Positions 1-64,000 of a stretch of DNA of 64,000 bases are shown here, one piece after another. Numbering within the stretch: the first letter of the stretch is position 1; each line of letters starts with the position of its first letter. A program made the translations under genes and the position numbers. The notes under the pieces were generated by a model. It did not search any database. It had not been told where the DNA came from and worked only from the letters and a program-made list of their open reading frames with translations. The stretch comes from an uncultured Clostridia bacterium (lineage in GTDB: Bacteria; Bacillota; Clostridia; Oscillospirales; Ruminococcaceae): positions 62,001 to 126,000 of the forward strand of contig CANRNN010000005.1 in assembly GCA_947632025.1 (NCBI GenBank). Direction: 5' to 3'.

Positions 1-301
1 TAACGACTACTTGTGCGGGATAGCCGAAAATGCACTGAATGAGGCAAAATGCGGGCGCGGCTGGAAAGCGTCAGAGCTTGCAAAACTTCCCGAACCGATA
101 AAAGCACGGGCAGTCGCGAAAATACTCACGCTCGGAAATATCCGGCCGTCAGAGCTTCGGATAAAAACAGCGTCGGAGCTTCTGGAAAAATATTCCGCAA
201 AATATAATCCCTGTAAAAACCGCTTCTTTCTGGTCAGAAAAGGCGTCTGCTTCACAGAGGAAATAACCCAGTTTTTTCACGGTTATAACGAAAAAAGATA
301 A
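1..301 (+). CDS. tilS: tRNA(Ile)-lysidine synthase, C-terminal part (5' end outside window)
   Basis: The last ~99 residues of a protein whose reading frame is open to the left edge, so the start lies outside the window. The fragment reads as the C-terminal region of TilS: a helical stretch with a 'LPEPIKARAVAKIL' type segment, then a short basic tail. The PP-loop ATPase domain that would prove the assignment is not visible. The identification rests on this weak similarity plus the well-conserved tilS-hpt-ftsH order that follows. TilS converts the wobble C of the CAU-anticodon tRNA-Ile to lysidine. The TTG at 11 is an internal Leu codon and not a start. Confidence 0.7.
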   Translation, partial: NDYLCGIAENALNEAKCGRGWKASELAKLPEPIKARAVAKILTLGNIRPSELRIKTASELLEKYSAKYNPCKNRFFLVRKGVCFTEEITQFFHGYNEKR

Positions 302-350
302 ATTTTTCTCGGAACGGAAGAAATTTTCATACGTTTATCACGAAAAATAA

Positions 351-379
351 TTGCATTTTTTCGTGGAATGTGTTATAAT
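351..379 (+). promoter_or_regulatory. Sigma-A type promoter of hpt
   Basis: TTGCAT at 351-356, a 17-bp spacer, and TATAAT at 374-379 preceded by an extended -10 TG. It lies just upstream of the hpt ribosome-binding site, so hpt-ftsH can be transcribed independently of tilS. Confidence 0.7.
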
Positions 380-403
380 TAAATTTGTGTGGAGGAATTT
401 GAA

Positions 404-940
404 ATGTTTGTTCCGCAGGAGGTTGAACGTATCCTGTTCACAAAAGAAGAAATTTCCGCGCAGGTAAAGCGTATAGGCGCAGAGCTTACCCGTGACTACA
501 AAGGGAAAGAACCTCTGTTTCTGTGCGTGCTTAAGGGCGCGTCGGTGTTCTTCGCGGACCTTATACGCGAGGTGGAAATACCGGTCAGAATAGATTTTCT
601 GAGGGCTTCAAGCTATGTGGGAACGGATTCTTCGGGAACAGTAACTCTCGAAACTTCCACTATCCCCGACGTGAAAGACCGTGACGTGCTTATCGTCGAG
701 GATATAGTCGATACCGCAAGGACGCTCTCTTTGCTGAAAACAGAGATAAGCGGACGCGGCGCGCGGTCGGTGCATACCGCCTGCCTTCTGGATAAACCGT
801 CAAGGCGCGTGGTAAAAGACTTCAAAGCCGATTATACGGGAATGGAAATAGAGGACCTGTTCGTGGTGGGCTACGGGCTGGACTGCGGGCAGGAGTTCAG
901 AAATCTCCCGTATATCGGGATATATAAGTCTGTTTCGTAA
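404..940 (+). CDS. hpt: Hypoxanthine phosphoribosyltransferase
   Basis: Purine salvage enzyme that transfers ribose-5-phosphate from PRPP to hypoxanthine or guanine. The 178-residue length is typical. The LKG loop is at residues 43-45 and the PRPP-binding segment VEDIVDTART at 98-107. The usual small Gly of the DTG part of that loop is Ala here (DTA), a mild oddity. I chose ATG 404 because GGAGGA (391-396) sits 7 bases before it. The GTG at 389 overlaps that Shine-Dalgarno and would add five residues. Followed by ftsH, as in Bacillus and clostridia. Confidence 0.93.
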   Translation: MFVPQEVERILFTKEEISAQVKRIGAELTRDYKGKEPLFLCVLKGASVFFADLIREVEIPVRIDFLRASSYVGTDSSGTVTLETSTIPDVKDRDVLIVEDIVDTARTLSLLKTEISGRGARSVHTACLLDKPSRRVVKDFKADYTGMEIEDLFVVGYGLDCGQEFRNLPYIGIYKSVS

Positions 941-1053
941 GCATTGTCCGATATCGGGTATCAGATATTACATAATTTAAGAATTCAACAAATTTTCATA
1001 GAAATCACTTTCCGGCAGCAAAAGCTGAAACCGGAAAAAGAAAGGCGGTCTAA

Positions 1054-3096
1054 ATGAAGAAAAAAGGACTACAAGGCGTTATAATTTATGTTCTGGTGGC
1101 GATTTTGCTTATATTCGGGCTCGTATATATGCTGAATGTCGCGGGAAGAAGTTCGGGCAGGACGGCAACACGCTATTCGGACGTTATAGCCGAGTTCGAT
1201 AAGCTGAACGTTTCGGCGTTCGAGCTTGACCTCGGAAGCGGCTCGCTGCAATATTACCTTAAAGGAACGGAAAATGACGTTAAAAACGTCATCTACTATT
1301 CCGTCCCGAACGTGAATGTTTTCCTTAACGATATCAACAGCGGCTATACCTCCGAGGGAAAAATAGCAAACTACCGCGTGCGCTATAACGAGGCGAACCC
1401 CAATGCGCCGCTTGTCGAGAATTATATCCCGATAGCGGATAATACGTTTATCACGACTATATTGCCGTATCTGCTGCTGGTCGGAGTTATGGTGATCTTC
1501 ACGTTTATCGTGCTCAGACAGACTTCGGGCGGCGGGAAGATGAACACCTTCTCACGCGCAAACGTCCGTACTCAGTCGGGAAAGAAAGTCACCTTCGAGG
1601 ACGTGGCAGGCGCTGACGAGGAAAAACAGGAGCTGGTCGAGATAGTCGACTATCTGAAAAATCCTCACAAGTACCGCGAAATAGGCGCGAGAGTTCCTAA
1701 GGGCGTGCTGCTCGTGGGACCTCCCGGAACAGGTAAAACTCTGCTCGCGAAAGCCGTCGCGGGCGAGGCAGGCGCACCGTTCTTCTCCATTTCCGGTTCG
1801 GATTTCGTGGAAATGTACGTCGGCGTGGGCGCGTCGCGTGTGCGCGACCTGTTCGACCAGGCTAAAAAGCATACTCCGTCCATCGTTTTCATAGACGAGA
1901 TAGACGCCGTCGGCAGACAGCGCGGCGCGGGTCTTGGCGGCGGTCACGACGAGCGTGAGCAAACATTGAACCAGCTCCTCGTCGAAATGGACGGTTTCAA
2001 CGAAAACGAAAACATCATAGTTATGGCGGCTACTAACCGCCGCGATATACTCGACCCCGCTCTGCTGCGTCCGGGACGCTTCGACAGACAGGTCGTCGTA
2101 AGCTACCCCGATATGAAAGGACGCGAGGAGATCCTTAAAGTCCACACCAGAAACAAGAATATCGGTCCCGACGTCGATTTGAAGCGTATCGCCGGAAGAA
2201 CGGTAGGCTTTACCGGAGCAGACCTCGAAAACCTTGTGAACGAAGCCGCGCTGCTCGCCGCGAGAAATAACCGCAAGGCTGTCACCGAGGCGGATATCGA
2301 GGAAGCAACCATAAAGGTAGTGGCAGGTCCCGAAAAGAAATCCCGCATAATAAGCGACGAGGATAAGCGGATAACCGCATATCACGAGGCAGGTCACGCT
2401 ATAACCACCTACCGCTGCGAGTCGCAGGATAAGGTGTACAAGGTCACTATCGTTCCGCGCGGAATGGCTGCGGGACTTACAATGCACGTCCCCGAAAAGG
2501 ACCACGAGCATATGACCAAGCGCCGTATGGAGGAGAATATTGTCGTGCTGCTCGGAGGACGCGTAGCCGAGAAACTTGTCCTCGACGATATAACCACGGG
2601 CGCTTCCAACGATATCGAACGCGCCACGGGTGTTGCCCGCGATATGGTAATGCGCTACGGCTTTTCCGAAAAGCTGGGTCCTATCCTCTACGGGAACGAG
2701 GATCACGAGGTGTTCCTCGGACGCGATTATTCACAGGGTAAGAATTATTCCGAAAACGTCGCTTCCGAAATAGACGCCGAAATACGCGAGATAATCGAAA
2801 CAGGCTACGAGCGGGCAAAGGATATCCTCACCGCCGACCGCGAGCTTCTCGACCGCTGCGCACAGTACCTTATCAATAACGAAACGCTTGACGGTCCCGA
2901 TTTCTATAAGCTGATGAATAACGAGATAGATGTCTACGGCAATCCCACGGGAACACCCGCCGATAATGATATCTCCGAGGAAAAACCGACCGCCGAAGCC
3001 CCTGCCGAGAGCGGGGACACGACCGAGGGCACGACCGAAATACTGACCGAACCCGCGGAAAATAATGACGAGGGAAACGAAAATTCCGATAACTAA
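1054..3096 (+). CDS. ftsH: ATP-dependent zinc metalloprotease FtsH
   Basis: Membrane-anchored AAA+ protease that degrades misfolded membrane proteins and short-lived regulators. 680 residues. TM helix at about 8-30, an extracytoplasmic loop, second TM at about 130-153, Walker A GPPGTGKT at 222-229, a FIDEIDAVG Walker B, the second region of homology with RPGRFDR, and the zinc site HEAGH at 444-448. The C-terminal ~45 residues form an acidic, Thr/Glu-rich, low-complexity tail, longer than in many homologues. The start has AAAGGCGG nine bases upstream. Third gene of the tilS-hpt-ftsH cluster. Confidence 0.98.
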
Positions 3097-3117
3097 AAAC
3101 GGATTGGAAGTAATTAT

Positions 3118-3546
3118 ATGGCAATAGAGTTTATCGACGAAGCCCCGACCCTTGAGGAATATAAGGAAATGCGCCGCGCCGTGAATTTTATGGTGCTTTC
3201 CGACAGAATAGCGTCAAACGCTCTCAATAACGCCTATCATATCACCACCGTCCGCGACAACGGACGCGCCATAGGAATGATACGCGTGCTGTCGGACGGA
3301 AGCTATGCAAATTTCATCACGGACGTTATGGTGATACCCGAATATCAGGGGCGCGGCATAGGTACACAAATGATGCAGCGCACAATGGATTTTATGAAAA
3401 GCACCCTGCTTCCGGGGGAAACCATAGTGCTGTATCTTATGTCGGCAATCGGCAGAGAGCCGTTTTATAAAAAGTTCGGCTTTAAGACCCGCCCCAACGA
3501 GGTGTGGGGCGCGGGTATGAGTCAGTGGCTGACCCGAAAGGATTAA
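3118..3546 (+). CDS. GNAT family N-acetyltransferase
   Basis: A 142-residue single-domain acetyltransferase of the Gcn5 fold. The acetyl-CoA pyrophosphate loop EYQGRGIGT lies at residues 75-83, after the typical beta-strand 'ITDVMVIP'. A C-terminal 'REPFYKKFGFKTRPN' segment is also typical of the fold. The substrate cannot be told from sequence. It begins 21 nt after ftsH and is probably cotranscribed, but nothing functional links the two. Confidence 0.85.
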   Translation: MAIEFIDEAPTLEEYKEMRRAVNFMVLSDRIASNALNNAYHITTVRDNGRAIGMIRVLSDGSYANFITDVMVIPEYQGRGIGTQMMQRTMDFMKSTLLPGETIVLYLMSAIGREPFYKKFGFKTRPNEVWGAGMSQWLTRKD

Positions 3547-3560
3547 ATGGCTTGTTGGTG

Positions 3561-3587
3561 ATAAAACGGGCAATCCCGCCCTTTTAT
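3561..3587 (+). terminator. Possible terminator after the GNAT gene
   Basis: Hairpin with arms ATAAAA-GGGC and GCCC-TTTTAT and one bulged C. The downstream T-run is part of the stem, so it is only a moderate terminator and could work in both directions. Confidence 0.4.
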
Positions 3588-3618
3588 GGATACTGATATT
3601 TATGTAATGAGGTAGATT

Positions 3619-4146
3619 ATGGAAAGATTTTGTGACAAATGCGGAACACTGGTAAGCGGAGAGGGCAAATTCTGCCCGTCCTGCGGCGCTCCCCTCGAAA
3701 GCGCGGTAGACCTCGGAAAGCCCGATATCGACTCCCCTGTTCAGACCGAGCAGCAGCCGTCCCCTTACGTTGCCCCCGTGAATAATACATATTCGGGGAC
3801 TTCAAGCAGCAATCAGGGTCAGATTCCCGCTTACCCGCAAAGCTACAATACAAATTCAAACGCTTCGTCAAACAACGATATGACGATAGGAAAGTGGCTG
3901 TTGACTTTCCTTATTTCGGCAATTCCGATAGTGGGTCTGATTATGCTGTTTATATGGGCATTCGGCGACGACGGGAACACTACCCGCCAGACTTTCAGCA
4001 AGGCGTATCTTCTCTGGACGCTTATTTCGGTCGGCGCAACGTTTATTTTGTATTTCGGAATGATCGTGTGCATAGGCAGTATGATGGGCGGACTGGGCAA
4101 TATTTTGTCGGAAATGGAAATGAATATGGCAATGCTCTTTGCTTAA
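3619..4146 (+). CDS. Zinc-ribbon membrane protein of unknown function
   Basis: 175 residues. The N-terminal zinc ribbon has CxxC pairs at C5/C8 and C19/C22. A Ser/Asn/Gln/Pro-rich linker follows (about 30-87), then two hydrophobic segments at about 92-115 and 130-156. Such zinc-ribbon plus linker plus TM proteins are common in clostridia and have no assigned reaction. A good terminator follows immediately, so it closes its own transcription unit. Confidence 0.8.
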   Translation: MERFCDKCGTLVSGEGKFCPSCGAPLESAVDLGKPDIDSPVQTEQQPSPYVAPVNNTYSGTSSSNQGQIPAYPQSYNTNSNASSNNDMTIGKWLLTFLISAIPIVGLIMLFIWAFGDDGNTTRQTFSKAYLLWTLISVGATFILYFGMIVCIGSMMGGLGNILSEMEMNMAMLFA

Positions 4147-4159
4147 AAGAACACACAAG

Positions 4160-4189
4160 CGCTGTCCGTCAGACGGGCAGCGTTTTTTT
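4160..4189 (+). terminator. Rho-independent terminator
   Basis: Ten-base-pair stem CGCTGTCCGT / ACGGGCAGCG (one G-T pair) with a three-base loop, then seven Ts. It ends the zinc-ribbon gene just before the DUF218 gene. Confidence 0.85.
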
Positions 4190-4205
4190 ATAAAGGAACG
4201 CAAAT

Positions 4206-4979
4206 ATGAAAAAACCTGTTTCAATTATTATTCGCATAATTATCGGAATAACGGCGCTTGCGGGGCTTGTTTGGGCGAATATGGGAACGCGCCTGCTGAA
4301 TACGGTAAGCGTCATAGGAACGGTCGTTTTCGGAGCGGTGATAGCCGTCTGTGTCTTCTGGAAGCAGTTCAAAGCCCTTGTTTCTAAAATATGGAAAAAG
4401 CGCGTCGGAAAGGTTTTCCTTGTGTTTTTCGGGAGCGCTGCGTCCTGCTGCGTGGTTCTGGCAGCGGTTTTCTCGGTGAATATGGTGAGGTACATCGACG
4501 TTCCCGTCGAAAACGTGAACGCCGTAATCCTTCTCGGCTGCAAGGTGAGCGGAGATACGCCGAGCTATATGCTGGAATGTCGCCTGAATTCGGCTCTGGA
4601 AGTGCTTAATTCCCATAACGACGCCGTTTGTATCGTAAGCGGCGGGCAGGGAGCCGACGAGAATATCACCGAAGCCGAGGCTATGCGCAGGTATCTTACT
4701 GCTCACGGAATCCCCGATTCGAGAATTATCCCCGAACCGAATTCCTCAAATACCCGCGAGAATCTCCGGCTTTCGGCGAATATCCTCCGCGAGCGCGGCA
4801 TTACCGACGGGATACTCATCGTCACTCACGATTTCCACCAGTACCGAGCCGAGATATACGCCCGTCAGAATGACCTCAAAGTGGGGCATTATTCAACAAA
4901 AACAGACCCCAGGCACCTTTTTTTCTATTGGATACGCGAGTGGGCAGGCATAGCGGCAGCCTACACGGGCTTGTTCTGA
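4206..4979 (+). CDS. YdcF/SanA-type DUF218 membrane protein
   Basis: 257 residues. Three hydrophobic segments (about 5-24, 33-52, 70-93) are followed by a DUF218 domain from about 104 to the end. Recognisable DUF218 blocks are 'AVILLGCKV', 'IVSGGQGADENITEAEAM', a 'PNSSNTRENL' block and 'VTHDFHQYRA'. Family members are linked to envelope integrity (SanA, YdcF, ElyC), but the reaction is not established. AGGAACG upstream gives the start at ATG 4206. It starts right after a terminator, and no promoter is obvious. Confidence 0.8.
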   Translation: MKKPVSIIIRIIIGITALAGLVWANMGTRLLNTVSVIGTVVFGAVIAVCVFWKQFKALVSKIWKKRVGKVFLVFFGSAASCCVVLAAVFSVNMVRYIDVPVENVNAVILLGCKVSGDTPSYMLECRLNSALEVLNSHNDAVCIVSGGQGADENITEAEAMRRYLTAHGIPDSRIIPEPNSSNTRENLRLSANILRERGITDGILIVTHDFHQYRAEIYARQNDLKVGHYSTKTDPRHLFFYWIREWAGIAAAYTGLF

Positions 4980-5025
4980 ATCACGAAAACTCCGCTTCAG
5001 CATACAATGATAGAGGGTAAAGCAC

Positions 5026-5128
5026 ACAGCCGTGCGCGAGGTGGCGCTTGCCCTTGAATAGCCGAGCGCAAAAGCGGCTGTTTGACATACCCAAAGCGGG
5101 CAGTATTTTTACTGTCCGCTTTAATCTT
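5026..5128 (+). other. Candidate structured transcript 3' of the DUF218 gene
   Basis: A helix can form from ACAGCCG-TGCGC (5026-5037) and GCGCA-AAAG-CGGCTGT (5066-5081): 12 pairs with a four-base bulge, enclosing a 28-nt region. It ends in the terminator at 5093. It could be a structured 3' UTR or a ~100-nt small RNA. I see a TACAAT at 5013-5018 but no -35 box. No match to a known RNA family is claimed. Confidence 0.25.
5093..5128. terminator. Bidirectional terminator between the DUF218 gene and murD2
   Basis: Thirteen-base-pair stem AAAGCGGGCAGTA / TACTGTCCGCTTT (one G-T pair) with a TTTT loop and T-rich or A-rich flanks on both sides. It serves the converging DUF218 (plus) and murD2 (minus) transcripts. 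The rpsU terminator at 46150 has nearly the same AAGCGG...CCGCTTTAAT core. Confidence 0.8.
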
Positions 5129-5137
5129 TATGAAAAT

Positions 5138-5225
5138 ACAAGTTTCTTGAATTATATACAAGATTCTTGAATATATTCAAGTTTCTTGTATCACATCGAG
5201 GAGAGTTCTTTTACAAGTTTCTTGA
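5138..5225. repeat. Short repeats with CAAGTTTCTTG core at the murD2 3' end
   Basis: The 13-mer ACAAGTTTCTTGA occurs at 5138-5150 and 5213-5225, with variants at 5158-5170 and 5177-5189. Three copies are intergenic at a 19-20 bp period. The fourth is the last codons of murD2 (FKKLV region, read on the minus strand). Each core has complementary CAAG/CTTG arms. Confidence 0.7.
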
Positions 5226-6507
5226 AGTGCCGACCGCGCTCCTCAAAGTTGCGGTAGAACCCGTAACTTGCCGAGGCAGGGGAGAGCAGCACCCTCTTTT
5301 TGGCGCATTTTGAAGCCGAATTTACGGCTTGCTCCATATCCTCGGCGAATATCTTGTTGACGACGGGATTCGTGACAAGCGCGGCAATGCGCTTTCCGCT
5401 GTCGGGCAGGAAAATGACGTTTTCGACCACACCGCGATTAAGAAATTCGCCGAGAATGTCGTAGGAAATTCCCCTGTCCATACCTCCGAGAATAAGGCAG
5501 TCCGTGCCGTCAAAGGCGTTCACGGCGGCGATAGCGGCTTCGGGAACGGTACAGATGCTGTCGTTGACGTACTCCACGCCGTTTATCACGGCGACGTGTT
5601 CGAGCCGATGTTCAAGACCCTTGAAGTCGGGCAGCGATTCAAGGCACACGTCCGTGTCCGCCCCCGCGAGTTTTGCGGCTGCCAGAGCCATTGCGATATT
5701 ATACAGATTGTGCTTTCCGCGCAGAGAGGTGTTGATCTTCGCCGAGGAGATCTCCTCACCGAACAGGAATATCGAATCTCCGTCCGTCCACACGTCGGCT
5801 TCTTTTCCGAACGCGGACGTGAAGAGCTTTCCGGACGTTTCCACGGGCATCAAGTCGCTGTTTGCGACCGTGAAGTCACATTCCCGCTGAAACCGCGCTA
5901 TATTGCGCTTTGCGGCGGCATATGCGCCGAAATCGACATAGTGGTCGAGGTGTTCGGGGAAGATGTTCAGCAGCAGCGAAATATCCGGCGAATGCCGCAC
6001 GAATTCAAGCTGATGACACGAAAGTTCCAGCACCGCCGTGACGCTTTTGTCCATCTCCTCAAGCCGCATCAGAGGCGGCACGCCGATGTTTCCGATAAGC
6101 ATTGACGGCACTCCGCAGGCTTCCAGAAAGTGACTTATCAGGGAAGAAGTGGTAGATTTTCCCTTGGTTCCCGTCACGCCGATAATTCTGCACGGTCTGA
6201 GCTTCAAAAGCAGCTCGGTCTGCGTCAGGATACGGCTTTTCGCCTGTTCACTAAGTTTGTTCTTTATAATTACTCCGGGAGATTGCAGAATAAGGTCGAA
6301 TCTCTCACATTCCGCGAGGTAATTTTCCCCCGAAATTGGCTTAACGGCGGGATTTTCGAGGTCAAGCGGATTCATGTCCGCAACGGCGATTTCGCGGCAG
6401 CAATCGAGCTTTGAAAGTAACTCCAGCCATACTTTTCCCTCTCTGCCGTATCCTAAAATAACTACACGTTTTCCGTCAAAGTGAGGTTTTAATTCATCAA
6501 TGTTCAT
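5191..6507 (-). CDS. murD2: UDP-MurNAc-L-alanine ligase, probable MurD2 type (L-glutamate adding)
   Basis: Mur ligase of 438 residues. N-terminal Rossmann domain (VVILGYGREGK at 15-25), ATP loop GTKGKST at 113-119, central 'NIFPEHLDHY', and a C-terminal domain with 'SPASASYGFYRNFEERG' (409-425). Canonical MurD has an NDSKATN motif whose Lys contacts D-Glu (K348 in E. coli). Here the motif is NDSICTVPEA (315-324), with Ile at the Lys position. With murL overlapping by 11 nt upstream, I infer that it adds L-Glu rather than D-Glu, as in the Xanthomonas MurD2-MurL pair. I chose ATG 6507 because residues N-terminal to it do not resemble Mur ligases and would lie inside murL. Confidence 0.8.
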   Translation of the reverse strand: MNIDELKPHFDGKRVVILGYGREGKVWLELLSKLDCCREIAVADMNPLDLENPAVKPISGENYLAECERFDLILQSPGVIIKNKLSEQAKSRILTQTELLLKLRPCRIIGVTGTKGKSTTSSLISHFLEACGVPSMLIGNIGVPPLMRLEEMDKSVTAVLELSCHQLEFVRHSPDISLLLNIFPEHLDHYVDFGAYAAAKRNIARFQRECDFTVANSDLMPVETSGKLFTSAFGKEADVWTDGDSIFLFGEEISSAKINTSLRGKHNLYNIAMALAAAKLAGADTDVCLESLPDFKGLEHRLEHVAVINGVEYVNDSICTVPEAAIAAVNAFDGTDCLILGGMDRGISYDILGEFLNRGVVENVIFLPDSGKRIAALVTNPVVNKIFAEDMEQAVNSASKCAKKRVLLSPASASYGFYRNFEERGRHFKKLVKELSSM

Positions 6508-7822
6508 ACACAATTTTCTCCAGAATGGGTATAAATTCCTTAGGAACAAAATTGTCCCCGTCAAAAAAATTCGTAAGGTCAACGGGCTTATACCCCTCAA
6601 ACCGCTCTCTGAAGCGCAAAAGCAGCGCGGGCGGGTCGTCCTTTCGCCTGTCGAGCGCCATTTTAAGCGACAAACGCACCTCGTCCTTTGTTCCGACGCA
6701 CTCAAACGGCTTATCCTCGCCGTCGTTCATCAGCCCGTCCAGCATCTCGGAGAGGTCGGCTCTTTCGAGCATATTGCACCCGAAAATTCCCGTCAGCACG
6801 CCGTCGTCCAGGAACGCCGCCAGCAAAATATACACATACAGGCATTTTGCGCAGTTACAGCACCACACGTTGGTTTTCGAGCCGAGATTACAGCTCTGAA
6901 AAACGTGATAATACTGCGGAAATCTGACAAATTCGCGCGCTATCTGCCACTCCGACAGCGGTCGCAGCAGGCTGAAATATTCGGGGCAGTTTCCGAAAGT
7001 TTTTGTGCAATATTCACGAAAATCACGCTCAAATTCCGTCGATTTGCTGTACTGGTGATTGACGTTCAGCCCCTCGACGTAGCTTTCGTTCGCGCTGCTT
7101 TCGTTGGATAAAGCAATGTACTTCACATTCAGCATAATTCCGCATAACAGCGCGGAAAACGCGACCACCGCCGAAAACGGCGTATGCCCGTTCAGCCACC
7201 CCGCCGTGTTTCTTTCGAGCAGCGTTTTATCTATGGTCCTTCGCGGACAAACGGCTTTTTCAAGCGGAATTCCCGCGGCTTTGACGCAGCCTTCCGTCGC
7301 ACCGCGCGCGTTTATGATGTAGGGCGTGATTTCGACGCCTGCGGCTTTCAGCAGCTCCAGCGTCACCACGCTGTCTTTTCCCCCGCCGACCGGCACCAGA
7401 GCGCCATTCAGCACGGGTCTTACTTCGGGTAACGGCGCGGGTTCGGGGGCGGTTATCGTCATAAAATCCTCGAATTTCGCGTCTATTTTGTTCCGGTAGA
7501 AGAACTCCCCCAAGCCGTTGAAATACAGTTTTTTCCACCAGTTTTTCTGCCATTCGGACAGTCCCCCGCACCTCACCTCGACCGTCGGGCAGCACGCGCA
7601 TTTCCAGTAGGAAACAAGCTCCGCCATTCCCAGTGAAAAAGCCGCGGTTTCAAGCTGCAAACGCGAGAAATTGCCGCTCATATAATCACGGTCAAATTCC
7701 CACTTCGGGTAGAAATGATATTCGTCTATCTGAAAATGGAAAGTTAAATATTTCTCGTTTATTTCATAACTGTGGTAGATAAAAATCGGGTGTTCTCTGC
7801 GTAATTCGTCAAAAGTACTCAT
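6497..7822 (-). CDS. murL: UDP-MurNAc-L-alanyl-L-glutamate epimerase MurL
   Basis: 441 residues. Known MurL (Xanthomonas oryzae) uses ATP to invert the terminal L-Glu of UDP-MurNAc-L-Ala-L-Glu to D-Glu. Family blocks recognised in order: FNGLGEFFYRN (101-111), P-loop-like VGGGKDS (145-151), LNGHTPFSAV (210-219), SNESS (239-243), VNHQYSK (254-260), YFSLLRPLSEWQIA (282-295), a Cys cluster WCCNCAKC (320-327), IFGCNMLE and KPFECVG. GGGKDS resembles the PP-loop of ATP pyrophosphatases. AAAGG lies eight bases before the ATG. It sits between tmcAL and murD2, and its coding end overlaps the murD2 start, suggesting coupled translation. Identification is from remembered motifs, not a search. Confidence 0.88.
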   Translation of the reverse strand: MSTFDELRREHPIFIYHSYEINEKYLTFHFQIDEYHFYPKWEFDRDYMSGNFSRLQLETAAFSLGMAELVSYWKCACCPTVEVRCGGLSEWQKNWWKKLYFNGLGEFFYRNKIDAKFEDFMTITAPEPAPLPEVRPVLNGALVPVGGGKDSVVTLELLKAAGVEITPYIINARGATEGCVKAAGIPLEKAVCPRRTIDKTLLERNTAGWLNGHTPFSAVVAFSALLCGIMLNVKYIALSNESSANESYVEGLNVNHQYSKSTEFERDFREYCTKTFGNCPEYFSLLRPLSEWQIAREFVRFPQYYHVFQSCNLGSKTNVWCCNCAKCLYVYILLAAFLDDGVLTGIFGCNMLERADLSEMLDGLMNDGEDKPFECVGTKDEVRLSLKMALDRRKDDPPALLLRFRERFEGYKPVDLTNFFDGDNFVPKEFIPILEKIVYEH

Positions 7823-7866
7823 TATTTAACCTTTCGTAGGCGATATTTTGTGCGTTTTCACGAAAA

Positions 7867-9027
7867 TTATTCAAGAATGACGGGGCGAGCCGTGAAGTCG
7901 CTCCCGCACGGCAGCGCTTCCTCGAAAGCGAGCGCGTAAATATCCGACGCTTTTGCCGTGAATTTGGCTTGCCGAGCCGCTTCGCGGGAAATTCCCGAAA
8001 GCGCTTTCAGCGATGTGTCGATAGGTATTTTGCACTCTGACGCGGCGAGAATTTCCTTTCCTCTGGAGTTCATTCCCAGAACGCGTATATACGCGGGCTT
8101 TTCCAGCGCAAATTTCCTGTCGATCCCCAGAAATCCGCATAGTACAGCCCTTCTTATGCGGGCGAGGGTATAGCGTTTTGTCTTTGTGAGAAAATACACC
8201 TCTCCGAGGGAGCGACCCGCGCGGACGGCTTTATAGAGCCTGTCGCCCAGTCCACCCGCGCAGTCGTAGATTCCCGAAAATTCGTCCTTGGACATCGTGC
8301 GAAGCTTCGCGAGGATCGCCCTCTCCAGCCGCGAGATGTCCGCCGCGGGAGCGCCGCACGCGGGCGCGAACGCCGAATATTCCTCTCCCGAAAGTATCAT
8401 TTTCCTGACAGCAGAGCCGCTTGCGTATCCCGTACCGCTGTCGGCTTCGGAAGCGTCGTGAGCCGCTCCGCCGCGCTTTACCGTGAACATCTCGATATTG
8501 CTCCCTAAGTCGTCGAAAGCGCTTATATACTCCACGGCAAGGGTGTTGTTCGGGGAAGCGACAAGCTCCGCCACGTCGGGCGTGTAAAACTGCCTTAAAG
8601 CCGCGTCCAGAGCCGCAGGATAGCTTTTCCCGCGCCTCAGCTGCTCCGAGAATTCCTCGGACTTTACCGCGTATGCCGCAGCCCCCGCAGCCTCCCGCAG
8701 AGCCACTATATCGCCGCATTCGCTTCCGAACGCGAGCATATCCGCGCACCCAAGCGCGGTTATGATGTCCGCCGCGCCCCTTGCGAAGCCCTCCGCCGAG
8801 GTGAGGGAAACTCTTTCCGGAAGCTCCGCGACAAGGTCCGCGCCGTTTTCCAGAGCGATTTTTGCCCTTGTGAATTTGTCGAAAACAGCGACATCTCCGC
8901 GCTGCACGAAATTCCCGCTCATAACGGCGAGGATATGCGTCGCCCCCGCTTTCCTCGCGGCTTCAATAAGCGCTCTGTGACCGTTGTGGAACGGGTTGAA
9001 CTCGCAGATCATGGCGGCTGTTTTCAT
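7867..9027 (-). CDS. tmcAL: tRNA(Met) cytidine acetate ligase
   Basis: 386 residues. Belongs to the YlbM/DUF795 family, which makes ac4C34 in elongator tRNA-Met by activating acetate with ATP to acetyl-adenylate. The nucleotidyltransferase signature FNPFHNGH is at residues 10-17 and the MSGNFVQRGDVAVFDK block follows at 35-50. A GAGTTEGC... type 'GTGYASGSAVRKMI' segment is also present. AAGGGAG precedes the ATG. First gene of the minus-strand operon tmcAL-murL-murD2 (44-nt gap to murL) and divergent from ackA, whose substrate acetate it shares. Confidence 0.92.
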   Translation of the reverse strand: MKTAAMICEFNPFHNGHRALIEAARKAGATHILAVMSGNFVQRGDVAVFDKFTRAKIALENGADLVAELPERVSLTSAEGFARGAADIITALGCADMLAFGSECGDIVALREAAGAAAYAVKSEEFSEQLRRGKSYPAALDAALRQFYTPDVAELVASPNNTLAVEYISAFDDLGSNIEMFTVKRGGAAHDASEADSGTGYASGSAVRKMILSGEEYSAFAPACGAPAADISRLERAILAKLRTMSKDEFSGIYDCAGGLGDRLYKAVRAGRSLGEVYFLTKTKRYTLARIRRAVLCGFLGIDRKFALEKPAYIRVLGMNSRGKEILAASECKIPIDTSLKALSGISREAARQAKFTAKASDIYALAFEEALPCGSDFTARPVILE

Positions 9028-9074
9028 AATATGTACTCCCTTTGAATTTTAATTCCAAAATCAACTATAAATAT

Positions 9075-9103
9075 ATTTTACATCATTTTCTAAATAAATT
9101 CAA
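9075..9103 (-). promoter_or_regulatory. Promoter of tmcAL-murL-murD2
   Basis: On the minus strand: TTGAAT (plus 9098-9103), 17-bp spacer, TAAAAT (plus 9075-9080), about 48 bp upstream of the tmcAL start. No other promoter or terminator is evident before murD2, so the three genes are probably one operon. Confidence 0.6.
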
Positions 9104-9122
9104 TAAAATTTTCAAAAAATAC

Positions 9123-9149
9123 TTGAAATTTTTTGTGAAATGTTATAAA
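9123..9149 (+). promoter_or_regulatory. Possible ackA promoter
   Basis: TTGAAA at 9123-9128 and an extended -10 TGTTATAAA ending at 9149. The spacer is only 15 bp, so the extended -10 probably does most of the work. It lies back to back with the tmcAL promoter, 20 bp away. Confidence 0.5.
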
Positions 9150-9188
9150 ATAAAATTGTAATTTTTATTTGAAAGGAATTTTTTTGTT

Positions 9189-10394
9189 ATGAAAATTTTG
9201 GTTATCAACGCGGGCAGCTCTTCTCTGAAATATCAGCTCCTCGATATGGACGACGAGAGCGTTATCGCAAAGGGCAACTGCGACCGTATCGGCATAGGCG
9301 GACATATCAAGCATACCGCCGCCGACGGCAGGACTATCGACGTAGACTGCGATTTCCCGACGCATACCGAGGCTTTCGAGAAGCTTGTGGAAGTGCTTAC
9401 CACGGGTGAAGCTGCCGTTATCAAGTCCATGGACGAGATAAACGCCGTAGGTCACAGAATAGTACAGGGCGCGGAGATCTTCAACAAGACCACCCTCGCG
9501 ACCGACGAGGTGATTCAGCAGATCGACGACCTCGCGGAGCTGGCTCCCGTACACAATCACCCGCACGCTCTGGCGCTCAGAGCCTGCAAGAAGGTCATTC
9601 CCGCGACCACCCCGCAGGTCGTCGTGTTCGACACCGCGTTCCACGCGACCATGCCCGAAAAGGCGTTTATGTTCGGTATGCCGTATGAGTGCTATGAAAA
9701 GTATCATGTGAGAAAATACGGCTTCCACGGCACTTCTCACAGATTCGTTTCTCAGGCGCTTGCCGACGCTATGGGCAAGGACATCAAGGACCTTAAGATA
9801 GTTTCCTGCCACCTCGGAAACGGCTCGTCTATCACGGCTGTAGAGGGCGGAAAGTCTATAGACACCTCTATGGGCTTCACCCCGCTGGACGGCGTTATTA
9901 TGGGAACGCGTTCGGGGTGTGTTGACGCTTCGGCGGTGACTTTCATTCAGAACAAGCTCGGTCTTTCTCCGTCAGAGATGAGCGACTACCTCAACAAGAA
10001 GTCGGGATTCCTCGGAATTTCGGGAGTGTCCAGCGACGCGCGCGACCTCGGCGCTGCTGCCGAAGAGGGCAACAAGAGAGCGAAACTGGCGCTTGAAATG
10101 CTCCGGTATGAGATCAAGAAGTATATCGGCTCGTATGCCGCGATTATGAACGGTCTGGACGCTGTTCTGTTCACGGGAGGTATCGGCGAGAATTCGGACG
10201 ACCTGCGCGAGGACGTCTGCTCGAATATGGAATATCTTGGAATCAAGATAGACAAGGCAGCCAACAAGGGGCTTCGCGGGAAGCTTGCGAAGATTTCCGC
10301 TCCCGACAGCAAGGTTGAGGTATGGGTCGTTCCCACCAACGAGGAGCTGCTTATCGCACGCGACACCAAAGCGCTTGTCGAGGGTAATCTCTAA
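9189..10394 (+). CDS. ackA: Acetate kinase
   Basis: Forms ATP and acetate from acetyl phosphate, the energy-yielding end of acetate fermentation. 401 residues, the usual length. The N-terminal phosphate-binding block NAGSSSLKYQ is at residues 6-15. Later family blocks are 'GHRIVQG', 'FDTAFH', 'FHGTSHR', 'CHLGNGSSI', 'MGTRSGCVD' and 'FTGGIGENS'. AAAGGAA precedes ATG 9189. pta is not adjacent; the neighbour is the divergent acetate-using tmcAL. Confidence 0.98.
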   Translation: MKILVINAGSSSLKYQLLDMDDESVIAKGNCDRIGIGGHIKHTAADGRTIDVDCDFPTHTEAFEKLVEVLTTGEAAVIKSMDEINAVGHRIVQGAEIFNKTTLATDEVIQQIDDLAELAPVHNHPHALALRACKKVIPATTPQVVVFDTAFHATMPEKAFMFGMPYECYEKYHVRKYGFHGTSHRFVSQALADAMGKDIKDLKIVSCHLGNGSSITAVEGGKSIDTSMGFTPLDGVIMGTRSGCVDASAVTFIQNKLGLSPSEMSDYLNKKSGFLGISGVSSDARDLGAAAEEGNKRAKLALEMLRYEIKKYIGSYAAIMNGLDAVLFTGGIGENSDDLREDVCSNMEYLGIKIDKAANKGLRGKLAKISAPDSKVEVWVVPTNEELLIARDTKALVEGNL

Positions 10395-10482
10395 GCGGCG
10401 AATCGCCGCTGATAGTTCGCTTCGCGCGTGGGTAAGGACTTATAAAGCTACTGCGCGAGAGGATAGCGGACGATTTTCAAAC
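10395..10482 (-). repeat. Intergenic repeat family, copy A (reverse orientation)
   Basis: Read on the minus strand, this begins GTTTGAAAATCG, continues through the TCTCGCGCA core and TTATAAG, and ends in the hairpin GCGGCG-AAT-CGCCGC (10395-10409 on the plus strand). It matches copy C at 53177-53262 across about 88 bp and begins at the base after the ackA stop codon. Confidence 0.7.
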
Positions 10483-10491
10483 CATAAAAAT

Positions 10492-10527
10492 AAGGGGTCG
10501 ACGAAAACTTGTTTCGCCGACCTTTTT
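10492..10527 (+). terminator. ackA terminator
   Basis: Stem GGTCGACGAAA / TTTCGCCGACC (one mismatch) extended by AAGG/CCTTT pairs, loop ACTTG, then a T-run. It sits between the two inverted repeat copies A and B. Confidence 0.75.
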
Positions 10528-10530
10528 CTG

Positions 10531-10619
10531 TGAAAATTATCTACAATATTCTCGCGCAATATTGTTATAATCTTTCGTCACGGCAAGAAGCGTACTTCCA
10601 GCAGCGGTACGCTGCTGCT
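10531..10619 (+). repeat. Intergenic repeat family, copy B
   Basis: Shares the block CTACAATATTCTCGCGCAAT with copy C, then TTATAA and CTTTCGT, and ends in a hairpin AGCAGCG-GTA-CGCTGCT. Hairpin bases differ from copies A and C although pairing is kept. Oriented opposite to copy A, so A and B form an inverted pair around the ackA terminator. Confidence 0.7.
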
Positions 10620-10685
10620 TTGTACGTTTCGTACATACAGCTTTGTACGTTTCGCGCAAACTGCTTTGTACGAAACGCACAGCCC
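10617..10685 (+). repeat. Tandem repeat, 23-bp period, three units
   Basis: GCTTTGTACG starts at 10617, 10640 and 10663, exactly 23 bp apart. The first two units continue TTTCG. The third continues AAACG, the complement of the same triplet. It directly follows repeat copy B. Confidence 0.75.
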
Positions 10686-10916
10686 TTTTAAATAATCTTA
10701 ATATATAAATCTAAAGAAAAAAATCTTAACCCCATCAATCCTAAACCGACCAATCGGCGAAGGCGGTCGGCGGGGACGGGGAATGAAAAAGTTTTTAAGT
10801 TATGTTTTTTCACCTAAGTCCCTCACTTTACAAAATTTCACGGGAGCTTTCCCTCAATTTGTTAAAATGCCTTAAAAATTTCATCTTTTTTCACTAAAAT
10901 TATGATAAATAACATA
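10686..10916. other. AT-rich gene-free spacer upstream of mreB
   Basis: No supported gene. A weak hairpin CCGACC...GGTCGG lies near 10743-10768. The rest is AT-rich with T-tracts before the mreB promoter. Confidence 0.5.
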
Positions 10917-10945
10917 TTGAAAATTGGAGAAAATAGTGTTATAAT
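10917..10945 (+). promoter_or_regulatory. mreB promoter
   Basis: TTGAAA 10917-10922, 17-bp spacer, TATAAT 10940-10945 with an extended -10 TG at 10937. Probably drives the mreB-mreC-mreD-mrdA cluster. Confidence 0.8.
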
Positions 10946-11010
10946 GTAAAGTGGTATGTTATTTAATATAATCTACTTTCACACTTTAATGTTTTTCGGA
11001 GGACAATTTA

Positions 11011-12030
11011 ATGTTTGGAATCAACAGAGATATCGGAATCGACCTTGGAACGGCTAATACGCTCGTATATATGCGCGGCAAGGGAATTATTATCCGTGAG
11101 CCGTCAGTGGTCGCTGTAGATAAAAAGGCAGGTCAGGTGCGCTACGTCGGTCAGGAAGCAAAGGACGTTATCGGTCGTACACCGGGTTCTATCGTCGCAG
11201 TAAGACCCCTCAAAGACGGCGTTATCGCCGATTTCGATATGACTTCAATTATGTTAAGCCAGTTCATAAAAAAGGCTCTTAAGGGAAAAGGCAAGGCAAG
11301 AGTGATCATCTGTATCCCGTCGGGCGTTACAGAAGTAGAACGCAGAGCCGTAAAAGAAGCCGCACAGCAGGCAGGCGCAAAGCGCGTTTCTATCATCGAA
11401 GAACCTATGGCGGCGGCAATCGGCGCGGGACTTCCCGTGGCAGAGCCTATGGGCAGTATGATAGTCGATATCGGCGGCGGTACGAGCGAGGTCGCTATAA
11501 TCTCCCTCGGCGGCATAGTTACGGCGCGTTCGGTGCGCGTCGCGGGAGATGAATTCGATTCCGCAATTATAAACTATATCAAGAAAAAATATAATCTCCT
11601 CATAGGCGAGAGAACAGCCGAAAATATCAAGACAGGCATAGGCTCCGCGTTCCAGACCGACGAGAACGAGCCGGTCATGGACATCAAGGGCAGAAACCTG
11701 TTAAACGGCTTGCCCGAAAATATCACCATCACCTCAGCAGAGGTGAGAGATGCTCTCTCAGAGCCGCTGTCGCACGTCATAGAGGCTATAAAGACCACTC
11801 TCGAAAAATGCCCGCCGGAGCTTGCGGCAGATATAATCGAAAGCGGAATAATGCTCGCAGGCGGCGGCGCACTGCTGCGCGGTCTTGATAAGCTTATCCA
11901 CGCGGAAACAGCAATGCCCGTGAAGATCGCCGAAAGACCCCTCGACTGCGTCGCAGACGGCACGGGCAAGGTCCTCGAAAATATCGACAAGCTTGAGGAC
12001 GTGCTGAGTGAGGAAGAAACCATCTACTGA
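11011..12030 (+). CDS. mreB: Rod shape-determining protein MreB
   Basis: Actin-like ATPase that polymerises under the membrane and guides lateral cell-wall synthesis. 339 residues. Phosphate-1 motif [11 protein letters not shown] at 7-17, the phosphate-2 motif '[14 protein letters not shown]' near 150-163, and the adenosine motif '[15 protein letters not shown]' near 284-298. CGGAGGA precedes the ATG with good spacing. First gene of mreBCD-mrdA. Confidence 0.98.
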
Positions 12031-12095
12031 TTCCCTTAAGCGAATATTTCATAAAATCTGTAAATTCTGTAAAATAAAGTAATATCGGTGAATTT

Positions 12096-12956
12096 ATGAA
12101 AGAATTTTTCCACAGCGTCAAGTTCAAGATCCTTATATGCATAGCCGCGCTTCTGCTCGGAATGATGACCTATGCCGCCGTGAATCCGGGACAGCAGACG
12201 GGTCCCGAACAGATAGTCGGCACGATAACATATCCGTTCGTAAGCGCCGCAAACGCCATTTCCGACGGCGTGGCGGGTCTTATCGACAAGCTGGTCAACG
12301 CGGATAAGTACAAAAACCGCAGCAAGGAGCTTGAAGCGGAACTTACCGAGATGTATCAGCATACAATGGATTACGATTCGCTGCTGGAGGAAAACGAGCG
12401 CCTGCGCGAAATGCTGGAGCTTAAAGAGCGCAATAAGGATTTCAGCTTTTCCGAGCCGTGCGACGTCATCTACAGGAACGCAAACGACGTGTACGGCGGC
12501 TTTACGATAAGCAAAGGCTCTTTAAGCGGCATATCCCTTAACGACCCGGTGATAACCACGGTGGGTCTTGTCGGGCGCGTGACCTCTATTGCCGATAACT
12601 ACGCGAGAGTGACCACCATTTTAAGCCCGCAGGTAAACGTCGGAGTGTATACGTCCAGGGCAAAGACCACGGGCGTTCTCGAAAACGACCTCACGAACGG
12701 GCAAAAGGGCTTGTGCCTTATGAGCGATATACTTAAGGACGCGGATATCCGCGAGGGCGATATCATCTTCACGTCGGGCATGAGCGGTCTTTTTCCGGAC
12801 AGCCTGCTAGTCGGGACGGTAAAGGAAGTCTACGACGACCCCAACGGCTTCTCGAAACACGCCGTGATAGAGCTGGCGCAGGACGTGCGCTCGGTGACTT
12901 CCGTGTTCGTAGTGACGGATTTCAGCGGAAAAGGCGTTCCGTTTGAAATAGAATAA
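12096..12956 (+). CDS. mreC: Rod shape-determining protein MreC
   Basis: Bitopic envelope protein linking MreB to PBP2 and RodA. 286 residues: N-terminal TM at about 10-27, a predicted coiled coil rich in Glu/Leu at about 68-112 (ELEAELTEMYQ... LLEENERLREMLEL), then the beta-rich extracytoplasmic domain with 'VITTVGLVGRV' and 'TSGMSGLFPDSLLVG', typical MreC blocks. The ribosome-binding site is weak (GGTGA). Confidence 0.93.
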   Translation: MKEFFHSVKFKILICIAALLLGMMTYAAVNPGQQTGPEQIVGTITYPFVSAANAISDGVAGLIDKLVNADKYKNRSKELEAELTEMYQHTMDYDSLLEENERLREMLELKERNKDFSFSEPCDVIYRNANDVYGGFTISKGSLSGISLNDPVITTVGLVGRVTSIADNYARVTTILSPQVNVGVYTSRAKTTGVLENDLTNGQKGLCLMSDILKDADIREGDIIFTSGMSGLFPDSLLVGTVKEVYDDPNGFSKHAVIELAQDVRSVTSVFVVTDFSGKGVPFEIE

Positions 12957-13109
12957 GCCCGCAGGCGGCAGGCGGCAGGGTGCGTGAGGCAGGCGGCAGA
13001 GTGCGGGAGTATAAGCCCGCTGTGCGCAAGAATTAAAGCCCGCTGTATGCAAAATATAAAGCCCGCAAGGTGCGGGAATATGTGTCGCAAGGCGCGTGAA
13101 TAAGCCCGC
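12954..13109 (+). repeat. Degenerate GC-rich repeats between mreC and mreD
   Basis: The core (A/T)AAGCCCGC occurs at 12954, 13012, 13035, 13058 and 13101, alternating with GTGCGGGA / GGCAGGC units that can pair with it (GCCCGC with GCGGGC/GCGGG). The 179-bp spacer has no gene that I can support. Confidence 0.75.
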
Positions 13110-13135
13110 AGGGCGCGGGAAAAGGACCGGAGCAT

Positions 13136-13735
13136 ATGAAAAAAATCACAAAACTCACACGGCGCTCGCAGAAAGCAATGCTTCGGGGAGTGCTGCGCTG
13201 GTCGCTGTACGCGGCGGTCTTGCTCGTTTTTTACTTGTTTGAAACAAATCCGCTGATACGCGGATTCTGTCCGCTGCTGATAATACCGCTGGCAAGCGCG
13301 GTGGCAATGCGCGAGGGCGACCTTGCGGCGGGAGTGTTCGGCGCTTTCTGCGGACTTATGCTGGATATGGCAAACGGAGTGGCTGTCGTCGGATTTTCGG
13401 CGCTCTGGCTGCTTTGTCTGTGTCCGCCGATATCGCTGCTGTCAAGGTTCTGGGTGAAAGTCAATATGCTGTCGCATTTCGTGATGAACTTTACAGCGTC
13501 CGTATTTATGGCGGCGGTGGATTTTCTGTTCCTGCACGTCGTGTGGGAGGGAGCGCAGAGCAGCATCTCGTTCGTGAACGTCATTCTGCCCGCGTATCTC
13601 GGAGCGATAATATCCGCGCCGGCGGTGTATCTGCTGGTCTACTTCATCAACAGAAAAGTCCGCCCGAAGGAAGAACGCCGTCTTGAAGAATCCGCCCAGA
13701 ACGCCGGAGAAGCCGAAGCTGCCAAAAAGGAATAA
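13136..13735 (+). CDS. mreD: Rod shape-determining protein MreD
   Basis: 199-residue polytopic membrane protein in the mreBCD cassette. Four to five hydrophobic segments lie between about residues 20 and 170, with the MreD-like 'LMLDMANG' motif following a Gly-rich helix. The C-terminus is charged (RPKEERRLEESAQNAGEAEAAKKE region). MreD is poorly conserved, so the call relies on topology and position. CCGGAG lies before the ATG. Confidence 0.88.
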   Translation: MKKITKLTRRSQKAMLRGVLRWSLYAAVLLVFYLFETNPLIRGFCPLLIIPLASAVAMREGDLAAGVFGAFCGLMLDMANGVAVVGFSALWLLCLCPPISLLSRFWVKVNMLSHFVMNFTASVFMAAVDFLFLHVVWEGAQSSISFVNVILPAYLGAIISAPAVYLLVYFINRKVRPKEERRLEESAQNAGEAEAAKKE

Positions 13736-13742
13736 TTAACAT

Positions 13743-15824
13743 ATGTCTAATAAAATCTCTACTTTTATCCGTTCGTTTATTCTGGTCGCTTCCGTTATCG
13801 CGGCGGCTTTTCTGTGCGGGATACGCCTGCTTCAGGTGCAGGTCGTGGACGGCGCAAATTATCTGCAGATGACGCGCGAAACCCATACCGCAGAACAGGA
13901 CGTGGACGCGGCGCGCGGGCAGATAGTCGACTGCGACGGAAAGGTACTTAATTCCAACAAGATAATCTATAACATAAACTTACAGCGCTCCTCGCTGGTG
14001 CAGGGAACGGAAAACGAAATAATCTACCGCGTGCTGACTATACTGCGCAAAAACGGAGAGAAATGGAACGATTCGCTTCCGATAACCAAAACCGCTCCGT
14101 ATCAGTTTATAGAGGACAAGGACGCGGCTGTCCAGACTATGAAAAAGAAGCTGAATATCGCAAGCTACGCTACGGCGGAAAACTGCGTATATCAGCTGTA
14201 CAAAACATATGAAATAAGCGATGAATATCCGGAGGATATGCGTCGGGATATCGCGGGAGTGCGGTATGAGATGCTGCTTAAGGATTTCTCGTATGAGAAT
14301 AAATTCGAGTTCGCGTCGGATATAAGCGTGGGAACAGTGCTGGAGCTTAAGGAGCTTTCGGGTATGCTGGCAGGAGTGGATATCACCGAAAGCTGGGAGC
14401 GGCAGTACCTTGACGGCACGGTGGCTCCGCACCTTCGCGGAGTGACGGGCGCTATCTCCCCCGAAAAGTATGCGGAGCTTAAAGGCGAGGGATATACCCT
14501 CAACGATATAATCGGCATTTCGGGAGTGGAACAGGCTCTCGAAAGCGAGCTTCGCGGAACGCGCGGCGTGAGAACAATAACCCGCGGCTCGGACGGTCTT
14601 GAAATAAGCGACGAGATAACCGAAGAGCCCGTCGCGGGACATTCCGTTATGCTGACGATAGATTCCGACCTGCAGAAAAATGTCCAGGCGGCGCTGCGCT
14701 ATCATATGGACTATATCCGCACGCCTTACTATAAGCCCGCGTTCGAGGACCCCGAATACGTCGAGGAAAACGGCTGCATTTCGGGCGCGGTGGTGGTGCT
14801 TGACGTGAAAACGGGCGGAGTACTCGCGGCGGCAAGCGAGCCGAATTACGACCTTAACGAATACCTTGAAGATTACGAAAAAGTCCTCTCCGAGAAGTAT
14901 TCTCCCGTGTTCAACCGCGTGACGGACGGAGTTTACCGTCCCGGTTCGACGTTCAAGACAATAACAGCGACGGCGGGACTTGCCGAGGGCGTTATTGATA
15001 TGAGCAGCCTTATCTCCTGCGGGGGAACGTATCTCTATTACGCTCCGGGATATATGCCGACCTGTATGCACGCGCACGGAGCGCTTACCGTCCGCAGCGC
15101 CGTGAGATATTCGTGCAATATCTTCTTTTACGAAACCGCCCGCAGACTGGGAATAAACCGCCTTGCGGAATGGGCAGGAAAATTCGGCGTGGGAAAAGAC
15201 CTCGGATTCGAGCTTTCAATGAAAAACGGTCAGATGTCCTCGCTGGAGCTGTTTGAGGAAAACGGCTGGACGTGGAACGAGGGCGACATCGTTCAGGCAG
15301 GAATAGGTCAGTGCGAAACGGCGCTTACGCCTATGCACCTCGCGGTGCAGGCTCTGACGCTCGCGAACAGGGGCGTCCGCCTTGAACCGCATATCGTGAA
15401 GTCCGTGTACAATTACGACTTCTCGGAGAAGCTCTACGACAAGCAGCCCGTTGTGGCAGAGGATTTTTCGGATTTGCCGAATATGGACGCTTATATGAAC
15501 GAAATAAAGGAAGGAATGAAGCTCGTCGCGGGCGACGCCGTCACGGGAATAGCAAATCAGGGCTGGCTGAATGTGTTCGATTATGCGGGTCTTGGCTGGG
15601 AAAATGTGGCAATAAAAACAGGCTCTCCGCAGGCTTCAAAGAATGTTTTCAATGCCGCGATAGTCGGCTTCTACCCCGCGGACGATCCCGAAATCGCTTT
15701 CGGGATAATGCTCGAAAAGGGCGAAATGGCAAAATATATCGTCGCGAATATCTGCAGCGCGTATACTTCCGGAAAGATATATACACAATATGATGAGGAC
15801 GGAAACCCCATCTCCCCGCTGTGA
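13743..15824 (+). CDS. mrdA: Class B penicillin-binding protein (PBP2-like transpeptidase)
   Basis: Transpeptidase that cross-links peptidoglycan during elongation. 693 residues with an N-terminal TM at about 10-32, a dimerisation/pedestal domain and a C-terminal transpeptidase domain. The catalytic motifs are S402-T-F-K405, the SxN motif 'YSCN', and K625-T-G-S628. Last of the mreBCD-mrdA set, seven nt after mreD. It acts outside the membrane with RodA. The substrate stem peptide's D-Glu would come from the murD2-murL route if that route is used. Confidence 0.93.
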   Translation: MSNKISTFIRSFILVASVIAAAFLCGIRLLQVQVVDGANYLQMTRETHTAEQDVDAARGQIVDCDGKVLNSNKIIYNINLQRSSLVQGTENEIIYRVLTILRKNGEKWNDSLPITKTAPYQFIEDKDAAVQTMKKKLNIASYATAENCVYQLYKTYEISDEYPEDMRRDIAGVRYEMLLKDFSYENKFEFASDISVGTVLELKELSGMLAGVDITESWERQYLDGTVAPHLRGVTGAISPEKYAELKGEGYTLNDIIGISGVEQALESELRGTRGVRTITRGSDGLEISDEITEEPVAGHSVMLTIDSDLQKNVQAALRYHMDYIRTPYYKPAFEDPEYVEENGCISGAVVVLDVKTGGVLAAASEPNYDLNEYLEDYEKVLSEKYSPVFNRVTDGVYRPGSTFKTITATAGLAEGVIDMSSLISCGGTYLYYAPGYMPTCMHAHGALTVRSAVRYSCNIFFYETARRLGINRLAEWAGKFGVGKDLGFELSMKNGQMSSLELFEENGWTWNEGDIVQAGIGQCETALTPMHLAVQALTLANRGVRLEPHIVKSVYNYDFSEKLYDKQPVVAEDFSDLPNMDAYMNEIKEGMKLVAGDAVTGIANQGWLNVFDYAGLGWENVAIKTGSPQASKNVFNAAIVGFYPADDPEIAFGIMLEKGEMAKYIVANICSAYTSGKIYTQYDEDGNPISPL

Positions 15825-16145
15825 GAAATTTCTTTTCGTCAAAATATACAAAATATGCGCCCGAAAACCGCAAATATTCACAAAAATTCGCAAATATATA
15901 AAAAACCCTTTTCTTTTTCGTGAAATTGTGTTACAATATAAAAGGATAACTGAAAGTTCAAATCGGTAAGAACCAAACAAAAATGGTGCTATGGACGTCT
16001 TTCCGTGAGATTTTATGTCACGGCGTTCCGTAAATATATATCTGTCCGGAGGTCTTTCGTGAAAAAATGTTGTGATTGTATATATATATATATATAACGG
16101 TATGCATTCAAACGGCAGTTTGTCTTATACAGAGAGGGGAAGAGT
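15825..16145. other. Gap where minC is usually found; promoter and leader of minD
   Basis: No gene visible in 321 bp. There is an extended -10 TGTTACAAT ending at 15937 with no clear -35, then a ~200-nt leader. The leader contains a hairpin CCGTGA...TCACGG (16000-16022) and an alternating TA run at 16079-16096. In related clostridia minC lies between mrdA and minD; I see no remnant of it. Confidence 0.5.
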
Positions 16146-16883
16146 ATGTCACAGATAATAGCTGTAACGGCGGGAAAAGGTGGCACGGGGAAGTCTACCA
16201 CTTCCGCAAATGTCGCTACGGGTCTTGCGACCCTGGGAAGGAAAACACTTCTGGTGGAGCTGGACTTCGGTCTGCGCTGCCTTGATATTATGCTCGGAAT
16301 AAAGGATAAAGTGCGGCACGATATAGGTGAGTATCTTGAGGGGAAGATAGATATCCTCACCGCGACCACTAAGGTGGAAAGAGTGGATAACCTGTACCTC
16401 GTGTGCGCAACAAGAAACCCGTTTATTGACATCAATCCGGAGAAGATAATGGGAGTATGCGAAGAAATGCGCGAGCATTTCGACTACATAATCATCGACA
16501 CCGCGGGCGTGGGGAATTCTGTGTTCAGCGTTATAAAGGCGGCTGACCTTATACTTATGGTAACGACCCCCGATACCGTGTGCGTGCGCGACGGACAGAT
16601 GTTATCCGACTTTTTGTACGTCAAGAACTGCATAAACCAAAGACTTGTAATAAATAAGGTAAGCCCCAACTTCCGCGAGGAAGATATAGTCTACGACCTC
16701 GACGAGGTAATGGACACTGTGGGGATACCGCTTGCGGGCGTAGTGCCTGAGGACGTGAATATCAAGATATGCGGCGCAAAGGGAGAGGCACTGCCTCCGA
16801 ACTGCGGCGGATTCAAGGCATACACGGCGATAGCAAAGCGCATCGACGGACAGGACGTTCCGCTGACCATCAAGATAGACTGA
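16146..16883 (+). CDS. minD: MinD-like septum-site ATPase
   Basis: 245 residues. Deviant Walker A GKGGTGKST at 10-18, 'VELDFGLRCLDIMLGI' matching the MinD switch region (DIGLRNLD), and 'IIIDTAGVG' Walker B. MinD positions the division septum by recruiting MinC to membranes. Unlike standard MinD, the sequence ends '...DVPLTIKID' with no amphipathic membrane-targeting helix, and minC and minE are absent from the neighbourhood. It may be a MinD paralogue with another job. AGAGGGGAAG precedes the ATG. Confidence 0.8.
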   Translation: MSQIIAVTAGKGGTGKSTTSANVATGLATLGRKTLLVELDFGLRCLDIMLGIKDKVRHDIGEYLEGKIDILTATTKVERVDNLYLVCATRNPFIDINPEKIMGVCEEMREHFDYIIIDTAGVGNSVFSVIKAADLILMVTTPDTVCVRDGQMLSDFLYVKNCINQRLVINKVSPNFREEDIVYDLDEVMDTVGIPLAGVVPEDVNIKICGAKGEALPPNCGGFKAYTAIAKRIDGQDVPLTIKID

Positions 16884-16965
16884 CGATAGGCTGCGTTAAG
16901 TCAAAATACGTCAAAATACGCAGACAGGCACGGTGAACTCTGACCGCATACAGGAGGATTTTTAT

Positions 16966-17364
16966 ATGATGAACATCGCTCTGATCGCTCACGATTCCAA
17001 GAAGGAGCTTATGGTTCAATTCTGCATTGCTTATTGCGGTATCCTTAGCAGATACAATATCTGCGCCACGGGAACGACAGGAAAGCTTGTGTCCGAGGCT
17101 ACTGGACTTCAGATCCAGCGTTTTATGAGCGGTTCGCAGGGCGGCGACCAGCAGCTCGCTTCCAGTATAAGCTGCAACGAGGTCGACTTGCTTATGTTCT
17201 TCCGCGACCCGCTGACCGCAAAGGCACACGAGCCTAACGACAACAATATTCTGCGTCTGTGCGATGTTCATAATATACCTTACGCTACGAATATCGCGAG
17301 CGCGGAGGCGCTTATCCACGCGTTGGAGCGCGGCGACCTCGACTGGCGCGAATATATGCGCTGA
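16966..17364 (+). CDS. mgsA: Methylglyoxal synthase
   Basis: Converts dihydroxyacetone phosphate to methylglyoxal and phosphate, a bypass that relieves sugar-phosphate stress. 132 residues. Contains 'ALIAHDSKK' (5-13), 'ATGTTG' (34-39), 'SGSQGGDQQ' (55-63) with the catalytic Asp at 61, and 'FFRDPL'. AGGAGG at 16952-16957 places the start at ATG 16966, with ATG 16969 as the alternative. mgsA follows minD/minE in many clostridia, so its position is conserved although minE is missing. Confidence 0.95.
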   Translation: MMNIALIAHDSKKELMVQFCIAYCGILSRYNICATGTTGKLVSEATGLQIQRFMSGSQGGDQQLASSISCNEVDLLMFFRDPLTAKAHEPNDNNILRLCDVHNIPYATNIASAEALIHALERGDLDWREYMR

Positions 17365-17381
17365 AACCGCGGGAACTTGTT

Positions 17382-17428
17382 ACGAGTGACCTGTCACGAG
17401 TGACCTGTCACAAGTGACCTGTCACAAG
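17382..17428 (+). repeat. 14-bp tandem repeat after mgsA
   Basis: TGACCTGTCAC(G/A)AG is repeated three times without spacers (17387-17400, 17401-17414, 17415-17428), preceded by a partial unit ACGAG. It lies just upstream of a terminator. Confidence 0.85.
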
Positions 17429-17438
17429 TCAAGAGTCA

Positions 17439-17475
17439 AAAGTGCGTCTTTTGGGCGCACTTTGTTTGTTTGTTT
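17439..17475 (+). terminator. Probable terminator after mgsA
   Basis: Stem AAAGTGCG / CGCACTTT with a nine-base loop, followed by a broken T-run (GTTTGTTTGTTTT). It ends just before the recO ribosome-binding site. Confidence 0.6.
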
Positions 17476-17492
17476 TGGGGGAATTTACGGAA

Positions 17493-18275
17493 ATGCTGAT
17501 GACATACGACGGGATAGTCGTTGGCAGGAGAGATGTCGGCGACAACAGCTGCTTTGTGGACATAGTGACAGACCAGCGCGGACTTATCGAAGCCAATGCT
17601 CACGGGGTGAAAAAAATAAACAGCAGCCTGATGTCCTCGACGGCGCTTTTTTCGTATTCGACGTTCTGCTTAAGCAGAGGAAAGTCACAATACACAATAA
17701 ACAGCGCAAAGCCGAAATATTCGTTCCACGAGATAAGCAGCGACGTGAAAAAACTCGCGCTGGGCTCGTACTTCGCTCAGGCGGTGAGATACTGCACTTC
17801 CTCGGAGCAGAGCCAGTACGTCCGCGGAAAAACAGGAGCGGAAAGTCTGGTGAGATTCCTTGCGGTGGCGCTCTACGAAACGATAAATACCGAAAAAACA
17901 GGCAGGACGCTCTCGGCGGTGAAAAGCACGTTCGAGCTTCACTACAGCTCCGTTTTAGGCTTTACGCCGAACCTCATAGGGTGCAATAACTGCGGCGAGT
18001 ACGAATGCGCCCGCGGAATGTATTTTCTACCGGACAGGGGATACCTTGTCTGCGCGGACTGCTTAAATCCCGAATACGGCGGAGAGGCGGTGCTGCTGCG
18101 CGAGGAAACGCTTTTCGCTATGCGGACGGTCGTTTTCAAGCCGCTTTCGGAGTGCTTCAAATTCCGTATCTCCGAAAAGAGCGAAAGACAGCTGTCGAAT
18201 ATATGCGAGAGGTATTTTCTGCGCCACACGGAGAGGAGCTTTACGGCGCTGGAATTCTACAAAACGGTAAAATAG
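17493..18275 (+). CDS. recO: DNA repair protein RecO
   Basis: Recombination mediator that loads RecA with RecR. 260 residues: N-terminal OB fold (YDGIVVGRRDVGDNSCFVDI), helical middle, and a four-cysteine zinc site (CNNC ... CADC). The start is ATG 17493, ten bases after GGGGGA. Frame upstream of it runs through the preceding terminator. It is directly followed by mutS2. Confidence 0.9.
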   Translation: MLMTYDGIVVGRRDVGDNSCFVDIVTDQRGLIEANAHGVKKINSSLMSSTALFSYSTFCLSRGKSQYTINSAKPKYSFHEISSDVKKLALGSYFAQAVRYCTSSEQSQYVRGKTGAESLVRFLAVALYETINTEKTGRTLSAVKSTFELHYSSVLGFTPNLIGCNNCGEYECARGMYFLPDRGYLVCADCLNPEYGGEAVLLREETLFAMRTVVFKPLSECFKFRISEKSERQLSNICERYFLRHTERSFTALEFYKTVK

Positions 18276-18284
18276 GTGATTTTT

Positions 18285-20690
18285 ATGAATAAATATTTCG
18301 CAAAGCTTGAACTTGATAAAATTCTGGAAATGCTGGCGGAACAGACCGTCTGTGAGAATTGCCGCAGGCAGGCTCTGGAGCTTCGCCCGCTGAAAGACTT
18401 CGGAGAGATAACCCGCGAGCTTAAAAAGACCGACGACGCTTTCGCGCTGGCTGCCAAATTCGGCACTCCCGCGTTTAGGAACATAAAGGATATTTCCGAC
18501 GCGCTCAGACGCGCCAAAACGGGCGGGCTGCTGTCGTTCAGGGAGCTTCTGGACGCGGCGGCGATACTCCGCGAAACGGCTTCGCTGTGCGACTGGTTCT
18601 CCCAGTGCGAGAATATGGAAACGTCTGTTTCGGAGTATTTCCGCGGGCTTGTCCCGATGAAGAAGCTTGAACAGCGCATTTCCGAGAGCATTATCTCCGA
18701 GGAGGAGATGTCCGACGCGGCAAGTCCGGAGCTTTCCTCTATCCGCAGGCGAATTGCGCGTCAGGGACAGAATATCCGCGACAGGCTCGACGAGATGATA
18801 AAAAGCAAAAACACGCGTTCCTATCTTCAGGAAGCTATCGTCACCGTCCGCGACGGGCGGTACGTCGTTCCCGTAAGAAGCGAGCATAAGAACGATATCC
18901 CCGGACTGGTACACGATACCTCCGCGACGGGACAGACGTTCTTTATCGAGCCTATGAGCGTGGTCGAGGCGAATAACGAGATACGCGTCCTGAAGTCTAA
19001 AGAACAGGCGGAAATAGAGCGCATCACACGGGAATTGTCAGAGGAGCTGGGCGAAAATTCGGGCGTTATCGCCGAGAATTTCCGGCTTTCGCAGATACTG
19101 GAGCTTTATTTCGCAAAGGCGAACCTTGGCGCGAAAATGAAAGCCGTGACCCCGAAGATAGTTCCCGAACCGAAAGTAATACTGAACCGCGCGCGTCACC
19201 CGCTGCTCGACCCCGACACGGCTGTCCCGATAAGCGTCGGGATAGGCGAAAACTATAACTGCCTTATCATCACGGGACCGAATACTGGCGGAAAGACCGT
19301 CGCGGTAAAGACCGTGGGACTGCTGACGCTTATGGCGCGGTGCGGGCTTATGATACCCGCCGCAGAGGGGAGCGTTATCGGCTGCTTCGACAAAATCTTC
19401 GTCGACATCGGCGATGAACAGTCAATAGAACAGAGCCTTTCGACGTTCTCGTCGCATATGACGAACATCATAAAAATAGTAAACGCCGCGACCGAAGATT
19501 CGCTGGTGCTTATAGACGAGCTCGGAAGCGGCACGGACCCCGTCGAGGGCGCGGCGCTTGCGGTGTCTATACTCACGGAGCTTAAAAATTACGGCGCAAA
19601 GGTACTGGCGACGACGCATTATCAGGAAGTGAAGATTTTCGCGCTTGAAACGGACGGCGTGGAAAACGCAAGCTGCGAATTCGACGTGGATACCCTGCGC
19701 CCGACATACCGTCTGGCGGTGGGAGTTCCCGGAAAGTCCAACGCGTTCGGCATATCTCAGCGGCTCGGAATGCCTGAGGGGATAATCGCCCGCGCAAAGG
19801 AGCTTGTAAGCACGGAAAATCAGCGGTTTGAAACCGTCATAGACGAGCTTGAAAAAACGCGTCGGGAGCTTGAAAACCTGCGCGAATCGGCGGCTCTTTC
19901 GGAAAGAAACGCCAAACTCACCGAATCCGAGCTTAAACAAAAGCTCTCGGAGCTTGAAGCCCAGAAGGAAAAAGAGCTTGAAAACGCCCGTCAGCGCGCT
20001 CTGGCAATTGTCGAGCAGACAAGAGCGCAGTCAAACAAGCTGCTTGACGAGCTTGAGGAGCTTAAGAAGACAAAAGACCGCGAAGCGCTCCGAAAAGGGC
20101 TTTCCGAAGCGAAATCCAAGACCGCCGGAAAGCTTAGGTCAATGCAGGACGACGCAAATCCCGTGGTGGAAAAAAAGCTCGAAAATTACGTCCCGCCGCG
20201 CCCGTTCAAGGAGCGCGACACGGTAAAACTCGCGGATACGGGCAGGGAAGGCACGCTGCTGACACTTCCGAATATCAAAGGCGAGTGCTTTGTTCAGGTA
20301 GGCTCGGTGCGGGTGAAAACAAGCTCCAAAAATCTCCGTCTTGTCGAGGAAAAGGCTCAAAAGGGTCAAAATGGTCAAAAGGGACAGCCCGCTTCAAGGA
20401 CTTCGGGCAGGATAAAAAAATCCGTCACGTCGAATATGTCACGGCGCGGCGGTATGGAGCTTGATATTCGCGGAATGATGGGAAACGAGGGCGTTATGGA
20501 AATGGAGCGTTTCATTGACGGAGCGCTGATGTCGGGGCTTTCGCAGGTGGTGATAATCCACGGCAAAGGCACGGGCGCACTGCGTGAAGCTATCCACACG
20601 GCGCTTCGCCGAACGCCCGGAGTAAAGAGCTTCCGCCTTGGCGAATACGGCGAGGGCGAAGCGGGCGTTACCGTCGTGGAGCTTGGCTGA
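18285..20690 (+). CDS. mutS2: MutS2 family ATPase / endonuclease
   Basis: 801 residues. MutS-type core and clamp, Walker A GPNTGGKT at 331-338, 'VLIDELGSGTDPVEGAAL' Walker B region, a long Glu/Lys/Leu coiled coil (about 515-625), a KOW-like beta domain, a Gln/Gly/Lys low-complexity linker (EKAQKGQNGQKGQ), and a C-terminal Smr nuclease domain with LDIRG and 'IIHGKGTGAL'. MutS2 suppresses recombination and, in Bacillus, acts on collided ribosomes. The AGGTGA overlapping the recO stop sets the start at ATG 18285 rather than GTG 18276. Confidence 0.95.
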   Translation: MNKYFAKLELDKILEMLAEQTVCENCRRQALELRPLKDFGEITRELKKTDDAFALAAKFGTPAFRNIKDISDALRRAKTGGLLSFRELLDAAAILRETASLCDWFSQCENMETSVSEYFRGLVPMKKLEQRISESIISEEEMSDAASPELSSIRRRIARQGQNIRDRLDEMIKSKNTRSYLQEAIVTVRDGRYVVPVRSEHKNDIPGLVHDTSATGQTFFIEPMSVVEANNEIRVLKSKEQAEIERITRELSEELGENSGVIAENFRLSQILELYFAKANLGAKMKAVTPKIVPEPKVILNRARHPLLDPDTAVPISVGIGENYNCLIITGPNTGGKTVAVKTVGLLTLMARCGLMIPAAEGSVIGCFDKIFVDIGDEQSIEQSLSTFSSHMTNIIKIVNAATEDSLVLIDELGSGTDPVEGAALAVSILTELKNYGAKVLATTHYQEVKIFALETDGVENASCEFDVDTLRPTYRLAVGVPGKSNAFGISQRLGMPEGIIARAKELVSTENQRFETVIDELEKTRRELENLRESAALSERNAKLTESELKQKLSELEAQKEKELENARQRALAIVEQTRAQSNKLLDELEELKKTKDREALRKGLSEAKSKTAGKLRSMQDDANPVVEKKLENYVPPRPFKERDTVKLADTGREGTLLTLPNIKGECFVQVGSVRVKTSSKNLRLVEEKAQKGQNGQKGQPASRTSGRIKKSVTSNMSRRGGMELDIRGMMGNEGVMEMERFIDGALMSGLSQVVIIHGKGTGALREAIHTALRRTPGVKSFRLGEYGEGEAGVTVVELG

Positions 20691-20711
20691 CGGCTATTTC
20701 TGTTTCTTGTT

Positions 20712-21533
20712 TCATTTCAGAAGTCCGGCGGAATCTGCCAGAACGCTCTCGAAATTGACGCCGTAAAATCTTCGTTCGGGGTCGGAGTAGGTGCTTGACA
20801 CTGCTTTCCCGACGAAGGTCACGGCGCGTTCCAGAGCCGTTTTCAGGGGATTTCCGTTTACGAGGGACGCGGTCAGCGCGGACGCGAAAATATCTCCCGT
20901 TCCCATACAGCGAAGCGGTATCTTTTCCGTGAAATACCCGAAAAATTCCGAACCGTCAAATGCTGCCGCGCCTATTTTTCCGTCTTGTTCAACGCCCGTT
21001 ATAAGGGCGTTTTTTGCGCCTGTTTTCACAAGTTCCGAAAGGATAAGTCGAATATCGCCCCCGGTCGGCTGTGATATCATATCCTCTCCGAGAAGCAGGC
21101 AGGCTTCGGTGACATTCGGCGTGATAACGTCCGCCAGAGCGCACAGCTGCCGCATTTTTTCGGCGTGTTCGGGAGTTATCTGCGAGTACAGCACGCCGTC
21201 GTCCGCCATAGCGGGGTCGACTATCACGAGCATATCTTCACGGCGGGCTCTTTCGATAAATCCCTCGACGATGCCGATCTGCGAAGCGCTTGCGAGATAC
21301 CCCGTGTAAACGGCGTCGAAAGTTATCCCGCATTCAAATATCTTGTCGGCGAAGCTGTTCATACAGTCCGTAAGGTCGTGTTTGAAGAACGTCGGAAAGC
21401 CCGTATGATTTGACAGCACAGCCGTCGGTATCCCGCAGCACTCTATTCCTGCCGCCGAGATTATCGGCAGAGCCACCGACAGCGAACATCTTCCGACGCA
21501 CGAAAAATCCTGAATTGTCGCGATACGTTTCAT
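20712..21533 (-). CDS. Pyridoxamine/pyridoxal kinase, PfkB/ribokinase-like
   Basis: 273 residues. Phosphorylates B6 vitamers to PLP or PMP with ATP. 'IQDFSCVGRCSLSVALPII' at the N-terminus is characteristic of the PdxK/PdxY-like branch; 'TPNVTEACLLLG', 'VDPAMADDG' and the anion-hole block 'CMGTGDIFASAL' follow. It converges with mutS2 across a 21-bp gap. The strong promoter on the minus strand at 21569-21597 makes it an independent unit. Confidence 0.88.
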   Translation of the reverse strand: MKRIATIQDFSCVGRCSLSVALPIISAAGIECCGIPTAVLSNHTGFPTFFKHDLTDCMNSFADKIFECGITFDAVYTGYLASASQIGIVEGFIERARREDMLVIVDPAMADDGVLYSQITPEHAEKMRQLCALADVITPNVTEACLLLGEDMISQPTGGDIRLILSELVKTGAKNALITGVEQDGKIGAAAFDGSEFFGYFTEKIPLRCMGTGDIFASALTASLVNGNPLKTALERAVTFVGKAVSSTYSDPERRFYGVNFESVLADSAGLLK

Positions 21534-21568
21534 AACATCAAGTCCTCAAAAAAACATCTGCATATATA

Positions 21569-21597
21569 ATTATAAAATAAAACCCGCCTTTTGTCAA
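21569..21597 (-). promoter_or_regulatory. Consensus promoter of the pyridoxal kinase gene
   Basis: Minus strand TTGACA (plus 21592-21597), 17-bp spacer, TATAAT (plus 21569-21574): both boxes are perfect, 35 bp upstream of the start codon. Confidence 0.85.
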
Positions 21598-21654
21598 GGA
21601 TAATCCGCAAATTTCGGCGCAAAATATCCTCAGTAATTTTTTGGGGGTATTTTT

Positions 21655-22644
21655 GTGGGAGCGATAGCTTTTTTTGACGCCAAGCCTTACGACCGCGAAT
21701 GGTTCGACAGGATAAACAAGGATTTTGAGATACGATATTTTGAGGGCAGACTGCGTCCCGAAAACGCAAGGCTTGCGGAGGGGTGCGATGCTGTATGCGC
21801 GTTCGTGAACGACGAGCTGAACTCAAAGACCGTCGAAAAGCTGTCCGAAGCGGGCGTTAAGGTGATACTTATGCGCTGCGCGGGGTATAACAACGTGTCT
21901 TTACGAGCCGCAAAGGAAAAGGGGATACGCGTCCTTACCGTGCCGGCGTATTCGCCGTATGCCGTGGCGGAACACGCCATGGGGCTTATACTCGCGCTTA
22001 ACCGGAAGATTCCGAGGGCGTATATAAGGACGCGCGACTTCAATTTCTCCCTGGTGGGGCTTACGGGATTCGACCTGCACGGCAAGACCGCCGGAGTTAT
22101 CGGCACGGGACGCATAGGACGCGTGTTTATAGACATCTGCCGCGGCTTCGGAATGGAAGTTTTAGCTCACGACCCGAAGCCCTCTCCGGACGTTCCCGCA
22201 GAATACGTCGACCGCGAGGAGCTTTTCAGACGCTCGGATATAATCTCTCTCCACTGTCCGCTCACACGCGATACGCGCTATATAATAGACGAGGGAGCGA
22301 TAGCGCTTATGAAAAAATCCGCGCTCGTCGTCAACACCTCGCGCGGGCAGCTAATCGACACCGAAGCGCTCCTCTCCGCGCTGAACGAAAAGCGTATAGG
22401 CGGAGCCGCCCTGGACGTTTACGAGGAGGAAAGCGGTCTGTTCTTCGAGGATAATTCCGATAAAATAGTCACCGACGAGGTAATATCACTGCTCGTGTCG
22501 CGCCCGAACGTCCTTATTACTTCACATCAGGCGTTTCTGACGGAGGAAGCTCTGCGCAATATCGCCGAGATAACACTCGAAAATTATTCCGATTTTATCG
22601 CGGGTAAGGAACTCAAAAACGAAGTTTTTGTAAAAGATGCTTGA
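21655..22644 (+). CDS. ldhA: D-lactate dehydrogenase (2-hydroxyacid dehydrogenase family)
   Basis: NAD-dependent reduction of pyruvate to D-lactate, a fermentation sink. 329 residues. NAD-binding GTGRIGR near 150-156, 'NTSRGQLID' with the catalytic Arg, and a C-terminal 'ITSHQAFLTEEAL' with the catalytic His, plus 'FFEDNS', which is typical of LdhA. The start is GTG 21655 behind TTGGGGG. Other 2-hydroxyacid substrates are possible, but the LdhA-like C-terminal blocks favour pyruvate. Confidence 0.88.
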   Translation: MGAIAFFDAKPYDREWFDRINKDFEIRYFEGRLRPENARLAEGCDAVCAFVNDELNSKTVEKLSEAGVKVILMRCAGYNNVSLRAAKEKGIRVLTVPAYSPYAVAEHAMGLILALNRKIPRAYIRTRDFNFSLVGLTGFDLHGKTAGVIGTGRIGRVFIDICRGFGMEVLAHDPKPSPDVPAEYVDREELFRRSDIISLHCPLTRDTRYIIDEGAIALMKKSALVVNTSRGQLIDTEALLSALNEKRIGGAALDVYEEESGLFFEDNSDKIVTDEVISLLVSRPNVLITSHQAFLTEEALRNIAEITLENYSDFIAGKELKNEVFVKDA

Positions 22645-22669
22645 CAAGCCGATGAAAAAGTGTTAAAAT
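22641..22669 (+). promoter_or_regulatory. Promoter of the MBL-fold hydrolase gene
   Basis: TTGACA 22641-22646, 17-bp spacer, extended -10 TGTTAAAAT ending at 22669. The -35 overlaps the ldhA stop codon. Confidence 0.75.
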
Positions 22670-22698
22670 AATATGGAGTATTTTTTGGAGATGATGTT

Positions 22699-23574
22699 AT
22701 GTATGAAATGATACAGGTCGGAGAACATACCTATTACGTCGCAAGCCCCACAAACGTCGGAATATACGAGTACGGCGGACATTGCGTCACAATAGACAGC
22801 GGAAGCGACGGGGACGCCGCAAAGAAAATACTGAAGAATATTCAGGAGCGCGGCTGGAAGCTGGATAAGGTGTTCTGCACACATTCGCACGCCGACCATA
22901 CGGGCGGGGCGGCAACGCTTGCGGAACGCACGGGGTGCGAGGTGTACGCTCCGGGAGTTTGCGCGCAGATACTGAGGTATCCGTATCTGGAGCCCGTGTC
23001 GCTTTACGGGGGATTCCCGAATAAGGAAATGCGCTCTAAATTCATTATGGCAAAGGCGTGCGACTGCCGGGAGCTTGATAAGTCCGCGCTTCCGGACGGG
23101 CTTGAGTTTACAGAGCTTAACGGTCACGATTTCGAGCAGGTCGGCTTCAGAACTTCCGACGGCGTGTGGTTTCTGGCGGATTCGGTGGTGAGCGAGGCGA
23201 CTTTCGAGAAGTATAAAATAGCTTACCTGTATGATGTGGGCGAACATCTTAAAACACTCTCGAAGCTGCGCACGCTTGAGGGAGAACTGTTCATACCCTC
23301 GCACCGCGAGCCGCTGGAGGATATTTCCGAACTTGTGAACCGAAACGTCACAAACGTCCGCGAAGTGGCGTCCGTTATAAAGAATCTCTGCCGCGAGGGA
23401 CTTACCACGGACGGACTTATCGAGAAAATTTTCTCGGAATTCGGAATAAAGCTCTACATAATGCAGTACGAGCTTATCGGCTCTACGGCGAGAAGCTTCA
23501 TTTCGTGGCTTCTCTCGCTCGGAGAAATAGAACCCGTTTTCGATAACAGCAGATTGATGTGGAAAAGTACTTGA
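22699..23574 (+). CDS. MBL-fold metallo-hydrolase
   Basis: 291 residues of the metallo-beta-lactamase fold. The metal motif THSHADH is at 61-67, with a downstream 'ADSVVSEATF' Asp and a late 'PSHREPLED' His. The last ~70 residues (helical, 'LIEKIFSEFGIKLYIMQYELIGSTARSF' region) resemble the winged or helical tail of uncharacterised family members. The substrate is unknown. It has its own promoter and runs up to the pheST leader promoter. Confidence 0.85.
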   Translation: MYEMIQVGEHTYYVASPTNVGIYEYGGHCVTIDSGSDGDAAKKILKNIQERGWKLDKVFCTHSHADHTGGAATLAERTGCEVYAPGVCAQILRYPYLEPVSLYGGFPNKEMRSKFIMAKACDCRELDKSALPDGLEFTELNGHDFEQVGFRTSDGVWFLADSVVSEATFEKYKIAYLYDVGEHLKTLSKLRTLEGELFIPSHREPLEDISELVNRNVTNVREVASVIKNLCREGLTTDGLIEKIFSEFGIKLYIMQYELIGSTARSFISWLLSLGEIEPVFDNSRLMWKST

Positions 23575-23599
23575 CAAAATTCGGAAAACGTGGTATAAT
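23571..23599 (+). promoter_or_regulatory. pheST promoter
   Basis: TTGACA 23571-23576, 17-bp spacer, TATAAT 23594-23599. The -35 overlaps the stop codon of the upstream hydrolase gene. Confidence 0.85.
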
Positions 23600-23601
23600 A
23601 T

Positions 23602-23880
23602 TTCTGTTGACGTTGAAGATGTGTAAGTAGCATTCCCGATAAAGCGGTTCAGAGAGGGACGCGGCGGTGAGAGCGTTCCGCGCGCGGGGTGTGAATTTCA
23701 GCATCGGAGTCTGCGCGCGAAAACCGCGCCCGTAAGAAAGCCCCCGCGGCTCTCGGAGGGATAGGCGGATTAAGTGCGCCGTTTGCCGCGAAAGGCAGAA
23801 GAGCGCGGGGGATTTCCCCCGAATTTGGGTGGTACCGCGGATAATTCCGTCCCAAAGTTGGGACGGATTTTTTATTTGTA
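23602..23880 (+). promoter_or_regulatory. T-box leader, phenylalanine-specific
   Basis: The conserved T-box core GGGTGGTACCGCGG is at 23827-23840 and is followed by the terminator at 23847-23876. An AGAGAGGGA element near 23651 and a candidate specifier TTC (Phe) at 23697-23699, followed by A, match the downstream pheST. Uncharged tRNA-Phe would stabilise the antiterminator and allow transcription. The specifier position is my reading of the loop and was not folded by computer. Confidence 0.9.
23847..23876 (+). terminator. T-box controlled terminator
   Basis: CCGTCCCA-AAGT-TGGGACGG hairpin followed by ATTTTTTATTT. The 5' arm overlaps the region the T-box antiterminator would sequester. Confidence 0.85.
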
Positions 23881-23904
23881 ATTTCAGTTTAAGGAGAGTA
23901 GAAA

Positions 23905-24924
23905 ATGAAAGATTTCAGCGAGATAAGGGAGCAGGTAAGATCAAAGCTCGAAAGCGTCAGGGACGCGGTGGAGCTGTCGGATTTCTGGCAGAGCTACCTC
24001 GGAAAAACAGGCGTTATTTCGGGGCTTATGAAGGAAATGAAAAGCGTCCCCGCCGAGGAAAAGCCGCTTTTCGGAAAAGCCGTGAACGACGTGCGCGAGT
24101 GGGCGCAGGAGCTTTACCGTACAAAATCCGCCGAGATAAAAAAGCTGGAGCTGAAACAGCGCTACGAGCGCGAGAGCATTGACGTGACAATGCCCGCTTT
24201 CGGTATCCCGCAGGCGAACCTTCACCCGATCACCATCATAAAGCATCAGATGATAGACGTCTTTGCGGGAATGGGCTTCGAGATATTCGAGGGTCCCGAA
24301 ATAGAGGACGACGACCATAATTTTACCCGCCTGAACGTCCTGAAAGACCACCCCTCGCGCGATATGCAGGATACGTTCTGGCTGACGGACGATCTGCTTC
24401 TGAGAACGCATACCTCTCCGGGACAGATTCGCACAATGGACGCGAAAAAGCCCCCGATAAAGGTATTGGTGCCGGGCAAGGTTTTCCGTTCGGACAGCGA
24501 CGCGACGCATTCGCCGATGTTCTCGCAGATGGAAGGTCTGGTCGTCGACAAGGGAATAACGCTCTGCGACCTTCAGGGAATGCTCGACAGGTTCGTGAGG
24601 GGTATGTTCTCGGATACGGCGAAAACAAGGCTGCGCCCGTCGTATTTCCCGTTTACGGAGCCGTCGGTCGAGGTGGACGTAAGCTGCTTTGAATGCGGCG
24701 GCAAGGGCTGTCCGCTGTGCAAGGGCACGGGCTGGATAGAGGTGCTGGGCGGCGGCGTCGTCAACAAGAAAGTCCTCGAAAACTGCGGCATAGACCCCGA
24801 AGAATATTCAGGTCTGGCGTTCGGAATAGGAATAGAGCGCATAACGATGCTGAAATACGGCATTTCGCATATGGGAATGTTGTTTGAAAACGACCTCGAC
24901 TTTTTGTCGCAGTTCAAGGCGTAA
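23905..24924 (+). CDS. pheS: Phenylalanyl-tRNA synthetase alpha subunit
   Basis: 339 residues. N-terminal coiled coil (about 1-95), then the class II catalytic core with motif 2 '[22 protein letters not shown]' region and motif 3 '[18 protein letters not shown]'. A '[17 protein letters not shown]' segment before motif 3 is the usual Cys-bearing insertion. It pairs with PheT to charge tRNA-Phe and is controlled by the upstream T-box. AAGGAGAG precedes the ATG. Confidence 0.97.
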
Positions 24925-24943
24925 GGCGTTAAGGGGGATAAAA

Positions 24944-28785
<3,842 letters not shown>

Positions 28786-28839
28786 TTTATTCAGCTCTTT
28801 GGAAGTATGTGATAAAATTGTGAAAATTCCCCTAACCCC

Positions 28840-28868
28840 TTGACAAACTTTTTCCAATGGTGTACAAT
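28840..28868 (+). promoter_or_regulatory. Promoter of the exported-protein gene
   Basis: TTGACA 28840-28845, 17-bp spacer, TACAAT 28863-28868. The whole promoter, spacer included, is nearly identical to the infC promoter at 29713-29741. Confidence 0.85.
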
Positions 28869-28919
28869 ATCATTGAGGGAAAATGTTTTCTTAAAAAATT
28901 ACTTTAAGGGGGAATTTTT

Positions 28920-29669
28920 ATGAAGTTTAAGAAAACGATGCTGGCTTCGGGGATAATTGCGGCGGCGTTGGCGGTTTCTACGGCGGCTTACGCGGTCACA
29001 AATGAACAGGAAGCGGAACAGCGTTGGGCTGAACGCGACGCAAAGATAAGCGCTCGTCTGCTTGACGAAGAAGCCGAGAGAGCCGATAACGGTCTGACCG
29101 CGTTTGAGGAAGCGATCCTGCGCGGGGAATCGCCTTATGATTTCCGCAACGCCGATTACGACAAACAGACAGCAAGCGGGGAGATCATTCGTTTTGACAA
29201 CACACCAAAATTCGCCGACTCTGCCAGCGGCTGCGAGATCACGCCGGTTCACGGTATGGAAGGCGGCGGCTATTACCTTTGGACGGGGAACTTCAGAGTG
29301 CCGAGTGTGTCTGAATTTGTTAAAACATACAGTGCGAATTATTTTGACTGCACTTGCAGCGAAAAGTCTGCCGGAATGACCGCGACGGGCGGTTTTGCAG
29401 GTAATTACAAGACGATGTCTGTCCGTCTGACTTTCCTTAAAGACGGAAAAACGAATTATGTAAGCGATCGCGCGGACTGGACCCAAGGCACTGTTGCTTT
29501 GAACGATTTGTCCTGTGGTGAAGGCGAGCTTGTGGCGGCGACGTATTATTTCTGTTTACACGCAGGCACGGGTCAAAACGCGCCTTTGTACGAGGTCGTA
29601 TCCGTGAATGTTGTTGACGACGATTTCGCTGAAACAGCGCTGTATAAAGAGAGCATAAGCGCCAAGTAA
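28920..29669 (+). CDS. Exported protein of unknown function
   Basis: 249 residues. A Sec signal peptide is evident: Lys-rich start, hydrophobic 8-20, 'TAAYA' cleavage near residue 25. Then comes a charged helical segment (28-70) and a Ser/Thr/Gly-rich, probably beta-rich domain with three Cys in the middle (two as CTC near 143-145). No catalytic motif or family is recognised. TTAAGGGGG precedes the ATG. It has its own strong promoter and lies between eno and infC, an unusual place. Codon use looks somewhat less GCG-rich than the neighbours. Confidence 0.75.
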   Translation: MKFKKTMLASGIIAAALAVSTAAYAVTNEQEAEQRWAERDAKISARLLDEEAERADNGLTAFEEAILRGESPYDFRNADYDKQTASGEIIRFDNTPKFADSASGCEITPVHGMEGGGYYLWTGNFRVPSVSEFVKTYSANYFDCTCSEKSAGMTATGGFAGNYKTMSVRLTFLKDGKTNYVSDRADWTQGTVALNDLSCGEGELVAATYYFCLHAGTGQNAPLYEVVSVNVVDDDFAETALYKESISAK

Positions 29670-29712
29670 AGCTGCGGGCGGCGGAATTTTTGAAAAAAAT
29701 TTCAAAAACCAC

Positions 29713-29741
29713 TTGACAAACTCTCTCCGATGGTGTATAAT
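29713..29741 (+). promoter_or_regulatory. infC-rpmI-rplT promoter
   Basis: TTGACA 29713-29718, 17-bp spacer, TATAAT 29736-29741. Near-duplicate of the promoter at 28840-28868. Confidence 0.88.
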
Positions 29742-29744
29742 ATT

Positions 29745-30040
29745 ACAGTAAAGCAGAGTTTCACACTCTCACCCGCCGACGAGGGCGGTCAATTCCGAGC
29801 GGTGCTTGTCTTTGAACAGAGGGGCGGTGCTTGTTTCCTAAAGGGGCGGTACTTGTTCCTTAAAAAGGGCAGGGCGCTTGTTTCCTAAAGGAACGGCGCG
29901 GGCGTTTCGGGATTGATCTTGTCACGGTCTGTCAGGCGCGGTAGTTTAATATGTTATTTCTTTCGGAAGAATAATTATATTAAGCGTGAGTAGTGTGCTC
30001 ACGCTTATTTTATTTCTTAAAGCTGTAAGTGAAAGAAAGG
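29745..30040 (+). promoter_or_regulatory. Long leader of infC with tandem repeats and attenuator
   Basis: About 300 nt of leader with no gene. Four imperfect repeats with core GCGGTGCTTGT start at 29799, 29824, 29846 and about 29872, each followed by a CCTAAAGG-like tail. The leader ends in a strong terminator (29981) before the infC ribosome-binding site. In Firmicutes the infC-rpmI-rplT leader is bound by L20 and attenuates transcription. I infer the same role here; I could not confirm the L20 fold. Confidence 0.6.
29981..30018 (+). terminator. Attenuator terminator in the infC leader
   Basis: Ten-base-pair perfect stem TAAGCGTGAG / CTCACGCTTA with a seven-base loop, then TTTTATTTCTT. It lies 35 nt before infC and within its transcription unit, as expected of an attenuator. 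Confidence 0.8.
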
Positions 30041-30052
30041 CGGTGCTTTAAA

Positions 30053-30568
30053 ATCGGCACGAAAGAACAGCTCATCAATGAGGAGATACGGGAAAAGGAA
30101 GTAAGAGTTATCGGGAGCGACGGTTCGCAGCTGGGCATTATGTCCTCCGAGGACGCTCTGAAAAAGGCAATAGAAGCCGACCTCGACCTTGTTATGATCT
30201 CCCCGACCGCGACTCCGCCCGTATGCCGCATAATGGATTACGGAAAATACCGTTTCGAGCAGACGAAGCGCGAAAAAGAAGCCAGAAAGAACCAGAAAGT
30301 CGTTGATATCAAGGAGGTAAAAATGTCCCTTAATATCGACACCAACGATTTTAACATCAAGGTAAAGAACGCGGTGAAGTTTCTTCAAAACGGCGATAAG
30401 GTCAAGGTCACTGTGCGCTTCCGCAGAATGAGGGAGCTTACGCACGCAAATCTCGGCGAGGAATTGATGAAGAGGTTCTGTGACGCGGTTTCGGAGTACG
30501 GCACAGCCGATAAGCCCTCAAAGCTTGAGGGGAGAAATTACGCCGTTGTACTTTCCCCGAAAAAGTAA
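30053..30568 (+). CDS. infC: Translation initiation factor IF-3 (ATC start)
   Basis: 171 residues. IF-3 binds the 30S subunit and checks the start codon. 'LINEEIREKEVRVIGSDGSQLG' region at the N-terminus and the signature 'DLVMISPTATPPVCRIMDYGKYRF' region in the linker. I place the start at ATC 30053: AAAGGCGG ends nine bases upstream, and the protein then aligns end to end with Bacillus IF-3, which begins M-I-S-K-D. The in-frame GTG at 30029 has no Shine-Dalgarno. A rare start codon lets IF-3 repress its own translation. Confidence 0.92.
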   Translation: MGTKEQLINEEIREKEVRVIGSDGSQLGIMSSEDALKKAIEADLDLVMISPTATPPVCRIMDYGKYRFEQTKREKEARKNQKVVDIKEVKMSLNIDTNDFNIKVKNAVKFLQNGDKVKVTVRFRRMRELTHANLGEELMKRFCDAVSEYGTADKPSKLEGRNYAVVLSPKK

Positions 30569-30650
30569 GTTACGGAAGCCGGAAACAAAATAAAGCGCGA
30601 AGATCATCGCTTTAAAAGTTTTGCATATTATCATTGAGGAGGAATATCAA

Positions 30651-30848
30651 ATGCCTAAGATCAAGACACACAGCGGCGCTAAAAAGCGCTTCAAGCTGAC
30701 GGGAACCGGTAAGGTAAAAATGCAGCACTGCGGTAAGCGTCACATACTTACCAAGAAGTCTACAAAGCGTAAAAGAGGTCTGCGCCAGGGCGCTTATGCC
30801 GACACGACAAATGTGGCTCAGGTAAAGAGCCTTATTCCTTACAAATAA
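30651..30848 (+). CDS. rpmI: 50S ribosomal protein L35
   Basis: 65 residues, highly basic, with the L35 signature '[20 protein letters not shown]' at the N-terminus and '[15 protein letters not shown]' in the middle. GAGGAGGAA lies before ATG 30651; the frame upstream of it is not conserved. Middle gene of infC-rpmI-rplT. Confidence 0.97.
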
Positions 30849-30888
30849 TCGAAAACACAGAATACACGAACAATAGGAGGAAAGCGAA

Positions 30889-31242
30889 ATGGCTAGAATA
30901 AAGGGCGCACTTGCTACACGCAAGAGAAGAAACAAGACCCTTAAGCTCGCGAAGGGCTACTGGGGAGGCAAGAGCAGACTGTTCAAGACCGCCAAGGAAG
31001 CGGTAATGAAGTCGGGACAGTACGCTTATATAGGCAGAAAGCACAAAAAAAGAGATTTCAGAAAGCTTTGGATAACCAGAATTTCGGCTGCCTGCAAGGC
31101 AAACGGTATGAATTATTCCACATTTATGAACGGTCTTAAAAAAGCAAACGTAACACTTAACAGAAAAATGCTCTCCGAGATCGCGATAAACGACGCGGCA
31201 GGCTTCACCGCTCTTACCGAAAAGGCAAAGGCGGCACTTTGA
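30889..31242 (+). CDS. rplT: 50S ribosomal protein L20
   Basis: 117 residues. Early-assembly protein of the large subunit and likely autoregulator of this operon. '[26 protein letters not shown]' region and '[20 protein letters not shown]' are diagnostic. AGGAGG is eight bases before the ATG. A terminator follows. Confidence 0.98.
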
Positions 31243-31250
31243 TCGAATTT

Positions 31251-31284
31251 TCTCACGCCTTGTTATGCGGGGCGTGAGATTTTC
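31251..31284 (+). terminator. Terminator of infC-rpmI-rplT
   Basis: TCTCACGCC / GGCGTGAGA nine-pair stem with an 11-base loop and a short TTTT tail. Confidence 0.75.
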
Positions 31285-31300
31285 GCTATTGTAGGGGTTT

Positions 31301-31350
31301 GTTTACAAAGCCGTTTTGCGCGGATTTTCGACGTTTGCGGCTTTGTAAGC
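31301..31350. repeat. Inverted repeat upstream of the rRNA methyltransferase gene
   Basis: TTACAAAGCCG (31303-31313) and CGGCTTTGTAA (31338-31348) are perfectly complementary. Two more outer pairs (one G-T) extend it. The loop is 24 bases. It lies 33 bp before the TTG start. Confidence 0.75.
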
Positions 31351-31382
31351 AAGCTCTCTTTTCGGGGTTCGGGGGTGTTTTT

Positions 31383-32162
31383 TTGGAGATTATTTCCTCG
31401 CGCAAAAATTACAATGTCCGCGTTATGCGGGAGCTTCTGAAAAGCGCGGAATACCGCCGCTGTCAGGATATGTTTGCCGTCGAGGGCGACCATTTGTGCA
31501 GGGAGCTTGCGGATTGCGGCGATTGTCCGGCGATAGAGTATTTTCTGTACACCGAAAAGGCGGCTGAAAAATATCCCGAAACCGTAAGGTCGGCGCAGAC
31601 AAAGGCAAATTTTTCCGCGGTAATAACGGAAGAACTTTCCGAATATATTTCCGATACGAAAACTCCGCAGGGATTGTTTGCGGCGGCGGAGCGTTTCGGA
31701 CGGGATATCCCCGAAAACGCGCGGCGGCTCGTTGTGCTTGACGGCGTGAGCGACCCCGGAAACGTCGGCACGATAATCCGCACCGCCGAGGCGCTTGGTA
31801 TCGACGGGGTGATTTTTGTAAACGCGTGCGCCGACAGATTCTCCCCGAAAACCTTAAGAGCGTCTATGGGGAGCGTGTTCAGAATGTCGTCCGTTTGTCC
31901 CAGAGCCGAAACGTTGGGAGAATGGCTGCACGGGCTCGGATTTGAAATCTACGCCGCAATGCTCGATAAAAACGCAGTGCGTCTTGGAGAAGCCGCGTTT
32001 CCCGAAAAAACAGCCGTGGTCATCGGAAACGAGGGAGCGGGCGTGTCGCGCGAAGTCGCGGGAATATGCGACAGGAAGCTCTATATCCCCATAAGCGGCG
32101 CGGAGAGCCTTAACGCGGCAATAGCGGCGGCGATCATTATGTGGGAAACAGCAAAGAGTTAG
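31383..32162 (+). CDS. SpoU/TrmH-family RNA 2'-O-ribose methyltransferase
   Basis: 259 residues. N-terminal substrate-binding domain (about 1-95), then the knotted SPOUT domain with the three TrmH motifs: 'LDGVSDPGNVGTIIRTAEALG', 'VIGNEGAGVS' and 'IPISGAESLNAAIAAAI'. It would methylate rRNA or tRNA ribose; RlmB-like activity is likely but the target is not provable. The TTG start at 31383 lies behind GGGGGTG; the longer frame upstream runs through the inverted repeat and lacks similarity. The gene is flanked by two inverted repeats. Confidence 0.88.
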   Translation: MEIISSRKNYNVRVMRELLKSAEYRRCQDMFAVEGDHLCRELADCGDCPAIEYFLYTEKAAEKYPETVRSAQTKANFSAVITEELSEYISDTKTPQGLFAAAERFGRDIPENARRLVVLDGVSDPGNVGTIIRTAEALGIDGVIFVNACADRFSPKTLRASMGSVFRMSSVCPRAETLGEWLHGLGFEIYAAMLDKNAVRLGEAAFPEKTAVVIGNEGAGVSREVAGICDRKLYIPISGAESLNAAIAAAIIMWETAKS

Positions 32163-32163
32163 C

Positions 32164-32253
32164 AGTTAGTTATGCCGTTCAGGTAAAAACACGGTTTGCA
32201 CGGTTTGTGCAGTTGTACAGTTTGAACGGTTTGAATGAGCGGCATAACTAACT
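32164..32253. repeat. Long inverted repeat between the rRNA methyltransferase gene and topA
   Basis: AGTTAGTTATGCCG (32164-32177) and CGGCATAACTAACT (32240-32253) are perfectly complementary over 14 bp. The 62-nt loop contains three ACGGTTTG copies. It starts one base after the upstream stop codon. Confidence 0.85.
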
Positions 32254-32284
32254 CCTAAATTTAATCGCAAAGGAGATATTTACT

Positions 32285-34408
32285 TTGTCAAAGTTGGTTA
32301 TTCTGGAGTCGCCGTCAAAGGCAAAGACGGTGAAAAAATACCTCGGCGCAGGCTACGATGTAGTAGCGTCAACGGGGCATATAATAGATCTGCCGAAGTC
32401 AAAGCTCGGCGTCGATATTGACAATAATTTTGAACCTCAGTACGTCAATATGAAAGATAAGTCCGACATCATCAAGGAACTTAAAAAACGCGCGAAAAAC
32501 AGCGACGTTATCTACCTCGCGACCGACCCCGACCGCGAGGGCGAAGCAATAGCGTGGCATTTGTCACATCTGCTGAATATCGACGAGAAAGCCAAAGTCC
32601 GCGTGACGTTCAACGAAATAACCAAAACAGGCGTGCAGTACGGTATGAACCACCCGCGCACCATAGACACCGATATCGTGAACGCACAGCAGACGCGCAG
32701 GATACTCGACAGAATAGTGGGGTATAAGCTCTCGCCGTTCTTGTGGAAAAAAGTCCGCAGGGGTCTTTCGGCAGGAAGAGTGCAGTCCGTCGCAGTGAGG
32801 ATAATAGTCGACCGCGAGGAGGAAATAAAGGCTTTCAAAACAACGGAATACTGGAGCGTCGACGCGCGGCTCTTCACGAATTCCTCAAAGAAAGTCTTTT
32901 CGGCAAAGCTCTCGGAAATAGACGGACAGAAAGCACAGCTGGACAATAAGGAACAGACCGACGCAGTGCTGGCAAATATAAAGGACGCGGACTTTATCGT
33001 TTCAAACCTTAAAAAAAGTCAGCGCAAAAAACAGCCCGCTCCGCCGTTCACGACCTCTACGCTCCAGCAGGAAGCGTCGCGTAAGCTGTCGTTTCAGGCA
33101 AGACGCACCATGAAAACCGCACAGGAGCTTTACGAGGGCGTGGATATAGAGGATATGGGCGCAGTCGGACTTATAACTTATATGAGAACCGACAGCCTGC
33201 GCATTTCCGATGAAGCAAAACTAGCCGCAGCCGAAATGATAAAGAACGTCTACGGCAAGGAATATCTTCCGGAAAAACCGCGCACCTACCGTTCAAAAAG
33301 CAACGCTCAGGACGCGCACGAAGCTATACGCCCGACAAATGTCGAGCTTACGCCCGCAAAGGTGAAAAAGTCGCTTTCGACCGACCAGTTCAAACTGTAT
33401 AAGCTTATATGGGAGCGTTTTATGGCAAGCCAGATGGCAAACGCCGTACTGGATACCGTCGCGGCAGAAATAACGGCAAATAATTGCCTGTTCAGGGCAA
33501 ACGGCTATTCGGTGAAGTTCGACGGATTCACAAAGCTTTACGAGGAGGAAAAGGACAGCGACGAGCAGGGCGGCGCACTTCCGAAACTCGAAAACGGCGA
33601 GAAGCTGAACGTCGCGGAGCTTACCGGAAATCAGCACTTCACACAGCCTCCCGCAAGATATAACGAAGCGTCGCTTATCAAGGCTCTTGAGGAGAACGGC
33701 ATAGGCAGACCGTCCACCTACGCGCCGACTATCTCCACGATACTCGACAGGCATTATGTCGAGCGCGAAACGGGAAATCAGCTTCGCCCGACGCCGCTTG
33801 GAGAGGTCATAACCGAGCTGCTGAAGGATAAATTCCATAATATCGTCGACGTGAAATTCACCGCTAAGGTCGAAAACAGCCTTGACGATATCGAAAAGGG
33901 CGAAAAGGACTGGGTTGAAACTCTCAGGAAATTCTATAACGATTTTGAAAAATCCCTCGACAAAGCCGAGCAGGATATGGAGGGCAAGCACGTTAAAATT
34001 CCCGACGAGCCGACCGATATAAAGTGCGAGGTCTGCGGGAAAAATATGGTCATAAAAATAGGTCCGTATGGGAAGTTTCTGGGCTGTTCGGGATTCCCTG
34101 AGTGCAAGTTCACGAAAAAAATAGTCACCGAAACCAAGGGAAACTGCCCGCGCTGCGGCAAGAAAATGCTGCTTAAAAAGTCTAAGAAAGGCAAGCCGTT
34201 CTACGGGTGCGAGAATTTCAAGGACTGCAACTTTATGACGTGGGACGTGCCGCTTGAGGAAAAATGCCCGCAGTGCGGCTCGACGCTTTTCAAGAAAACA
34301 GGAAAGCTCGGAAAGATATATTGCCTTAAGGACGGCTGCGGCTACGAGCGACCTCTCGATAACGCTAAGGACAGCGGTGAAAACAGAGGTGGCGGCAGTG
34401 AGGGTTAA
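32285..34408 (+). CDS. topA: DNA topoisomerase I
   Basis: Type IA topoisomerase that relaxes negative supercoils. 707 residues. TOPRIM domain with 'ESPSKAKTV' at the start and 'DPDREGEAIAWH' near 80, the active-site Tyr299 in 'GLITYMRTDS', and three C-terminal four-Cys zinc ribbons (about 580-690: CEVCGK..., CPRCGK..., CPQCGS...). The start is TTG 32285 behind AAAGGAG; starting later would remove the TOPRIM beta strand. trmFO starts inside its last codons. Confidence 0.97.
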   Translation: MSKLVILESPSKAKTVKKYLGAGYDVVASTGHIIDLPKSKLGVDIDNNFEPQYVNMKDKSDIIKELKKRAKNSDVIYLATDPDREGEAIAWHLSHLLNIDEKAKVRVTFNEITKTGVQYGMNHPRTIDTDIVNAQQTRRILDRIVGYKLSPFLWKKVRRGLSAGRVQSVAVRIIVDREEEIKAFKTTEYWSVDARLFTNSSKKVFSAKLSEIDGQKAQLDNKEQTDAVLANIKDADFIVSNLKKSQRKKQPAPPFTTSTLQQEASRKLSFQARRTMKTAQELYEGVDIEDMGAVGLITYMRTDSLRISDEAKLAAAEMIKNVYGKEYLPEKPRTYRSKSNAQDAHEAIRPTNVELTPAKVKKSLSTDQFKLYKLIWERFMASQMANAVLDTVAAEITANNCLFRANGYSVKFDGFTKLYEEEKDSDEQGGALPKLENGEKLNVAELTGNQHFTQPPARYNEASLIKALEENGIGRPSTYAPTISTILDRHYVERETGNQLRPTPLGEVITELLKDKFHNIVDVKFTAKVENSLDDIEKGEKDWVETLRKFYNDFEKSLDKAEQDMEGKHVKIPDEPTDIKCEVCGKNMVIKIGPYGKFLGCSGFPECKFTKKIVTETKGNCPRCGKKMLLKKSKKGKPFYGCENFKDCNFMTWDVPLEEKCPQCGSTLFKKTGKLGKIYCLKDGCGYERPLDNAKDSGENRGGGSEG

Positions 34409-35729
34409 GGTCATCGGCGCGGGGCTTGCGGGGTGCGAAGCGGCAATGCAGCTTGCGCGGCGCGGGTTTTCGGTGGAATTGTACGAAATGAAGCCGAAGA
34501 AATACTCCCCCGCGCACAAATACGAGGGCTTTGCGGAGCTGGTCTGCTCGAATTCGCTGAAGGCGTCGCGCGTGAGTTCTGCGTGCGGGCTGCTCAAAGC
34601 CGAGATGAAAATGCTCGGCTCGGTGATTTGTGAGGCAGCCGAAAAAACGTCTGTTCCCGCGGGCGGCGCGCTTGCGGTGGACAGGTACGCGTTCTCCGAC
34701 GAGGTGACAAGAATTATCCGCGAAGAGCCGAACATCACGGTGATAAGCGAAGAAGTGACGGAGTTCCCCGAAAAAAACGCGGTAATCTGCACGGGACCGC
34801 TGACTTCCGACGCGTTCGCCGGGAAAATAAGCGAGAAATTCGGCAGCAGTAACGGCAGGTTTATGAGCTTTTATGACGCGTCCGCGCCGATAGTCACTGC
34901 CGAGAGCATCGACCGTTCGATAGCGTTTTCACAGTCGCGCTACGACAAGGGCGGCGCGGATTACCTCAATTGCCCAATGACGCGGGAGGAGTACGAGCGC
35001 TTCTGGAACGAGCTTGTAAACGCCGAGCCCGCCGAGCTTCACAAGTTTGACAAAGACCCGAACGTCTATGAGGGGTGTATGCCTGTGGAGATCCTCGCAA
35101 AGCGCGGGATAGAAAGCGCGCGTTACGGTTGTATGAAGCCCGTTGGACTTTGCGACCCGCGCACGGGAAAGCGCCCTTATGCGGCAGTGCAGCTGCGCGC
35201 CGAAAACAAGGACGCGACAATGTACAACCTCGTCGGATTCCAGACGCATCTGAAATTCGGGGAACAAAAGCGCGTTTTCTCGATGATTCCGGGGCTTGAA
35301 AACGCCGAGTTCGTGAGATACGGCGTGATGCACCGAAACACATATATCTGTTCGAGAACGCTGCTGGATAAGAATTTTATGCTCAAAGGCTCGGACAACG
35401 TGTTCTTCGGCGGTCAGATAACGGGCGTGGAAGGCTACGTCGAGAGCGCGGCTTCGGGAATAGCGGCGGGACGTGCGCTTGCGGATATCCTGTCGGGCAG
35501 GGAGCCGATAAGATACCCGAACACCACGATGCTCGGCGCACTTGTCGATTACGTCTGCGATTGGACGGACGACGAGGATTGGTATGTGGATTTCGAGCCT
35601 ATGGGCGCGAATATGGGTCTTCTTCCGCCGCTTGACGCGGATCTGAATGTGAAGCTCGGTAAACAGGAAAAATATCAGGCTCTTGCCGAACGTTCGCTCG
35701 CGGACCTTGGCGCGTGCCTTGAAAGTTGA
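34398..35729 (+). CDS. trmFO: Folate/FAD-dependent tRNA m5U54 methyltransferase TrmFO
   Basis: 443 residues. Makes the T-loop ribothymidine using methylenetetrahydrofolate and FAD. FAD-binding 'VIGAGLAGCEAAMQLARRG' at the N-terminus, 'LVCSNSLKASR', 'CPMTREEYERF' and 'ETVGLCD'-like 'KPVGLCDPRTG', 'QITGVEGYVESAASG'. Starts at GTG 34398 (GAGGTGG upstream), overlapping topA by 11 nt. The topA-trmFO order is common in Firmicutes. Confidence 0.95.
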   Translation: MRVKVIGAGLAGCEAAMQLARRGFSVELYEMKPKKYSPAHKYEGFAELVCSNSLKASRVSSACGLLKAEMKMLGSVICEAAEKTSVPAGGALAVDRYAFSDEVTRIIREEPNITVISEEVTEFPEKNAVICTGPLTSDAFAGKISEKFGSSNGRFMSFYDASAPIVTAESIDRSIAFSQSRYDKGGADYLNCPMTREEYERFWNELVNAEPAELHKFDKDPNVYEGCMPVEILAKRGIESARYGCMKPVGLCDPRTGKRPYAAVQLRAENKDATMYNLVGFQTHLKFGEQKRVFSMIPGLENAEFVRYGVMHRNTYICSRTLLDKNFMLKGSDNVFFGGQITGVEGYVESAASGIAAGRALADILSGREPIRYPNTTMLGALVDYVCDWTDDEDWYVDFEPMGANMGLLPPLDADLNVKLGKQEKYQALAERSLADLGACLES

Positions 35730-35753
35730 CATAACGAACATAACGGAGAATTT

Positions 35754-36773
35754 ATGAAGATTGTAATTGACGGATTCGGCGGGGACAACGCTCCCGACGA
35801 AGTCCTTTTGGGTTCGGCTCTGGCGGTGGAGAAACTGGGAATAGAAGTACTGGTGACGGGAGATACCGACGTTTTAAGATCCCGTATGAAGGCTTTGAAT
35901 GTTCCCGAAAACGGAATAACGCTGATACCCGCCGAGGGCGTTATCACAACGGAGGATAATCCGCTTTCGGTCGCGAAGCAGAAAAGCGGCACTTCTATGG
36001 GAGTGGCGTTCCGCACGCTCGCCGACGGGAACGCCGACGCTGTTATCTCCGCGGGAAGCACGGCGGCTATCGTCGTCGGCGGGACTACGGTAGAAAAGCG
36101 GATAAAGGGCGTGAAAAAAGCCGCGCTCGTGCCGCTTATGCCGTGCAAGGGCGGAAAGCGCTACTGCGTGCTTGACGGGGGCGCGAATCTGTACTGCACC
36201 GCCGAAATGTTAAGGCAGTTCGCTATCATGGGAAGCTGCTTTATGGAAACGACAATGGGGATAAAAGAGCCCAAAGTGGGACTGCTGAATATCGGCACAG
36301 AGGACGAAAAGGGACGGGAGCTTGAACACGAGGCAAAGGCTCTGCTCGAAAAAACACCGATAAATTTCGTGGGGTATGTCGAGGCGCGGGAAGTGCCGCT
36401 TGGAGCGGTCGACGTGCTTATAACCGACGGATTTACGGGGAACGTGTTCCTGAAAGCCTGCGAGGGAATGGGTTCGCTTATGAAAGACGCGCTGAAATCA
36501 ATGTTCTTCGCGAATCTCAAAACGAAGATCGGAGCGCTGTGCGTCAAAAAGCAGCTCGGCGAATTCTCGGCGCAGATGGATTATAAAACAATAGGCGGTT
36601 CGCCGCTGCTGGGCACGGCAAAGCCCGTGTTCAAGGCTCACGGGGCAAGCGACGCAAAGGCGTTTTTCGGAGCGTTCAGACAGGCGAAGTCGTTCGTCGA
36701 GAACAACGCGATAGAAATGATGACCAAGGCTATATCCGCCCTGAGTACCGAGGAGGGGACAGATAATGCCTGA
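35754..36773 (+). CDS. plsX: Phosphate acyltransferase PlsX
   Basis: 339 residues. Converts acyl-ACP to acyl-phosphate for phospholipid synthesis. 'IVIDGFGGDNAPDEVL' N-terminus (MAMGGD is more usual), 'VISAGSTAAIVVGG', 'LDGGANLYCTAEML' and 'GFTGNVFLKACEG' blocks. It overlaps rnc by 8 nt. The acyl carrier protein gene that often lies between plsX and rnc is missing here. Confidence 0.95.
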   Translation: MKIVIDGFGGDNAPDEVLLGSALAVEKLGIEVLVTGDTDVLRSRMKALNVPENGITLIPAEGVITTEDNPLSVAKQKSGTSMGVAFRTLADGNADAVISAGSTAAIVVGGTTVEKRIKGVKKAALVPLMPCKGGKRYCVLDGGANLYCTAEMLRQFAIMGSCFMETTMGIKEPKVGLLNIGTEDEKGRELEHEAKALLEKTPINFVGYVEAREVPLGAVDVLITDGFTGNVFLKACEGMGSLMKDALKSMFFANLKTKIGALCVKKQLGEFSAQMDYKTIGGSPLLGTAKPVFKAHGASDAKAFFGAFRQAKSFVENNAIEMMTKAISALSTEEGTDNA

Positions 36774-37455
36774 GCTTTCCTCACTTGAAGAAAAAATCGG
36801 CTACAGCTTCAGGAATAAAGAATTGCTTAAGCGCGCTTTGACACATTCGAGCTATTCGGGCGGGAAAAACAACGGCAGCAACGAGCGGCTGGAATTTCTG
36901 GGCGACAGCGTGCTGCAGATGACCGTGTCGATGTACCTTTTCACGAATATGAAAACCGTGCCTGAGGGCGGACTTACAAAGCTGCGCGCGTCGATCGTGT
37001 GCGAAAACTCACTGTACGGATTCGCGAAGAAAATAGGTCTGGGAGAGTATCTGTACCTCGGCAAGGGCGAGGAAGTCACAGGCGGGCGCGACAGGCGCTC
37101 GATACTCGCGGACGCGTTTGAAGCCCTGCTCGCGGCGGTCTATCTGGACGGCGGCAGCGACGAGGCGGCAAAGATAATACTGTCTTTCGTTCCGAGCGTC
37201 GAGGCGCTGAAGTCCGGAAAGGTGAGCCTTGGCGATTACAAGACGATACTTCAGGAAATCATCCAGCAGAATCCCGAAGAAAAAATAAGCTACGACGTAC
37301 ACGAAAACGGCGACAATCACCATACGAAGTCGTTTTCGGCGGACGTGCTGCTGAACGGTCAGATAATCGGAAGCGGCACGGGTCTGTCAAAAAAAGAAGC
37401 CGAGCAGGCAGCCGCGAAAGAGGCTGTAAAACTGATGGGCTATGAAACGAACTAA
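36766..37455 (+). CDS. rnc: Ribonuclease III
   Basis: 229 residues. Double-strand RNA endonuclease for rRNA and mRNA processing. Signature ERLEFLGDS at 40-48 with catalytic acids E43 and D47, a second acidic 'LADAFEALLAAVYLD' helix, and a dsRNA-binding domain at about 155-228. GAGGGG precedes the ATG, which lies inside plsX. Next gene overlaps by 14 nt. Confidence 0.97.
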   Translation: MPELSSLEEKIGYSFRNKELLKRALTHSSYSGGKNNGSNERLEFLGDSVLQMTVSMYLFTNMKTVPEGGLTKLRASIVCENSLYGFAKKIGLGEYLYLGKGEEVTGGRDRRSILADAFEALLAAVYLDGGSDEAAKIILSFVPSVEALKSGKVSLGDYKTILQEIIQQNPEEKISYDVHENGDNHHTKSFSADVLLNGQIIGSGTGLSKKEAEQAAAKEAVKLMGYETN

Positions 37456-38449
37456 CGTTTCGATATTCATTCCGCACCTCGGCTGCCCGCACAGGTGCAG
37501 CTTCTGCGACCAGTACAGCATTTCGGGAAGCGTTAAAGCGCCGTCGGCGGACGAGGTGTCGGCGCTGCTTGAAGAGCAGGCTCCCGTTCTGGAACGTTCG
37601 GGAACCGAAGCGCAGATAGCGTTTTTCGGAGGGAGCTTTACCGCCGTTCCGAGGGAGTATATGATATCTCTTCTGGAGAGTGCAAAGCGCGCTGCAGAGC
37701 GGTTCGACGTGTATACGGGGATCCGCTGCTCGACGCGTCCGGACTGCATAGACGAGCAAGTGACGGAAATCCTCACAAAATACGGTATGACGGCTGTGGA
37801 GCTGGGCGCACAGTCCATGAGCGACGATGTGCTGTCCGCAAACGACCGCGGGCATACCGCCGGTGACGTTCGCCGTGCGTCGGAGCTGATAAAGGAAAGC
37901 GGCATGGAGCTGGGGCTTCAGATGATGACGGGACTGTACCGCGATACCCCCGAAAACTGCCTTTACACCGCCGACGAATTTATAAAGCTAAGACCGAAAA
38001 CAGTCAGGATATATCCGACGGTCATTCTGAAAAACACAAAACTCGGCAGACTTTTCGAGAGCGGCGAGTATAAGTCGTTTTCGTTTGAGGAAACGGTCGG
38101 ACTGTGCGCGGAACTGCTGAAAAAATTCGGGGAAAATGATATTTCGGTCATACGTATGGGACTTCACGCAAGCGCGGAAGTAGAGCGCGATATGGTGGGC
38201 GGAGTATATCACCCCGCGCTTAGGGAAATAGTCGAAAGCAGACTGTTCTTAAAAGAGCTTCTGAAAAGACTGGAGCCGCTGGGAGCGGGAAGCTACGACG
38301 TGTTCACGGATAAAAGAAATCTCAGCCGCGCCGTCGGGCAGAAGCGCGAGAACCTCACGCGGCTCGAAGCGGCAGGCTATAACATACGATTCAGAGGACG
38401 CGGCGGAGCGTATATCGAAATAGCGCCGCGCCTTTCCAAAGGAAGATAA
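37442..38449 (+). CDS. Radical SAM protein, Elp3-like
   Basis: 335 residues. Iron-sulphur motif C15-x3-C19-x2-C22 (CPHRCSFC), then 'FFGGSFTAVP' and 'VELGAQSMSDDVL', both typical of the Elp3/MiaB-like radical SAM TIM barrel. A C-terminal basic region ('FTDKRNLSRAVGQKRENL') could bind RNA. Proteins like this sit between rnc and smc in many clostridia and have no proven reaction. There is no GNAT domain, so it is not full Elp3. Confidence 0.85.
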   Translation: MKRTNVSIFIPHLGCPHRCSFCDQYSISGSVKAPSADEVSALLEEQAPVLERSGTEAQIAFFGGSFTAVPREYMISLLESAKRAAERFDVYTGIRCSTRPDCIDEQVTEILTKYGMTAVELGAQSMSDDVLSANDRGHTAGDVRRASELIKESGMELGLQMMTGLYRDTPENCLYTADEFIKLRPKTVRIYPTVILKNTKLGRLFESGEYKSFSFEETVGLCAELLKKFGENDISVIRMGLHASAEVERDMVGGVYHPALREIVESRLFLKELLKRLEPLGAGSYDVFTDKRNLSRAVGQKRENLTRLEAAGYNIRFRGRGGAYIEIAPRLSKGR

Positions 38450-38450
38450 A

Positions 38451-41400
38451 ATGTTTTTTAAGACACTGGAAATACAGGGGTTCAAGTCGTTTGCGGACAA
38501 GACTGTGCTGGAATTCGATACGAGAACAACAGCCGTAATAGGTCCGAACGGCAACGGAAAAAGCAATATCTCCGACGCGCTTCGGTGGGTCATGGGCGAA
38601 ACGGGCGCTAAATCCCTGCGCGGGGACAATATGGAGGAGCTTATATTTCACGGCACGCAGGAGCGCCGTCCCATGGGCTTTGCGAGGGTCGTGCTTACGA
38701 TAGACAATACCGACAGAAAGCTCGGCGTGGACGCGGACGAGGTCGTCATCTCCCGCAGGATAAACTGTTCCGGCGAGAGCGAATACCTTATCAACAACGA
38801 AAAAAAGCGCCTGCGTGATATTCAGGAACTTCTTATGGGAACGGGACTTGGTCGCGACGGTTATTCGATAATCGGACAGGGCAGAGTTTCGGAGATAATA
38901 AGCGCACGCGATACTCAGCGGCGCGAGATATTCGAGGAAGCCGCGGGAGTTTCCCGTTCGCTCCACAAAAAAGCCGACGCCGAAAAAGACCTTGAAAAGG
39001 CACAGGGCGACATCGACCGTATGAGGGATATAATCCGCCTTGACGAGGAGCGTTTGCCGTCGCTTAAAAAGCAGTGCGAGAAGGCTCTCGCCGCAAAGGA
39101 GCTGTTGGACCAGAAGGAAGCGCTTGAAATTTCGGTGTCCGTCGCAAGACTCCGCGAAAAACGCGCGGAGCAGCAGGAGGTTTCCGACAAGCTGCTGCTG
39201 AATAAAGGTCTGTGCGAAAACTACGAGCGCGATATCGACAAGGCAAACGAAGAAACAGAAAAGATATTTTCGGATAAGCTCTCGCTTCAGGGCGAGCTTG
39301 AGGAGATACGCAGGGAAATAGAAAACGCGAACCTTGAACGCTCCGAAAAGGAAACCGAAAAGGCAGTCGCCGAAAATAATATCGAAAACAATAAAAAGCG
39401 CCGCGAGGAGCTTAAAGCCGAGCTTGAAAGAGCCGTCCGCGAAAGCGCCGGTTTCGATTCAAGAATAGCGGATATAAAGGCAAGAATAGAAAAGGAACAG
39501 GCTGCCGCGGACGAAAACGACCGCGAGGCAGAAAAAAATCAGGCTCTGCTCGACGATATCTCCCGCAGGGACGATAAAGAGGGCGCGGAGTATTCCGAGC
39601 TTGAAAGGCAGCTTGCGGGAGTTCTGGCGGAACGCGCCCGCCGCGACGGAATAAGAAGCGGCTCCGTTACCGCAAGAGATAAGACCGACGAGCAGAAGCG
39701 GAATTTTATAGCGATAAATTCCGAGAGCGAAAAGCTTATCGAAGGCTATAAGACCGACCTCGAAAATATGCGGGCAACTCTGGAGGAAAACAAGGAAAAA
39801 CGCATCTCCCTCAGCAACAGATCCGCAGGAATGGAACGGCTCGCGGAAAGCCGCCGCCGCCGCCGCGACGACCTTCGCGCGGAGCTTGAAAAGGCAAATT
39901 CCGAGATAGTCGGAAAGGAACAGAAATTAAAGGCACTCAGCGATATCGAAAAGAATCACGCGGGATATTTCCGCCCCGTCAAGGAAGTCCTCACGGCAGG
40001 CGAGCAGGGCAGGATAACGGGTATCCACGGCGTGGTCGCGGACGTAGTTACCGTTCCGAAAGAGTATGTCACGGCAATTGAAACCGCCCTCGGCTCGGCT
40101 ATGCAGAATATCATCGTCGACAACGAATCGACCGCCGAGAGATGTATTCGTTTTCTTAAGGACACCAACGCGGGACGCGCCACGTTCTATCCGATAACGG
40201 CAATGAAAAAGCGCACCCTCAACGAACCTCGGCTTTCGGACGAAACGGGCTTCGAGGGGCTTGCGGTGGATCTTGTAGAGTGCGACGGGCTTTATTCCGA
40301 GATAATCGGCTATCTCCTCGGAATGACGGCAATAGTCGACGATATCGGAACGGCTTCCGTTATCGGAAAAAAATACGGCTATAAGTTCAGGATAGTGACG
40401 CTTGACGGTCAGGTCGTAAACGCGGGCGGTTCATTTACCGGAGGCGCAAGACAGAACAAGGACGGCGGCATCATCTCCCAGAAGCAGGCTATCGAGGCTC
40501 TGCGGGCAGAGGTGGCGGAGCTTCGCTCGAAAGCAGGAAGCGTTTCGGAGGAGTTCGAGCGCGCCAGAAGCGAAGCCGCCAAGTACGACCACGAGCTTGA
40601 GGGCGTAAGCGAGGAGCTTTCGCAGCTCGATAAAAGCGAGATATCTGTTTGCGCCGAGATAAAGCGTCTGGAGGACCTTATCGCACAGTCGGGCTCGCAG
40701 GAGCAGACGCGCCTTGCCGCACTTAAAAGATTCGACGACGACATCGCGGAGCAAAACCGCATTATTTCCGAATCCGACGAGATATTAAAGCAGCTCTCGG
40801 AGAAAATAAATTCCCTTGAAGAGGAGCTTAAGTCCCGCGAGGGAAGCCGCGCCGAGGTAAAGGACCGTATAGAGGAATTTTCCGATAATATAAGGAAATT
40901 CACCGAGGCGAAAAATACGGCGCTCGCAAATATCAAGGTCTGCGAAAAAGAGATAGAGGGCGTCGAAAACAGCAGGAAACTGCTGCTGGATCAGAGCGGC
41001 GAGTACAAGGAAAAACAGGAAAAACTGGACGAGGACGACCGCCAGAACCGTGAAACCATCGAAAGGCTGAGTAAGGAAATAGCTCAGTTCGAGGGAAAGA
41101 ACGATTCCCGACGCGGCGAGATAGAACAGCTTAAATCAAAAATAGACAAGGCGGACAGCCGGATAACCGAAATACGCAACAGAATAGACGAGTTCAACCG
41201 CGAAAAACAGTCGTATTCGGCAGAGTACGCGCGCCTTGACGAGCGTATAGGAAACATTCAGAATGAGTACGATAAGATAGTCGCCCTGCTGTTTGATACC
41301 TATAACCTCACGCCTACTCAGGCGGAAGAGAAAACTGCCGTTCCCGACGACCTTAAAGCCGCCGAGATAGAGCTTGCGGATCTCAACAAAAAAATAACCG

Positions 41401-42023
41401 CCCTCGGAAATGTAAACTTCGCTTCGATAGAGGAATACAGCGAGGTTTCGGAAAGATATGATTTCAACTCCGGACAGCTGAGAGATATAGAGGATTCCAA
41501 AAAGAAACTGGAGAATATTATCGAAAAGCTTACGGAGGAGATAAGGACACAGTTTCTGGACAGCTTCAACGATATTAACCGCCACTTCAAGGACGTTTTC
41601 GTTCAGATATTCGGAGAGGGCGCACACGCCGAGCTGGAGCTTACAGATCCGGAGGACGTGCTGAATTCGGGAATAGAGATAAAAGCCGCGCCCCCCGGCA
41701 AGGTCATAAAGAACCTCATCTCCCTTTCGGGAGGCGAGCAGGCAATGGTAGCCATAACCATATATTTCGCGATACTTATGCACCGTCCTACGCCGTTTTG
41801 TATGCTGGACGAGGTGGACGCTCCGCTGGACGCCGTAAACGTCGAGAAGTATATAAGCTATGTAAATCATTTCTCGAAGAATACGCAGCTTATGCTTATT
41901 TCGCACAGGCGCGGCACTATCGAGGGGTGTTCCGTGCTTTACGGGGTGTTTATGCAGGAAAAGGGCGTATCGCGCCTGATACGGCAGGAGCTTACCGACG
42001 ACCTTGAGGGAGTTTCAAACTAA
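38451..42023 (+). CDS. smc: Chromosome segregation protein SMC
   Basis: 1190 residues, full length. Walker A GPNGNGKSN at 31-39, a long coiled coil (about 170-510), the hinge (about 520-665, with 'GLAVDLVECDGLYSEIIGYLLG' and a Gly-rich end 'GGSFTGGAR'), the returning coiled coil, then signature LSGGEQAM at 1092-1099 and Walker B 'FCMLDEVDAPLD'. It condenses and organises the chromosome with ScpAB and is the longest gene in the window. Confidence 0.98.
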   Translation: MFFKTLEIQGFKSFADKTVLEFDTRTTAVIGPNGNGKSNISDALRWVMGETGAKSLRGDNMEELIFHGTQERRPMGFARVVLTIDNTDRKLGVDADEVVISRRINCSGESEYLINNEKKRLRDIQELLMGTGLGRDGYSIIGQGRVSEIISARDTQRREIFEEAAGVSRSLHKKADAEKDLEKAQGDIDRMRDIIRLDEERLPSLKKQCEKALAAKELLDQKEALEISVSVARLREKRAEQQEVSDKLLLNKGLCENYERDIDKANEETEKIFSDKLSLQGELEEIRREIENANLERSEKETEKAVAENNIENNKKRREELKAELERAVRESAGFDSRIADIKARIEKEQAAADENDREAEKNQALLDDISRRDDKEGAEYSELERQLAGVLAERARRDGIRSGSVTARDKTDEQKRNFIAINSESEKLIEGYKTDLENMRATLEENKEKRISLSNRSAGMERLAESRRRRRDDLRAELEKANSEIVGKEQKLKALSDIEKNHAGYFRPVKEVLTAGEQGRITGIHGVVADVVTVPKEYVTAIETALGSAMQNIIVDNESTAERCIRFLKDTNAGRATFYPITAMKKRTLNEPRLSDETGFEGLAVDLVECDGLYSEIIGYLLGMTAIVDDIGTASVIGKKYGYKFRIVTLDGQVVNAGGSFTGGARQNKDGGIISQKQAIEALRAEVAELRSKAGSVSEEFERARSEAAKYDHELEGVSEELSQLDKSEISVCAEIKRLEDLIAQSGSQEQTRLAALKRFDDDIAEQNRIISESDEILKQLSEKINSLEEELKSREGSRAEVKDRIEEFSDNIRKFTEAKNTALANIKVCEKEIEGVENSRKLLLDQSGEYKEKQEKLDEDDRQNRETIERLSKEIAQFEGKNDSRRGEIEQLKSKIDKADSRITEIRNRIDEFNREKQSYSAEYARLDERIGNIQNEYDKIVALLFDTYNLTPTQAEEKTAVPDDLKAAEIELADLNKKITALGNVNFASIEEYSEVSERYDFNSGQLRDIEDSKKKLENIIEKLTEEIRTQFLDSFNDINRHFKDVFVQIFGEGAHAELELTDPEDVLNSGIEIKAAPPGKVIKNLISLSGGEQAMVAITIYFAILMHRPTPFCMLDEVDAPLDAVNVEKYISYVNHFSKNTQLMLISHRRGTIEGCSVLYGVFMQEKGVSRLIRQELTDDLEGVSN

Positions 42024-42123
42024 GAGAAACTCTTTCGGGCAGAGAGCTTCAAGCCAATGATTTCAAACCATTGATTTTAAGCAATTAAGCGCAGCACGGA
42101 AATTTAGTTTTTATGGAGTAATT

Positions 42124-43197
42124 ATGGGATTATTTGACAGGAAAAAGAAAAATCAGCAGACCGTACAGCAGGAGGAAAAGACAGGCGATACCCGTCCGTC
42201 GCTCCTCGAAAGACTGAGCGGCGGAGAGCCTATCTTCACCGACCACGAGAGCGATATTCAGTTTCAGGAAGAGTACGAGGCAAAACTCAAAGAGGAGAGC
42301 TTCTACAAGCTGCGCGAGGGTCTGAAAAAGACAAAGGACGGCTTTGTAAGCAAGGTCGAGCAGCTGATAAACTCGTTTACGAAGATAGACGAGGACTTTT
42401 TCGACGAGCTGGAGGAAATGCTCATACTCTCGGATATAGGCGCGCAGACAAGCTCGGATATATGCGAAAAGCTCCGCGCCGAGGTAAAGAAAACAGGCAC
42501 GACCGAACCCGCCGAGGTAAAGGGACTGCTGAAAAATATCATCTCGGAGATCCTTACCGGAGAAAACGAGCTTAAACTCGAAACAACGCCGTCGGTCATT
42601 ATGGTGATAGGCGTGAACGGCGCGGGAAAGACCACGACGATAGGAAAACTCGCGGCGGGTCTTAAAAATTCGGGGAGGAAAGTAATAGTCGCGGCAGCGG
42701 ATACGTTCCGCGCGGCAGCGATAGACCAGCTTAACGTCTGGACGGACCGCGCGGGCGTGGATATCGTAAAACATACCGAGGGCAGCGACCCCGCGGCGGT
42801 TATATTCGACGCCTGCTCGGCGGCAAAGGCACGCGGCGCGGACGTTATTTTAGCGGATACGGCAGGACGGCTCCACAACAAGAAAAATCTTATGGAGGAG
42901 CTTAAAAAAATCGCCCGCGTCATCTCGCGGGAGCTTCCGGACGCTTCGGTCGAAACTTTGCTCGTGCTTGACGCGACTACCGGACAAAACGCCGTCAGTC
43001 AGGCGCGGCTGTTCAGCGAAAGCGCCGATATAACGGGAATAGTCCTCACAAAACTCGACGGCACGGCAAAGGGCGGCATAATAATCCCGATAAAGAACGA
43101 GCTGGGTATCCCCGTAAAGCTCGTAGGCGTCGGCGAGAAGATAGACGACCTTCAGCCGTTCGTTCCGGAGGATTATGTGAACGCTCTGTTTGACTGA
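42124..43197 (+). CDS. ftsY: Signal recognition particle receptor FtsY
   Basis: 357 residues. SRP-GTPase that docks ribosome-nascent chains to the translocon. Short acidic/charged N-terminus, N domain (about 55-150), then the G domain with GVNGAGKT at 163-170, 'AADTFRAAAIDQL', 'ADTAGR' and 'TKLDGTAKGG'. smc-ftsY is a conserved pair. Its last codons overlap the non-coding 5' flank of the next gene. Confidence 0.97.
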   Translation: MGLFDRKKKNQQTVQQEEKTGDTRPSLLERLSGGEPIFTDHESDIQFQEEYEAKLKEESFYKLREGLKKTKDGFVSKVEQLINSFTKIDEDFFDELEEMLILSDIGAQTSSDICEKLRAEVKKTGTTEPAEVKGLLKNIISEILTGENELKLETTPSVIMVIGVNGAGKTTTIGKLAAGLKNSGRKVIVAAADTFRAAAIDQLNVWTDRAGVDIVKHTEGSDPAAVIFDACSAAKARGADVILADTAGRLHNKKNLMEELKKIARVISRELPDASVETLLVLDATTGQNAVSQARLFSESADITGIVLTKLDGTAKGGIIIPIKNELGIPVKLVGVGEKIDDLQPFVPEDYVNALFD

Positions 43198-43264
43198 ACG
43201 TCAGGCAGAATGCGATAAAGTAAGGTTTCAGGACATTAAAATTCAGTATCAGAAAGGAAAAATT

Positions 43265-43897
43265 ATGAACCGACAAAATTCGTCAGACTCCGCCGCTCCC
43301 GCCCGAAAACGGCTGGTGATAGCGACAAACAACAACGGCAAGCTCCGCGAGTTCCGCGAAATGTTAAGCTCGTTCGGCTTCGAGGTCATATCTATGAAGG
43401 AAGCAGGCTTTACGGGCGAGATTATCGAGGACGGCGACACGTTTGAGGAGAACGCACATATCAAGGCACGGACGGTCTTTGAAGCCGTGGGTATCCCGAC
43501 TATGGCGGACGACAGCGGGCTTGAGATAGACTTTCTGGACGGCGCTCCGGGAGTGTATTCCGCAAGGTACGCGGGCGAGGGCGCGACAGACAAGGAGCGC
43601 TGCCAAAAAGTGCTTGACGAAATGCACGGCGTCCCGCGGGAACTTCGCGAGGCAAGATTTGTCTGCACGATATATTTTATTTATGACGAGGACGACGAAT
43701 ATTCCGTGCGCGGCGAAGTGCGCGGCTTTATCGGAAACGAACCTGTCGGCGAGAACGGTTTCGGCTACGACCCGATATTTATGATAGACGAGGACGAAAG
43801 TATGGCGACTATCTCCGAAGAGGAGAAAAACAGGATCTCCCACCGCGCCTGCGCTTTCAGAAAACTGTCGGAAATTCTTAAGGAGAAATTTGCGTAA
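43265..43897 (+). CDS. rdgB: XTP/dITP diphosphatase (RdgB/HAM1)
   Basis: 210 residues. Hydrolyses dITP, XTP and dHAPTP to keep damaged purines out of DNA and RNA. 'IATNNNGKLREF' near 20, 'ADDSGLEIDFL', and 'GFGYDPIF' blocks are diagnostic. The start is ATG 43265 with AGAAAGGA upstream; earlier in-frame codons have no Shine-Dalgarno and are not conserved. A ~17-residue Ser/Ala/Arg extension precedes the fold. Stop and yhbY start abut. Confidence 0.93.
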   Translation: MNRQNSSDSAAPARKRLVIATNNNGKLREFREMLSSFGFEVISMKEAGFTGEIIEDGDTFEENAHIKARTVFEAVGIPTMADDSGLEIDFLDGAPGVYSARYAGEGATDKERCQKVLDEMHGVPRELREARFVCTIYFIYDEDDEYSVRGEVRGFIGNEPVGENGFGYDPIFMIDEDESMATISEEEKNRISHRACAFRKLSEILKEKFA

Positions 43898-44194
43898 ATG
43901 CTTACAAGTAAACAAAGAGCCCGCCTGCGCTCAATGGCGCAGAGCTATAACCCGATCTTCTACATCGGAAAGCTCGGCATTACCGACGAGGTGGTGCATC
44001 AGCTGGACAACGCGATAAACGCACGCGAGCTTATCAAGATAGGAGTACAGGAAAACTGCGAGTATACTTCCCGTGAAGCAGCCGATATTATCGCCGGTCG
44101 TCTGGAAGCGGACACCGTCGCGGTCATCGGACGGAAATTCGTCCTTTACCGCCGGAGCCGCGACCCCAAAAAGAGGGTGATAGAGCTTGAGTGA
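43898..44194 (+). CDS. yhbY: YhbY/CRM-domain RNA-binding protein
   Basis: 98-residue single CRM (CRS1-YhbY) domain that associates with pre-50S ribosomes. 'LTSKQRARLRSMAQSYNPIFYIGKLGIT' N-terminus with the GxxG-like loop and the C-terminal 'VIGRKFVLYRRS'. It starts at the base after the rdgB stop and overlaps nadD by 8 nt, so translation is coupled. The order ITPase-yhbY-nadD-yqeK-rsfS is typical of Firmicutes. Confidence 0.92.
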   Translation: MLTSKQRARLRSMAQSYNPIFYIGKLGITDEVVHQLDNAINARELIKIGVQENCEYTSREAADIIAGRLEADTVAVIGRKFVLYRRSRDPKKRVIELE

Positions 44195-44801
44195 TATTCT
44201 GAAAATCGGGATATTCGGCGGAGCGTTCAACCCCGTTCACAACGGACATATAAATCTCGCAAAAGAAGCAACAGCTCAGTTAAAACTGCGCCGGCTGCTG
44301 ATAATACCGACTTACGAGTCGCCTCACAAGCAGACAAGGCTCGCGCCGTTCGAGAGCAGAGTTGAAATGTGCCGCGCGGCTTTTTCGGGAATTTCGGATA
44401 AGTGCGAAGTCGAAGTTTCCGATATCGAACGGAAAATGGGCGGCGTAAGCTATACGATAAACACCGTCCGCGAGCTTGAAAAAATGTATCCCGATGCAAG
44501 ATTATATCTGCTTATAGGCGGGGATATGCTGTATTCGTTCAGGGAGTGGTACAAGTACGAATCGCTGCTTAAAGAAACAAAAGTCACGGCAATAGCCCGC
44601 GGTGGCGACAGCTTTACGGATATGCGGGAGTTCGCAAACGAGATAGGCAGAGTGTCCGTGCTTGTCACGGATATCGTGAACGTAAGCTCCACCGAAGTCC
44701 GCGGTAAAATAAGCCGCGGCGAGGATATTTCGGAGCTTGTCCCCGAAAGCGTTTCAAAGTTCATTGTTGAAAATAATCTTTACAGAGGTGACGGCGAGTG
44801 A
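44187..44801 (+). CDS. nadD: Nicotinate-nucleotide adenylyltransferase
   Basis: 204 residues. Forms nicotinate adenine dinucleotide from NaMN and ATP in NAD synthesis. Nucleotidyltransferase motif GGAFNPVHNGH at 11-21 and the C-terminal 'VSSTEVRGKI' (ISSTxIR) motif. The start is TTG 44187, inside yhbY, behind AGAGGGTGA; the GTG four bases later is out of frame. Confidence 0.95.
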   Translation: MSDILKIGIFGGAFNPVHNGHINLAKEATAQLKLRRLLIIPTYESPHKQTRLAPFESRVEMCRAAFSGISDKCEVEVSDIERKMGGVSYTINTVRELEKMYPDARLYLLIGGDMLYSFREWYKYESLLKETKVTAIARGGDSFTDMREFANEIGRVSVLVTDIVNVSSTEVRGKISRGEDISELVPESVSKFIVENNLYRGDGE

Positions 44802-45391
44802 GCAGATATGCAGAGTTTGACGGCTACGAGGACCTGCTGAAAGAAAAACTCTCGAAAAAGCGCTTCACGCACAGTATGAACGTCGCGGAGGAGTGCTTCA
44901 GACTTGCGGAGCTTCACGGGGCGGACAAGCGCAGAGCATACCTTGCGGGAATGCTGCACGATATTATGAAAGAAGAGCTTCCCGAACGCCAGAAGCAGAT
45001 GACGGCGGATTCCTGCCTTTCTCCCGACCCTGCCGAGATCGCTTCAAAAAGCCTATGGCACGGGATAGCGGGCGCGGCGTTCGTCCGCGATGTTCTCGGA
45101 ATAAACGATATGGAGATAATTTCGGCGATACGCTATCACACCGTCGGCTGCGCGAGAATGTCGGCGCTGGAAAAGATAGTATACCTGGGCGATATGATCT
45201 CCGAGGACAGGGACTACAAGGGCGTAGATAAAATGCGCGAATACTGCAGGGACGACCTTGATACGGCAATGTCCGTGGCGCTTATCTATCAGATAGGGAA
45301 CGTGTGCGAAAAGTGTTCTGCAATTCCCGTGTCGACGTTTGAAGCGTATAATTATTATTTGGGACTTAACAAAGATAAGGAGAAGTTATGA
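44798..45391 (+). CDS. yqeK: HD-domain phosphohydrolase YqeK
   Basis: 197 residues. YqeK proteins cleave Ap4A symmetrically. HD motifs are clear: 'RFTHSMNVAEECFRLAE' with the first His, 'AGMLHDIMKE' with the HD pair near 50-51, 'HGIAGAAFVRDVLG' and 'AIRYHTVG'. GTG start overlapping nadD by 4 nt, and overlapping rsfS by 4 nt. Confidence 0.92.
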   Translation: MSRYAEFDGYEDLLKEKLSKKRFTHSMNVAEECFRLAELHGADKRRAYLAGMLHDIMKEELPERQKQMTADSCLSPDPAEIASKSLWHGIAGAAFVRDVLGINDMEIISAIRYHTVGCARMSALEKIVYLGDMISEDRDYKGVDKMREYCRDDLDTAMSVALIYQIGNVCEKCSAIPVSTFEAYNYYLGLNKDKEKL

Positions 45392-45744
45392 CCGATTTTG
45401 AAGAAATGGAGATCGCCGTAAAGGCGCTTGATTCCAAAAAGGCGGAGGAGATCTCCGTACTCAGGGTGAAAGATATAACAAGTCTTACAAATTATTTCGT
45501 TATCGCGGGCGCGTCAAGTACGACACAGGCAAAGGCGCTTGCGGACGAGGTGGAATATCAGCTCTCGCAGAAGGGCGTCACGCCGAAAAACATCGAGGGT
45601 ACAGGCGCGGCAGGCTGGATAGTGCTTGACTATATAGACGTTGTCGTCCATATTTTCACGGCAGAACAGCGCGACTTCTACCGCCTTGAAAATCTTTGGG
45701 TGGACGGCGAGAAAGTTGATATTTCGGGAATAATTACAAAATGA
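45388..45744 (+). CDS. rsfS: Ribosomal silencing factor RsfS
   Basis: 118 residues. Binds L14 and blocks subunit joining when nutrients are short. The nucleotidyltransferase-like fold shows 'ALDSKKAEEISVLRV', 'TNYFVIAGASSTTQAKALADEVE' and 'GWIVLDYIDVVVHIFTAEQRDFYRLENLW', which is diagnostic. AAGGAGAAG precedes the ATG. Last gene of the rdgB-rsfS run. Confidence 0.96.
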   Translation: MTDFEEMEIAVKALDSKKAEEISVLRVKDITSLTNYFVIAGASSTTQAKALADEVEYQLSQKGVTPKNIEGTGAAGWIVLDYIDVVVHIFTAEQRDFYRLENLWVDGEKVDISGIITK

Positions 45745-45808
45745 TGTTGAATTTTTTTGGCTAAAACTACCAAAAATATTTTTCATACAAAAAAATTGCG
45801 GGAAACCC

Positions 45809-45837
45809 TTGACAAATCAATGAAATTGTAGTATAAT
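45809..45837 (+). promoter_or_regulatory. rpsU promoter
   Basis: TTGACA 45809-45814, 17-bp spacer, TATAAT 45832-45837, about 70 bp before rpsU. Confidence 0.88.
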
Positions 45838-45906
45838 ATTCCTATACTGTATGTATGCTACATTTGGTAGAAACCTGTGCCGCACGGCAAAGGGAGGGAA
45901 ATATAA

Positions 45907-46080
45907 ATGGCAGAAATTCGTCTTGGAAAGAACGAATCGCTGGATACCGCTCTCAAGCGTTTCAAGCGTTCGTGCGCAAGGGACGGCGTTCTTGCTGAAG
46001 TTCGTAAAAGAGAGCATTACGAAAAGCCTTCGGTAAAACGTAAAAAGAAGTCCGAAGCTGCTCGTAAGCGCAAGTATTGA
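45907..46080 (+). CDS. rpsU: 30S ribosomal protein S21
   Basis: A 57-residue protein that aligns along its whole length with S21: '[17 protein letters not shown]', '[18 protein letters not shown]' and the end 'ARKRKY'. It binds near the 3' end of 16S rRNA and helps initiation. AGGGAGG is seven bases before ATG 45907. It has its own promoter and terminator, so it is a single-gene unit. Confidence 0.97.
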
Positions 46081-46149
46081 TTCTTGCGGGAAGTTCTCTG
46101 AGGAAGTCGCGTGCCGTGCGCGGCGCGACCTAAAACAGAACAACGGTTG

Positions 46150-46178
46150 AAGCGGACATTTTTGTGTCCGCTTTAATT
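46150..46178 (+). terminator. rpsU terminator
   Basis: AAGCGGACA / TGTCCGCTT nine-pair stem around a T-rich loop, followed by TAATT. The core matches the terminator at 5093. Confidence 0.7.
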
Positions 46179-46217
46179 GGATTATAAACTATCAAAATTA
46201 AATACGGGAGAAAAAAT

Positions 46218-46664
46218 ATGAAAACATATCACATAACGTGGTGGAATTTTGAAATTCCGGATGACTGGACAGACGAATTGGAAGGCAAACACCATCATGT
46301 GTATTATTCGCCGGACCGTGTTGTAAAGCTTGACGTACACACATACCAGGCATCGCATAGGACTTGTTTTTCGCCAAAAGAAGTGTTGGAGTACGCTTTT
46401 GTCAATCACTTTATGGATGAGAGAGCGACTCAGGATGTGAGCAAACGCGAGGAGATACCGTTCAAGATCGAAGAAGAGGGTCTGTTCGTGAGAGCGTTTC
46501 GCTACAGGGACAAAAACGGACTTTATTGTATCTCGTTAGGCGTGTTCAGGGAAGGAAGACTGCTTATACTGGACGTTTCTTCGGAAGATGAGGAAAGAAC
46601 CAACAGTGCGGCGGAATACTTTACCGCGGTGACGGCGTTTGATGATGAGGATATTGGATTTTAA
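46218..46664 (+). CDS. Protein of unknown function (148 aa)
   Basis: No family is recognised. The sequence is soluble and acidic, rich in aromatic residues at the start (TWWNFEIPDDW, HHHVYYS), with a plausible alpha/beta pattern ending '...RLLILDVSSEDEERTNSAAEYFTAV'. No signal peptide or TM. AAATACGGGAGAAAA provides the ribosome-binding site before ATG 46218. Its last codons overlap the start of the yqeG-like gene, so the two may be coupled. Compact size and isolation resemble small immunity-type or regulatory proteins, but nothing shows this. Confidence 0.7.
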   Translation: MKTYHITWWNFEIPDDWTDELEGKHHHVYYSPDRVVKLDVHTYQASHRTCFSPKEVLEYAFVNHFMDERATQDVSKREEIPFKIEEEGLFVRAFRYRDKNGLYCISLGVFREGRLLILDVSSEDEERTNSAAEYFTAVTAFDDEDIGF

Positions 46665-47154
46665 GCCCACTTTCTGGCTGAAAAATGTGATCTCGATAGA
46701 CGAGGAGTTCATCAAAAAAAATAACGTCAGTGCGCTGATACTTGATATGGACAACACGCTTTCAATGCACGACGACCCGAACGCCGAGGACGGAGTTATG
46801 GAATGGCTTTCCAAAATGCGTTCTCTGGGGGTAAGAATGCGCGTCGTGTCAAATAACAGGACGCGCCGCGTCGAGCCGCTGGCAAAGGCTATGGGACTGG
46901 AATTTACGGCAAACGGCGCAAAGCCGCTGACGTTCGGAGTGAATCGGGCGGCAAAGGCTATGGGCGCGGAAAAGTCCGAAACACTGGTCGTGGGCGACCA
47001 GATATTCACCGACGTGCTTGCGGGAAATTTCGCGGGTATGCGAACCGTGCTTGTAGAGCCGTTTCACCTCGAAAACAAGTGGACGTTCAGGCTGAAACGA
47101 AAGATCGAAAGCCTTGTGTTTCACAGAGATTATTCTGATTTGGAGCTGAAATAA
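46642..47154 (+). CDS. yqeG: YqeG-family HAD IIIA phosphatase
   Basis: About 170 residues. HAD motif I 'LILDMDNTLS', motif II 'VVSNN' and motif III/IV 'VVGDQIFTDVLAGNFAGM' are present; no cap domain. Bacterial YqeG and mitochondrial Gep4 are related, and Gep4 dephosphorylates phosphatidylglycerophosphate; activity here is inferred. ATG 46642 or 46645 is the start (GGTGA about nine bases before), overlapping the upstream gene. The stop overlaps the next start by one base. Confidence 0.88.
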   Translation: MMRILDFKPTFWLKNVISIDEEFIKKNNVSALILDMDNTLSMHDDPNAEDGVMEWLSKMRSLGVRMRVVSNNRTRRVEPLAKAMGLEFTANGAKPLTFGVNRAAKAMGAEKSETLVVGDQIFTDVLAGNFAGMRTVLVEPFHLENKWTFRLKRKIESLVFHRDYSDLELK

Positions 47155-47999
47155 TGATAACATTCGGTCCGGGTGGAAATTCACTTAGCTGGGGAAACCG
47201 CAAATTCCCGAAAGACCTGCCGCAGTACCTGAAAGAATTCGGTCTTAACGGCTATGAAATAGAATGCGGGCGCGGCGTAAGACTGTCGGAGGCGACGGTA
47301 AAGGAGCTTCCGCGGCTGGCGGAGGAGAATAATATCCTCATAACGCTTCACGCGCCGTATTTTATCTCGCTGTCCTCGGCGGAGGAGGAAAAGCGCTTAA
47401 ACAGCGTGAATTATATCCTCGAAGCCGCAAAAGCCGCAAGTCTGGTCGGAGCGAAAAAGATAGTCGTACATTCCGGCTCGTGCGGGAAAATGTCCAGAGC
47501 CGAGGCGCTGTATCTCGCCTCCGGAACATTGAAAAAAGCACAGAAAGCCCTCGACGAAAACGGTCTTTCGGATATTATCATCTGCCCCGAAACTATGGGC
47601 AAGATAAATCAGCTCGGAACTCTCGAAGAAGTCACCGCGCTCTGCAGGATAGACGAGAGATTCTTGCCGACCGTGGATTTCGGACACCTTAACGCCAGAA
47701 CCCACGGAGGAATAAAATCACGCTCGGATTACGCGAGAATGCTCGACTATATCGAAAATGAACTCGGTCACGAGCGGCTTTCGCGTATGCATATCCATTT
47801 CAGTAAGATAGAATACACAACAGGCGGCGAAAAACGCCACCTGACGTTTCTCGACGATATATACGGTCCCGAATTCGAGGGGCTTATGGAGGAAATATTC
47901 AAGCGGCAGCTGTCCCCGTCGGTCATATGCGAATCGGACGGCACACAGGCAGAGGACGCAGCAGCTATGAAAAAATACTATGACGGTCTTGGAGGGTAA
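47154..47999 (+). CDS. Endonuclease IV-like TIM-barrel protein
   Basis: 281 residues of the xylose-isomerase-like/AP endonuclease 2 fold. 'LITLHAPYFISLSS', 'IVVHSG', 'ICPETMGK', 'LPTVDFGHLNART' and 'RMHIHFSKIEYTTGGEKRH' carry the His/Glu/Asp metal ligands in Nfo order. It could nick at abasic sites; sequence features fit the short Nfo-like clostridial group, so another TIM-barrel reaction is not excluded. It starts in the yqeG stop (taATG). Confidence 0.8.
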   Translation: MITFGPGGNSLSWGNRKFPKDLPQYLKEFGLNGYEIECGRGVRLSEATVKELPRLAEENNILITLHAPYFISLSSAEEEKRLNSVNYILEAAKAASLVGAKKIVVHSGSCGKMSRAEALYLASGTLKKAQKALDENGLSDIIICPETMGKINQLGTLEEVTALCRIDERFLPTVDFGHLNARTHGGIKSRSDYARMLDYIENELGHERLSRMHIHFSKIEYTTGGEKRHLTFLDDIYGPEFEGLMEEIFKRQLSPSVICESDGTQAEDAAAMKKYYDGLGG

Positions 48000-48002
48000 T
48001 AT

Positions 48003-48443
48003 ATGAAAATTCTGGTGGTAAACGGACCGAACCTCAACCTTCTCGGCGAGCGTGAGCCGAATATCTACGGAAACGAAACGCTCGGTTCAATAAACGCCGA
48101 AATTACGGCGGAGGCGGAAAAAACAGGCTGCAGCGTCGAGTTTTTTCAGTCAAATTCCGAGGGCGCGATAATTGATAAGCTCCACGAGGCAAGACTCACG
48201 TCCGACGGCGTCATTCTTAACGCGGGAGCGTATACACACTACAGTTACGCGATACGCGACGCTATCGCCGCTATAAAGATCCCCGTGATAGAGGTGCATC
48301 TGAGCAATATCGACGGGCGCGACGAATTCAGGAAAATAAGCGTCATAGCTCCCGTGTGCAGAGGAAGAATTATGGGCTTCGGAAAGTACGGCTATATCCT
48401 CGCGCTGAAATCGCTGGGAATGCTGCTCGGTGATAAAAATTGA
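48003..48443 (+). CDS. aroQ: Type II 3-dehydroquinate dehydratase
   Basis: 146 residues. Third step of the shikimate pathway. 'VVNGPNLNLLGEREPNIYG' with the catalytic Arg and Tyr on the lid loop, 'ILNAGAYTHYSYAIRDAI', and 'IEVHLSNIDGRDEFR' with the catalytic His. GGAGGGTAAT precedes the ATG. Overlaps the next gene by 4 nt. aroQ-pepP-efp is a common Firmicute order. Confidence 0.96.
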   Translation: MKILVVNGPNLNLLGEREPNIYGNETLGSINAEITAEAEKTGCSVEFFQSNSEGAIIDKLHEARLTSDGVILNAGAYTHYSYAIRDAIAAIKIPVIEVHLSNIDGRDEFRKISVIAPVCRGRIMGFGKYGYILALKSLGMLLGDKN

Positions 48444-49516
48444 ACGCGGTATCGGAGCTTAAAAACTGGCTCCCCGACGAGAAAACAGCCGCTTTAGTAA
48501 CAGCTCCGTTATCCGTGAGGTATCTTTGCGGAACACGGACGGATTCGGCAATCATGCTCGTTTTCAGGGAAGAAGCCGTGCTGTTCGCGTCGGAAAGAGA
48601 GCTTGCGCATATCTCCGACCGTATTCCCGACGGGATAACGGCACGCCCCGTCTGCGGCAGCAAGGATCTGCTGGATGTTCTCGTAAAATACGGGATAAAA
48701 CATCTGCTTATAGAACCGGATAAGATGACATTCAGCGATTATATGCTGTTTCGGGAGTCGCTGCATTATTCCGAAATCCACCATACGGACGAGCTTACGG
48801 AGGAGCTTTCGCGGCTTCGTTCCGTAAAGTCCGACGACGAAATATCATATATGACCACCGCCCAGAGAATGTGCGACAAAACGTTCGAGCGTCTGGTAAG
48901 CGGTCTGCGCAAGGGAATGACCGAGCGGCAGATAGCCGCTCTTTCGGAATTCTACCTTACGGACAGCGGCAGCGAGGGCATACCGATACCCACCGTCGTC
49001 CTTTCGGGGGAGAATACGCTTAATTTCAAAAAACGTCCCTGCGACCGCGCAATAGCCGAGGGCGACCTGCTTATTCTGGAGTTCGGAGCGACGTACAAGG
49101 GATACTGCGCGAAAATGTGCAGGACCATCGCCGTCGGAAAAATATCCGAGGCTCTGGAAGAATCATATCACGCCGTTTCGTGCGCGATAAGCGACGGACT
49201 GCGCGCGCTGCGCCCCGATACGGGCGGCAAAGTCGCCGACAGCGTCATGAGAAGCACCCTCAACGCGTGGAACCTCGACCGCTTCTGCGTCGGAACATTC
49301 GCAAAGGGGATAGGTCTGGAACCTACAGAGCTGCCGTATCTTGGACAGGAAAGCTCGGCACTGCTGCGGAAAAATATGACCCTCTCGGTAAACTGCGGCA
49401 TATCCGTCGATACCGCAAACGCAAAATACGGTATAAAAATAGCCGATATGGCAGCACTCACAGAAGAAGGCTGCGTGAATTTTACAGTGTCAACAAAAAA
49501 TCTCATACATATTTGA
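48440..49516 (+). CDS. Xaa-Pro aminopeptidase family (M24B) protein
   Basis: 358 residues. Creatinase-like N-domain (about 1-125) and pita-bread C-domain. The usual M24 metal ligands are altered: the first Asp position reads 'LILEFGATYKGYCAKMCRTIAVG' (expected D-x10-D), 'GTFAKGIGLEPTELPYLGQ' replaces the GHGIG-HE block, and the end reads 'KIADMAALTEEG' where VRIED is typical. Several metal-binding residues therefore look lost, so it may not be an active peptidase. TTG start 48440. Precedes efp, where active homologues usually lie. Confidence 0.78.
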   Translation: MNAVSELKNWLPDEKTAALVTAPLSVRYLCGTRTDSAIMLVFREEAVLFASERELAHISDRIPDGITARPVCGSKDLLDVLVKYGIKHLLIEPDKMTFSDYMLFRESLHYSEIHHTDELTEELSRLRSVKSDDEISYMTTAQRMCDKTFERLVSGLRKGMTERQIAALSEFYLTDSGSEGIPIPTVVLSGENTLNFKKRPCDRAIAEGDLLILEFGATYKGYCAKMCRTIAVGKISEALEESYHAVSCAISDGLRALRPDTGGKVADSVMRSTLNAWNLDRFCVGTFAKGIGLEPTELPYLGQESSALLRKNMTLSVNCGISVDTANAKYGIKIADMAALTEEGCVNFTVSTKNLIHI

Positions 49517-49546
49517 GAAAATACACGAATTTTTTTGAAAAAGCTC

Positions 49547-49575
49547 TTGAAAAATCCGAGGAAATTTGTTACAAT
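49547..49575 (+). promoter_or_regulatory. efp promoter
   Basis: TTGAAA 49547-49552, 17-bp spacer, extended -10 TGTTACAAT ending at 49575. Confidence 0.75.
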
Positions 49576-49639
49576 AGAAGTGTAATGTTTGTTTCCCCGT
49601 AAACGGGAGATTTTCAATAATTGATTTTGGAGGAAAATT

Positions 49640-50200
49640 ATGGTAACAGCAGGAGATTTCAGAAACGGTATGACGTTTGAAGAGGACGGCAACGTAATGC
49701 AGATCATCGAGTTCCAGCACGTAAAGCCCGGCAAGGGCGCGGCGTTCGTCCGTACAAAGGTAAAGAACGTTATTACCGGATCAGTGGTCGAAAAGACTTA
49801 TAACCCGTCCGCAAAATTCCCGACAGCTTTCGTTGAAAGAAAGGATATGCAGTACAGCTACCACGACGGCGACCTTTACCACTTTATGGATCAGGAAACG
49901 TACGAGGACGTTCCCGTAAGCTCGGCGGACGTCGGCGATAACTTAAAGTTCGTCAAGGAAGAAATGATGTGCAAGGTGCTGTCATATAAGGGAAAGGTGT
50001 TCGGCGTGGAGCCTCCGAATTTCGTGGAGCTTCAGGTGACACAGACCGACCCCGGCTTTGCGGGAAATACCGCGACGAACGCGACTAAGCCCGCGACTCT
50101 CGAAACAGGCGCGGAAATACGCGTGCCGCTGTTTATCAACGAGGGCGAGGTAATACGCATAGACACCCGCACGGGCGAATATATGGAGCGCGTGAAGTAA
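49640..50200 (+). CDS. efp: Elongation factor P
   Basis: 186 residues, three beta-barrel domains. It rescues ribosomes stalled at polyproline. '[17 protein letters not shown]' start, the exposed-lysine loop '[13 protein letters not shown]' (the modified Lys is in PGKG), and the C-terminal signature '[14 protein letters not shown]'. GGAGGAAA is six bases before the ATG. It has its own promoter. Confidence 0.98.
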
Positions 50201-50237
50201 TTATATTCTTAGATTCTTAGTTTGAGGTGAAATCGCT

Positions 50238-50639
50238 ATGACTATCGGTGAGAAGGTATCTTATATCAAGGGACTTGTCGCGGGAATGAATACCGAGGAC
50301 AAGGTGATCGCGGCAATACTCGACGTGCTGGGCGATATCGCGGATAACCTCGCGGAAGTCGACGAGGAGCTTGACGACGTGGCGGACGTTATGACCGACC
50401 TTGAGGAGAGCGTGTGCGACCTTGAGGACGAGATCTACGGCAGCCCTGAGGAGGAACAGCCGGATTACGACGACGACCTCGGCGAGGAGCTTGACAAGCT
50501 GTACGAAACGACCTGCCCGAACTGCGGGAACACTATCCGCTTCGACTATGAGCAGGCAAGCCGCGGAGGTTTTGACTGCCCGAACTGCGGAAAGCGTCTT
50601 GCGTTCGAGCTTGAAGACGACGAGTCCGAGGAGCTTTAA
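50238..50639 (+). CDS. CD1247-type acidic zinc-ribbon protein
   Basis: 133 residues, strongly acidic. An N-terminal helical half (TIGEKVSYIKGLVAGM, then 'DVLGDIADNLAEVDEELDDV' as a coiled coil) is joined to a C-terminal zinc ribbon (CPNCGN ... CPNCGK). This arrangement is recognised in clostridia as a conserved protein near efp, and its function is unknown. The basic partner it may bind cannot be told. Confidence 0.8.
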   Translation: MTIGEKVSYIKGLVAGMNTEDKVIAAILDVLGDIADNLAEVDEELDDVADVMTDLEESVCDLEDEIYGSPEEEQPDYDDDLGEELDKLYETTCPNCGNTIRFDYEQASRGGFDCPNCGKRLAFELEDDESEEL

Positions 50640-50684
50640 GGCTTGAAGAAAACAGACCCGCAAGCTCCGAACACGGAAGTGACA

Positions 50685-50719
50685 TAAAACCTGTTCTCCG
50701 TGAGCAGGTTTTATTTTTT
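50685..50719 (+). terminator. Terminator between the zinc-ribbon gene and hisC-like gene
   Basis: TAAAACCTG / CAGGTTTTA stem with an 11-base loop and a TTTTTT tail. It ends 12 bp before the hisC start, so hisC needs readthrough or a promoter I cannot see. Confidence 0.75.
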
Positions 50720-50730
50720 GAGAGGAATTT

Positions 50731-51783
50731 ATGAGCTGGAAAGACAATCTAATAAAAATCGAGCCGTATGTCGCGGGAGAACAGCCCGCAAAAAAGGATT
50801 TTATCAAGCTCAACGCTAACGAAAATCCATACCCGCCGTCGCCAAAGGTCTTTGAGGCAATAAGGGATTTCGACGCGGGCTTGCTCAGAAAATATCCGAG
50901 CGCCGACTGCACAGGGCTTGTAAAGGCAATAGCGGAATACGAGGGGCTTTCCCCCGAAAACGTCTTTGCGGGGAACGGCACGGACGACGTGCTGTCGCTG
51001 TGTTTCAGGGCGTTTTTCAATTCGGATAAGCCGATACTTTTCCCCGATATAACCTACTCGTTCAATACGGTGTGGTGCGATATTCTCAGGATACCGTACA
51101 AAACGCTGCACGTTGACAAGGACTTTAACATAAACTCCGCGGATTACGCGCGCGAAAACGGCGGCGTGGTAATTGCAAATCCAAACGCTCCGACGTCTAT
51201 CGGGCGGGATCTGAACTTTATCCGAGAGATACTTGAAGAGAACAAAAATTCCGTCGTTATCGTGGACGAAGCGTATGTGGATTTCGGCGGAACGACGGCG
51301 GTGCCTTTGCTTCGTGAATACGACAATCTCGCTATTACGAGAACGTTCTCAAAAAGCCGCTCTATGGCGGGTATGCGGCTCGGTTACGCTATGGGAAGCG
51401 CCGAGCTTATCGCGGCTCTTTATGCGGCAAAGGACAGTATGAACAGCTATCCCGTGGACAGCGTAGCGCAGGCGGCGGGAATTGCGTCCATAAAGGACGA
51501 GGATTATTTCCAAAGCACGATAAAAAAAGTCATCGCGACCCGCGAACGGCTTTCGTCGGAGCTTCGGGGAATGGGATTTTCTCTTCCCGACAGCAGCACG
51601 AATTTCCTGTTCGCGAAACATGAGAAATATTCCGCAGAGGAAATTTTCGGGTATCTTAAATCCCGCGACATCTACGTCCGCTGGTTCAACAAGCCGAGAA
51701 TATCTGACCGCCTGCGGATAACCATAGGAACAGACAGCGAAACCGACGCGCTTATCGGCGCGCTTAAAGAATATATAAAATAA
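50731..51783 (+). CDS. hisC: Histidinol-phosphate aminotransferase (class II-type PLP enzyme)
   Basis: 350 residues. 'KLNANENPYPPSPKV' at the N-terminus, 'NGTDDVLSLCFRAFF', 'NPNAPTS', 'VDEAYVDFGG' and the PLP-lysine motif 'TFSKSRSMAGMRLGYAMG', with 'RITIG' near the end. HisC transfers an amino group to imidazole-acetol phosphate. No other his gene is near, so broader aromatic aminotransferase use is possible. GAGAGGAA precedes the ATG. Confidence 0.88.
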   Translation: MSWKDNLIKIEPYVAGEQPAKKDFIKLNANENPYPPSPKVFEAIRDFDAGLLRKYPSADCTGLVKAIAEYEGLSPENVFAGNGTDDVLSLCFRAFFNSDKPILFPDITYSFNTVWCDILRIPYKTLHVDKDFNINSADYARENGGVVIANPNAPTSIGRDLNFIREILEENKNSVVIVDEAYVDFGGTTAVPLLREYDNLAITRTFSKSRSMAGMRLGYAMGSAELIAALYAAKDSMNSYPVDSVAQAAGIASIKDEDYFQSTIKKVIATRERLSSELRGMGFSLPDSSTNFLFAKHEKYSAEEIFGYLKSRDIYVRWFNKPRISDRLRITIGTDSETDALIGALKEYIK

Positions 51784-51807
51784 CTTGAAAGAATAGAGGT
51801 ATTTTTT

Positions 51808-53073
51808 ATGAAAATAGAAACCCAGTGCCTTCACGAGGGCTATTCTCCCAAAAACGGCGAGCCGCGCGTTATGCCGATAGTTCAAAGCACGACTTATGTG
51901 TACGATTCCACGGACGACGTGGCGGCAGTGTTCGACGACCCGACAAAGGGGCTTATCTACTCGCGCTTCGCAAATCCCACGACGGACGTTGTCGAGAAGA
52001 AAATAGCCGCTCTTGAAGGCGGCGCGGCGGCAATGTGTACGTCAAGCGGTCAGGCGGCAAGTCTGCTTTCTATCCTCAATATCTGCGAGGCAGGCGACAG
52101 CTTTATAGCGTCCGCGTCTATCTACGGCGGCACGATAAACCTTTTCGGGTATACGCTCAAAAAGATGGGGATCGAGTGCATTTTCGTAGACCACGACGCG
52201 ACAGAAGAACAGCTTAACGCCGCGTTCAAGGAGAACACAAAAGCCGTTTTCGGCGAAACTCTGGCAAATCCCGCGCTTACGGTGCTGGATATCGAAATGT
52301 GGGCGAAAGTCGCTCACGCGCACGGCGTGCCGCTTATAATAGACAACACGTTTGCAACGCCGATACTCTGCAAGCCTATTGAGTGGGGCGCGGATATAGT
52401 TATTCATTCGACGTCAAAATATATGGACGGACACGCTTTGCAGGTCGGGGGAGTTATCGTGGATTCCGGCAAATTCGACTGGACAAACGGAAAATTCCCG
52501 TCTATGACCGAGCCCGACGAGAGCTATCACGGGCTTGTGTATACCGAAAAATACCCCGCTGCTCCGTATATCACAAAGGCGAGAATGCAGCTTATGCGCG
52601 ATTTCGGCTGCTATCCCGCGGCGAATTCGTCGTTTTTGCTGAATCTGGGACTGGAAACGCTGGCTGTCCGTATGAAGCAGTACTGCGAGAACGCTCTGAA
52701 AGTTGCGGAATACATCAAGTCCACGGGAAAAGCGGAGTTTGTGACATATCCCGCACTGGAGGGGAGCGCGGGTCACGAGCTTGCGAAGAAGTATCTTCCG
52801 GACGGCACGAGCGGAGTTATTTCGTTCTCGATAAAGGGCGGGCGACCTGCGGCGGTGAAGTTTATGGATTCGCTGAAACTCGCGTCAAACGAGGTTCACG
52901 TTGCGGACATACGGACTTGTGTTCTGCACCCTGCGTCTGCTACGCACCGTCAGCTTTCTGACGAGCAGCTTGTCGCGGCAGGCATAGACGGCGGACTTAT
53001 ACGTTTGTCCGTGGGGTTAGAGAACGTTGATGATATTATTTCAGACCTTAAACAAGGCTTTTCGGCAGTCTGA
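51808..53073 (+). CDS. metY: O-acetylhomoserine sulfhydrylase (Cys/Met metabolism PLP enzyme)
   Basis: 421 residues. 'IETQCLHEGYSPKNGEPRVMPIVQSTTYVYDS' region and 'YSRFANPTTDVVEKKIAALEGG' are typical of the MetY branch. The PLP Lys lies in 'HSTSKYMDGH'. 'IRLSVGLENVDDIISDL' closes the fold. It makes homocysteine or cysteine-like products from O-acetylhomoserine and sulfide; methionine gamma-lyase is the alternative. GAGGTATT upstream is a modest ribosome-binding site. Confidence 0.87.
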   Translation: MKIETQCLHEGYSPKNGEPRVMPIVQSTTYVYDSTDDVAAVFDDPTKGLIYSRFANPTTDVVEKKIAALEGGAAAMCTSSGQAASLLSILNICEAGDSFIASASIYGGTINLFGYTLKKMGIECIFVDHDATEEQLNAAFKENTKAVFGETLANPALTVLDIEMWAKVAHAHGVPLIIDNTFATPILCKPIEWGADIVIHSTSKYMDGHALQVGGVIVDSGKFDWTNGKFPSMTEPDESYHGLVYTEKYPAAPYITKARMQLMRDFGCYPAANSSFLLNLGLETLAVRMKQYCENALKVAEYIKSTGKAEFVTYPALEGSAGHELAKKYLPDGTSGVISFSIKGGRPAAVKFMDSLKLASNEVHVADIRTCVLHPASATHRQLSDEQLVAAGIDGGLIRLSVGLENVDDIISDLKQGFSAV

Positions 53074-53303
53074 TATAAGAGGTAAGAAGTTAGAAGTAAG
53101 AAGTTAGATTTCAAAGTACGTCGGCTTTGCCGACGATTGAATTGCTACGCAAGATATTATCACGGACGAAACACTCGTTTGAAAATCGTCTACAATATTC
53201 TCGCGCAATTATCTTATAAGCTTTCGTTCACGCGTGAAGCGAACGCCCGCGGCGGCAGCCGCTCTAACCTCTAAATATCTAACATCTAAAAAGGAGACTA
53301 AAT
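53074..53303. other. Repeat-filled spacer between metY and the ABC-F gene
   Basis: No gene. From the left: GTAAGAAGTTAGA repeated twice (about 53082-53110), a perfect hairpin CGTCGGC-TTT-GCCGACG (53129-53145), repeat copy C, then CTCTAACCTCTAAATATCTA, which partly complements the left GTTAGA repeats. The spacer therefore looks like a nested inverted arrangement. Confidence 0.6.
53177..53262 (+). repeat. Intergenic repeat family, copy C
   Basis: GTTTGAAAATCG, then CTACAATATTCTCGCGCAAT, TTATAAG, CTTTCGTTCACGCGTGAAGC, ending in a hairpin GCGGC-GGCA-GCCGC. Same family as 10395-10482 (inverted) and 10531-10619. Confidence 0.75.
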
Positions 53304-54917
53304 TTGATAACAGTATCTGAAGTAAGCGTGGCGTTCGGCGGGCAGACTCTGTTCAAGGACGTTGACCTTAAGTTTACAGGCGGAAATTGCTACGGAGTAA
53401 TAGGCGCAAACGGCGCGGGAAAGTCTACGTTCCTTAAAGTACTCTGCGGCGAGCTTGAGCCTACAAAGGGTACAGTCACCAGACCCCCCGAACTGCGTAT
53501 GTCGGTCTTGAAACAGGACCACTACGCTTACGACGAATTTACGGTGATGGATACCGTGATAATGGGAAATAAACGCCTGTACGATATAATGAAAGAAAAA
53601 GACGCGCTCTACGCAAAAGAGGATTTTTCGGACGAGGACGGCGAAAGAGCTTCCGTTTTAGAGGGCGAATTCGCCGAAATGAACGGCTACGAGGCAGAAA
53701 GCGACGCTTCAAAGCTCGTGCAGGGTCTGGGACTTTCCGAGGAGATAATGGAATGTTCCATGTCAAGCCTTACGGGAAGCGAAAAGGTAAAGGTGCTGCT
53801 CGCACAGTGCCTGTTCGGAAATCCCGATATAATCCTTATGGACGAGCCGACAAACCATCTTGATGTGGACGCGGTGTCGTGGCTGGAGGATTTTCTGGCG
53901 GATTATTTCGGAACGGTAATTGTCGTGTCCCACGACAGGCATTTCCTGAATAACGTCTGCACGCATATCGTCGATATAGATTACGGAAAAATCAAAATGT
54001 ACGTCGGAAACTACGAGTTCTGGTACGAGTCCTCACAGCTTATTCAGCGAATGATAAAACAACAGAACAAACGTTCCGAGGAGAAAATAAAAGAGCTTCA
54101 AAACTTTATAGCAAGGTTCTCGGCGAATAAGTCAAAGTCCAAACAGGCGACTTCGCGCCGTAAAATGCTTGATAAGCTGACCGTAGAGGAAATGCCCGCA
54201 AGCTCGCGGAAATACCCGTATATCGGATTCGATATGGAGCGCGAGGCAGGAAAGGATATACTTCAGGTGTCGGGTCTTTCCAAGACCGTCGACGGCGTGA
54301 AGGTGCTGGATAAGGTGGATTTCACCGTTTCAAAGGGCGATAAGATAGCGTTCGTCAGCGCGAACGAAATTTCCGTGACGACGCTTTTCAGTATCCTCAC
54401 CGGAGAGCTTGAACCCGACGAGGGCTCGTATAAGTGGGGAAGCACCATCTCCGTGAGCTATTTTCCAAACGACAACAGCGCGTTTTTCAACGACTGCAAA
54501 CTTTCAGTACTCGACTGGATGCGGCAGTACTCAAAGGACGAAACCGAAAGCTATCTGCGCGGTTTTCTTGGAAGAATGCTGTTCAGCGGCGACGACGTGT
54601 TCAAGCCCGTGAACGTCCTTTCGGGCGGAGAGCGGGTGAGGTGTATGTTCTCGCGGATGATGCTTTTCAACTCCAATTTCCTTATCCTCGACCGCCCCAC
54701 GAACCACCTCGACCTCGAAAGCATAACAGCCGTGAACAACGGTCTTTCGGAATTTAAGGGAAATATCCTGCTCGCGACGCACGACCACGAGATACTCGAC
54801 ACCGTGCCGAACAGGATAATCGAGCTGTGCGAACACGGCGTTTCAGACAGACAGGGGACTTATGACGAATATATCACATGGAGAAATCAAAACGGCGGGG
54901 TCAAACTCGAAATCTGA
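53304..54917 (+). CDS. ABC-F ATPase (YkpA/YbiT-like) with degenerate second site
   Basis: 537 residues, two ABC domains in one soluble chain, no TM. NBD1 is intact: Walker A GANGAGKST at 34-42, 'LMDEPTNHLD'. NBD2 has no P-loop (SANEISVTT at 352-360) and its Walker B reads LDRPTNHLD with Arg464 where the catalytic Glu belongs; the signature SGGERVR is kept. ABC-F proteins act on the ribosome; from memory, the YkpA branch has a similarly altered NBD2. TTG start behind AAGGAG. Not an exporter. Confidence 0.9.
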   Translation: MITVSEVSVAFGGQTLFKDVDLKFTGGNCYGVIGANGAGKSTFLKVLCGELEPTKGTVTRPPELRMSVLKQDHYAYDEFTVMDTVIMGNKRLYDIMKEKDALYAKEDFSDEDGERASVLEGEFAEMNGYEAESDASKLVQGLGLSEEIMECSMSSLTGSEKVKVLLAQCLFGNPDIILMDEPTNHLDVDAVSWLEDFLADYFGTVIVVSHDRHFLNNVCTHIVDIDYGKIKMYVGNYEFWYESSQLIQRMIKQQNKRSEEKIKELQNFIARFSANKSKSKQATSRRKMLDKLTVEEMPASSRKYPYIGFDMEREAGKDILQVSGLSKTVDGVKVLDKVDFTVSKGDKIAFVSANEISVTTLFSILTGELEPDEGSYKWGSTISVSYFPNDNSAFFNDCKLSVLDWMRQYSKDETESYLRGFLGRMLFSGDDVFKPVNVLSGGERVRCMFSRMMLFNSNFLILDRPTNHLDLESITAVNNGLSEFKGNILLATHDHEILDTVPNRIIELCEHGVSDRQGTYDEYITWRNQNGGVKLEI

Positions 54918-54936
54918 GCTGCGGGGGGCTTGAGCT

Positions 54937-55905
54937 ATGAATTATGTCATTTTCGATATGGAATGGAATCAGGCAATAAACGCCGCAAAAATGGTGAGAA
55001 ATCCCGTCACGCTTCACGGTGAGATAATCCAGATAGGCGCGGTAAAGACCGACGAGAGCTTCAGCCTTGTCGATAAGCTGAAACTTACCATTCGCCCGAA
55101 GTATTACAAGAAAATGAATCCGCACGTCGAAAAAATAACAGGCATCACGGATCTTATGCTGACGGCGGGAGAAACGTTCCCGCAGGCGTTCAGGCGCTTT
55201 TCAGTCTGGTGCGGGGAAGAGTTCCGCTTCATAACATGGGGCTTCGACGACGTCGCAATGCTTTCGGATAATTTGAAGCTCCACGGAATGGAACCGAATT
55301 TCGGAAGCGACTATATCAATCTCCAGCTTATCTACAACAAGCAGGTAGACGGCGAACATCTGCAGTGCGCGCTATCTTCCGCTGCCGAGAAGCTCGAAAT
55401 ACCTATCGACGTTCAGGTACACGACGCTATGAACGACGCGTACCTCACCTACGAGGTATTGAAAAAGCTCGATATGGTAAAGGGTATCGCGGAGTATTCG
55501 GAGCTTTCGGCGGCTGTGTCCACTCCGATATACAAGGACGAGATAGACAATGTTCAGAATCCGAAAAATATGACAAAGGACGTGCGCGTATCCGTCTGGA
55601 AATGCCCCGCCTGCGGAAAGCCCCTGACTTTCGCGGAGTGGCTGTATCAGAACGGAAAAACAGCAAAAACCATAGCCCGCTGCTCCGGCTGCCCGAATAT
55701 TTACACGGCAAAGCTGAAAGCAATAAAAATATCGGAGGAGCATTATATCGTCGTGAGAACGCTCTACGCCGCCGATAAAGATGACGAGAGCCGGTTTCTC
55801 GAAAAGCTCCGCAAGCGCGACGAACGCAGAAAAAAGGCAGCTATGCGGATAAAGAAACCCGAAACTGCAACGGAGGAAAACAATGATAACAACGGTACTG
55901 TTTGA
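54937..55905 (+). CDS. DEDDh 3'-5' exonuclease with C-terminal zinc ribbon
   Basis: 322 residues. The N-terminal exonuclease (DnaQ/KapD-like) has the D7-M-E9 motif I, 'TWGFDDVAML' motif II, and 'HDAMNDAYLTYEVL' motif III with the catalytic His and Asp. A C-terminal region (about 225-260) carries CPAC ... CSGC, a zinc ribbon, then a basic Lys/Arg tail. The substrate, DNA or RNA, is unclear. It overlaps the next gene by 23 nt. Confidence 0.87.
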   Translation: MNYVIFDMEWNQAINAAKMVRNPVTLHGEIIQIGAVKTDESFSLVDKLKLTIRPKYYKKMNPHVEKITGITDLMLTAGETFPQAFRRFSVWCGEEFRFITWGFDDVAMLSDNLKLHGMEPNFGSDYINLQLIYNKQVDGEHLQCALSSAAEKLEIPIDVQVHDAMNDAYLTYEVLKKLDMVKGIAEYSELSAAVSTPIYKDEIDNVQNPKNMTKDVRVSVWKCPACGKPLTFAEWLYQNGKTAKTIARCSGCPNIYTAKLKAIKISEEHYIVVRTLYAADKDDESRFLEKLRKRDERRKKAAMRIKKPETATEENNDNNGTV

Positions 55906-56587
55906 CCTTGACGGCACGCTGCTGCCGTTTGAACAGGATAATTTCGTAAAGCTCTATTTCGGCGGGCTTTGCAAAAAAATAGCGCCGCTCGGCTTCAAGC
56001 CCGACAAGACTGTCAAGGATATCTGGGGCGGCACAAAGGCTATGATAGTAAACGACGGCTCGAAAACCAACCGCGAGGCGTTCTGGGAGTATTTCCGTTC
56101 GCAGAACCGCGACCTTCCCGAAATAGAGAGCCTGTGCGACGAGTTTTATACCAAAGAATTCGACGAGGTGAAGTCGTGCCTTGAATACCGTCCCGAACGA
56201 AAGCCGCTTATAGAGCGCCTGCATTCGCGGGGACTGAAAACCGTACTCGCGACAAATCCCATTTTCCCGTATGCCGCGCAGCTTACAAGACTGCGCTGGG
56301 CAGGGCTTGAGGAAAAGGATTTCGAGTACATAACAAGCTACGAAAATTCTCATTACGGCAAGCCCAATACGATGTATTACAGCGAGCTTCTCGAAAAGCT
56401 TGGACTTTCGCCGTCGGAGTGCGTTATGACAGGCAACAGCGTGACCGAGGACATCATTCCGTGTATTGAATTGGGAATGAAAACGTTTCTCGTGACGGAA
56501 CATCTGGAAAATCCCGAAGGACTGGATATTTCGGCTTACCGCCGCGGAACGCTCTCCGACGCGGAGGAGTTTATAAACAGCCTTTGA
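55883..56587 (+). CDS. HAD-superfamily hydrolase
   Basis: 234 residues. Motif I 'VLFDLDGTLLPFE' at 5-17, a helical cap (about 20-90), motif II 'VLATNPIFP', and 'CVMTGNSVTEDIIPCIELGM' with motif IV acids. A phosphatase of unknown substrate. The start lies inside the exonuclease gene behind GGAGGAAAAC. Confidence 0.87.
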   Translation: MITTVLFDLDGTLLPFEQDNFVKLYFGGLCKKIAPLGFKPDKTVKDIWGGTKAMIVNDGSKTNREAFWEYFRSQNRDLPEIESLCDEFYTKEFDEVKSCLEYRPERKPLIERLHSRGLKTVLATNPIFPYAAQLTRLRWAGLEEKDFEYITSYENSHYGKPNTMYYSELLEKLGLSPSECVMTGNSVTEDIIPCIELGMKTFLVTEHLENPEGLDISAYRRGTLSDAEEFINSL

Positions 56588-56689
56588 CCCTGTAACTTTA
56601 TGTGTAATGTGAACAGGCTTTAGTATTTTTTGGCGGATATTTGCATACTTTGTTAAAAGAAGTCCCGTACAAATTTTATGAGGTGTGCT

Positions 56690-56980
56690 ATGGTCTACAG
56701 CTTTAACGATCTGAAGTGCAAAGAGATAATCAATATCAAAACAGGCGCACGGCTGGGCTATCCCGACGATATCGAGTTTGAAAGCTGCACCGCGAAGATC
56801 TGCCGTCTTATCGTGTTCGGAAAAGCAAAATTCTTCGGGCTGCTCGGACGGGAGGATGATCTGTTCATAAAATGGTGTGATATTGAAGTTATCGGAGAAG
56901 ATACTATTCTCGTGTCCTGTGATGTTCCGTCAAATCATACAAATAAAGGTCACAAAGGCTTTGGAAATTTGTTCAAATAG
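56690..56980 (+). CDS. ylmC: YlmC/YmxH-family PRC-barrel protein
   Basis: 96 residues. 'YSFNDLKCKEIINIKTGARLGYPDDIEF' is characteristic of the YlmC/YmxH group linked with sporulation in Firmicutes, and 'IKWCDIEVIGEDTILV' completes the PRC barrel. Exact role unknown. ATG 56690 follows GAGGTG; the ATG at 56678 has no ribosome-binding site. Confidence 0.85.
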   Translation: MVYSFNDLKCKEIINIKTGARLGYPDDIEFESCTAKICRLIVFGKAKFFGLLGREDDLFIKWCDIEVIGEDTILVSCDVPSNHTNKGHKGFGNLFK

Positions 56981-56995
56981 ACGAATATTTTTTAC

Positions 56996-57024
56996 TTGAA
57001 ATATTTCGGAAAATATGGTATAAT
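56996..57024 (+). promoter_or_regulatory. rpsB-tsf promoter
   Basis: TTGAAA 56996-57001, 17-bp spacer, extended -10 TGGTATAAT ending at 57024. Confidence 0.85.
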
Positions 57025-57029
57025 ATTAA

Positions 57030-57300
57030 GGTAATTTTGTAGATGAGAGATCATCGCTATTACACACGCCGTGACAGCGGTCTATGGTGCGTTTTTCCGA
57101 GCGGGCGGCATATTCCGGTGCGGAGTTATGCGGGCGCTTATTCCTGTGAGGAGTTCTGAGCGGGGCTTTTTAGTTGTTAAAGGGCATTTCGGACGGAGCT
57201 TTACGGAACGGGTCGTTTAGTACTAGGTTATTCCGGTACGGCTTTTTCGGAAAACGTGTGGAGCGCGATTCACGGCGGAGGATATCAACCTAAATACGGA
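57030..57300 (+). promoter_or_regulatory. Long untranslated leader of rpsB
   Basis: About 270 nt without a gene between the promoter and rpsB. It contains repeated TTCCGG(T)(G/A)CGG-type units near 57111 and 57229 and a related TTCGGACGG at 57189. Ribosomal-protein leaders of this size usually fold and bind the encoded protein (S2). That is inference; I did not match it to a known leader family. Confidence 0.45.
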
Positions 57301-57310
57301 GGAAAAGACA

Positions 57311-58033
57311 ATGGCAGTAGTATCAATGAAACAGCTCCTCGAAGCAGGAGTACACTTCGGACACCAGACAAGACGCTGGAACCCGAAAATGGATCAGTAC
57401 ATCTTTACACAGAGAAACGGTATCCACATCATCGACCTTCAGAAAACCGTGAAGAAACTGGACGAGGCTTACAACTTCATTCACGATGTAGCGGCAAACG
57501 GCGGCGAAATACTCTTCGTCGGCACCAAGAAGCAGGCGGCGGATTCCATAAAGGAAGAGGCTGTACGCGCAGGCGCACATTATGTAAACGCACGCTGGCT
57601 GGGCGGTATGATGACAAACTTCAAGACTATCCAGAGAAGAATAGCACGCCTTGAACAGCTCCATAAGATGGAGTCCGACGGCACGTTCGATCTGCTCCCC
57701 AAAAAGGAAGTTATCAAGCTCAATCTTGAGATCGAAAAGCTCGAAAAGTTCCTCGGCGGAATAAAGAATATGAAGAAGCTCCCCGGAGCGCTCTTTATCG
57801 TCGACCCCAGAAGAGAAAAGATCGCTGTGGCTGAGGCTAAGAAGCTCGGTATCCCGATCGTCGCTATAGTCGACACCAACTGCGACCCCGACGAGATAGA
57901 CTATGTTATCCCCGGAAACGATGACGCTATCCGCGCCGTAAAGCTCATAGCGGGCGCTATGGCGGACGCTGTCATCTCCGCAAATCAGGGAACGGCTGAC
58001 GCTTCCGAGGAAACAGAAGAGAAGAGCGAATAA
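57311..58033 (+). CDS. rpsB: 30S ribosomal protein S2
   Basis: 240 residues. '[25 protein letters not shown]' start, '[14 protein letters not shown]', '[31 protein letters not shown]' and '[14 protein letters not shown]' are diagnostic. C-terminal tail is acidic. CGGAGGAAAAG precedes the ATG. First gene of rpsB-tsf. Confidence 0.98.
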
Positions 58034-58060
58034 TTATAGATTTTTAAGGAGAAAACTGAA

Positions 58061-58966
58061 ATGGCAAATATTACACCGAGTGAAGTCAAAGAGCTTCGCG
58101 ATATGACAGGCTGCGGTATGATGGACTGCAAAAAGGCTCTTGAGGAAGCAAACGGCAACCGCGACGAGGCGGTCAAGATACTCCGTGAAAAGGGTCTTGC
58201 AAAGGCTGCCAAGAAAGCGGGAAGAATTGCAGCAGAGGGCGTTGTAAAGGCTCTCGTAAAGGGCAACAAGGGTATTATAGCGGAAATAAACTGCGAAACC
58301 GACTTCTGCGCGAAGTCCGATAAGTTTCTGGAGCTTGTGGAGGATATCGCAAATACTATCCTCGACAGCGACGCGGCTGACCCCGACGCTCTTATGGATT
58401 GCACCGTTTCGGGCGGAAGCGAAAAGGTAAGCGATTACCTCACGAATAAGATAGCTACTATCGGCGAGAATATCAAGATCCGCCGCTTCACGAAAATGGA
58501 AGGCACACTTATTCCGTATATGCACGACGGCGGCAGAATAGGCACTCTCGTAAAGATAGACACCGATAAGCCTGAGGATAAGGAAGTCCTCGATTGCGGA
58601 AAGAACGTTGCACTTCAGATAACCGCTCTTAACGCGCAGTATATCTGCAAGGACTGCGTACCCGCCGAGGTACTCGCAAACGAGAAGGAAGTCCAGACCA
58701 AGCTCGTAGAAGCTGAGGGCAAGCCCGCAAACGTTGCCGAGAAGATCGTCGAGGGTCGTCTGAGAAAGTTCTACGAAGAGGTCTGCCTTATGGAGCAGAA
58801 GTACTTTAAGGACGATTCAATGACTATCGCGAAATATATAGATTCCGTTGCCAAGGCGCAGGGCGCGAAGATCTCCGTGGCGGAGTTCGTTCGCTTCGAG
58901 CGCGGCGAGGGTATCGAAAAGAAACAGGAAAATTTCGCCGACGAAGTCGCTTCTATGATAAAGTAA
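58061..58966 (+). CDS. tsf: Elongation factor Ts
   Basis: 301 residues. GDP exchange factor for EF-Tu. N-terminal UBA-like domain with 'LRDMTGCGMMDCKKALEEANG', the 'INCETDFCAKSDKF' motif with the conserved TDF residues, and the coiled-coil and C-terminal subdomains. AAGGAGAAA lies before the ATG. A terminator follows. Confidence 0.98.
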   Translation: MANITPSEVKELRDMTGCGMMDCKKALEEANGNRDEAVKILREKGLAKAAKKAGRIAAEGVVKALVKGNKGIIAEINCETDFCAKSDKFLELVEDIANTILDSDAADPDALMDCTVSGGSEKVSDYLTNKIATIGENIKIRRFTKMEGTLIPYMHDGGRIGTLVKIDTDKPEDKEVLDCGKNVALQITALNAQYICKDCVPAEVLANEKEVQTKLVEAEGKPANVAEKIVEGRLRKFYEEVCLMEQKYFKDDSMTIAKYIDSVAKAQGAKISVAEFVRFERGEGIEKKQENFADEVASMIK

Positions 58967-58980
58967 TAATAAAAAATCCC

Positions 58981-59014
58981 AAGGCTCTCCCAAAAGGGAG
59001 AGCCTTTATTTTAT
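58981..59014 (+). terminator. rpsB-tsf terminator
   Basis: Perfect 11-pair stem AAGGCTCTCCC / GGGAGAGCCTT with an AAAA loop, then TATTTTAT. It ends at the converging spoIIID stop codon and may serve both. Confidence 0.88.
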
Positions 59015-59289
59015 GTACCGAATTTTTTCTGCGATAATTCGCGGTATTTGCGCTTTGTCGCTTCACCGCCGCGTATGTGGCGTTCCTGCTTGTTTCGGTC
59101 TAAAACCGCTTTTACCTCGTCAAAGAGAATTTTGTCGGTCTTTTCGAGCTTTACGGTAATGTCCTGATGAACGGTAGATTTGCTTATTCCGAACTGCCGC
59201 GCCGCCGAGCGCACAGTCGCGTTGTTTTCAACAATAAATTTTCCCAGCACGACGCATCTTTCCGTGTTTCCTTCACAACGCCCTTTCAA
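59011..59289 (-). CDS. spoIIID: Sporulation transcriptional regulator SpoIIID
   Basis: 92 residues. DNA-binding regulator of the mother-cell sporulation programme. HTH 'VRSAARQFGISKSTVHQDI' near 24-42 and the C-terminal basic 'RHIRGGEATKRKYRE', both SpoIIID hallmarks. I chose the TTG start at 59289 because GGGGGTGA ends five bases upstream and the length then fits the family; a longer frame reaches 59382 without a ribosome-binding site. It shows the organism can probably sporulate. Confidence 0.93.
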   Translation of the reverse strand: MKGRCEGNTERCVVLGKFIVENNATVRSAARQFGISKSTVHQDITVKLEKTDKILFDEVKAVLDRNKQERHIRGGEATKRKYRELSQKKFGT

Positions 59290-59375
59290 GAAATTCACCC
59301 CCATCTTGTGTACATTAAATAGTATGTTCAGGCTTCCGTAATTATGATTGCGGACAAATTCCAAAATTGACAGTC

Positions 59376-59404
59376 TTGACAAGCGTCGGAAAAAATTGTA
59401 TAAT
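59376..59404 (+). promoter_or_regulatory. Promoter of the YnbB-like gene
   Basis: TTGACA 59376-59381, 17-bp spacer, TATAAT 59399-59404. A second TTGACA lies at 59367-59372. Confidence 0.82.
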
Positions 59405-59440
59405 ATGTAGTATAGAAGTTTTTTACCGGAGGAATGTATT

Positions 59441-60709
59441 ATGTCCCTTTTGTCTTGTTCCGAGTTTTTTAAGTTTTCGGAAAAATTGCAGTGCGCATCC
59501 GAAAAGGCTGAAAGCCTTGCAAAGCCGTATTTTGAGAAAATCTCCGAGGTCGCCGCTTATAACGGCGAAAAGGTGCTGTCGGCGTTTATTAAAAACGGCG
59601 TCGCGGAAATGCACCTTAAAGGGACAACAGGCTACGGCTATAACGACGCGGGTCGCGATAAGCTTGACGAGGTATTCGCCGAGGCGGTCGGCGCGGAATC
59701 GGCACTGGTGCGCCACGGCTTCGTAAACGGCACACACGCGCTTTCGACGGCGCTTTTCGGGATACTCCGCCCGAACGATAAGCTGCTGTGCGTCACGGGA
59801 AAGCCTTACGATACGCTGTCAGAGGTCATTTTCGGAGAGTACGGCGGTTCGCTTAAAGAGTTCGGCGTGAAATACGAGCAGGTAGACTTGCTTTCGGACG
59901 GAACGCCCGATTATGACGGGATAAAAAATTCAGCCGCAGGCGCAAAGGCGGTCTATATCCAGCGTTCGCGGGGGTATTCGCTGCGTCCGTCGCTGTCGGT
60001 GGGAATAATCGGAAAAATAGTTGAAGCCGTCCGCTCCGTCAATAAGAAAGCCGTTATCATGGTCGACAACTGCTACGGCGAATTCACGGAAAAAACCGAG
60101 CCGCTGTCCGTCGGCGCAGACCTTATTATAGGAAGCCTTATCAAAAATCCCGGAGGCGGGATCGCCAGAACAGGCGGCTATATCGCGGGACAAAGCGGAC
60201 TTGTCGAGCTTTGCTCCTACAGGCTTACAACGGTCGGCACGGGCGCGGAGGTGGGCTGCTCTCTCGACGAGAACCGCTCTATGCTGCTGGGACTGTTTTT
60301 AGCGCCGCAGACGGTGGAAAGCGCGCTTAAAACCGCCGTGTTCGCGTCGGCGCTTTTCGAGCAGCTGGGCTTCGAGGCGTTCCCGAAATATAACGAGCCC
60401 AGAACGGATATAATAACCGCTCTCAAACTCGGCGGCGAGAAACAGCTTATAGCTTTCTGCGAGGGAATACAAAGCGGTTCGCCCGTGGACAGTATGGCAG
60501 CGCCGGAGCCGTGGGATATGCCCGGCTACGACAGCCGCGTGATAATGGCGGCAGGCGCGTTCACAATGGGCGCTTCGATAGAGCTTTCGGCGGACGCTCC
60601 GTTAAGAGAGCCGTTCGCGGTGTGGCTTCAGGGCGGGCTTACCTATCCGACGGGAAAAACAGGCATACTCTGCGCGGCAAAACGAATGGAGGAAAAGGGC
60701 TTTATATGA
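59441..60709 (+). CDS. Methionine gamma-lyase-like PLP enzyme (YnbB / aluminium-resistance family)
   Basis: 422 residues. Fold type I PLP protein of the COG4100 type: 'GTTGYGYNDAGRDKLDEVFAEAVGAE', 'VRHGFVNGTHALSTALFGILRPND', 'MVDNCYGEFTE', and the PLP Lys in 'GSLIKNPGGGIARTGGYIAG'. Reaction is uncertain; the 'aluminium resistance' name comes from an old screen. CGGAGGAA precedes the ATG. Its stop overlaps the next start (ATGA). Confidence 0.87.
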   Translation: MSLLSCSEFFKFSEKLQCASEKAESLAKPYFEKISEVAAYNGEKVLSAFIKNGVAEMHLKGTTGYGYNDAGRDKLDEVFAEAVGAESALVRHGFVNGTHALSTALFGILRPNDKLLCVTGKPYDTLSEVIFGEYGGSLKEFGVKYEQVDLLSDGTPDYDGIKNSAAGAKAVYIQRSRGYSLRPSLSVGIIGKIVEAVRSVNKKAVIMVDNCYGEFTEKTEPLSVGADLIIGSLIKNPGGGIARTGGYIAGQSGLVELCSYRLTTVGTGAEVGCSLDENRSMLLGLFLAPQTVESALKTAVFASALFEQLGFEAFPKYNEPRTDIITALKLGGEKQLIAFCEGIQSGSPVDSMAAPEPWDMPGYDSRVIMAAGAFTMGASIELSADAPLREPFAVWLQGGLTYPTGKTGILCAAKRMEEKGFI

Positions 60710-61425
60710 ACAGCGAAAAGAAATCGCTCTACATCGTCGCGGGCTTCGCATTGATTTTGACATTTACGCTTTTGTGGATGTTCGTATCGACAGGCAGCGC
60801 GGTTTTCCTCGTAATCGGGATATTGATGCTTATGACCGCCTATCAGATAATAATGCGGCTTGTGGTGGGAGTAATATGCGAGGCGCTGGCGGAAAAGGGC
60901 ATATCGTACCGTTCGGCTTTTTTTGGAGTTTCCGAAGCGGAGCGGAGGTTCTATGCTGCTGCAAAAATGCGCCGGTTCAAGAGAGGACTTCCCGTTTTCG
61001 GTGAGTTTGAGAGCCTTTTTCTGTCAAAGCGTTCCGCCGAGGATATTCTTGCGGAATCCTGCCGTATAGAGCTGTGCCACGTTATAACTTTTTTTGCGGG
61101 ATTTCTGCCGCTTGTGCTGTCGGTGTATTTCGGACAGTTTTGGATATTTCTTGCGGGCTCGGTGATAGCGGCGGTATACGACCTTATCTGCACGGCAGTC
61201 CAGAGGTACAACCGCCCGCGTCTTATCGAGGTTTCCGACAGACAGCGCGAACGCTTCTTCCGGAATCTTGACCGTAATGACCGCGAGGAGAACGCTCCTT
61301 GCGGGGAGTACGCTCCCGGCGAGGAGGAAGCTCCCGATAAAGAGGACGTTCCCGAAAGTAATTCCGCAGAACAGACCTACGAGGAAAAAGACGCGGACAA
61401 CGCAAATAATGGAGAAATAACATAG
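60706..61425 (+). CDS. CrtO-like membrane acyltransferase family protein
   Basis: 239 residues. Two N-terminal TM helices (about 8-26 and 30-52) and two more (about 122-140 and 143-163). 'KMRRFKRGLPVFGEFESL', 'SCRIELCHVITFF' and especially 'AVQRYNRPRLIEV' resemble the glycosyl-4,4'-diaponeurosporenoate acyltransferase (CrtO) family. The last ~60 residues are an acidic, low-complexity tail. No carotenoid genes are nearby, so the substrate here is unknown. The start overlaps the upstream stop. Confidence 0.72.
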   Translation: MNSEKKSLYIVAGFALILTFTLLWMFVSTGSAVFLVIGILMLMTAYQIIMRLVVGVICEALAEKGISYRSAFFGVSEAERRFYAAAKMRRFKRGLPVFGEFESLFLSKRSAEDILAESCRIELCHVITFFAGFLPLVLSVYFGQFWIFLAGSVIAAVYDLICTAVQRYNRPRLIEVSDRQRERFFRNLDRNDREENAPCGEYAPGEEEAPDKEDVPESNSAEQTYEEKDADNANNGEIT

Positions 61426-61448
61426 AACAACAGAACAAGGGGGCGCAA

Positions 61449-61946
61449 ATGACACAAATTAACGGATTTTCCATAGAAAAAGCCCTGCCAGAGGACGCGG
61501 AGGAGATAGCCGCGATATACCGTTCGCATATCGGAAGTCCGGGCTGCACATGGGACGAGCATTATCCGACGCTCGATTTCGTAAAGCGGGATATCGAGGG
61601 GAATTTCCTCTACAAAGCCGTAAAGGACGGCGTGATAGTCGCGGCAGCGTATCTGGGCGAATACGAGGAGCGCGAGCGGATAGAGTGTTTCCCGCGCGAA
61701 TTGCAGAATATGGGCGAATTGTCACGCGTCGGCGTGAAAAAGGGTTTTCAGAAAACAGGAGTAGGCACGGCGCTGGTGGAATTCCTCAAAAAGGAAGCCC
61801 CGAAGCTCTCGTATGACGGGATAGGTCTTTTATGCGGAGCTGAGAATTTTTCGGCAATGCGGCTGTACGAAAAGTGCGGATTCTCACGCGTGGGAGAATC
61901 GTTCCTGTACGATACACACTGGTACTGCTACTGCTGCCGTTTTTAA
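61449..61946 (+). CDS. GNAT family N-acetyltransferase
   Basis: 165 residues. 'LSRVGVKKGFQKTGVGTALVEFL' contains the acetyl-CoA loop (Q101-G107), and 'NFSAMRLYEKCGFSRVGES' is the usual C-terminal block. A metal-free amine acetylation is expected but the substrate is unknown. AAGGGGGCG lies before the ATG, 23 nt after the CrtO-like gene. Confidence 0.88.
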   Translation: MTQINGFSIEKALPEDAEEIAAIYRSHIGSPGCTWDEHYPTLDFVKRDIEGNFLYKAVKDGVIVAAAYLGEYEERERIECFPRELQNMGELSRVGVKKGFQKTGVGTALVEFLKKEAPKLSYDGIGLLCGAENFSAMRLYEKCGFSRVGESFLYDTHWYCYCCRF

Positions 61947-61962
61947 TTTAAGGAGATTTGCT

Positions 61963-62841
61963 ATGATAAAAAGTATGACAGGCTTCGGCAGAGGACACGC
62001 CGAGCTTAACGGACGGGATATTACAGTTGAAATACGCTCCGTGAATCACCGTTATTTTGAGTTTTCAAGCAGGCTGCCCCGCTTTTGCGCGTTCGCGGAG
62101 GAACGCCTGAAAACAATGCTTCAGGAGAAAATTTCCCGCGGAAAGGTCGAGATTTCCGTGCTTATCCAGAACACCACCGCCGTTTCCGAAAAGATCACCG
62201 CGAATACCGAGGTCATACGCGAGTATGTAAACGCACTCCGCGAGATAAAGGACGAAATGGGTCTTACCGACGATCTGTCGCTGTCGGCGGTAATGCGCCT
62301 GCCCGACGCTTTTACCGTCGTAAAGGAAGAAACCGACGAGGAGCGTCTGTGGGAAGATATACGGTCGGTCGCGGGGGAAGCTGTCGGAAAGTTTATTTCA
62401 ATGCGCGAGAACGAGGGCGCGCGTATGAAAGCGGATTTACTTTCGCGTCTTGATACGATCGAAAAGAACGTTGAGTTTGTAGAATCGCGTTCACCGATAA
62501 TCGTTGAGGAGTACAGAAAACGCCTTTACGACCGTATGTGCGAGGTGCTGGAAGGGAAAAGCGTCGACGAGAACAGAATACTTCTCGAAGCGGGCATCTT
62601 CTCCGAGAAAACAGCCGTCGACGAGGAAACCGTGCGCCTTAAAAGCCATATCGCGCAGTTCCGCAGTATGCTCGAAAGCGCAGAGCCCATAGGACGAAAG
62701 CTCGATTTTCTCGTTCAGGAAATGAACCGCGAAACCAATACCATAGGGTCAAAGGTTCAGGATATCGAGGTCACAAGGGTCGTCGTCGACCAGAAAAGCG
62801 AGATTGAAAAGATCCGCGAACAAATTCAGAATATCGAGTAG
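61963..62841 (+). CDS. yicC: YicC-family endoribonuclease
   Basis: 292 residues. 'MIKSMTGFGRG' at the N-terminus, 'EIRSVNHRYFEFSSRLP', and the C-terminal DUF1732 region with 'GRKLDFLVQEMNRETNTIGSK' are family hallmarks. YicC proteins cleave RNA in vitro and affect sRNA stability. AAGGAG precedes the ATG. Often followed by gmk, but here by ribU. Confidence 0.92.
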   Translation: MIKSMTGFGRGHAELNGRDITVEIRSVNHRYFEFSSRLPRFCAFAEERLKTMLQEKISRGKVEISVLIQNTTAVSEKITANTEVIREYVNALREIKDEMGLTDDLSLSAVMRLPDAFTVVKEETDEERLWEDIRSVAGEAVGKFISMRENEGARMKADLLSRLDTIEKNVEFVESRSPIIVEEYRKRLYDRMCEVLEGKSVDENRILLEAGIFSEKTAVDEETVRLKSHIAQFRSMLESAEPIGRKLDFLVQEMNRETNTIGSKVQDIEVTRVVVDQKSEIEKIREQIQNIE

Positions 62842-62860
62842 AAAATTTTTTAAAAAGGTG

Positions 62861-62889
62861 TTGACAAATCGAGTTAAAGGTAATATAAT
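62861..62889 (+). promoter_or_regulatory. ribU promoter
   Basis: TTGACA 62861-62866, 17-bp spacer, TATAAT 62884-62889. Confidence 0.88.
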
Positions 62890-62922
62890 ATAGTTGTAGG
62901 GTAAACCTACTAAATAAAATCT

Positions 62923-63085
<163 letters not shown>

Positions 63086-63136
63086 AGCTTGACTTGCAAA
63101 AATCAACTTCCACGGAATCGGTGAGATTCCAAGCGT

Positions 63137-63180
63137 CCCGCTTTCAAGGGGAAACCCTTAAGGCGGGTCTTTCTGTTTTC
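63137..63180 (+). terminator. Riboswitch-controlled terminator
   Basis: CCCGCTTTCAAGGG / CCCTTAAGGCGGG hairpin (one bulge, one G-T) with a GAAA loop, then CTTTCTGTTTT. Confidence 0.8.
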
Positions 63181-63204
63181 CCCCGGAGGAAAAGGAGCTT
63201 TTCA

Positions 63205-63846
63205 ATGGAAAAAACAACAAAACCCACAAAGAAATTCGCGAAATTCGACGTAAGACGACTGGTGTTCACGGCGCTTATGGCGGCGCTGTCGATTGTCCTT
63301 TCGATGGATGCGCTGCAATTTGTATTGCCAATAATGCCGAGCTTTATAAAGTTCGATTTTTCGGACGCGCCCGCCGTTCTTGCGTCGCTTACGATGGGTC
63401 CCGTGTCGGGGGTGTCCGTGAGTCTTATCAAGAACATATTCGGCTGCTTTACTACAAAGACGGGCTGCATCGGAGAGCTTTCAAATTTCATACTTTCGGC
63501 AAGTCTGGTATTGCCTGCGGGAATAATCGCGCATAAAAGCCCGAAATTATCACGGGCGGTTATAGGCTGCGCTATCGGCGCGGTGGTTTCGGGGGGAATA
63601 AGCGTGCTGTCGAATTATTTTCTCACATTCCCCGCGTATGCGGCGGCGTTCGGCACACCGCTTGACGTTATTGTCGGAATGTTTACGAAAATTCTCCCCG
63701 CGGCGGACAGCCTTATAGAATGCCTGCTTATTTTCAATATGCCGTTCACGTTTGTTAAGGGAGCAGCAGCGTCGGTGCTGGCGCTGGTGCTTTATAAGAA
63801 GCTGCGCCCGATATTCTACGGTTTTTACAGGCAACCGACTGTATAA
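63205..63846 (+). CDS. ribU: Riboflavin ECF transporter S component
   Basis: 213 residues, six hydrophobic helices. 'LVFTALMAALSIVLSM' with the AxxxA motif that docks the ECF T unit, 'PSFIKFDFSDAPAVLASLTMGPVSGV', and 'KNIFGCFTTKTGCIGELSNFI' (riboflavin-contacting loop region). It imports riboflavin with the shared EcfAA'T module, encoded elsewhere. GGAGGAAAAGGAG precedes ATG 63205. The FMN riboswitch upstream confirms the substrate. Confidence 0.95.
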   Translation: MEKTTKPTKKFAKFDVRRLVFTALMAALSIVLSMDALQFVLPIMPSFIKFDFSDAPAVLASLTMGPVSGVSVSLIKNIFGCFTTKTGCIGELSNFILSASLVLPAGIIAHKSPKLSRAVIGCAIGAVVSGGISVLSNYFLTFPAYAAAFGTPLDVIVGMFTKILPAADSLIECLLIFNMPFTFVKGAAASVLALVLYKKLRPIFYGFYRQPTV

Positions 63847-63857
63847 AGGAGTAAATT

Positions 63858-64000
63858 ATGGATTTCAAGTCGGCGATTTCCCATTTCAAAACGATAACAC
63901 GTCACCGTCATCAGGTGATGATACATTGCGCCAAGGCGGGAATTTTACGGCAGGGCTTGCTTCACGACCTGTCGAAATATTCGCCCACGGAGTTTATCCA
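63858..64000 (+). CDS. DUF5662 family protein, N-terminal part (3' end outside window)
   Basis: 47 codons to the window edge. 'FKTITRHRHQVMIHCAKAGILRQGLLHDLSKYSPTEF' shows the HD-like His-Asp arrangement (LLHDLSK) of DUF5662. GGAGTAAATT precedes the ATG, eleven bases after ribU, so it may share ribU's riboswitch. Function unknown. Confidence 0.75.
   Translation, partial: MDFKSAISHFKTITRHRHQVMIHCAKAGILRQGLLHDLSKYSPTEFI

Follow-up and report, generated by a model that had tools for sequence, protein, structure and literature searches.

The closest described system to the locus examined here is the MurD2-MurL pair of Xanthomonas oryzae (XOO_1320 and XOO_1319; PMC8788868, PMC5808125), for which we used the X. 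sacchari pair (L169) as our point of comparison. On the basis of the published Xanthomonas work, MurD2 would join L-Glu to UDP-MurNAc-L-Ala, and MurL would then turn the bound L-Glu into D-Glu on the precursor. The authors of that work hypothesize that a second ATP yields an α-carboxyl adenylate, such that the α proton would be loosened before hydrolysis and AMP released; MurL is indeed described as an AMP-releasing enzyme without known domains (PMC8788868; PMC5808125). The preference of X. oryzae MurD2 for L-Glu is ascribed to Glu197 and Arg358 (D182 and K348 in the E. coli enzyme), and the reverse double change makes it a D-Glu enzyme (PMC8788868). According to the same review, X. oryzae has neither MurI nor D-amino-acid transaminase. 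In the accessible text of these two sources, the route is known from Gammaproteobacteria (Xanthomonas and its kin), from a few Alphaproteobacteria and from rare actinobacteria; relatives of low similarity are given for cyanobacteria, one fungus and one amoeba (PMC8788868, PMC5808125). Judged by titles and the openings of abstracts, none of the papers listed by our searches of open-access literature reports the route in Clostridia or Bacteroidetes.

We consider it highly probable, from sequence, that two overlapping minus-strand genes at 6497-7822 and 5191-6507 of the window (the whole 64,000-nucleotide stretch of a Clostridia genome analyzed here) constitute a MurD2-MurL pathway that supplies D-Glu for the stem peptide of peptidoglycan. 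The pair extends a known system by a new and divergent member, and its open reading frames, profile matches and overlap lie far beyond what chance would produce.

The first gene, murL (6497..7822, minus strand), is a 441-residue open reading frame, which the preliminary description had assigned to MurL from an ordered set of motifs and a Cys cluster. That assignment holds: the motifs lie at residues 146-151 (GGGKDS), 239-243 (SNESS), 254-260 (VNHQYSK) and 284-291 (SLLRPLSE), the cluster comprises C311, C321, C324 and C327, and a profile search matches residues 62-406, most of the protein, to NF041275 (241.5 bits, E 1.2e-71). NF041275 is the NCBIfam equivalog model of MurL, named for Xanthomonadales, and its cut-off is 700 bits; the window protein misses this value, and X. 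sacchari MurL scores 836.5. The name of the NCBI equivalog is thus barred to the window protein, while the family resemblance stands, so that the possibility raised earlier, that a profile search might place this gene outside MurL, is not what we found. No genome in any of our samples reaches the cut-off: 0/150 for the window's own genome and its relatives, 0/348 for a draw across its phylum, and 0/295 for a Bacteroidetes order. No Pfam family matched the window protein at E 0.01.

The motif residues singled out in the preliminary description are mostly invariant in alignments of 12 and of 50 MurLs. GGGKDS, predicted to be a PP-loop-like ATP-binding motif and encoded at 7370..7387 (minus strand), is invariant in 50/50. 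When X. sacchari MurL and a relative from Pseudonocardia are added to the 50 (52 rows), C311, C321, C324, C327 and also C375 are the same in every row; GGG.DS, NE.SA and NHQ.SK are each kept in at least 50 rows. The window and Xanthomonas proteins have GGGKDS, SNE.SA, NHQ.SK, SLLRPLSE and C..C..C in common, and both carry the four cluster cysteines and C375. Their identity is approximately 31% over 406 aligned positions, which makes the window protein a distant branch of the MurL family.

The second gene, murD2 (5191..6507, minus strand; 438 residues), scores 305 bits with the MurD model TIGR01087, which exceeds the cut-off. Its frame is open as far as a TTG at 6705 (504 residues), but the part conserved in homologues begins with the ATG at 6507; a GGAG motif lies 10 nt before this codon. 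Since the murL stop codon ends at 6497 and murD2 starts at 6507, the two genes overlap by exactly 11 nt (ATGAACATTGA; 6497..6507, minus strand), as had been described. The X. sacchari genes have the same arrangement, murL then murD2 with overlapping ends, and there the overlap is 20 nt. The surroundings differ from those in Xanthomonas: the window pair lies beside a nucleotidyltransferase gene and ackA. The former (7867..9027, minus strand) is directly upstream of murL on the same strand, with a gap of 44 nt; it matches NF010191 at 298.2 bits, below the cut-off of 360, and we take it to be of the tmcAL/ylbM type. It is likely a passenger of the murL operon, and a homologue is found at 12 of the 80 MurL loci that we named (80 kept of at least 574 relatives), all of them among the loci nearest to the window MurL. 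In close kin, both this gene and the divergent ackA (window positions 7867-10394) stay beside murL; ackA is adjacent at 8 of the same 80 loci.

A key question for the assignment is which enantiomer of Glu the ligase would accept. We aligned 92 MurDs that are adjacent to or fused with MurL, the window and X. sacchari proteins included, with 30 MurDs from MurL-less relatives. These 30 are the best-scoring matches and not a random draw; 26 are from genomes with MurI over its cut-off, and the other 4 come from genomes that lack both MurL and a MurI of that score. All belong to the MurD ligase family. In E. coli numbering, the window MurD has Glu at D182 and Arg at K348, i.e., both of the residues associated with L-Glu preference, as does Xanthomonas MurD2. 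Position 348 is Arg in 92/92 MurL-linked MurDs and Lys in 30/30 of the others, and position 182 is Glu in 88/92 (Asp in 4), versus Asn in 27, Asp in 2 and Glu in 1 of the comparison set. At position 416 (Leu in E. coli), 91/92 MurL-linked proteins have Tyr and 30/30 others have Phe. Position 414 (Ala in E. coli) is Ala in 88/92 of the MurL-linked and 26/30 of the other MurDs. The Xanthomonas enzyme departs from the window MurD2 at both of these last positions, with Pro at 414 and Phe at 416 in place of Ala and Tyr; the frequency of Ala at 414 indicates that the Pro of X. oryzae MurD2 is not common to MurL-linked MurDs. We also considered K319, the site at which Thr (K319T or K330T) lets MurD accept L-Glu, and dropped it as a specificity marker: it is Ile in 91/92 MurL-linked and 29/30 other MurDs.

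Phylogenetic analysis leads to the same division. A single branch separates MurL-linked from other MurDs, both in a quick maximum-likelihood tree (64 rows, unrooted; SH-aLRT 96) and in a more careful one (39 rows, unrooted; bootstrap 100, SH-aLRT 98). The MurD2 side includes the window and X. sacchari proteins, whereas E. coli MurD falls on the opposite side; the branches of X. sacchari and E. coli are very long. In these unrooted trees X. sacchari MurD2 sits between the MurD2s of Clostridia and Bacteroidetes and the other MurDs, and the single row most identical to it belongs to those other MurDs (L060, 33%). Taken together, the residues and the trees support the assignment of the window MurD to the MurD2 type, with a predicted preference for L-Glu.

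We then asked what other sources of D-Glu are encoded in the window's genome (2.36 Mb in 31 contigs, rated 100% complete), for which the preliminary description had proposed searches for murI, a D-amino-acid transaminase and a second murD. No glutamate racemase was found with TIGR00067 at E 0.001. One protein exceeds the cut-off of PF01063 (Aminotran_4), the branched-chain aminotransferase ilvE_II (416 bits), and a second match to this family is sub-threshold (14.1 bits); no D-amino-acid transaminase was found, its model giving a 43-bit partial match against a cut-off of 277. One MurD is over the cut-off. Three further proteins match the MurD model: two on contig C12 are murE and murF, and the third, on C7 (128.7 bits), is probably murC. 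In the genome's own dcw cluster (L070; contig C12, 14655-16991), ftsW/spoVE comes immediately after mraY, and murD is missing from the interval. We considered this gap as a scar of replacement and rejected it: 0/30 of the MurD loci in MurL-less relatives have mraY or ftsW in the scanned flanks (up to 1.5 kb).

Another line of evidence comes from the genomes of relatives: where we searched for both, MurL and above-cut-off MurI are mutually exclusive. Among 150 genomes (the window's own and its relatives), 49 have MurL, 91 have MurI over the cut-off, none has both and 10 have neither. Counted by genus, the figures are 8, 76, 0 and 9 (Fisher p 2.4e-7); the genome-level p value of 6e-30 is inflated by kinship. 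Within the window's genus, MurL is present in 42/43 genomes, the exception (G019) being 73% complete. MurI over the cut-off is likewise found in 0/50 of the genomes that hold 50 of the 80 named loci (kept of at least 574), a set that shares at least one genome with the 150 (L119 is a contig of G104). Sub-cut-off matches to the racemase family occur in 6 of the 49 MurL genomes (22-45 bits) and in 9 of the 50 (21-40 bits). Two genomes with neither MurL nor MurI over the cut-off (G079, G088) contain MurI fragments. Three others of this kind (G045, G099 and G149; L197, L198 and L199) instead have near full-length matches to the D-amino-acid transaminase model (208.8-232.5 bits, below its cut-off of 277), and this enzyme is probably a third D-Glu route in the same order.

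The preliminary description had proposed that the pair replaces glutamate racemase and a D-Glu-specific MurD, and that this lineage makes its stem-peptide D-Glu on the nucleotide precursor. The specificity residues, the lack of the usual D-Glu genes and the exclusion of MurI all favor both proposals: MurL and MurD2 would stand in for the two conventional enzymes in this genome. The comparison MurDs offer the converse case, with Lys at 348, mostly Asn or Asp at 182, and MurI over the cut-off in 26/30 source genomes, in contrast to the window's genome.

The physical association of the two genes is widespread. At 63 of the 80 named loci (kept of at least 574), MurD adjoins MurL downstream on the same strand; at 5 the two are fused, and at 12 there is no MurD in the stretch, some of these stretches stopping at contig ends. 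We searched the genomes of these 12 loci and one more (G126) for MurD: 12/13 have a MurD with the Glu and Arg pair, and G505 has a fragment alone. Two different MurL genes (L132:4971-6203, plus strand; L179:2792-4132, minus strand) occur in one genome (G520; contig title, Bacteroidales UBA1208), one solitary and the other beside a MurD of the MurD2 type. A MurL relative on a Pseudonocardia alni plasmid (L170:3764-5164, plus strand), annotated as a hypothetical protein, has no MurD among the genes of its 9-kb stretch. In three further genomes (G545, G528 and G515; L186, L188 and L189), 186-residue open reading frames resemble the C-terminal domain of MurD alone (approximately residues 266-440); longer frames that resemble Mur ligases are found at a distance of a few kb.

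In total, nine distinct open reading frames are natural MurL-MurD2 fusions, with MurL first in one frame of 840-949 codons. Five come from the 80 named loci (kept of at least 574): L098, L119 (the contig of L073) and L144, which by contig title belong to kin of Clostridia, and L145 and L158, which are titled Bacteroidales. The other four (L209-L212) come from four long frames of our MurL search in a Bacteroidetes order. The EHLD and [DE]R motifs are present in 9/9. On a 43-row MurD2 tree, the five fusions from the named loci need 4 changes. Over 40 loci, distances between MurLs correlate with those between MurD2s (r 0.86; 0/2000 permutations as high), a correlation much of which shared ancestry alone could explain. 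The fusions, together with the overlap of the unfused genes, support the idea that MurL and MurD2 act jointly and in proximity.

How widely is this pair distributed? Our scan of genome contigs returned at least 574 MurL relatives, of which 80 loci were kept. The depositors' titles of the kept contigs include Oscillospiraceae, Lachnospiraceae, Ruminococcus, Mordavella massiliensis, Erysipelotrichaceae and many Bacteroidales; the MurLs closest to the window's among these kept matches are on contigs titled uncultured Clostridia or Oscillospiraceae bacterium. In the order of G522 (a Bacteroidetes-titled genome; the draw also includes the Bacteroidales-titled G535), MurL was matched in 98/295 genomes, in one case by a fragment of 23 bits. 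An even draw across the window's phylum gave MurL in 1/348 genomes, this being the window's genome itself, and MurI over the cut-off in 305/348. Comparison of 98/295 with 1/348 shows the route to be patchy. It is rare across the phylum as a whole, which tempers any reading of it as common in gut Clostridia. The Xanthomonas route is present here in divergent form, and is wider than the taxa named in the accessible text of PMC8788868 and PMC5808125; this breadth, and the fused forms, are the part that a specialist would not expect.

Sequence comparison also offers a suggestion as to how MurL handles ATP. TtuA is a PP-loop enzyme, and when a profile built from 50 MurLs was searched against known structures, TtuA constructs (n=2) were the only matches, at E 0.001 and over profile positions 140-179, the region of GGGKDS; the match is weak and confined to approximately 40 residues. 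A single-sequence search of the PDB with the window MurL gave nothing meaningful. Among the 50 MurLs, weak Pfam matches are chiefly to DUF6395 (49/50), with QueC and tRNA_Me_trans HUP domains matched by one member each. The best DUF6395 match has an E value of 0.00018, and that of the window protein (E 0.023) covers residues 303-336, at the Cys cluster; these matches hint at a distant family relation. We infer that GGGKDS may be a PP-loop motif and that MurL may have a PP-loop fold, a reading of our own. The PP-loop ATP pyrophosphatases (TtuA and, more weakly, QueC and tRNA_Me_trans HUP) share a GGxDS-type motif with MurL, and AMP would be the product released by adenylate chemistry; the release of AMP by MurL would fit an adenylation site of the PP-loop kind. 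The PP-loop-like motif suggests how MurL, in which no known domain has been described, may use ATP.

Bearing in mind that the window MurL falls below the NCBI equivalog cut-off, one might suppose that the adjacent MurD is an ordinary D-Glu ligase, that the MurL relative acts on some other glutamyl compound, and that D-Glu is taken from the medium or made by an unrecognized racemase. MurL relatives without an adjacent MurD, such as that on the Pseudonocardia plasmid and those at 12 of the 80 named loci (kept of at least 574), would be compatible with this explanation, as would a racemase of a family other than TIGR00067 and PF01063, which our searches covered, for example a broad PLP racemase. 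Against it are the Arg at K348 and Glu at D182 of the window MurD, its position on the X. sacchari MurD2 side of the tree, the absence of MurI over the cut-off from the 49 and the 50 MurL genomes, and the natural fusions of MurL with MurD2; we consider this explanation very improbable. We give even less credence to a second alternative, in which MurL and MurD2 are a redundant second route and D-Glu comes mainly from a D-amino-acid transaminase. The matches in G045, G099 and G149 make it probable that such a route exists in the order, but in the window's genome the sole aminotransferase of this fold over the cut-off is ilvE_II, and the match to the transaminase model is partial, at 43 bits. We regard the pair as very probably functional as a MurL-MurD2 route, and it is the sole D-Glu route that our TIGR00067, PF01063 and transaminase-model searches found in this genome.

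A broader reading is, in our estimation, evenly balanced between being right and wrong: that inversion on the nucleotide precursor commonly supplies D-Glu in certain gut Clostridia and Bacteroidetes, where it has replaced MurI and MurD wholesale several times; that in several lineages a single bifunctional MurL-MurD2 protein delivers the L-Glu intermediate straight to the epimerase; and that MurL is a new use, as an epimerase, of the PP-loop ATP pyrophosphatase fold. The natural fusions are a ready system in which to ask if the unusual intermediate with L-Glu goes straight from one activity to the other. There are also implications for the promotion of this route as a narrow-spectrum drug target against pathogens (PMC8788868). 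Should the route be in use in one third of the genomes sampled from a Bacteroidetes order and in almost all of a Clostridia genus, inhibitors of it would hit those bacteria too, and inhibitors of glutamate racemase would miss those Bacteroidetes and Clostridia.
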